Shown one piece after another: positions 1 to 25,858 of a DNA stretch of 25,858 nucleotides. Source of the DNA: a virus; the IMG/VR virus record IMGVR_UViG_3300037493_002896, positions 1 through 25,858 of that record. One strand, 5' to 3'. Position numbers and translations under genes: made by a program. The notes below the pieces were generated by a model. That model was not told where the DNA came from. It searched no databases and saw only the letters and a program-made list of their open reading frames with translations. Positions within the stretch are counted from its first letter, which is position 1; every line of letters starts with the position of its first letter.

Positions 1-606
1 GGCGTTTACCCTACAATATAAATCAATCGCAATATTTGATACTCCCGCAGGTATAGTTAATTCAATTATAGAATACCCATCACCAGTTGATGTCCTATTT
101 CCACCTGCAGTTGGACCATATATGGTTTGAAGACCGGTTGCCGTCTTAGATGCTATAGCCCCATTATAGTTCCAATACGCATTTGAAAATCCTGTAATTC
201 TCATTTCATTTACATATGTTACACCTCCATTCGTACTGAGTTGAACTGTAACGTAATCAGTTGCATCTACACCAGATCCTGCCGCAGTTGAAGTTATTCT
301 ATATGACCCTAATCGGAATCTGAATGTGTGAGAATGTGTTGATGAAACTGAAATATTCGGCATTGAGTACCAATCTTGTTCTATTCCTGATGTTCCATTC
401 CCTAAACCATATATTGCGGCACTTGATGTGGATGATACAAATGCGTTTGTGTAAAAACCTTGGTATGCGTAATATGTACCAGTTGAAGTAAATCTCCACC
501 AATCACCGGCCCAATCCCACGTTTCAATATTGTCATATGCAATAACTGTTTGACCATATGATAATGTCCCTAATAATAAAAATAATGATAATAATAATTT
601 TTTCAT
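1..606 (-). CDS. Secreted protein of unknown function, partial (C-terminus outside window)
   Basis: The ATG at 604-606 opens a frame that stays open for 202 codons to the window edge, so the C-terminus is missing. The N-terminus is a classic signal peptide: MKK, then a Leu/Ser hydrophobic core, then SYGQ with probable cleavage before Gln. Signal peptides ending in GQ are common in Flavobacteriia. The mature part is rich in Thr, Ser, Gly, Tyr and Trp with alternating beta-strand character, as in secreted beta-sandwich domains of Bacteroidota; no catalytic motif was found. It lies downstream of the capsid gene and an HNH gene and has its own TATTTAT motif 15 nt upstream. It could be a surface adhesin-like protein, a virion decoration or a host-derived cargo gene. 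The frame and signal peptide are clear; the function is not. Confidence 0.8.
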   Translation of the reverse strand, partial: MKKLLLSLFLLLGTLSYGQTVIAYDNIETWDWAGDWWRFTSTGTYYAYQGFYTNAFVSSTSSAAIYGLGNGTSGIEQDWYSMPNISVSSTHSHTFRFRLGSYRITSTAAGSGVDATDYVTVQLSTNGGVTYVNEMRITGFSNAYWNYNGAIASKTATGLQTIYGPTAGGNRTSTGDGYSIIELTIPAGVSNIAIDLYCRVNA

Positions 607-621
607 AATATGTGTTTTTAA

Positions 622-628
622 ATAAATA
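622..628 (-). promoter_or_regulatory. Late-type promoter motif TATTTAT (secreted protein)
   Basis: Read in gene direction the site is TATTTAT, 15 nt before the ATG of the secreted-protein gene. It is one of 14 such sites placed just upstream of starts in this window. Confidence 0.45.
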
Positions 629-697
629 TATGATGTTAAATAAGATAAACAATAATTAACCACAATAGATGAATAAATTATCACATTTAATTATCAT

Positions 698-1384
698 TTA
701 CACAACTTTATTAGATTTACGAATATTTTCCTCACCCCACATAGGTTGTAGATTTTCTAATGACCAACATTTCATAAATTCATCATCACCCATTTCTATT
801 ATGTTAAAAGACGAAATTGGTTTAATGTGGTCAACGTGCCACTCACCGTAATTATCCCAATTCATCCCACCTTTGAATTGTAACTCTAAATGATTTATTA
901 ATTTCTCAGGAGTATATTGTAGTATGTCAAAGTAATGTTTGTTTTTTTCCACATTACTCTCCTTTAATACCTGATATATGGCAGTTCTGAAATTAGATAT
1001 TAACTTATAGAGGGGGTCTCTCGCTTTACGATTTCTTTCGTAATCACGTTTTATTTGACGAATTTTGTCAACATTATTTTCTCGGTATTCTTTAATGTAT
1101 TTATTTAAATGTTCTTTATTTTGTTCTGCCCATTTTTTGTGGTTTTCACTTTTTCTTTTTTTTGTTTCAGGTTTTGATTCATATTTTTTTATGGAAACTT
1201 TTCTACCACCAATATTTCTCCTACCAGATGGTCCAAGAATAACACCATTTTCTTTAAGTATTCTTAATATTTGTTGTTTGTTTAATCCTAATTTTTCTGA
1301 TATTGTTTGACTCCCAATCAAATCCTCATTATACATCTTAAGAATAACATCTATTTCTTTTTGTGATGGAATATATTTCTTCAT
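698..1384 (-). CDS. HNH homing endonuclease with N-terminal helix-turn-helix
   Basis: The protein is about 228 aa. Residues ~5-50 form a helix-turn-helix (IPSQKEIDVILKMYNED, then SQTISEKLGLNKQQILRIL). A very basic helical middle region follows. The C-terminal HNH nuclease carries WHVDHIKPISS and LENLQPMWGEENIRKSNK, giving the His-Asp-His metal site and the closing Asn/Lys. The ATG at 1384 is preferred over an in-frame ATG at 1411, because a host-type promoter lies between 1390 and 1419, so the upstream start would precede the transcription start. It is a paralogue of the HNH gene at 24380. It sits just downstream of gene 23, a position where T4-like phages often carry freestanding homing endonucleases (T4 has segD near there). 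It probably cuts phage DNA lacking the gene and spreads by repair. Confidence 0.88.
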   Translation of the reverse strand: MKKYIPSQKEIDVILKMYNEDLIGSQTISEKLGLNKQQILRILKENGVILGPSGRRNIGGRKVSIKKYESKPETKKRKSENHKKWAEQNKEHLNKYIKEYRENNVDKIRQIKRDYERNRKARDPLYKLISNFRTAIYQVLKESNVEKNKHYFDILQYTPEKLINHLELQFKGGMNWDNYGEWHVDHIKPISSFNIIEMGDDEFMKCWSLENLQPMWGEENIRKSNKVV

Positions 1385-1388
1385 AATT

Positions 1389-1419
1389 ATAAATATACGA
1401 CATTCTACCAAAAAATCAA
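1389..1419 (-). promoter_or_regulatory. Host-type promoter of the HNH gene
   Basis: In gene direction this reads TTG (1417-1419), exactly 19 nt, then TATATTTA (1390-1397), against the Bacteroidota consensus TTG-N19-TAnnTTTG with only the final base different. The TATTTAT motif (1389-1395) overlaps the -7 element. The ATG begins 5 nt beyond it, so the message may be leaderless or nearly so. Confidence 0.6.
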
Positions 1420-1435
1420 TTGTTATTTAATTTAA

Positions 1436-1467
1436 ATAAAAAAAGGAGACAATTTCTTGTCTCCTTT
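1436..1467 (-). terminator. Intrinsic terminator of the capsid gene
   Basis: A perfect 11-bp stem (AAAGGAGACAA with its complement, 1442-1452 and 1457-1467) encloses a 4-nt loop. It is followed on the minus strand by a U run (A run at 1438-1444). It lies directly after gene 23. Confidence 0.85.
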
Positions 1468-1491
1468 GAGGGTAATTTATTAAGGTTTTGA

Positions 1492-3378
1492 TTATCTCAA
1501 TTCTCTTAAATCGAATGTTCTAACACCATCAACGGTAATGCGGCCATAAAACCTGTTGTTGACCATCTTTTTTGCGTATCTCGTCATTATTCCTTTGATC
1601 GGAGTAAAGTTGAACGGATTGTACATTGTAGGTGTTAATTGTAATGGTACATACGGTGCGTAGATGTAACCTGTGTCTAACAATGACGTTCCTTTATGTC
1701 CTAACAAAACTGTGTTTGGTGGGAAGTAAGGGTCACGGAAAACTTGGTAACGTCCTGCTAATGTCCCAACTCTTTCAATACCCATATTGTATTGGTCTTG
1801 TTCAGGAGACGCATTAGATACGTGGAAGTATTCTAAATCATCAAAGATTGCTGAAATCTCAGAAGAAACAACGATCCAGTTAGCTCCACCTCTCAATGTA
1901 GATTTGTGGATTTGTGCTGACAATTGATTGATCGCAGTAATCAAAGTTTGATTCCAATCTTTTTGAGTGTAAGAAGTTGTTAAAGACAATCTTCTCCATC
2001 CATTATAATCCCAACGTAAGTTCCAAGCCGCACCTTTACGTAAGTCACGAAGGATCTCACGGTCAATTTCAGCCGCAACTTGTTCAGATAATAAAGCCGT
2101 TAATTCAGCTTCAGCATCAATGTTGTGGAATGCCGCAACGTCTTGTGCCATTTCTGGAGACCATTGTGCTCTTAATTTTCTTTCAGTTACAGAAACTGTT
2201 ACAGACTCTAAGTCAAAAGAAACTTCACCAATTTGGTCTTCAAATTCCATATTAGCGTATGATCTATAAACTGTTGAGAATGATGATGCAGATGCCGCAG
2301 AAAAGATAGTAGTTCCTGTGTAACCATCCATAGTCTCACCACAAGTAACACATGCTGGACAAGATAAATCTACTTCAAGGTAGATACAACCAGTTTGGTC
2401 ACAAATATCATTGTAAGATCCACCATTACCACCAGTCGTTGTAGTTCCTGGGAAAACAGTTGGTGTTTGAGTAGATGTTGGTTGTACAATTCCTTTACCA
2501 TATATTTGAGTTACAACTCTAAATAATAAAGAATTTGGTTGACCTGCATCGTTTCTCAATACATTACAAGGTGTTGTAGATGCCGACATTCCATCACCTG
2601 GAGCTTGGAAAACTCTCAAGTCAGATAAGAAACTTTCATTATCAATTTCATTTCCATCAGGTCCGATTAATTTACCAACACCAGCGTTTCTGAATCCACA
2701 CATTTTAACGATTACTTTTCTAACGTTAGTAGAAGCAGTAATATTAAGTCCGTTATCGATAGATCCATTAACCCATTGTAACATAGTTGCACTGGTAGTA
2801 ATTGCAGTCCATTTACCTTTAGAGTAATCAAACAATCCTGGAGGATCTAATTGACCTTCAGAACCTTCATAGAATAAATCATATAGATTTTTCTTGAATG
2901 GTGTTCCTAATGAATCACCTGGATATCCAGCACCAATATGAGCTGAATCAATTGTTGGGTTGCTTGGTGATCCTACTGGTGCGTAATGAGTACCATTTCC
3001 ATCATAATTATTTACTGGTGTTTGTTCAGTACTACCATTGTATCCTTGGATACGAGGTACAAAGAAGAACAATTTACCGATTGGTAAGTTCATTGCTTGT
3101 ACAGAAACGATTTCGTTTGCCAATAATTTAGAGAAAACTCTTCTTACGATTGGGAAAACAACAGTTTCGAATGCTCCGTTAGAACCTTCAGAAGTTGCTT
3201 CGTTAATCAAGAAAGATGCTTGGTTTTCATACAACTGTGCAACGTTTTCTTTTAGGTGACCTTTAAGGCCTTCAAGGAATCCTAATTTATCCCATTTGTT
3301 TATAGTATCTTCTTTGATAACTTTAAGGTGTTTTAACCCGATGTTACCAACAAGACCTGATTCTAATAATGCTCCCAT
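1492..3378 (-). CDS. gp23: Major capsid protein, T4 gp23 family
   Basis: The 628-aa main shell protein forms the hexamers of the phage head. Gp23 hallmarks are visible: YENQASFLINEATSE at 50-64, FPIVRRVFSKLLANEIVSVQ at 75-94, and the stretch from VTERKLRAQW through MAQDVAAFHNIDAEAEL at about 397-426. The (I/L)xE rule of the T4 prohead protease predicts cleavage at Glu60-Ala61 (INE|A), close to the T4 gp23 site. The protein is about 100 aa longer than T4 gp23. The extra material lies mainly in residues 115-360, which are rich in Gly, Thr and Asn and include a cysteine cluster at 326, 331, 340, 343 and 346. The gene begins 33 nt after the scaffold gene with no TATTTAT motif of its own, so it is probably cotranscribed with it, and ends at a strong terminator. 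Identity is very secure. Confidence 0.96.
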   Translation of the reverse strand: MGALLESGLVGNIGLKHLKVIKEDTINKWDKLGFLEGLKGHLKENVAQLYENQASFLINEATSEGSNGAFETVVFPIVRRVFSKLLANEIVSVQAMNLPIGKLFFFVPRIQGYNGSTEQTPVNNYDGNGTHYAPVGSPSNPTIDSAHIGAGYPGDSLGTPFKKNLYDLFYEGSEGQLDPPGLFDYSKGKWTAITTSATMLQWVNGSIDNGLNITASTNVRKVIVKMCGFRNAGVGKLIGPDGNEIDNESFLSDLRVFQAPGDGMSASTTPCNVLRNDAGQPNSLLFRVVTQIYGKGIVQPTSTQTPTVFPGTTTTGGNGGSYNDICDQTGCIYLEVDLSCPACVTCGETMDGYTGTTIFSAASASSFSTVYRSYANMEFEDQIGEVSFDLESVTVSVTERKLRAQWSPEMAQDVAAFHNIDAEAELTALLSEQVAAEIDREILRDLRKGAAWNLRWDYNGWRRLSLTTSYTQKDWNQTLITAINQLSAQIHKSTLRGGANWIVVSSEISAIFDDLEYFHVSNASPEQDQYNMGIERVGTLAGRYQVFRDPYFPPNTVLLGHKGTSLLDTGYIYAPYVPLQLTPTMYNPFNFTPIKGIMTRYAKKMVNNRFYGRITVDGVRTFDLRELR

Positions 3379-3411
3379 TTTTTTGGTTTTTTATTTGTTT
3401 TTAGTTTATTT

Positions 3412-4788
3412 TTATTTTAATTTTGACATTAAATCTTTCATTCTCATAAATTGAGGATTTTCATACGTTTTAGATTCAATCAAGTTTGCTGCTGATCCAC
3501 TTGTAGGTGTTTTGATCACATTTCTTTCGAAAGATTCGTTAATTGTATTATCCGTACTTGTTGTAGTTGAAAGTTCGTCTTTAATTGTTTTGTATAGATT
3601 TTTAGATTCTTTAATAGTTTCAACACCATCAAATCGTCTTAATACATTAATCTTTTCTTGTTTTGTTGTAGAGTGTTCAGTAAACAAACGAGTAGCGTAA
3701 GCTAAGTTTGAGTTGAATACTGCAACCTCATTCAATTTAGTTCTGAAAAGATTAAGTGCTTTTCTATACTCTTCATTTTTTTCTCTAAGTAAGTTTAACT
3801 CTTCGTTTTTAGATTCTAAGTTTAAGTTTCTATTAGGTGTAATACCTTTTCTTAAACCACGACCTGATTTAGAACCATTACCATAAGTTCTTGAAGCCTC
3901 TTTAGTCTCCACTTTTTTAACTGTTGGTTTTCTAACTGGTCTTTTAGTTTCTTTTCCTGTGTTAACTTCCTCCTTATATTCGAATTTTGCTTTACCCATT
4001 CCAACACCTCTTGTTCCTTGTTTTTTCTTAACATCGAAACCTCCGTCTTGGTTAGGTTTTTTTCCGTATTTGAATTTTGAAGCGTTACCCATACCAATTC
4101 CTTTAGATTTGAATTTTGAAGATTCCATAACAAATTCTTCTTCTTCTTCTTCTTCAAAATCCTCTAAACCGTTATCAAACTCATCTTCTTCAAAAGAAAG
4201 ATCTTCTTCGTCAGAATCAATATGTAATTCATAAATTACACCTTCATTTTCTTCTTCAGATCCGAATTCTTCTTCTTCAAATTCATCTTCATCTTCGAAT
4301 TCATCTTCAAATTCAAATTCATCTTCATCTTCGAATTCATCGTCGAATTCATCATACGATTCTCCAAGTTGAATTAGGTAATCTACGTTTTCATTTTCAT
4401 CTGATAAATGCAACATATCGTTTTCCTTTTTTACGATAATACCATCCTCATCTTTCATTGCTTTAAATACACGAAGAATTTCTTCGTCAGAAGCACCTGT
4501 TAGATCGATTGTATCGTCATCAACATCCATATCCATGTCTATTTCCATTTCGTCATCATCACTTATGTCAATACCCATATCCATTTTGTTATTATCAGCG
4601 TCGGTATCAACCTCAGCTTCTAGGTCAATCTCCTCATCGTCTTGTTCGTTGAGAGATTCTTTTACTAATTCTTTGATTTCTTGCGTCATTGTAGATGCAA
4701 GTATTCCTTGTGCGTTTTCAGCGATCACATTCTCCAAGTTTCTTAACTGGATAAATGTGTCCTCAACTAATGATTCTTTTTTGTTCAT
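3412..4788 (-). CDS. Acidic prohead core scaffold, gp22-like
   Basis: This 458-aa protein sits exactly where T4 has gene 22, between protease gp21 and capsid gp23. Its composition suits an internal scaffold. A helical N-terminus (about 1-50, containing ELVKESLNEQ) leads into extremely acidic Asp/Glu repeats (about 50-220, with runs such as EDEFEFEDEFEDEDEFEEEE). A basic Gly/Lys-rich stretch follows (about 225-310), then a coiled-coil-like C-terminal third (about 325-458) ending SKLK. Several (I/L)xE tripeptides suit digestion by gp21 during maturation. Assignment rests on position and composition rather than recognisable sequence similarity. The basic middle is unusual and could touch DNA. 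Confidence 0.75.
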   Translation of the reverse strand: MNKKESLVEDTFIQLRNLENVIAENAQGILASTMTQEIKELVKESLNEQDDEEIDLEAEVDTDADNNKMDMGIDISDDDEMEIDMDMDVDDDTIDLTGASDEEILRVFKAMKDEDGIIVKKENDMLHLSDENENVDYLIQLGESYDEFDDEFEDEDEFEFEDEFEDEDEFEEEEFGSEEENEGVIYELHIDSDEEDLSFEEDEFDNGLEDFEEEEEEEFVMESSKFKSKGIGMGNASKFKYGKKPNQDGGFDVKKKQGTRGVGMGKAKFEYKEEVNTGKETKRPVRKPTVKKVETKEASRTYGNGSKSGRGLRKGITPNRNLNLESKNEELNLLREKNEEYRKALNLFRTKLNEVAVFNSNLAYATRLFTEHSTTKQEKINVLRRFDGVETIKESKNLYKTIKDELSTTTSTDNTINESFERNVIKTPTSGSAANLIESKTYENPQFMRMKDLMSKLK

Positions 4789-4809
4789 TATTTTTGAATA
4801 GTTTTATTG

Positions 4810-4816
4810 ATAAATA
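4810..4816 (-). promoter_or_regulatory. Late-type promoter motif TATTTAT (scaffold/capsid)
   Basis: TATTTAT in gene direction, 21 nt before the scaffold ATG. It probably drives the scaffold and capsid genes together. Confidence 0.5.
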
Positions 4817-4880
4817 CTTGACTATTACAAAAAATTCACTTTTAGAGTTGTTTTTATTTAAAATAAAAAATTATAGGGCA

Positions 4881-4911
4881 TAAAAAAAGGATGAACATTT
4901 GTCCATCCTTT
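4881..4911 (-). terminator. Intrinsic terminator after the gp21 operon
   Basis: AAAGGATGAAC and GTCCATCCTTT pair with one mismatch around an ATTT loop. The A run at 4882-4888 gives a U tail on the minus strand. It separates the gp21/71-aa unit from the scaffold/capsid unit. Confidence 0.75.
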
Positions 4912-4929
4912 CTTAAAATTTTAATTTAG

Positions 4930-5145
4930 TTAGTCAATAACCTCATCAATTTTACTTTCAGTAATTGAAGTGATTCTCCAATCCATCGTATAATTTTCAT
5001 ATACTTTAGTGACTTTAGCCTCAACATCGGTTGGGGTATAACCCATAACCAATTTTTCTTCTCTCATTTTTTTTACTTTACCTGACTCTGTATCCAACAG
5101 GTCTGATGTGATTTTTGCTACGAAATACTTTTCTCCTTGTTCCAT
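4930..5145 (-). CDS. Small conserved protein, DUF4494-like
   Basis: This 71-aa protein starts 6 nt after the gp21 stop, so it is translated from the same message. The pattern KYFVAKITSDLLD, then KMREEKLVMGYTPTDVEAKV, then YTMDWRITSITESKIDEV resembles the small DUF4494 family seen in Bacteroidota and their phages: an alpha/beta fold in which a strand pair is followed by a TxxxAEAK-type helix. No function is known for that family. Position suggests a role in head assembly or simple co-expression. The ORF is solid; the family match is from memory of the pattern. Confidence 0.75.
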   Translation of the reverse strand: MEQGEKYFVAKITSDLLDTESGKVKKMREEKLVMGYTPTDVEAKVTKVYENYTMDWRITSITESKIDEVID

Positions 5146-5151
5146 TTTATT

Positions 5152-5880
5152 TTATTTATCCAAATAATCGGATAATCTTTTCATTAAGTCAAGTGATTTG
5201 TTTCCAGATTCCCCAACATGACGATCAACGGTAATTTTTTTTTCTTCTTCTAAGTTCTCATCATATTTGTGTCTATCGTCTCTATTTAAGAATAGATAAG
5301 CTCCTGGTGTAGATGGAGAAGATACAAGGTCAAAACAAATTAACTCAAAATCTTCTTGTACTTCATTTTGTTCCCCCACTTTTTTAAGTGATCCAACACC
5401 ACGAGAAGATATTCCTAATGTTACACCTTGTCTTAAGTAGTTTGCCGCCAAATCTCCTTTAGTGGAACATACACCACTTTGATGGAATCCAGGACTTGTT
5501 AATAACTTCAACTTACCCAATAGAACAGGACCTTCCCAAAACACTTCAGTAATGATGTGTGAAACACGATCAAGATCAATAAGTGATGACTCAGGGTGAT
5601 TTAACTCTGAAAGGGAAGTTCCCTTCTCAATCATTTTCTTATAGTTCTCAGCTTCTCGTTCAAGAATCTTTTTAGGGTATACTCTACCATTTCTATTTGG
5701 TGTGTCGTATTTCTGTAATACGGCATAAAACTCAAATGGTTTTGAGTGGTCTAAAAAATTCTTAGATTCTTTAAGTATTTCTGAGTTATATTTATCTGTA
5801 GGGTTGATGTAACCGGCATCGTCCTCAACAAGAATTCCGCGTCCCGTTTCATTTGGTCCTAATATTCTATTTTCGTTCAT
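5152..5880 (-). CDS. gp21: Prohead core protease, T4 gp21 family
   Basis: This 242-aa serine protease digests the scaffold and trims the capsid protein before DNA packaging. The family pattern is visible: SFNH-type His in SELNHPESS (His95), the active serine in LGISSRGVGS (Ser158/159) and an Asp in CFDLVSSPSTPGA (Asp184). NRNGRVYPKKIL (62-73) is also typical of T4-like prohead proteases. Gp21 enzymes cut after (I/L)xE, a site present in the capsid protein at residue 60. It has its own TATTTAT motif and is followed by the 71-aa gene and a terminator. Confidence 0.93.
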   Translation of the reverse strand: MNENRILGPNETGRGILVEDDAGYINPTDKYNSEILKESKNFLDHSKPFEFYAVLQKYDTPNRNGRVYPKKILEREAENYKKMIEKGTSLSELNHPESSLIDLDRVSHIITEVFWEGPVLLGKLKLLTSPGFHQSGVCSTKGDLAANYLRQGVTLGISSRGVGSLKKVGEQNEVQEDFELICFDLVSSPSTPGAYLFLNRDDRHKYDENLEEEKKITVDRHVGESGNKSLDLMKRLSDYLDK

Positions 5881-5896
5881 ATCAAAAGTTTTATAT

Positions 5897-5903
5897 ATAA
5901 ATA
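5897..5903 (-). promoter_or_regulatory. Late-type promoter motif TATTTAT (gp21)
   Basis: TATTTAT in gene direction, 16 nt before the gp21 ATG and touching the stop codon of the previous gene. Confidence 0.5.
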
Positions 5904-6374
5904 TTAAACTTTTTCTATTTTTACCTTATTTGGTTTCACATTTCCATTTTTTGTTAAAGAAAACTTAAAGTTTTCGTTCTTAATAAGAACATCATCATAT
6001 ATTCCTTTGATAATAGTTTTTAATTTTCTCTTTAGTTTTGTATCTTTAAAGTCTAATTCATCTATTAGGAACAAATTAATTTCAAGGTTCATAAACGATT
6101 TTTTCTTTGGTTGCAGTCCGCTTGTTCTTAGATCCATATCAACAATAAATTTATCATCAAATAATGTTTTGTCTATATGTTCATATACTGAATGTTTAAT
6201 AGATCTACTCATATTCAGTACAATTCTTGACCAAGATTCTGGATCAATTTTTGGTTCCACCCAAGTTTGTAAGTTAAGGTATAGGGATTTAAAATCTTTG
6301 GAGTTTACTGTTCCGTATATCACCTTTGAGGATCTATAACCAATTAATTTGGAAGTTTTTCCTTTTTTCATCAA
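5904..6374 (-). CDS. Unknown protein in the gp67/gp68 region
   Basis: This 156-aa basic, mixed alpha/beta protein starts MMKKGKTSK and has no signal peptide or membrane segment. No family was recognised. It lies between the portal and protease genes, where T4 keeps the small prohead core genes 67 and 68, but the sequence does not resemble those acidic proteins. Features include an aromatic-rich centre (YLNLQTWVEPK, about 31-41), SRSIKHSVYEHID (about 56-68) and a Lys-rich C-terminus. The start overlaps in context with a second in-frame Met. A head-assembly role is inferred only from position. Confidence 0.75.
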   Translation of the reverse strand: MMKKGKTSKLIGYRSSKVIYGTVNSKDFKSLYLNLQTWVEPKIDPESWSRIVLNMSRSIKHSVYEHIDKTLFDDKFIVDMDLRTSGLQPKKKSFMNLEINLFLIDELDFKDTKLKRKLKTIIKGIYDDVLIKNENFKFSLTKNGNVKPNKVKIEKV

Positions 6375-6413
6375 TTTTTTTCATGTTATCACGTTTATTT
6401 TTAAAATAATAGG

Positions 6414-6421
6414 TATATTTG
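6414..6421 (+). promoter_or_regulatory. Host-type -7 element before the bS21 gene
   Basis: TATATTTG matches the Bacteroidota -7 consensus TAnnTTTG exactly. A clear TTG at the -33 position is missing. It lies about 40 nt upstream of the bS21 ATG and faces the right way. Confidence 0.45.
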
Positions 6422-6460
6422 TGATATATATCAAATACAATAAATTCGTAAAAATATCAG

Positions 6461-6646
6461 ATGTTAATAGTAGTGGTAAAGCACGGGAATATAGAAAAAT
6501 CCCTAAAAGAACTAAAGAGTAAGGTAATAAAAACAAGACAAAGTTCATTACTTAATAGTAGGAAACAATATACTAAAAAGTCGGTATTAAATAGAACAAA
6601 TAAGAATAGGGCGATTTATCGTCAAAAAATGAATTCTAACGATTAA
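6461..6646 (+). CDS. rpsU: Ribosomal protein bS21-like
   Basis: This 61-aa, very basic protein reads IVVVKHGNIEKSLKELKSKV, then RQSSLLNSRKQYTKKS, then a Lys/Arg-rich helix ending YRQKM. This is the bS21 layout: a short beta strand, a helix starting I(D/E)xxLKxxK, an RxRxxYxKxS-like turn and a basic C-terminal helix. bS21 sits on the 30S platform near the 3' end of 16S rRNA; in Flavobacterium, bS21 helps hide the anti-Shine-Dalgarno sequence. Phage bS21 genes are known and are thought to exchange into host ribosomes. The gene faces against the surrounding head genes and its stop overlaps the convergent neighbour's stop. No Shine-Dalgarno sequence precedes it. Divergence from host bS21 makes the call good but not certain. 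Confidence 0.75.
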   Translation: MLIVVVKHGNIEKSLKELKSKVIKTRQSSLLNSRKQYTKKSVLNRTNKNRAIYRQKMNSND

Positions 6647-7356
6647 AGTTCCCCATTTAATTTTCGTAATTTAAAGTAATTAATCTTATCGTAAGATTCG
6701 TCCTTAATCTTAGTAATTGTAGCCGTTATTTTATTATTAATATCTGCATCACTTTCTTGTAGGTTCTCCAATTTAGTTAAGACACTTCCTTTCAACATAA
6801 AGTAAGATTCTTTAATTGTTTCATCATTTGATGACAATAAAGATTTTAATTCTTTTTTGTCTGATTCTGTTAAATTCTCAATATAGTTGGTGATTGTTTT
6901 ATTTGCAATTTCCACCATATCTTTAATTGGAACATTAACGATGTCAGATTTCTTTTCAGTTTTTGGTAATTTTATTGATTCTAATATAGAATTTTTACTA
7001 TTAATTTTATCCTCAAGATTAACAACATCGTTTGAAAATAAATTATCTATTGTGGTATAACTATTTTCACATTGGATATGACCAACCCACATTTGAATTT
7101 CTTTTAATTGTGAAGTGGGGATCTTATTTATTAAGTTTTCGTATAGTGTAATACTTTGGTTGATGTATTCATTTGCCACAGATTCATTAAGTCCTTTATT
7201 TGAACCCAATTCCCCATACAAATAGAACAATTTGCTAACATTTTTATTCTTTAAGATTAGTTCCTCAAAAATAAACATTTCTTTCTTGAATGTGTTTTTC
7301 TTGTAAGATTCAATTAACACATTTTCTATTTTAGATTTTAATATACCAAATTTCAT
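6643..7356 (-). CDS. Unknown helical protein between portal and protease genes
   Basis: This 237-aa, mostly helical, Lys/Glu/Asn/Ser-rich protein has no recognised domain. The first 100 residues look like a compact helical bundle (KSKIENVLIESYKKNTF near the N-terminus, then FYLYGELGSNKGLNES). The rest is a longer coiled region (LTESDKKELKSLLSSNDETI, about 164-183). The N-terminal helix containing LIES resembles the capsid-targeting-like leaders described in the findings. It directly follows the portal gene, where T4 has prohead core genes, so a core or portal-associated role is possible. The gene has a TATTTAT motif upstream and overlaps the convergent bS21 gene by 4 nt at the stops. Confidence 0.78.
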   Translation of the reverse strand: MKFGILKSKIENVLIESYKKNTFKKEMFIFEELILKNKNVSKLFYLYGELGSNKGLNESVANEYINQSITLYENLINKIPTSQLKEIQMWVGHIQCENSYTTIDNLFSNDVVNLEDKINSKNSILESIKLPKTEKKSDIVNVPIKDMVEIANKTITNYIENLTESDKKELKSLLSSNDETIKESYFMLKGSVLTKLENLQESDADINNKITATITKIKDESYDKINYFKLRKLNGEL

Positions 7357-7370
7357 ATCGTTTTTTTATT

Positions 7371-7377
7371 ATAAATA
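7371..7377 (-). promoter_or_regulatory. Late-type promoter motif TATTTAT (237-aa gene)
   Basis: TATTTAT in gene direction with flanks GA and AATAA, 14 nt before the ATG and immediately after the portal stop codon. Confidence 0.5.
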
Positions 7378-9216
7378 TCAATCTCTTAGCAATTTGCTCA
7401 AAGCTTCTTCCATAGAACCCAAAGAATTTCTTGCTCCGGATAAATCAATATATGAATCACCCTGTAAATCATCACTTTCTAATAGGATATTTAGGTTATT
7501 TTTTTCTTTATTTTCAGGTAATCCTCCCGCTTCACCTCCTGGTTCAGGTCCTCCCATAGGTGGTCCCATCGGTTCAGGTCCTCCCATCGGTTCTCCCCCC
7601 ATCGGTGGTAAACCTCCCATATCACCCCCTTCAGCTGGTGGTGGGGCAGTTTCAGTTGATCCTGATTTAACTTTATATAACTTATCTACAGTATCAAACA
7701 TACCTGTATGTGTGATTATTGTTGGTGTGTTAGTAAGTTCGGCAGCAACTGCTCTCTCTAATCTCATTTGTTGAACATCCAACTTAATATCCTCATCTGA
7801 GAAACCAAAAATATGTTTCTTAGCCCAAGTTGCTGATGTAGGTGCAAGAGTATTTGGTATTTCACTTACAAGATCTTTATAAAGTAACACCTTTTCTTTC
7901 CAAACATCAACCATTAATAGATCGGCTTGTTTTGATGGGTTAGTAAGACCTAATGTGAAGTTTTGTAATTCATCCTCAAAACCTAATAAGAATAAGTGAA
8001 TGATTGCAACCTTATTTAATTCTGCAATCATACTTTTTTGTATTTTATGTATGGTTCTTGCAAAACGAATATCCTGTAATGATAGGTTTTTACCATCACC
8101 AACAACTTCCTCAAACCCTAAATATGCTTTTGGTACACGTAATGCGGTAACCAATTTCTTTTGGATGTATTCAATATCGGCAATTTCAGATAAGTTTGAT
8201 GCTCCGGCTAATGTTTCAATCGGCATTGTTTGTGTTGCGTCTCTAACAGGTACAAAGTAATCTTGATCTACCGCCATTTGGTTAAAACGTAAATCAACAT
8301 TTCCTGTTTTTGAATCAACCACCTGATCTCTTTTAAATTTATTTGCAACACGTTGTACATATGCTTCAACATCCTTATCATCCATATTACCAACAAAAAC
8401 TTTAAATACTCTTCGTTCAGGTGCTCTTGATGTACGATAGATTAACATCGCATCTTCAGATAATATTAATTGTTTCCATATTCTTCTTGCTTTTTCCAAC
8501 ATAGATGTTCCATATGGTAATTTTCTATCATCACCTAACAATCTAAAGTGGGCAATCTCCCAAGAACTAAATTCCATATCTTTAACTTTCCAGTGGAATC
8601 TTAATCCTTTCTGTTTTGGATCAACCTCAGCATTGACAGATTTTGCTGCCATACCTCTCTCCAATCGTTCAATCTCAATATTAGGTAATTGCATACATCC
8701 AACAATACCTTTTTCTGGGTCCAATTTTAAATAGACAAAGTTATCACCATATTTACAGGTATTTCTTGTCCACATTGCCAAATTGGTATTGATATCCAAC
8801 ACATTATTAAATAAATCTGCAAGAATACCTTTTATTCTTTTTGATTCCGAATAAATTTGTAAAATAAAACCATCTTGATCCGAAGTTGTTGATTCTTCAG
8901 AATATATATCCAACGCAGTTGATATCTCAGGAGTAAATTCCATAGATTCATAATCATAAAATGCCGCAATTCTTGTTGGTTCATAATAAATTGCTTGAGT
9001 ATATAAATTATTCTCAATTTTTGCCCATTGCCCCGACAAATACATCGTTTGTTGAGATTGGAGTTTCTCCTTCTCAAATTCTTGTTTATCTGTGGTTCTT
9101 AATAATTCTTTTTTATCAAACTTATATGTTGGATAATCTTGATTTAACAATGAGTTAGGCCCAAATGCTTGAGATAGTCTTTGCCAAATTGTTAGATTGT
9201 TTTGATTTTGTTCCAT
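7378..9216 (-). CDS. gp20: Portal vertex protein, T4 gp20 family
   Basis: This 612-aa subunit forms the dodecameric ring through which DNA enters and leaves the head and on which the terminase docks. The gp20 pattern is clear: YESMEFTPEISTALDIYSEE (about 89-108), WTRNTCKYGDNFVYLKLD (about 149-166), FRLLGDDRKLPYGTSMLEKA (about 225-244), then YRTSRAPERRVFKVFVGNM. A further signature lies around LRVPKAYLGFEE and LSLQDIRFARTI. The C-terminal ~90 residues hold a Gly/Pro/Met-rich linker (about 523-572, with repeats of PMGGPEP type) before a short acidic helix. That low-complexity tail is longer than in T4 gp20. Identity is secure. Confidence 0.95.
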   Translation of the reverse strand: MEQNQNNLTIWQRLSQAFGPNSLLNQDYPTYKFDKKELLRTTDKQEFEKEKLQSQQTMYLSGQWAKIENNLYTQAIYYEPTRIAAFYDYESMEFTPEISTALDIYSEESTTSDQDGFILQIYSESKRIKGILADLFNNVLDINTNLAMWTRNTCKYGDNFVYLKLDPEKGIVGCMQLPNIEIERLERGMAAKSVNAEVDPKQKGLRFHWKVKDMEFSSWEIAHFRLLGDDRKLPYGTSMLEKARRIWKQLILSEDAMLIYRTSRAPERRVFKVFVGNMDDKDVEAYVQRVANKFKRDQVVDSKTGNVDLRFNQMAVDQDYFVPVRDATQTMPIETLAGASNLSEIADIEYIQKKLVTALRVPKAYLGFEEVVGDGKNLSLQDIRFARTIHKIQKSMIAELNKVAIIHLFLLGFEDELQNFTLGLTNPSKQADLLMVDVWKEKVLLYKDLVSEIPNTLAPTSATWAKKHIFGFSDEDIKLDVQQMRLERAVAAELTNTPTIITHTGMFDTVDKLYKVKSGSTETAPPPAEGGDMGGLPPMGGEPMGGPEPMGPPMGGPEPGGEAGGLPENKEKNNLNILLESDDLQGDSYIDLSGARNSLGSMEEALSKLLRD

Positions 9217-9258
9217 ATTGACTATTTAATTTTTTTTATATAATATTACTTGAGTTAT

Positions 9259-9510
9259 TTAATAAGTCCATACCAAATGATCCCCATATTGGGTTATTAA
9301 TGATTGGTTATTTTGTGTTAAAATATAATTTGTTATAATAACTGGAGGTGCCGGTGGAACATAATTTTGTTCTCTATTTGTATCAGGTAAAGATCCCTTT
9401 TTGTTAAAAGTTAATGGAAATCTTTTTGCACTTAACACAGGTTGTCCCGGAACAATCAATGTACTACCCGCAATTATGTTTCCCGACCTTTTTCTTTTAT
9501 TTAAACCCAT
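9259..9510 (-). CDS. Small unknown protein between gp17 and gp20
   Basis: This 83-aa protein has a basic start (MGLNKRKRSGN), a beta-rich core (IIAGSTLIVPGQPVLS) and a Pro-rich stretch (YVPPAPPVIITNYIL). It was not recognised. T4 has tail sheath gp18 and tube gp19 between genes 17 and 20; here only this small gene fills the gap. The composition suits a small structural or decoration protein. The TATTTAT motif 12 nt upstream and the position between two late genes support it as real. Confidence 0.7.
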   Translation of the reverse strand: MGLNKRKRSGNIIAGSTLIVPGQPVLSAKRFPLTFNKKGSLPDTNREQNYVPPAPPVIITNYILTQNNQSLITQYGDHLVWTY

Positions 9511-9522
9511 TATACTTTATTT

Positions 9523-9529
9523 ATAAATA
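9523..9529 (-). promoter_or_regulatory. Late-type promoter motif TATTTAT (83-aa gene)
   Basis: TATTTAT in gene direction, 12 nt before the ATG. Here it extends to TATTTATAAATA, so the motif also reads as TATAAATA on the same strand, the T4 late-promoter form. Confidence 0.5.
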
Positions 9530-11293
9530 CTATCTACCACCAAATAACCAACCATATGTTTCATAATCCTTTCTAGATGCTCCCGAATTATTGTTTCTAT
9601 TATCAAATCCAAAATGTGGCATTTGTGGATTAAAGTTTATTATCTCCTTAACCGATTCGTTATTGGTAACCGTCCAAGAATCTAACATTGCTTTAGTTTG
9701 TTCTGTTACCCTCTCAAGATTAGAGAAGGATGATTCACCAACATATAGGGCAATTGATATAGACATAATCAAATCATCGTGATGACCCTTTTGGTGGTCA
9801 GGTCTACCATTCACATAAACAAAGGTGTTCATCTCATTAAACAATCTTGAACTATAAATTCTAAATTTATGTCTCATTCCTTCTTCAAAGGCAGCAATAA
9901 TTTGAACTCGTTTGTTATTAAAGTTTATTCCCGGTATTTTATCTAACGCTTTTGGGTCATATTTCCACGTATTATTTTGATCAATACCATCAACATACAT
10001 ATTTTTATAACCAAGTTCCTGTAGTTTTCTTGATGTTGCAATTCCCATACCACCGGTGATATCTATCACGATAAAACAAGAATACATATTCCCCCATTTA
10101 TATGCAATTTCTGCCAATACATCAGGTGGAATTTTTCCAATATATTCTAATACTTGTTCTCTTGCATCAAAATCAATAATTTGTATTGTACTAAAATCCT
10201 CACTATCACCACGACTCACATCAACACCCATAATGTATTTATGTCCAACAACTGGTTCTTTCCATATCCATAAAGAATTACCCATCATTTTATTTGCGGG
10301 TTCTTTTATCATATTTTCACGAATTGTTTGTAACATATTTGAATCAAAGACATTATCACCTGATCCAAGAAAATTACATTCTAACTCCTGAGATACCTTT
10401 CTTTTATCGTATTTAAGTTTCTTAACCATCCCTTCAAACCAAATGGAACAAGGTTTATAACCCGTATCCATAATTGTTTTTAGATCATCATAATTCCGAG
10501 TTTCAAAAGGTATTCCCTCCCAACTCAATATTTGGTCTTCAGTATATTCTTCTTTATTTAACAAATAATGTATAATATTCTCAGTTTTTACTAAATATAA
10601 ATCCCTAGTATATCTTGGATCTCTAAACCAATACATTTCGGTAATTTTAAAATCATTCATATTTCTTAATGCCTGATCGTATATCTCATAATAAATTGGG
10701 TCATATCCGTTTGGTGTAGAAACAACGATTACTTTACCCCCCGTAGATAGGGATGCCATACAAGCCGCCCAAAAATCACTATCCGCCTCAATAAAGGCCG
10801 CCTCATCAAATATTAATATTGTTGGGGTAAATCCACGAAGTGCATCTTTTGATGTTGCAACCGCTTTAACCTCACAACCATTTGTTAATTTATAATGTTT
10901 CTGTGAATTTTTTTCAGTTGAGAAATCCGCACCAACCCATTTTGGCCATTGTGCAACAAATGCTTTAATCTTATTTGCCATCTCCAACGACGTATCAAGT
11001 TTGTTTGCAATAATTAGGATTTTTTCAGGTTTATTTTTTTTTGCAAATGCAAGTTTCTTGGATACCCATGCCGCAGTTACTGTTGATACACCCGCCTGAC
11101 GATACTTTAATGCAATGTTCTCATTATATTTATCGTAATCCTCCAACAAAGATATTTGGTCAGGAAATAGTTGTAATGGAACATATTGTGATACCGTATT
11201 GTCGTATGTTTGTAGATAGGTTTTTAACGCATATGGAGTATCTTTCATACACTTTACATACTCTAACGTTAATTGTTCTTTAGTAAAACTCAT
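9530..11293 (-). CDS. gp17: Terminase large subunit, T4 gp17 family
   Basis: This 587-aa packaging motor has an N-terminal ATPase and a C-terminal nuclease. The variant Walker A is YRQAGVST (64-71), the Walker B plus catalytic Glu is ILIFDEAAF (159-167), and the coupling motif is VVSTPNG (190-196). The RNase H-like nuclease shows MGVDVSRGDSEDFS, then FIVIDITGGMG, then GHHDDLIMSISIAL, supplying the three acidic metal ligands. The length is close to T4 gp17 (610 aa). No small terminase (gp16) was recognised next to it. It is preceded by a terminator and its own TATTTAT motif. Identity is secure. Confidence 0.96.
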   Translation of the reverse strand: MSFTKEQLTLEYVKCMKDTPYALKTYLQTYDNTVSQYVPLQLFPDQISLLEDYDKYNENIALKYRQAGVSTVTAAWVSKKLAFAKKNKPEKILIIANKLDTSLEMANKIKAFVAQWPKWVGADFSTEKNSQKHYKLTNGCEVKAVATSKDALRGFTPTILIFDEAAFIEADSDFWAACMASLSTGGKVIVVSTPNGYDPIYYEIYDQALRNMNDFKITEMYWFRDPRYTRDLYLVKTENIIHYLLNKEEYTEDQILSWEGIPFETRNYDDLKTIMDTGYKPCSIWFEGMVKKLKYDKRKVSQELECNFLGSGDNVFDSNMLQTIRENMIKEPANKMMGNSLWIWKEPVVGHKYIMGVDVSRGDSEDFSTIQIIDFDAREQVLEYIGKIPPDVLAEIAYKWGNMYSCFIVIDITGGMGIATSRKLQELGYKNMYVDGIDQNNTWKYDPKALDKIPGINFNNKRVQIIAAFEEGMRHKFRIYSSRLFNEMNTFVYVNGRPDHQKGHHDDLIMSISIALYVGESSFSNLERVTEQTKAMLDSWTVTNNESVKEIINFNPQMPHFGFDNRNNNSGASRKDYETYGWLFGGR

Positions 11294-11307
11294 AGTACTA
11301 TTTAACT

Positions 11308-11314
11308 ATAAATA
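11308..11314 (-). promoter_or_regulatory. Late-type promoter motif TATTTAT (gp17)
   Basis: TATTTAT in gene direction, 14 nt before the gp17 ATG and just downstream of the terminator of the preceding operon. Confidence 0.5.
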
Positions 11315-11316
11315 TC

Positions 11317-11350
11317 AAAACCCCCAGTTATTTTCATAAAAGGGGGTTTT
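11317..11350 (-). terminator. Terminator between the four-gene operon and gp17
   Basis: A 9-bp stem pairs AAAACCCCC (11317-11325) with GGGGGTTTT (11342-11350) around a 16-nt loop, with a short U tract on the minus strand. The U tract is short, so termination may be partial. Confidence 0.6.
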
Positions 11351-11369
11351 ACATTAATTAAATACTATT

Positions 11370-12728
11370 TTATAATCCTAACTGAGATAATAGATCATCA
11401 TCTTCATCCTCATCTTCTTCTTGATCATTTCCTTTATATCTTTGATAATCTCTTTTTGCTTTATCCAAAATTTCTCTAAATTTACGTTTTGCTTTTTCAT
11501 TATCCGCAGGTACTTCAGAGATAACATTAGCCATAATATCTTTTAAAAATTGTTCAGCTGGAATACCATATAAAATTCTTTCAAAGAATGGTAATAACTC
11601 TCTATTTTCAACATTAATTGTTAATTCGTCAGGTAGTAATGTTTTTAATTTTCTTACTAATTCACCACCAACTCTAAATTGCATTGGTTCATTCGGCATT
11701 ATGTCTGTTTGTCCCATAACATCTTGTGCCATACCAGGATCAACATCTCTCCATTGTTCTCTTGATGCAACGGATGCAAAACCTTTAACTAATTCGTGTA
11801 ATAAGATTGGAAATATAATACCATTAGCAACAACGGCATCCATTCCTTCGTCCTCACCTTCTTCATCGTCATCGTCATCGTCATCACTACTCTCAATTTT
11901 TGATGATCCTGCAGCATTACCACCCATCGCTTCAATTAGATCTTCTTCAGTAAAATACATAAGATCATTTGCCGACATAATTTTATTATATAATGAATAT
12001 AACCTTGGGTCTATTTCATCCAATCTATCTTTAAATGATTGATAACTAAATTGACCTCTTTTACCTTTACCTTGAATAATTGCGTTAATTACGTGACGTT
12101 TCTCAATTTCTAATTGTCTTTGTTCTTCAGGTGTTAATTCGTCAATATCAAATGAAAAGTTTGGTGGTAACTCCAATTTAGGAAGTTTTGCTTTAGCCAT
12201 TTGGAATTCATTTGGGTTAATTCTTTGTTCATTTAAAAATGCCTCAACATTAATAAACTCAAACCCATATCTTGTACCAGCACCTTCGATTGGTGACTTA
12301 TTAATTGATCCCCCTTCTATCGCCTCCTCAAGAGTTGATGTATAAGGCATCCATCCTTCTTCTTTTGCTGCGATTTCAACTGCTAAATCTTTTAACTCAC
12401 TCTTATGTGAATTTTCAATCATCATTGCTTGTTCTACCGATCTCATTTGTTCCATTTGTATAGATCTTTTAACCAAAGGTCTTGTTATATTCTCCTCAGT
12501 TCCAAAATATCTTTTTACATAATCAACAACTTCTTTAAATCTCGTTCCTGCAATTTTTTCTACGTCAGAAACACCACCTTTAAATGCTCTGTTTTTTGCG
12601 TATATTCCTTCTGGATCCTCAACTTTTTTCTGACTCTTTGGATCCATTCTCTCAGGATAATCACCATAATCAACAGGGGCTTCTTTTATTACCTTTCTGA
12701 TCAATCTTTCTAAATCTTTATTTCCCAT
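11370..12728 (-). CDS. Large probable virion-associated protein, unknown
   Basis: This 452-aa, mainly helical protein is charged throughout. Its start, NKDLERLIRKVIKEAPVDYG, is an amphipathic leader like that of several neighbours. The middle holds FLNEQRINPNEFQMAKAKLP (about 174-193). An Asp/Glu run (near residue 290, ESSDDDDDDDEEGEDEG) separates it from a more ordered C-terminal domain (LLHELVKGFASVASREQW, PGMAQDVMGQTDIMPNEPMQ). An acidic tail precedes LLSQLGL. No family was recognised. It is the last gene of a four-gene operon (1-nt gap to the previous stop) directly upstream of the terminase, so head or internal-protein roles are plausible. Confidence 0.78.
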   Translation of the reverse strand: MGNKDLERLIRKVIKEAPVDYGDYPERMDPKSQKKVEDPEGIYAKNRAFKGGVSDVEKIAGTRFKEVVDYVKRYFGTEENITRPLVKRSIQMEQMRSVEQAMMIENSHKSELKDLAVEIAAKEEGWMPYTSTLEEAIEGGSINKSPIEGAGTRYGFEFINVEAFLNEQRINPNEFQMAKAKLPKLELPPNFSFDIDELTPEEQRQLEIEKRHVINAIIQGKGKRGQFSYQSFKDRLDEIDPRLYSLYNKIMSANDLMYFTEEDLIEAMGGNAAGSSKIESSDDDDDDDEEGEDEGMDAVVANGIIFPILLHELVKGFASVASREQWRDVDPGMAQDVMGQTDIMPNEPMQFRVGGELVRKLKTLLPDELTINVENRELLPFFERILYGIPAEQFLKDIMANVISEVPADNEKAKRKFREILDKAKRDYQRYKGNDQEEDEDEDDDLLSQLGL

Positions 12729-12729
12729 C

Positions 12730-13767
12730 TTAATATAGTGCTTTTTTAATTTGATTAATAAATGTCATTTTAACATCTTCTTTACTATTACCTCTTGGTT
12801 TCTCTTTAACGCCAGGATTAGGGTTCTTAAATGGGTTGTCTCGTCTTTTTGGTGGAGTTTTAATTCCAGGTTCTTTTACGGGAGCCTCTTTTTCTTTAGT
12901 ATTTTCATCCATATCTTTTCTATGTCCTCTTGGGTTTTCTTTTGTTCCCGGATTAGGATTTTTAAATGGATTATCCCTTTCTTTACCTTTTTCTTTTGTT
13001 CTTTCTTTTGTTCTTTCTTTTGTTCTTTCTTTTTCTTTTGTTCCGTTTTCTTCCATAGACATTCTACCCATAGATGAAAGTTTACCAATTGGTCTGTTCA
13101 TTTTATTCATTTCAATTCCTGATTCATGACTAAACATAGACATTTTTTTCGGGTTTCTCAACATCATATCTTCCGATCTTTCTGAAATATTTTTCTTTAA
13201 ATCACCTTTAGTGATTCTTGGGTTAATATTTTTTTCAATCATCTCCATTATTCTATCTTCCAAATATTGTTCATTACTTTCTTTCTGAACTTTCTTTTTG
13301 TAATCTACAGTTTTTTCAGGATTTTTCTTTTCCGGCATTTTCTTGTAATCTTTTTTTGTGGTTTCATCAGAAAATTCTTTAGCCATATTACACCATTTTG
13401 TTTTTTCTTTACCTTTACTGTTATTACATTTTGACCAAAATAAACCTTGTTGTGATTTTGATTTAAATTTTTCGGTAATTTCTGATTCTTTAGTTTCACC
13501 AGTACCAACAGGTTTAGTTTGAGACATCATTGTTATTCCTTTAGGGTCAACATTAATATCGGTACCATTCACACTTAAATTTGCTTGTGAACCTGGAGAT
13601 ATAACAGTTTTATATCCTGTTTGTTGAGTTGTTTCAACCTCTTCTTTAGTTTCTTCCTTTTTAAACCTTTCAGCCAAAACTCTAATTTGTCTTTCTGACA
13701 TATTAGTTAGTGTTGAGAAATGGATACCATTCTCAAGTAATGTTAATGTATGGTTATTAGTTTTCAT
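12730..13767 (-). CDS. Lys/Glu-rich protein with repeats and an SKSQQ...PEKK motif
   Basis: This 345-aa protein looks largely disordered. Residues 103-147 (SKSQQGLFWSKC ... NMAKEFSD ... DYKKMPEKK) resemble a small motif common in phage proteins and in DUF3008-like proteins (KSxSQQ ... GLPEKK); here it also carries two Cys (114, 126). Residues 243-263 are KERT repeats. Residues 264-281 and 309-326 are near-identical copies starting RDNPFKNPNPG and ending PRG. The C-terminus is a short helix (FINQIKKALY). It overlaps the previous gene by 11 nt and the next starts 1 nt after it, so translation is coupled. Function is unknown; an internal virion or DNA-binding protein is possible given its charge. 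Confidence 0.75.
   Translation of the reverse strand: MKTNNHTLTLLENGIHFSTLTNMSERQIRVLAERFKKEETKEEVETTQQTGYKTVISPGSQANLSVNGTDINVDPKGITMMSQTKPVGTGETKESEITEKFKSKSQQGLFWSKCNNSKGKEKTKWCNMAKEFSDETTKKDYKKMPEKKNPEKTVDYKKKVQKESNEQYLEDRIMEMIEKNINPRITKGDLKKNISERSEDMMLRNPKKMSMFSHESGIEMNKMNRPIGKLSSMGRMSMEENGTKEKERTKERTKERTKEKGKERDNPFKNPNPGTKENPRGHRKDMDENTKEKEAPVKEPGIKTPPKRRDNPFKNPNPGVKEKPRGNSKEDVKMTFINQIKKALY
12989..13042. repeat. 12-bp tandem repeat inside the Lys/Glu-rich gene
   Basis: The unit CTTTCTTTTGTT is repeated about four times with small changes, encoding the KERT/KEKE repeats. Repeats like this gain or lose copies by replication slippage. Confidence 0.8.
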
Positions 13768-14164
13768 ATACTACTTTTTTTTCGAACTCAAGAACGATAT
13801 CTCGTTCATATAATTTATCTTTTACTTCTTCTTCGGTTTGACCAAATTTAAAAACAAGTCTTTTTATTATTGAGAAATCTAAGTTTTCACCTTCACTCTC
13901 CCACCCTAACGCAATAACATCGTCAGTTGCGTCCATAATAGAAAAAACATCAGAGTTTTGTATCAACTCTAATGTTATTTCACCGTTTCTTAATACTCCA
14001 ACTTTCTTGATATGTTCAATGTCCGGAGGTAAGGGATAACCATTTGCTGGTTTTGATTCCCAATTTTCTCCCCAAACTTCTAAAGTGTCTGAAAATATAA
14101 ATTCATATATATTGTCTCCTTTATAGTTTGGTCCTAGACCATTGATATAAATCAATTTATTCAT
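13757..14164 (-). CDS. Unknown 135-aa protein
   Basis: This 135-aa acidic alpha/beta protein starts MNKLIYINGLGPNYKGDN and contains TLEVWGENWESKPANGYPLP, then ALGWESEGENLDF. No family was recognised. It overlaps the upstream gene by 4 nt (ATGA-type) and the downstream gene by 11 nt, so it belongs to a tightly coupled operon. The compact, non-repetitive sequence between two low-complexity genes suggests a folded partner protein. Function is not known. Confidence 0.78.
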   Translation of the reverse strand: MNKLIYINGLGPNYKGDNIYEFIFSDTLEVWGENWESKPANGYPLPPDIEHIKKVGVLRNGEITLELIQNSDVFSIMDATDDVIALGWESEGENLDFSIIKRLVFKFGQTEEEVKDKLYERDIVLEFEKKVVYEN

Positions 14165-15609
14165 ATAACACTTCCTCGTGTGGATATCTTATACTCTTGG
14201 TTATTTAATTGGAATACCAAATTTTTCTTATTAGTTATACCAACTAATTCAGCCTTTTTATTTTCATCTAAGAATTTAATTGCCGATCTCTCTTGACGAA
14301 CATTTTCAGATAATCTTTCAATTTCTGATCTTGTTTCTCTTAAGTGAAGAAACGTTGTTTTCTTATTTTCATTAATTTGTTTTTCAGCATCTTCTACTGA
14401 AAAATATTTTTTAAGGATACTATCAACTTTAGCCTCACTAAATGTACCGTGTGATAAATGATCGTCATTCATTCTGTGGATCTTCTTTCTAGCACCTCTT
14501 GGGTTAAAATCTTCTTCTTCCTCGTCTTCATCTGAATAACCGAAATCGTCTGATCCGTCAGCTCTAAATTCTCCGAAATCTTCATCATTTTCTACATCAT
14601 ACTCGTCGTCGTCATCCATCATAGAACTAAAGTCTATTTCATCATCACCTTCATCAAACATTTCGTCCATACTATGTAATTTGTTACTTAATGACCCAGC
14701 ATATGCTCCACCTACACTATTTACAACTTTTTTACCAAAATTCATCATTTCAGCCATTTCACCTTCAGGTGCTGGTTCTTCTATTCCTTCCTCAGGCATT
14801 GGTTCTTCCATACCCATACCCATATCAATTTCTTCATCACCTTCTTCATCTCCAATTCCTTCTTCTTCACCTTCAAAACGAGACATAATCTCATCAACAT
14901 CATCTTCTTCCAATTTATCCAAATCCAAAGATGATAAAATAGAATTAATTACATATTTAACATCATTTCCTGTCATACCCTCATCCTCGTCTTCAGACTT
15001 AGATTCAAGATCACGTATTTTTTGTGCTAATTTACCCGTTAATTTTTGAATTGATTTAAAAGTAACTTCTTCACCATCGTCTTCAGGTTCTTCCATTTCA
15101 GGTTCTTCCATATCCATTTCAGGTTCTGGCATCGGTTCTTCTTCAGGTGCAGGTGCCGGTGATGGAACAGGTGCGGGAGCAGGTACAGGTGCTGGAGCAG
15201 GTACTGCCGCTTGTTCATCAATTTCTTTAGTTCCTTTCTTTAGGAAAAATTTCTTCTCTTCACCAAATAATGAAATTTCTTCTTTATGTTCATTAACCGA
15301 ATTTAATTCTTTAGCCATTAAATTTAATTTTCTAAGTGCTTGAGAATACGATGAATGGTATTTTCTATTTTTCATAGGTTCAGTATATTCTAAAACCCCT
15401 TCAGAAAGTTGTTTCTTAATAATATAACCTGTTTTTTCTTTAACGATCTCATAACGATTACCATCTGCTAACATACGGTTAAAATTTGCCGATTCATTTT
15501 CATTTACAGTGTTTGATTGATGTCCATTATAATTTGAAATCTCAATCATTCGTCTGATTTTGTCCATTCCTTGTAGTTTTTCACTACCAATTGGTTTTAA
15601 ACTTCCCAT
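14161..15609 (-). CDS. Acidic, Pro/Ala-linked probable scaffold or internal protein
   Basis: This 482-aa protein begins with a helical leader (EKLQGMDKIRRMIEIS). A small folded region follows (about 45-125; YEIVKEKTGYIIKKQLSEG, then SSYSQALRKLNLM). A Pro/Ala linker (about 135-155) leads into long Asp/Glu/Met/Pro stretches (about 155-375). The C-terminal ~80 residues are ordered and helical (EAKVDSILKKYFSVEDAEKQ), ending in a predicted beta segment. Composition resembles the gp22-like scaffold, but it is the first gene of the operon upstream of the terminase. Many (I/L)xE tripeptides could be gp21 sites. Function was not recognised. Confidence 0.78.
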   Translation of the reverse strand: MGSLKPIGSEKLQGMDKIRRMIEISNYNGHQSNTVNENESANFNRMLADGNRYEIVKEKTGYIIKKQLSEGVLEYTEPMKNRKYHSSYSQALRKLNLMAKELNSVNEHKEEISLFGEEKKFFLKKGTKEIDEQAAVPAPAPVPAPAPVPSPAPAPEEEPMPEPEMDMEEPEMEEPEDDGEEVTFKSIQKLTGKLAQKIRDLESKSEDEDEGMTGNDVKYVINSILSSLDLDKLEEDDVDEIMSRFEGEEEGIGDEEGDEEIDMGMGMEEPMPEEGIEEPAPEGEMAEMMNFGKKVVNSVGGAYAGSLSNKLHSMDEMFDEGDDEIDFSSMMDDDDEYDVENDEDFGEFRADGSDDFGYSDEDEEEEDFNPRGARKKIHRMNDDHLSHGTFSEAKVDSILKKYFSVEDAEKQINENKKTTFLHLRETRSEIERLSENVRQERSAIKFLDENKKAELVGITNKKNLVFQLNNQEYKISTRGSVI

Positions 15610-15641
15610 TTTATTTTTTTTTATAAAATTATTTTTATTAT

Positions 15642-15648
15642 ATAAATA
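15642..15648 (-). promoter_or_regulatory. Late-type promoter motif TATTTAT (four-gene operon)
   Basis: TATTTAT in gene direction within GTATATTTATATAA, 32 nt before the ATG of the first gene of the 15609-11370 operon. Confidence 0.5.
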
Positions 15649-15708
15649 TACTATAATCGTTGTTTATTATCGTAATGATTAATAATGGTTTATTTTTTGT
15701 TAAAATTT

Positions 15709-16443
15709 TTATTTAATTGATAATTTTTTGTCTAAAAATTCATCACCAAAATTGTGTAATTTTTCAATATAACCATTTCTTCTTAGTGTTTTAAAGACCA
15801 AATTCTCGTTAGAATATTCCCCATCTTTTTCTAAACCACAAGTCCTATATTTCTTTAATTTATCCTTATATTTTTTAAGTGATTTTTTTACGGTTTCAAT
15901 ATCCTCATCTTTCATATTATCAATTACACCATCAATAATATCCATCCATTGGTTGGTTTTATTTTTAATTTGTTCTTTATCTATTGATATTGATTCTTTT
16001 TTAGGGTTGTTTGACCATTCATCAAATAATACCGAATATACCCCACTACTAAAGTGAGTCTCTTCCTCATCTTGGAGATAAAGTTCAACATCATACCCAT
16101 ATATGGTTATATCATGTTTATCATTAAAAATAATTTTTTTTAGATTGAAGAATTCTTTATATAAATCCACTTGGTTGGTTGGAAATTGATTGAAGTTAGC
16201 AACGATGTGTAAATCAACATCGGAATATTTTGACCAATTATAGTTAGATAGAGATCCTGTCATTATTACATCAGTAACGACGACATCCACACCTAAAAAA
16301 TCAATAAATTCGTATGAAATTTCAAGGAGTCGGTCTCTTATTTCAGGATTCATTTTTGCGGATTCCCCCTCACCATCCCATATTTTGGGATTTAATTCTT
16401 TTTGAACTTTAAAACTTGAAAGTATATCCTTGTATTTATCCAT
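15709..16443 (-). CDS. Nucleotidyltransferase-fold protein
   Basis: This 244-aa protein carries the polymerase-beta-type nucleotidyltransferase signature: MTGSLSNYNWSKYSDVDLHI, with Gly-Ser at 63-64 and the metal-binding Asp75 and Asp77. A third acidic residue follows in the strand YDVELYL (Glu120 rather than Asp). The C-terminal part (about 150-244) is helical and basic (KKSLKKYKDKLKKYR). Similar stand-alone nucleotidyltransferases occur in T4-like and other phages; their substrates are mostly unknown (tRNA, small nucleotides or protein). The TATTTAT motif lies only 5 nt upstream. The fold call is good; the substrate is unknown. Confidence 0.85.
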   Translation of the reverse strand: MDKYKDILSSFKVQKELNPKIWDGEGESAKMNPEIRDRLLEISYEFIDFLGVDVVVTDVIMTGSLSNYNWSKYSDVDLHIVANFNQFPTNQVDLYKEFFNLKKIIFNDKHDITIYGYDVELYLQDEEETHFSSGVYSVLFDEWSNNPKKESISIDKEQIKNKTNQWMDIIDGVIDNMKDEDIETVKKSLKKYKDKLKKYRTCGLEKDGEYSNENLVFKTLRRNGYIEKLHNFGDEFLDKKLSIK

Positions 16444-16448
16444 CTATA

Positions 16449-16455
16449 ATAAATA
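16449..16455 (-). promoter_or_regulatory. Late-type promoter motif TATTTAT (nucleotidyltransferase)
   Basis: TATTTAT in gene direction, 5 nt before the ATG. If it is the promoter, the transcript would be leaderless or nearly so. Confidence 0.35.
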
Positions 16456-16474
16456 CAAGGATTAATTGATTTAT

Positions 16475-16717
16475 TTATACTTTTTTGAATTTGAATGCCT
16501 TTGATATTTTGGAACTAAAGAATTTTCCTTGTGATTCAGACATTCTAAATTGCGTGTATATTTGGTGGGGAACCTCATCATACTCATACTTTGTTCCGTT
16601 TTTAAATTCAACAATTAACTTTTTTGTTATTGTATCATACTCCGTTTTTGTAACGTTTGTTGATTGGATCTCATTAATAATTTTTGACCCAACGATTTCT
16701 TCTTTTAAAATTGCCAT
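16475..16717 (-). CDS. KTSC domain protein
   Basis: This 80-aa protein is essentially one KTSC domain: a strand with TEYDTITKKLIVEFKNGTKY, then YDEVPHQIYTQFRMSESQGK, then FFSSKISKAFKFKK. The family consists of small proteins or fusions in bacteria and phages that have been linked to RNA-related functions, but no activity is firmly established. The order Tyr-x-Tyr, Val-Pro, Ser-x-Gly-x-Phe-Phe and Ile matches well. It lies downstream of a TATTTAT motif and upstream of the nucleotidyltransferase gene on the same strand. Confidence 0.85.
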   Translation of the reverse strand: MAILKEEIVGSKIINEIQSTNVTKTEYDTITKKLIVEFKNGTKYEYDEVPHQIYTQFRMSESQGKFFSSKISKAFKFKKV

Positions 16718-16739
16718 AACTTTTTTTTTAAAAATATAA

Positions 16740-16754
16740 TATTTATTATAAATA
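16740..16754. promoter_or_regulatory. Divergent TATTTAT motifs between the KTSC and secreted-protein genes
   Basis: TATTTAT on the plus strand (16740-16746) and on the minus strand (16748-16754) lie back to back. The minus site is 30 nt before the KTSC ATG. The plus site is 57 nt before the ATG at 16804. Confidence 0.4.
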
Positions 16755-16803
16755 ACTCAATAATTTGTTTATCTTTATAAAAACAATCAAAATCTTAGAA
16801 GTT

Positions 16804-17238
16804 ATGAAAAAATTTATCTTATCCGTAGTATTATCGTTTATTTCATTTGTTAGTGTTGGTCAAAAAGATACGTCGGTTGTTGATTTATCAATATTGTTCC
16901 CAAAATTATTTTCAGGGTGTAAAGATTCAGTTGTAACAAACACAAAAAATTTCTTTATTCCATTATCAAACGATTACGAAGCGATTGTATATTTTAATGA
17001 TGCTGTTTCTGCAACATATAGTAAAGGAATATATGAGGTGGGAGTTATTGATTGGAATACGACAACAAAATTTGTTTCAAATGTTTGGGTTGAGGTTACT
17101 GATGGTGAAAATCTTATCATATTACCTCTTTGTGAAATAAATCAAGCATATGAGTCGGGTGTGTTATTTTCCGAGTATGAAAAAGTATTTGACTATATAA
17201 ATAACAACTATGTAAAAATATGGGGATATGAAAAATAA
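16804..17238 (+). CDS. Small secreted protein, unknown
   Basis: The ATG at 16804 gives a 144-aa protein with a textbook signal peptide (MKKFILSVVLSFISFVSVGQ) and probable cleavage before Gln. A start at 16765 would add 13 residues ahead of the signal peptide and is less likely. The mature ~125 residues are mixed alpha/beta with two Cys (GCKDS and PLCEINQ) that could form a disulfide in the periplasm. No family was recognised. It is on the plus strand among minus-strand genes and has its own terminator, so it is expressed as a single-gene unit. It may be an envelope-acting phage factor, such as superinfection exclusion, or host-derived cargo; neither can be shown from sequence. Confidence 0.8.
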   Translation: MKKFILSVVLSFISFVSVGQKDTSVVDLSILFPKLFSGCKDSVVTNTKNFFIPLSNDYEAIVYFNDAVSATYSKGIYEVGVIDWNTTTKFVSNVWVEVTDGENLIILPLCEINQAYESGVLFSEYEKVFDYINNNYVKIWGYEK

Positions 17239-17260
17239 AACCCCTTTATGGGGTTTTATT
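17234..17260. terminator. Bidirectional terminator
   Basis: AATAAAACCCC pairs with GGGGTTTTATT around a TTTAT loop. It starts at the stop codon of the plus-strand secreted gene and precedes the end of the convergent 187-aa gene. The A and T flanks allow it to work in both directions. Confidence 0.8.
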
Positions 17261-17265
17261 TAATA

Positions 17266-17829
17266 TTATTTTGTTTGTTGATTACGATTAATAATTTTTG
17301 TATTTGCCTCCCATACCGATATTTTATCACCAGGTGAAAATTTACCAGAAAACATGGCAATATCGTTAACAATTTTTGTCATTACTGATTGGGCTTCACT
17401 TGTATCAATTCTATTTAAACCCTCATTTGCGAATTCCCTTCCGGAATTAAAATTTCCTATATTAGATTGACCTAAGTTAATCTCAAATATCCTACCGGCA
17501 AGAGTAGGTCTGCCTGAAGCATCTATTTTATATTTCACCAATTGTAACATACTAATACCTGACCTATTAACTCCATTTAAACCATAACTTTTTAAATTAA
17601 ATGGTGATTTAAATTTACTAACAATACCATTAAGTTTTGATATTTCAGTATTAATATTTACAATATCAGGGTCGTTAACATACTCATTGGTTGTTGGAGT
17701 CGTTGATGCCGAAGTTGTAGTTGCCGATGCAACCTGTTCCCCTAAATAATGTCTACTTGTTGCTGATTGATGCATTTCCAAAATTCTTGTTTTTTCGGAC
17801 TCATCTATTTTAAAAAGATTATTGTTCAT
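17266..17829 (-). CDS. Unknown protein with an ESEKTRILEMH leader
   Basis: This 187-aa protein starts with KIDESEKTRILEMHQSATSR followed by HYLGEQ, a leader pattern repeated at the N-termini of many phage proteins of marine Bacteroidota-type phages. A Thr/Ser/Ala-rich linker (about 33-50) leads to a folded domain with QLVKYKIDASGRPTLAGRIF. The N-terminal IDE and ILE tripeptides match the (I/L)xE cleavage rule of the prohead protease, so the leader could be a packaging signal. Function was not recognised. It has a TATTTAT motif 11 nt upstream and terminators on both sides. Confidence 0.75.
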   Translation of the reverse strand: MNNNLFKIDESEKTRILEMHQSATSRHYLGEQVASATTTSASTTPTTNEYVNDPDIVNINTEISKLNGIVSKFKSPFNLKSYGLNGVNRSGISMLQLVKYKIDASGRPTLAGRIFEINLGQSNIGNFNSGREFANEGLNRIDTSEAQSVMTKIVNDIAMFSGKFSPGDKISVWEANTKIINRNQQTK

Positions 17830-17840
17830 AGTTTTTTATT

Positions 17841-17847
17841 ATAAATA
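17841..17847 (-). promoter_or_regulatory. Late-type promoter motif TATTTAT (187-aa gene)
   Basis: TATTTAT in gene direction with the same GA...AATAA flanks as the site at 7371, 11 nt before the ATG. Confidence 0.5.
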
Positions 17848-17856
17848 TCTAATAAT

Positions 17857-17888
17857 AAAAAAAAGACCTACAAGAGGTCTTTTTTTTT
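17857..17888 (-). terminator. Terminator of hsp20
   Basis: AGACCT and AGGTCT pair around ACAAG, extended by seven A-T pairs, giving a long U run on the minus strand. It overlaps the end of the hsp20 gene. Confidence 0.85.
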
Positions 17889-18249
17889 AACTTAACAAAC
17901 TTATCACTCGTTTTTTACTTTCCGTTTTGAATGGGAGTGTAACCATTAGAATTCCGTCACTTATCTCCGCCTTTATTTTTTCTTCATCATACTTATTCCC
18001 GATGGTATAGGATCTTGAAATTGAATTGTTTTTAATTGGGTCTTTTAAACCGTCAATATTAATTGACCTCTTACCTTCAATAGATAATATACCCTCCTTT
18101 AATTCAACCGTCAAGTTATCCTTATTATACCCCGGTAAATCCATAATACATACAGTGGATTCTTCTGTACGATAAGTTTGTAATAGATCTGTTGGTCTTT
18201 TTGTTAATGCACTAAATGCGTTAAAATCATCAAAAATTGCGTTAAACAT
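17887..18249 (-). CDS. Small heat-shock protein Hsp20 (alpha-crystallin domain)
   Basis: This 120-aa ATP-independent holdase binds unfolding proteins. The alpha-crystallin domain covers about residues 32-112: DLPGYNKDNLTVELKEGILS, then IEGKR, then SRSYTIGNKYDEEKIKAEIS, then DGILMVTLPF. The C-terminal RVISLLS provides the IxL-type anchor used for oligomerisation. The N-terminal arm is short. The gene is divergent from the Clp ATPase gene, and two palindromic operators lie between them, so the pair is probably co-regulated. Phage Hsp20 genes are known in T4-like cyanophages and others and may help folding of virion proteins. Confidence 0.93.
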   Translation of the reverse strand: MFNAIFDDFNAFSALTKRPTDLLQTYRTEESTVCIMDLPGYNKDNLTVELKEGILSIEGKRSINIDGLKDPIKNNSISRSYTIGNKYDEEKIKAEISDGILMVTLPFKTESKKRVISLLS

Positions 18250-18315
18250 CGTTTTATTTTTTTTATTGTTTATTTGTGGTCATTTTTTTACTAAATGCAT
18301 GCCAAAATATAAAAC

Positions 18316-18330
18316 CTGACATTTTGTCAG
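18316..18330. promoter_or_regulatory. Palindromic operator 1 (hsp20/clp)
   Basis: CTGACATTTTGTCAG is a 15-bp perfect inverted repeat (6+3+6) in the divergent hsp20/clp intergenic region. It looks like a dimer-binding operator. The regulator is not identified. Confidence 0.65.
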
Positions 18331-18347
18331 TATGTAAAAAAAGTTAA

Positions 18348-18360
18348 TGACATATTGTCA
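18348..18360. promoter_or_regulatory. Palindromic operator 2 (hsp20/clp)
   Basis: TGACATATTGTCA repeats the core TGACA-N3-TGTCA of operator 1. The two centres are 31 bp apart, about three helical turns, so two dimers could bind the same DNA face. It lies about 25-35 bp upstream of a TATAAT-like sequence at 18384. Confidence 0.65.
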
Positions 18361-18412
18361 AATTAATATACTTTTTGATATATTATAATTAAACTTTAAA
18401 AAAGAGAAAATA

Positions 18413-20458
18413 ATGATAGAAAACATGGATAGTGAAGACAAAAACAAAAAGTCATCAGATAAAGGAACACCAGTATTAGATAACTTCAGTAGAGATCTTA
18501 ATAAACTAGCAGAAGAAGGTAAATTAGATCCTGTAGTTGGTAGAGAACCTGAAATTATGAGGATTGCTCAAATCCTATCAAGAAGAAAGAAAAATAACCC
18601 AATTATTGTTGGAGAACCTGGTTGTGGTAAAACTGCAATTGTAGAAGGTTTGGCAATGAAAATATATGAAGGTGATTGTCCTAAAAATTTGATGGATAAA
18701 CGTATCGTATCTTTGGATATGAACTCAATTGTTGCAGGAACAAAGTATCGTGGTCAGTTTGAGGAACGAATGAAAGTTATTATTGAGGAACTTCAGAACA
18801 ACCCCAATATTGTGGTTTTTATTGATGAGATCCATACGATTGTTGGTGCAGGTAGTTCATCAGGATCATTAGATGCTTCCAACATCTTTAAACCAGCACT
18901 TGCCCGAGGGGAAATACAATGCGTCGGAGCAACAACATTAGATGAATATCGTAAGAATTTTGAGAAAGATGGGGCGTTAGAAAGACGTTTCCAAAAGGTT
19001 ATTGTTGATCCATCAACAAAAGAAGAAACTTTAATCATCCTACAAAATAGTAAGGCAAAATATGAAGCACACCATAAAGTATCGTACACAGATGAGATTT
19101 TGGGATTATGTGTTGAACTTGCGGATCGTTATATCACAGATCGTGAATTTCCCGATAAAGCGTTTGACATCTTAGATGAGGTTGGTGCCAGATCTCAAGT
19201 GGATATAAAATTACCTGAAGTAATTGAGAAGTTGAAACAACAGGCATCTGATATCAAACAAGAAAAAATTGATGTTATTAAAAGTCAGAAGTTTGAGATG
19301 GCCGCTGAGTTGAGAGATAAGGAACGAAAAATCATCACAAAACTTGCCGAAGAGAAAAAGAAATTTGACGAAGAACTTACAATTAAAAAGAAGGAAATAT
19401 CCCCAGAATTAGTATATGAGGTTGTTTCCAATATGACTAAAATACCTGTAAGTAAAATCACAATTGATGAAACAAAATCATTAGTTAATCTTGAGGATAC
19501 CCTTAATGATTTGGTTATTGGTCAAGAAGAGGCGGTTGCAAAAATATCAAAAGCAATCAGAAGAAATAGAGTTGGAATTAAGGATCCAAATAAACCAATC
19601 GGTTCATTTATATTCTTGGGATCAACAGGTGTGGGTAAAACATTCTTGGCTAAGAAACTAGCAAAAGAGATCTTTGGTAATGAAGATAATATGATCCGTG
19701 TGGATATGTCCGAATACCAAGAGAAACATACCATCTCCCGTTTAATTGGATCACCTCCAGGATACGTTGGACACGAAGAGGGAGGACAACTTACCGAACA
19801 AGTTAAAAACAAACCATATTCGGTAATTTTGTTTGATGAGATTGAGAAAGCAAACAAAGACATATTTTCAACATTATTACAGATGTTGGACGATGGTCAC
19901 CTTACGGATAGTTTAGGTAGAAAGATTAATTTCAAAAATTGTTTAATTATTATGACTTCAAACATAGGGGTTAGAAAATTACAAGATTTTGGTGGTGGAA
20001 TGGGATTCAAGAAGAGTGATTATGTTGAGGAAGAACATAAACGAGATATTCTTAAATCTGAGTTAAGTAAATTTTTCGCCCCTGAATTCCTTAACAGAAT
20101 TGACGATGTTATTATCTTTAATTCACTTAAGAAAGATCATATTGATAAGATTGTTAAACTTGAGATTGACATTTTGTTAAATAGATTAACAAAAATGAAA
20201 TATAACTTTATTGCCGATTATTCGGTTATTGAGCTGATTTCAAAAGTTGGGTTTGATGAGATGTTTGGTGCCCGTCCTCTAAAACGAGCAATCCAAGATA
20301 AAATTGAGGATCTAATATCTGAAGGTATTTTAATTGGGGATGTTAAGGAAAATACTGAATATACTCTCATGGTTGAAAACGATTCGGTAAAGATTGTTGG
20401 ACCATCAACACCAAAAGAAAAACCAAAAAGAACTAAAAAGAAAAAGGAGGTTGAATAA
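18413..20458 (+). CDS. ClpC/ClpA-type AAA+ unfoldase lacking the N-domain
   Basis: This 681-aa double-AAA+ ATPase unfolds proteins. AAA-1 has Walker A GEPGCGKT (67-74), Walker B VVFIDEIH (134-141) and an arginine finger in ALERRF. A UVR-like helix pair (about 286-310, [12 protein letters not shown]) marks the ClpC type. AAA-2 has Walker A GSTGVGKT (403-410), Walker [11 protein letters not shown] (471-480) and sensor 2 GARPLKRAI. The loop used by ClpA/ClpC to dock on ClpP is present as MGF (530-532). Host ClpC/ClpA carry ~140 extra N-terminal residues for adaptor binding; here AAA-1 begins almost at once, after a short basic-acidic tail. The C-terminus is Lys-rich. An ATG at 18425 is an alternative start. 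It probably works with host ClpP on altered substrates. Confidence 0.93.
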
Positions 20459-20470
20459 CCTCCTTTTTTT
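20443..20470 (+). terminator. Terminator of the clp gene (bidirectional)
   Basis: AAAGGAGGTT and AACCTCCTTT form a perfect 10-bp stem around GAAT, followed by T's. The stem contains the clp stop codon. An A run on the other side also serves the convergent 93-aa gene. Confidence 0.88.
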
Positions 20471-20750
20471 AAATACTATATCTTCCTGATTCCCGATCTT
20501 GTTCGGCACTTAATTCGTGTTTTAAAACTCCAACATAATCTTCAAGTTCTGCAATAACTTGATTTATTCTTACAATTCTTTCACGACTACTCAACATTTT
20601 ACCGTTTGATTGTTGTTTTTTATAATAAGGATGAAGTAATTCTTTTAACTCCATATATAAATCAATACCTTCTTTATCTCTAATTTCATTAATAGTTTTA
20701 GATATAATTCTAGTAAGATCCGATTCGTTTAATTTTACAATTTTTTTCAT
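20469..20750 (-). CDS. Small protein with a KLNESDLTRII leader
   Basis: This 93-aa, all-helical protein starts MKKIVKLNESDLTRIISKTI, a leader found on many phage proteins of this type, with LNE and INE tripeptides that fit the prohead protease rule. The rest is a charged coiled coil (MYLEL-type heptads; INQVIAELEDYVGVLKHEL). Function is unknown. The TATTTAT motif is 4 nt upstream of the ATG, and the end of the gene shares the terminator of the convergent clp gene. Confidence 0.72.
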   Translation of the reverse strand: MKKIVKLNESDLTRIISKTINEIRDKEGIDLYMELKELLHPYYKKQQSNGKMLSSRERIVRINQVIAELEDYVGVLKHELSAEQDRESGRYSI

Positions 20751-20754
20751 ACAT

Positions 20755-20761
20755 ATAAATA
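20755..20761 (-). promoter_or_regulatory. Late-type promoter motif TATTTAT (93-aa gene)
   Basis: TATTTAT in gene direction, 4 nt before the ATG, again implying a leaderless or very short leader. Confidence 0.35.
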
Positions 20762-20780
20762 TGCGGTAAAAGCAAAAAAA

Positions 20781-21566
20781 TTAATGTTTTGTATAACCAA
20801 GTTCTTCAATCATTAATTTACCAACTTTAATTCCATTATAGACATCATCCACAACAACATATTCGTTTGGTGTATGGTATCTATAGTAACCAATTGATAT
20901 GTTGAAACACGAGATCCCATACATAGTGTGAATTGGATATATATCAGTATATGGGTGCTTGTGATATTTCGTATCTGCCGGGAAATGTTCTGTAATTAAT
21001 CTACCACCAACTTTGAAGAAATCACTATCTCTTTTAAACATATTAACACTCATTAGATATTCTGAGATCATATTGTTCTCTGGAGCATCAAACTGAATTG
21101 CATATCCAATATTTTTAAAGAATTCCGGATCTGAATTAAATGATCCCTTACAACCTGTTTCTTCGGATACAAAGAATGCCGCCTTCAAGTTTGGTAATTC
21201 TTTTAATAACTCCAAACAACCAAAAACACCACATTTATCATCACCACCAATTCCCGTTGGGTTTCCGTTATCATTATATGCCTTTAAGGATAGTTTAATA
21301 TTTCCTTGAGCATCAGGTAGCATTTCTTCAACAACGTTGATTGTGTCGATATTATGAACCGTATCAGTATGTGCAACAACACAAGGGAAGAATTCAACAT
21401 TCACATCAGTTTGTTTTGTCGCATAGATATTGTAATGTTTATCCACATAATAGGTAATACTATTTTGGTCTAACCAATCACAGATGTATTGGATCATTAA
21501 ATCCTCTTGATAAGTTTTTGTCGGAACCGACAATACATCTTTTAATAATTCATAATTTCTTTCCAT
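20781..21566 (-). CDS. Zinc aminopeptidase-like protein, M20/M42 (PepT-like) fold
   Basis: This 261-aa co-catalytic metallopeptidase has the full metal set: VAHTDTVH (His66, catalytic Asp68), GIGGDDKCG (bridging Asp109), SEETGCKGS (Glu135 catalytic, Glu136 ligand), QFDAP (Asp160) and YHTPNE (His231). The order and spacing fit M20/M28/M42 peptidases such as tripeptidase PepT. At 261 aa it is shorter than PepT (about 400 aa), and the lid or dimerisation domain looks reduced. No signal peptide is present, so it should act in the cytoplasm, trimming peptides, perhaps those released by Clp proteases. The adjacent -7-like TATATTTG at 21577-21584 in gene direction may be its promoter. Confidence 0.85.
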   Translation of the reverse strand: MERNYELLKDVLSVPTKTYQEDLMIQYICDWLDQNSITYYVDKHYNIYATKQTDVNVEFFPCVVAHTDTVHNIDTINVVEEMLPDAQGNIKLSLKAYNDNGNPTGIGGDDKCGVFGCLELLKELPNLKAAFFVSEETGCKGSFNSDPEFFKNIGYAIQFDAPENNMISEYLMSVNMFKRDSDFFKVGGRLITEHFPADTKYHKHPYTDIYPIHTMYGISCFNISIGYYRYHTPNEYVVVDDVYNGIKVGKLMIEELGYTKH

Positions 21567-21576
21567 ACCACAAATA

Positions 21577-21584
21577 TACGGAAT
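21577..21584 (-). promoter_or_regulatory. Host-type -7 element before the peptidase gene
   Basis: In gene direction CGTATATTTGTGGT holds TATATTTG, an exact TAnnTTTG match, about 7-14 nt before the ATG. No TTG is seen at 19 nt upstream. Position is approximate by one or two bases. Confidence 0.35.
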
Positions 21585-21622
21585 TTATTTGAATTAAATA
21601 TTTTATTTATAATTATTTTAAA

Positions 21623-21961
21623 TTATAAGTCTCCTCTAACCATATTTGGGAAGGTTAAGTCTAAAAAAAGAGGTGTGTGTCCCCTCAAATTATAGGTTTC
21701 ATCCAACCATTTATTAATAATATCCTGTGTTTGATTGTATTCCATACCAAAAATGGATTCAAAAAATGCCCAAATTTTATTGTAATTTATATAAACATAT
21801 CCATTTTTATCATCTTGGTAATAGAAAAATAACGGTTTTCGGTCTCTACCAACATAAAATGTTCTACTACCTTTAACCACTTCAGTTAAATCACCAAACT
21901 CTTTGTTTAACCATTTTAATACCAACCTGTCTCTACTATTTTCAGTTATTATTATTTTCAT
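21623..21961 (-). CDS. Unknown protein, stand-alone copy of a duplicated domain
   Basis: This 112-aa protein is a paralogue of the C-terminal domain of the 567-aa protein next door. Both share LKWLNKEFGDLTEVVKG, an aromatic Tyr/Phe-Tyr-Val strand, INY(N/D)(K/R)IWA and ESIF, then a WL(D/K)E(T/V)YNL helix. The start follows the upstream stop by 1 nt, so it is translationally coupled. No family was recognised. The domain has alpha/beta character with conserved Trp and Asp residues. The duplication suggests the two act together or on related targets. Confidence 0.78.
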   Translation of the reverse strand: MKIIITENSRDRLVLKWLNKEFGDLTEVVKGSRTFYVGRDRKPLFFYYQDDKNGYVYINYNKIWAFFESIFGMEYNQTQDIINKWLDETYNLRGHTPLFLDLTFPNMVRGDL

Positions 21962-21962
21962 A

Positions 21963-23666
21963 TTATTTCCGTAATAAAGGTCTGTTCCATTTAATTATCT
22001 CATTCCAATCTGTATATACTCTGTATCCCTCTAAATTATAGACCTCTTTCAACCATACCCTCAGTATTTCCTGTATTTGTAAATCATTAAAACTAAAAAT
22101 GGATTCAAGAAGTGCCCAAATTCTGTCATAATTTATAAAAATTGTAATTATAGGACTTTTTATATCATTATAATAATTTATATAATATATTAACGGCAAT
22201 CCCTTTTTATCAACATAGTATGTTTTAGTACCCTTAACTACTTCAGTTAAATCACCAAATTCCTTGTTTAACCACTTTAATGCGGTTTTAAATTTATGAT
22301 CAACCGATTCGGTAAAGATTTTTTTATTCTCAAATAACTCATATTGGGTCTCAAAACGTTTAAACTCATCATAACTCATAGATCGTTTCTCAGCTGCTTT
22401 ATCACCCCCCTTAACAATAAGAATAAGATTATTTGTCTTCTTATCAATATACTCAATTCTAAAATTCAAGTCAGGGTTAAGTTTACTTTTAATCCATTTA
22501 TCAAAACCATACTCACTAGATATATTTGATTTAATTTCTGAATATTCGTAAATATCTTTAAACTCATTACCTTCAACAATTTTATCATAAACCCTATCAA
22601 TATAATATTTGGCATCACCATTAAAATCCACAAAATCAAAATCATCACAACTTGTATTCCAATACATTTCATCATACCACCCGTGAGAGTTATTATCAAA
22701 TTTTTTAATAATTGTCATTAATAATTCCTCCAACGTTTGACTTTTATTCCCCACAACATTAAATAACTTTATTAAAGTATTAACGGTGGTTTTATATCTA
22801 CGTAATGGATATACTTCAATTATCCCAACAGTAAAAAATTTATTACCAAACTCATCAAATAATTCCTTATGTATTTTACTCATAATACACGCACTCTGAA
22901 TTGATGACCACGCATTAGTGATCTCATCAGCGGCATCCCTAAAGTTATCGGAAAATAAACTCATACTATCTTCAACAGTTAACTCAGAAGGGTCTTTTGT
23001 TAACAACGAAACGATTTCATCAACTTTTTCCCTATTTTCATCATTCAGATAATCACCATAGATATGACCCTCATCCCATTCAGTTGAAGTTTCATACCGT
23101 TCCTGATCATCACGACCATCATTATCCAAATGGTTAATTATATCATAAATGGAATCTTGATCCATTTCTTCAAATAATTTCAAATATTCCTCATAATCAG
23201 TAAAACCAATAGTGATTTTACTTAACCCAGGAGATTTTTCGTTAAAAACAATATCATCCAATAGTGAATCATAACTACCTAAATGTCTCCAACCAGGGTC
23301 ATAACCATTTTTTATCTTAACCAATAATTCATATACTTTACTACCAAAAACCTTCTCACCAATAAGACCCTTAATAGTTGGGAATTCTTCATAGATATCC
23401 GTCGGATCAGTGAAAGTAACATTACTACTAATGTTTCTGAATTCAGTTTTACCAGCATCATTATACATAGAATAAACTTCATCAACACTACTATCAATAA
23501 TGAAATATAAATCACCATTACGGTATTTATCATTCCAATTATCCTTATAATCCCACCCACCAAAATACTCAGCAGCCTTATGATCAAAAACTTCAATAAA
23601 TATTACTTTATCGTCCTCAAAAATAATTTTACTCGTTTCGTATGGGTTGTATTCTCCGTTTTCCAT
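21963..23666 (-). CDS. Large unknown protein carrying the duplicated C-terminal domain
   Basis: This 567-aa acidic protein is rich in Asp, Tyr, Phe and Asn. Residues 1-110 hold a strand-rich region (IIFEDDKVIFIEVFDHKAAE, then FGGWDYKDNWND). The middle is helical with many DD/EE pairs. Residues ~455-567 repeat the 112-aa protein downstream (ALKWLNKEFGDLTEVVKGTK). No catalytic motif or known family was recognised. Just before the C-terminal domain, IFTESVDHKF parallels the start IITENSRDRL of the small copy, so the large gene probably arose by fusion, or the small one by duplication. It has a TATTTAT motif and is divergent from the tmRNA gene. Confidence 0.8.
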   Translation of the reverse strand: MENGEYNPYETSKIIFEDDKVIFIEVFDHKAAEYFGGWDYKDNWNDKYRNGDLYFIIDSSVDEVYSMYNDAGKTEFRNISSNVTFTDPTDIYEEFPTIKGLIGEKVFGSKVYELLVKIKNGYDPGWRHLGSYDSLLDDIVFNEKSPGLSKITIGFTDYEEYLKLFEEMDQDSIYDIINHLDNDGRDDQERYETSTEWDEGHIYGDYLNDENREKVDEIVSLLTKDPSELTVEDSMSLFSDNFRDAADEITNAWSSIQSACIMSKIHKELFDEFGNKFFTVGIIEVYPLRRYKTTVNTLIKLFNVVGNKSQTLEELLMTIIKKFDNNSHGWYDEMYWNTSCDDFDFVDFNGDAKYYIDRVYDKIVEGNEFKDIYEYSEIKSNISSEYGFDKWIKSKLNPDLNFRIEYIDKKTNNLILIVKGGDKAAEKRSMSYDEFKRFETQYELFENKKIFTESVDHKFKTALKWLNKEFGDLTEVVKGTKTYYVDKKGLPLIYYINYYNDIKSPIITIFINYDRIWALLESIFSFNDLQIQEILRVWLKEVYNLEGYRVYTDWNEIIKWNRPLLRK

Positions 23667-23675
23667 ATATAATTA

Positions 23676-23682
23676 ATAAATA
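23676..23682 (-). promoter_or_regulatory. Late-type promoter motif TATTTAT (567-aa gene)
   Basis: TATTTAT in gene direction, 9 nt before the ATG and just upstream of the oppositely directed tmRNA promoter. Confidence 0.45.
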
Positions 23683-23692
23683 TCAATAATAG

Positions 23693-23722
23693 TTGGAATA
23701 TTGAGTTTTTGTATTATCTTTG
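23693..23722 (+). promoter_or_regulatory. Host-type promoter of the tmRNA gene
   Basis: TTG (23693-23695), exactly 19 nt, then TATCTTTG (23715-23722): a perfect match to the Bacteroidota housekeeping promoter TTG-N19-TAnnTTTG. Transcription would begin near 23729, leaving a leader of about 30 nt to be trimmed from the mature tmRNA. Confidence 0.85.
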
Positions 23723-23760
23723 TATTTATAGAAACGAAAGTTCTTTGATTTATGACATAC

Positions 23761-24157
23761 GGGCCAATATTGGAATTGACGGGCATTGGTTGAATAAAAG
23801 AAGCATGCCGAGACTGAATTAATCTCGTTAAAATCTGATTCACAAAAACAATCGGCGACGTATTATCGAAAATGGAAGTTATTGGATTAGTCCGTACTTC
23901 TGAAGTTACTGTAGCTTAATAAGCAAACGGAAACGCAAGCCGGTTCACATACGCTTAGGAACAGAAGTGATAAAGGGTGTAGTATCTACCCAAAAAGAAA
24001 CAAAACGGGTATAGTTCCCCGTAAGAACTGTCACCGTTTATTGATCGGTGTGAAAAATCAAATATTTTGGGGTGTTAGAAAATACCAACCTAAGCATGTA
24101 GTTGTCTTTTAAACAAGATGAGCCGGACGAGGGAGTCGGAGCCCTCTTGGTCCACCA
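23761..24157 (+). ncRNA. ssrA: Transfer-messenger RNA (tmRNA)
   Basis: The 397-nt RNA rescues stalled ribosomes by acting first as tRNA-Ala-like and then as mRNA. The 5' GGGCCAA pairs with TTGGTCC just before ACCA (7 bp with one G-U). The D-loop segment TTGGAATTGACGGG, the GCATGCCGAG block and the 3' CTAAGCATGTAG and CCGGACGAGGG blocks match bacterial tmRNA. Pseudoknot 1 can be drawn: CGAGA (23809) with TCTCG (23823), and TGAAT (23815) with ATTCA (23838). The tag frame probably resumes at GGC (23854), 11 nt after PK1 and after AACAATC, and ends at TAA TAA (23917). The tag starts GDVLSKMEVI and ends RTSEVTVA, 21 codons, instead of ~9 ending ALAA. The T-loop is abnormal (AGTCGGAG). Phage tmRNAs are known. 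Confidence 0.93.
23854..23922 (+). other. tmRNA tag reading frame (21 codons, double stop)
   Basis: Codons 23854-23916 read GDVLSKMEVI, then GLV, then RTSEVTVA, followed by TAA TAA. Resume at GGC is chosen from the spacing to pseudoknot 1 and because Bacteroidota tags begin with Gly. A second possible resume point is CGT at 23893, right after TAGTC (as in E. coli tmRNA), which would give the 8-residue tag RTSEVTVA. Either way the C-terminus is TVA, not LAA. Confidence 0.75.
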
Positions 24158-24163
24158 ATTAAC

Positions 24164-24193
24164 CCCACCACATTTAAGTGGTGGGTTTTTTTT
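24164..24193 (+). terminator. Terminator of the tmRNA gene
   Basis: CCCACCAC (24164-24171) and GTGGTGGG (24178-24185) form a perfect 8-bp stem around ATTTAA, followed by eight T's. Confidence 0.92.
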
Positions 24194-24235
24194 GTTTAAA
24201 CATAGTATAAATAAGTATTTTACTTTTTTTACGTA

Positions 24236-24242
24236 TATTTAT
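24236..24242 (+). promoter_or_regulatory. TATTTAT/-7-like motif before the RHH-HNH pair
   Basis: The stretch CGTATATTTATAAGTATG is identical at all but one base to the start region of the other HNH gene (CGTATATTTATAATTATG). It contains TATATTTA, a near match to TAnnTTTG, and TATTTAT. No TTG is seen 19 nt upstream, unlike the other copy. Confidence 0.45.
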
Positions 24243-24246
24243 AAGT

Positions 24247-24402
24247 ATGAGACCTAAATTAAAAGACGAAGACAAAAGAGTTAAAATATCAATAACCCTT
24301 AACAAAATAATTAATAATAGATTGGAAAAAGACATTGTTAATAAATCTAAACTAATTGAAAAATTATTAACCGAATATTATGGAGACAAAAATTTGTATT
24401 AG
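24247..24402 (+). CDS. Ribbon-helix-helix DNA-binding protein (51 aa)
   Basis: The 51-aa frame starts MRPKLKDEDK and reads RVKISITLNKIINNRLEKDI, then VNKSKLIEKLLTEYYG, then DKNLY. This is the ribbon-helix-helix layout: a basic N-terminal arm, a beta strand with alternating residues (KISITL), a first helix, an N-K-S turn and a second helix. Such proteins bind DNA as dimers and usually repress their own promoter. Its end overlaps the HNH start by 23 nt in another frame, so the two are translated from one message. It is likely a repressor or partner that controls the endonuclease. Small size leaves some doubt, but the pattern is good. Confidence 0.75.
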   Translation: MRPKLKDEDKRVKISITLNKIINNRLEKDIVNKSKLIEKLLTEYYGDKNLY

Positions 24403-24982
24403 GTGCGAACTAATTAAACAATATGATGAGTTTAATAAAGATAAAAACCTTAAAAGTGGTATATCAAATATTTGTAAGGTGTGTAAAAAAAAATTAAACT
24501 ATACTTATAGAATCTCAAATCCAAAAAAATATAAATCACAACAAAAAAAATATAGAGATTCAAATAAAGATAAAGAAAAATTAAGAATCAAAAATTGGGT
24601 TAACGAAAATAAGGATCGTAGAACAAAATACACAATAAAGTACGACAAAGAGAGAAAAAAAATTGACCCAAAATATAAACTTTTACGAAATCTTAGAACG
24701 AGAATTTATGTTTTTTTAAAAAAAAATAAAATAACTAAATCTGAAAGGACAATTTCATTGGTTGGGTGTGATTTATCTGAATTAAAATTTTATATGGAAA
24801 ATAAATTTACAAACGGAATGTCGTGGGATAATTATGGGAGTAATGGTTGGCATGTGGACCATATAATCCCATTATCTTCCGCAAAGACAGAAGAAGAACT
24901 TTATAAACTTTGTCATTTTACCAATTTACAACCTTTATGGGAAAAAGATAATCTTGCAAAAAGTAATAAAATTATACTTTAG
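24380..24982 (+). CDS. HNH homing endonuclease with N-terminal zinc ribbon
   Basis: This 200-aa protein begins with a CxxC...CxxC zinc-binding module (CIRC at about 6-9, CKVC at about 32-35), then a long basic helical stretch (about 40-110). The C-terminal HNH nuclease is NGMSWDNYG, then GWHVDHIIPLSSA, then TNLQPLWEKDNLAKSNK. It is paralogous to the HNH enzyme at 698-1384 over the basic and nuclease parts, but that copy has a helix-turn-helix instead of the zinc ribbon. It lies directly after the tmRNA gene and overlaps a ribbon-helix-helix gene. The nearby tmRNA locus may be its homing site. Confidence 0.9.
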   Translation: METKICIRCELIKQYDEFNKDKNLKSGISNICKVCKKKLNYTYRISNPKKYKSQQKKYRDSNKDKEKLRIKNWVNENKDRRTKYTIKYDKERKKIDPKYKLLRNLRTRIYVFLKKNKITKSERTISLVGCDLSELKFYMENKFTNGMSWDNYGSNGWHVDHIIPLSSAKTEEELYKLCHFTNLQPLWEKDNLAKSNKIIL

Positions 24983-24999
24983 TATTACCACTTAGTATT

Positions 25000-25028
25000 A
25001 ACCTCATCAGAAATGGTGGGGTTTTTTT
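25000..25028 (+). terminator. Terminator of the RHH-HNH unit
   Basis: AACCTCATCA and TGGTGGGGTT form a 10-bp stem (two G-T pairs) capped by a GAAA tetraloop, then a T run. Confidence 0.85.
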
Positions 25029-25078
25029 GTGTGTTAAAGTTATAGATTTGTATTGTACGAAAGTTATATTTTAAAGCA

Positions 25079-25107
25079 CAAAAAAAGGGATCGATTCACA
25101 TCGTCCC
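25079..25107 (-). terminator. Terminator of the structured minus-strand transcript
   Basis: On the minus strand GGGACGAT and ATCGATCCC pair (one bulged A) around GTGA, followed by seven U's. It marks the 3' end of the transcript entering from the right edge. Confidence 0.88.
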
Positions 25108-25211
25108 TAATTAATTTTTTTAACTTAATAAGTTTTACCTAAAAAATAAAAACCTGAGATTATAGTTTTTGTTGAGAATCTTTTGAAGGATTATTGTTTC
25201 CCTTCGTATCC

Positions 25212-25228
25212 ACTTCCTTTTGAGAAGT
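25212..25228 (-). other. Hairpin with TCAAAAG loop, copy 2
   Basis: A perfect 5-bp stem (ACTTC with GAAGT) with the same 7-nt loop TCAAAAG as copy 1, about 300 nt downstream in the same RNA. Confidence 0.7.
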
Positions 25229-25518
25229 ATTCCTCAGTGACGGTCTTTTAGGTGTACCACTCCTTGAGATAATAGTTACTCTCTTATTACTCAACTCTCT
25301 TCGAGGATGCCTCCCCAACTTTTCCTTGCGGGAATAGAGGTTTTTAGTAAGAATACAGTCAGACTTGCGATCTTTCTGTGCAATGAACGGCTCATTACTA
25401 TGTAGTCACCTTTCACTATTACCTGACGGACACTTTTGCTTTATAGTTCTTAGTTTTACTTAATTTCTGTAAAGTTTCTGTGTCGTGGATTGATCAAAGC
25501 AGTGGTCCGTCTTTCAGA

Positions 25519-25541
25519 TTCGTTGTCTTTTGAACAACGAA
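25519..25541 (-). other. Hairpin with TCAAAAG loop, copy 1
   Basis: A perfect 8-bp stem (TTCGTTGT with ACAACGAA) and 7-nt loop TCAAAAG, within the structured RNA. An outer stem GCAGT..GGT / ACC-ACTGC (25553-25499) encloses it. Confidence 0.75.
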
Positions 25542-25858
25542 ATACCAAACTGCTTCGTGAAATGTCCCCATTTCGATATTTTAAGATTACTTCGAGATAA
25601 GTTCCTTGGTAGGAATTCATCAAGGATAATTTCAGCACCACCTGTTTGTTATCATACCTTTCGGTTTTAAGTACCCTCTGATACTGGAACACGCAATAAT
25701 ATAATTGGATAACCATATTTTTTGCAATATCCCTACGGGTTATTCCTATTGATGTTCCCATCGCAACAAGATGACCCACATCACCTTATCATTTAACCAT
25801 TTTCCCTACATCGTTGACCTCGGTACTAAAGATTAAACGGTATCCCGCTTGTGTACTC

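Follow-up and report, generated by a model that had tools for sequence, protein, structure and literature searches.

Does the viral DNA in the window (the whole stretch analysed here, a fragment of 25.9 kb) encode a genuine tmRNA and, if so, what becomes of the proteins that receive its long tag, which ends in VTVA instead of the usual ALAA? An earlier note, made from the letters of the window, had proposed a phage tmRNA with a 21-codon tag frame closed by a double stop and had suggested that tagged proteins are either spared or marked for another protease. We address these proposals in turn, from the RNA gene and its tag to the neighboring genes and the proteases that might read the tag.

A covariance-model scan of the window (cmscan) matched the Rfam tmRNA family RF00023 at positions 23761-24157 on the plus strand with 72 bits (gathering score 47, E = 1.9e-26), and model positions 1-374 were covered, i.e. 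the full length. The gene (ssrA) is of the one-piece type with an encoded CCA, and its acceptor stem (GGGCCAA/TTGGTCC) includes G3:U70, the alanine identity pair of the tRNA-like acceptor. A tmRNA above the Rfam cut-off was found in 39 of 50 ClpC-bearing records, with relatives scoring up to 118 bits. The acceptor stem is fully paired and carries G3:U70 in 31 of 31 tmRNAs, among which it occurs in seven sequence versions with compensated changes at other pairs, and the relatives' alignment has compensatory changes at 23 of 39 predicted pairs. A plausible PK1 (CGAGA/TCTCG and TGAAT/ATTCA) was recognized by eye in the window. With a scan score over the cut-off, an intact acceptor stem and stems that covary, the proposal of a genuine phage tmRNA is borne out, and we are highly confident, from the anatomy and conservation of the gene and from the known activity of its RNA family, that the window RNA would act as a functional trans-translation template. 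ARAGORN missed the tmRNA at 23761-24157 when run on the window and mis-tagged or missed several tmRNAs of relatives, which would account for such genes escaping routine annotation. The T-loop of the window tmRNA (T-arm at about 24125-24146) is AGTCGGAG, 8 nt long, where TTCGANT (UUCGANU) is usual; the variant, also seen in the related lineages L103 and L105, weighs somewhat against the model proposed below.

The tag frame, GDVLSKMEVIGLVRTSEVTVA followed by TAA TAA, occupies the 69 bases at 23854-23922 on the plus strand (63 nt of tag and two stop codons) and translates into 21 residues, or 22 with the charged alanine. In E. coli the main determinant of the frame is A86, four bases 5' of the resume codon (PMC2481249). 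Position -4 relative to the GGC resume codon corresponds to A86, and each of the 71 distinct upstream/tag sequences carries an A there. The alternative frames hold stops (frame +1 in 53 of 53 unique tags and frame +2 in 49 of 53) and no ALAA end occurs in these alternative frames. The proposed 21-codon frame with its double stop is thus correct, and the tag is long and non-ALAA as described. The earlier note had said that an ALAA-ending tag in another frame, or a degenerate tmRNA in relatives, would count against it; we found neither, and the relatives keep the tag family, the acceptor stems and the covariation. A chance frame or a degenerate gene was likewise considered and discarded, given that frame, acceptor stem, covariation and amino-acid constraint are all retained in relatives.

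How far the tag itself is conserved was evident from a DNA pattern built from the tag alone, which returned at least 80 loci. All of the loci listed belong to the same tag family; in 79 the frame closes after 21-22 codons, and in one it runs out of the stored stretch. The same tag was reached by three independent routes, i.e. through ClpC-selected loci, the tag-only pattern and SmpB-selected loci. We obtained 47 distinct peptides of 21-22 residues from well over 100 viral contigs, and these conform, or nearly so, to the consensus G-[ND]-V-[LI]-x-K-[ML]-x-x-[VIL]-G-L-[VIL]-R-x-x-x-x-V-x-A, with G1, G11, R14 and A21 invariant in 53 unique 21-codon tags. The end is mostly V-x-V-A, with rare members in VAA or VLA, and none of the 47 distinct peptides ends in ALAA. 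The idea that related phages share the TVA end therefore holds for the C-terminal alanine, which is invariant, and for VA, which closes 42 of the 47 peptides, and fails for the remainder, which end in AA (two; AVAA and TVAA), TA (two) or LA (one). Because all relatives keep the frame and the tag, the observation lies far above chance. One variant of the tag has the GNVLNKMETLGLVRGSEVTVA form.

At the amino-acid level, we estimated pN/pS from 31 unique 21-codon tags chosen without the tag pattern. The tag frame gave a ratio of 0.44, the two other frames 0.76 and 1.63. None of 200 column shuffles gave an in-frame value as low, and variability is highest at third codon positions. The tag is under amino-acid-level constraint across all 21-22 codons. 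In cellular genomes (84,980 species, one genome each) the tag pattern found a single match, in Tolypothrix. A cellular origin of the tag was rejected, this sole match being a chance frame of 25 residues with an unrelated continuation. No record of the phage collection matched the tag peptide, no real match to the tmRNA DNA was found among cultured phages, and a strict DNA pattern for the 5' end had no match.

The sequences flanking the gene are consistent with a transcribed unit. A TAnnTTTG box (TATCTTTG), a Bacteroidota-type -7 promoter element, lies at 23715-23722 (plus strand) and is present in 50 of 53 distinct upstream regions of relatives; after base shuffling of such regions it would be expected in about 11%. 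Such boxes are typical of Bacteroidota promoters. In the short leader, the element GTTCTTTGA at 23740-23748 (plus strand), about 14 nt 5' of the tmRNA start, conforms to GTT[CAT]TTT[GA]A, which is found in 50 of 54 distinct upstream regions versus 2% in shuffles; we call it boxA-like after its resemblance to the antitermination boxA that it may represent. It is missing in four upstream regions, including those of the SmpB-bearing lineages G045 and G049. A predicted intrinsic terminator, an 8-bp stem followed by a T run, lies 3' of the tmRNA at 24164-24193 (plus strand). Promoter box, boxA-like element and terminator together make it likely that the tmRNA is transcribed and that the host is a member of the Bacteroidota, which the virus group as a whole probably infects. 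Judged by capsid and terminase, the cultured phages that come closest are Flavobacterium phages (immuto) and Microcystis phage Mel-JY01, all of them distant, and the immuto record gave no tmRNA match.

Upstream of the tmRNA, at 18413-20458 on the plus strand, the window encodes a ClpC-type AAA+ unfoldase with D1 and D2 AAA modules, both Walker A motifs, both pore loops, a UVR-like middle region and the ClpP-docking loop MGF. Its alignment to S. aureus ClpC spans residues 144-794 of the latter, so that the adaptor-binding N-domain is absent. The docking loop ([VMIL]GF) is kept in 54 of 54 ClpC relatives. A scan for phage ClpC gave 80 loci; in all 60 tabulated ClpC-selected loci that hold a tmRNA, it lies 3' of ClpC on the same strand, 1.7-6.0 kb away, and the 12 tabulated ClpC loci without a tmRNA all end within 3 kb of ClpC. 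Among tag-selected records ClpC is present in 50 of 50, some copies being truncated at contig ends or interrupted. In G073 (24937-28661) and G091 (41216-44917) an insert of about 1.65 kb, probably a mobile intron or intein, interrupts the gene around residues 62-72, in the Walker A region. Homologues of this ClpC also occur in the huge phages LR745206, LR756502 and LR756501, in which no good tmRNA match was found. The main caveat is that these phages form one family, so the co-occurrence of ClpC and tag is by itself no proof of interaction and could reflect common descent.

Two further genes lie between ClpC and the tmRNA, both on the minus strand. An M20-family metallopeptidase (20781-21566; Pfam PF01546) is found between ClpC and the tmRNA in 68 of 68 loci, and a conserved protein without an assigned function (21963-23666, in the interval from the M20 gene to the tmRNA) in 59 of 68. 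The AlphaFold model of the latter has a mean pLDDT of 84.5, and a fold search with it gave no PDB match and one weak viral match. An adaptor role for this protein was considered and dropped; the model is confident, but no fold match was convincing.

Most of the related records are fragments, as is the window, and a ClpP gene is present in 3 of 38 of them and an SmpB gene in 2 of 38 and in 6 of 50, so most of these phages would need the ClpP and SmpB of the host. A scan for phage SmpB gave 51 loci, of which 34 have a nearby tmRNA of this tag family; M20 is present in all 34, and so is ClpC wherever the sequence extends far enough. This tmRNA is absent from the remaining 17 SmpB loci, in most of which the SmpB proteins are 46-63% identical. 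In a second SmpB group, with mostly 48-63% identity and made up of fragment records (L311-L320, L322, L323, L325, L327 and L329), no tmRNA over the cut-off was detected. Beyond the tmRNA on its 3' side, the window encodes a 200-aa protein (24380-24982, plus strand) that by eye looks like an HNH-type homing endonuclease and has no Pfam match. It occurs in 1 of 80 related loci and therefore looks like a recent insertion.

The tmRNA also has a constant RNA neighbor. A GOLLD RNA (RF02032, 320.9 bits by cmscan) lies tail-to-tail with it at 25151-25557 on the minus strand, and the two are convergent in all 27 records that were compared, at distances of 0.1-2.3 kb (median 513 bp), with SmpB between them in G045 and G049. 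In L314, GOLLD (5461-5877) adjoins the SmpB gene (6001-6414), and no tmRNA match was found in that record. The occurrence of GOLLD close to tRNA genes has been described (PMC6582537), and we found no report in the literature of an association with tmRNA. GOLLD may be part of the same ribosome-related locus, and its constant tail-to-tail position is a fresh clue to its unexplained role.

What, then, would this locus do? In the model we propose, the tmRNA would be charged with alanine and, aided by SmpB (that of the host, or the phage's own in some relatives), would enter stalled ribosomes and append A-GDVLSKMEVIGLVRTSEVTVA to the stalled protein. The 21-22-residue tag would act as a degron, with a specificity shifted away from that of the usual ALAA tag. 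The N-domain-less ClpC encoded just upstream would read the tag, unfold the tagged proteins and pass them to docked ClpP, usually that of the host, and the neighboring M20 peptidase would perhaps trim the resulting peptides to amino acids.

The components of this model differ in how firmly they can be held. That the tag is a degron is probable, judging by sequence features and by analogy, because the invariant C-terminal alanine and the V, A or L before it resemble LVA and because an unfoldase and a peptidase form the core of the locus; LVA is one of the ssrA variants that serve as degradation tags (PMC9382460). That the phage ClpC is the main reader of the tag has about an even chance, and the model as a whole, in which a phage trans-translation tag acts as a degron read by phage ClpC on ClpP, appears slightly better placed than that. 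A stronger version can be put forward only tentatively, namely a private orthogonal pathway in which the phage's own tmRNA (and sometimes SmpB) writes the degron, its own ClpC reads it, and ClpP and M20 recycle stalled products during infection without host tag readers. Of the two fates suggested by the earlier note, sparing of tagged proteins is disfavored, since the tag end is not degenerate, its C-terminal alanine is invariant and its VA resembles the working LVA variant. The other fate, in which a different protease takes over, agrees better with the universal linkage to a ClpC-type unfoldase with a ClpP-docking loop, the identity of the reader being the part that we infer.

Alternatively, the tmRNA might work as proposed and its tag be an ordinary degron for host ClpXP, ClpCP, Lon or FtsH, providing extra rescue during heavy late translation while ClpC has its role elsewhere. 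The resemblance of the VA, VAA and VLA ends to ssrA variants such as LVA (PMC9382460) would suit host proteases, most records lack ClpP, and the tags of other phage tmRNAs are diverse, ranging from ANPEFAMAA to AKLNITNNELQVA. Nevertheless, we regard this alternative, the main rival, as unlikely, because it leaves unexplained both the constraint on all 21-22 codons, which extends far upstream of the C-terminus, and the universal linkage to ClpC and M20. More doubtful still is a tag that is not a degron at all and either accompanies ribosome rescue with stable tagged proteins or recruits or localizes them. Such a role would be in keeping with the complete lack of ALAA ends among the 47 peptides (a lack shared by other phage tags, such as ...AAALV) and with the long, conserved N-terminal part, to which a partner might bind, but an invariant C-terminal alanine preceded by a nearly invariant position is the signature of a C-degron, and the locus is centered on an unfoldase with a ClpP loop and on a peptidase. 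Finally, it is very improbable that the constraint is mostly on the RNA, with the resume region pairing with the frame end and the peptide of little weight. In favor of this reading, RNAalifold joins the initial codons (columns 102-107) to the final ones (columns 162-167), and 26 of the 31 unique 21-codon tags use GTA for V20. Compensatory changes, however, are absent from the five pairs concerned, which indicates conservation mainly of the peptide, as do the in-frame pN/pS below every shuffle and the variable third positions.

Several elements of the model that we favor, a phage tag read by phage ClpC, have precedents. Phage tmRNAs were reported in 402 of 18,146 phage genomes (PMC9004378), and both tmRNA and SmpB occur in huge phages (PMC7162821). 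Long tags and non-ALAA ends are likewise known from phages (...AAALV in Bread, ...LQVA in phage G). What appears to be new is a strongly conserved, phage-specific tag in a large uncultured family with a fixed ClpC-peptidase-tmRNA(-SmpB)-GOLLD locus; we found no paper reporting conserved phage tag content or a proposed tag reader. A tag that stays constant beside ClpC offers a concrete tag/unfoldase pair. Further unusual tags occur in other phages. ARAGORN reported APTVYKLNNNNYSLQAA in L326 (1012-1366), and by eye we noted a putative long frame ending in EMAVAA in LR756504.1 (280507-280863) and a putative frame ending in KPAAV in LR756508.1 (92434-92880).

Compared with known systems, the phage tmRNA shares with bacterial tmRNA/SmpB (RF00023) the one-piece form, the G3:U70 acceptor, a frame set by A at -4, the terminal stop and, in some relatives, an adjoining SmpB gene, but its tag has 21-22 residues, ends in VTVA, VAVA or AVVA and not in an ALAA-type sequence, and is encoded beside the phage's own ClpC. 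The phage ClpC resembles ClpC/ClpCP of S. aureus and B. subtilis in its two AAA modules, UVR-like middle region, pore loops and ClpP loop but is phage-encoded and lacks the N-domain. The tmRNA of the cluster C mycobacteriophage Bread (Bxz1 group) is also phage-borne, with a long, odd-ended tag (ATDTDATVTDAEIEAFFAEEAAALV, from ARAGORN), but that tag is unrelated and the gene sits in a tRNA cluster. The tag of the phage-borne tmRNA of Bacillus phage G, AKLNITNNELQVA, likewise ends in VA but is shorter and unrelated in sequence. A further parallel is the extended tag of Mycoplasma/Mesoplasma, which according to Gur and Sauer (2008) and Ge and Karzai (2009), as cited in PMC9382460 and PMC3985003, is read by Lon and so sets an example of a lengthened tag that another protease recognizes; Mycoplasma tags lack ALAA (PMC3985003), an end that is thus common but not defining. 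Like the phage tag, the Mycoplasma/Mesoplasma tag is long and has a non-ALAA end, and it is held to have switched protease, as the phage tag may have done, but the two sequences are unrelated and the candidate reader here would, by analogy, be the phage ClpC. With such a tag/ClpC pair, viruses would have their own equivalent of the tag switch in Mycoplasma, and the pair could provide an orthogonal degron for use in bacteria.
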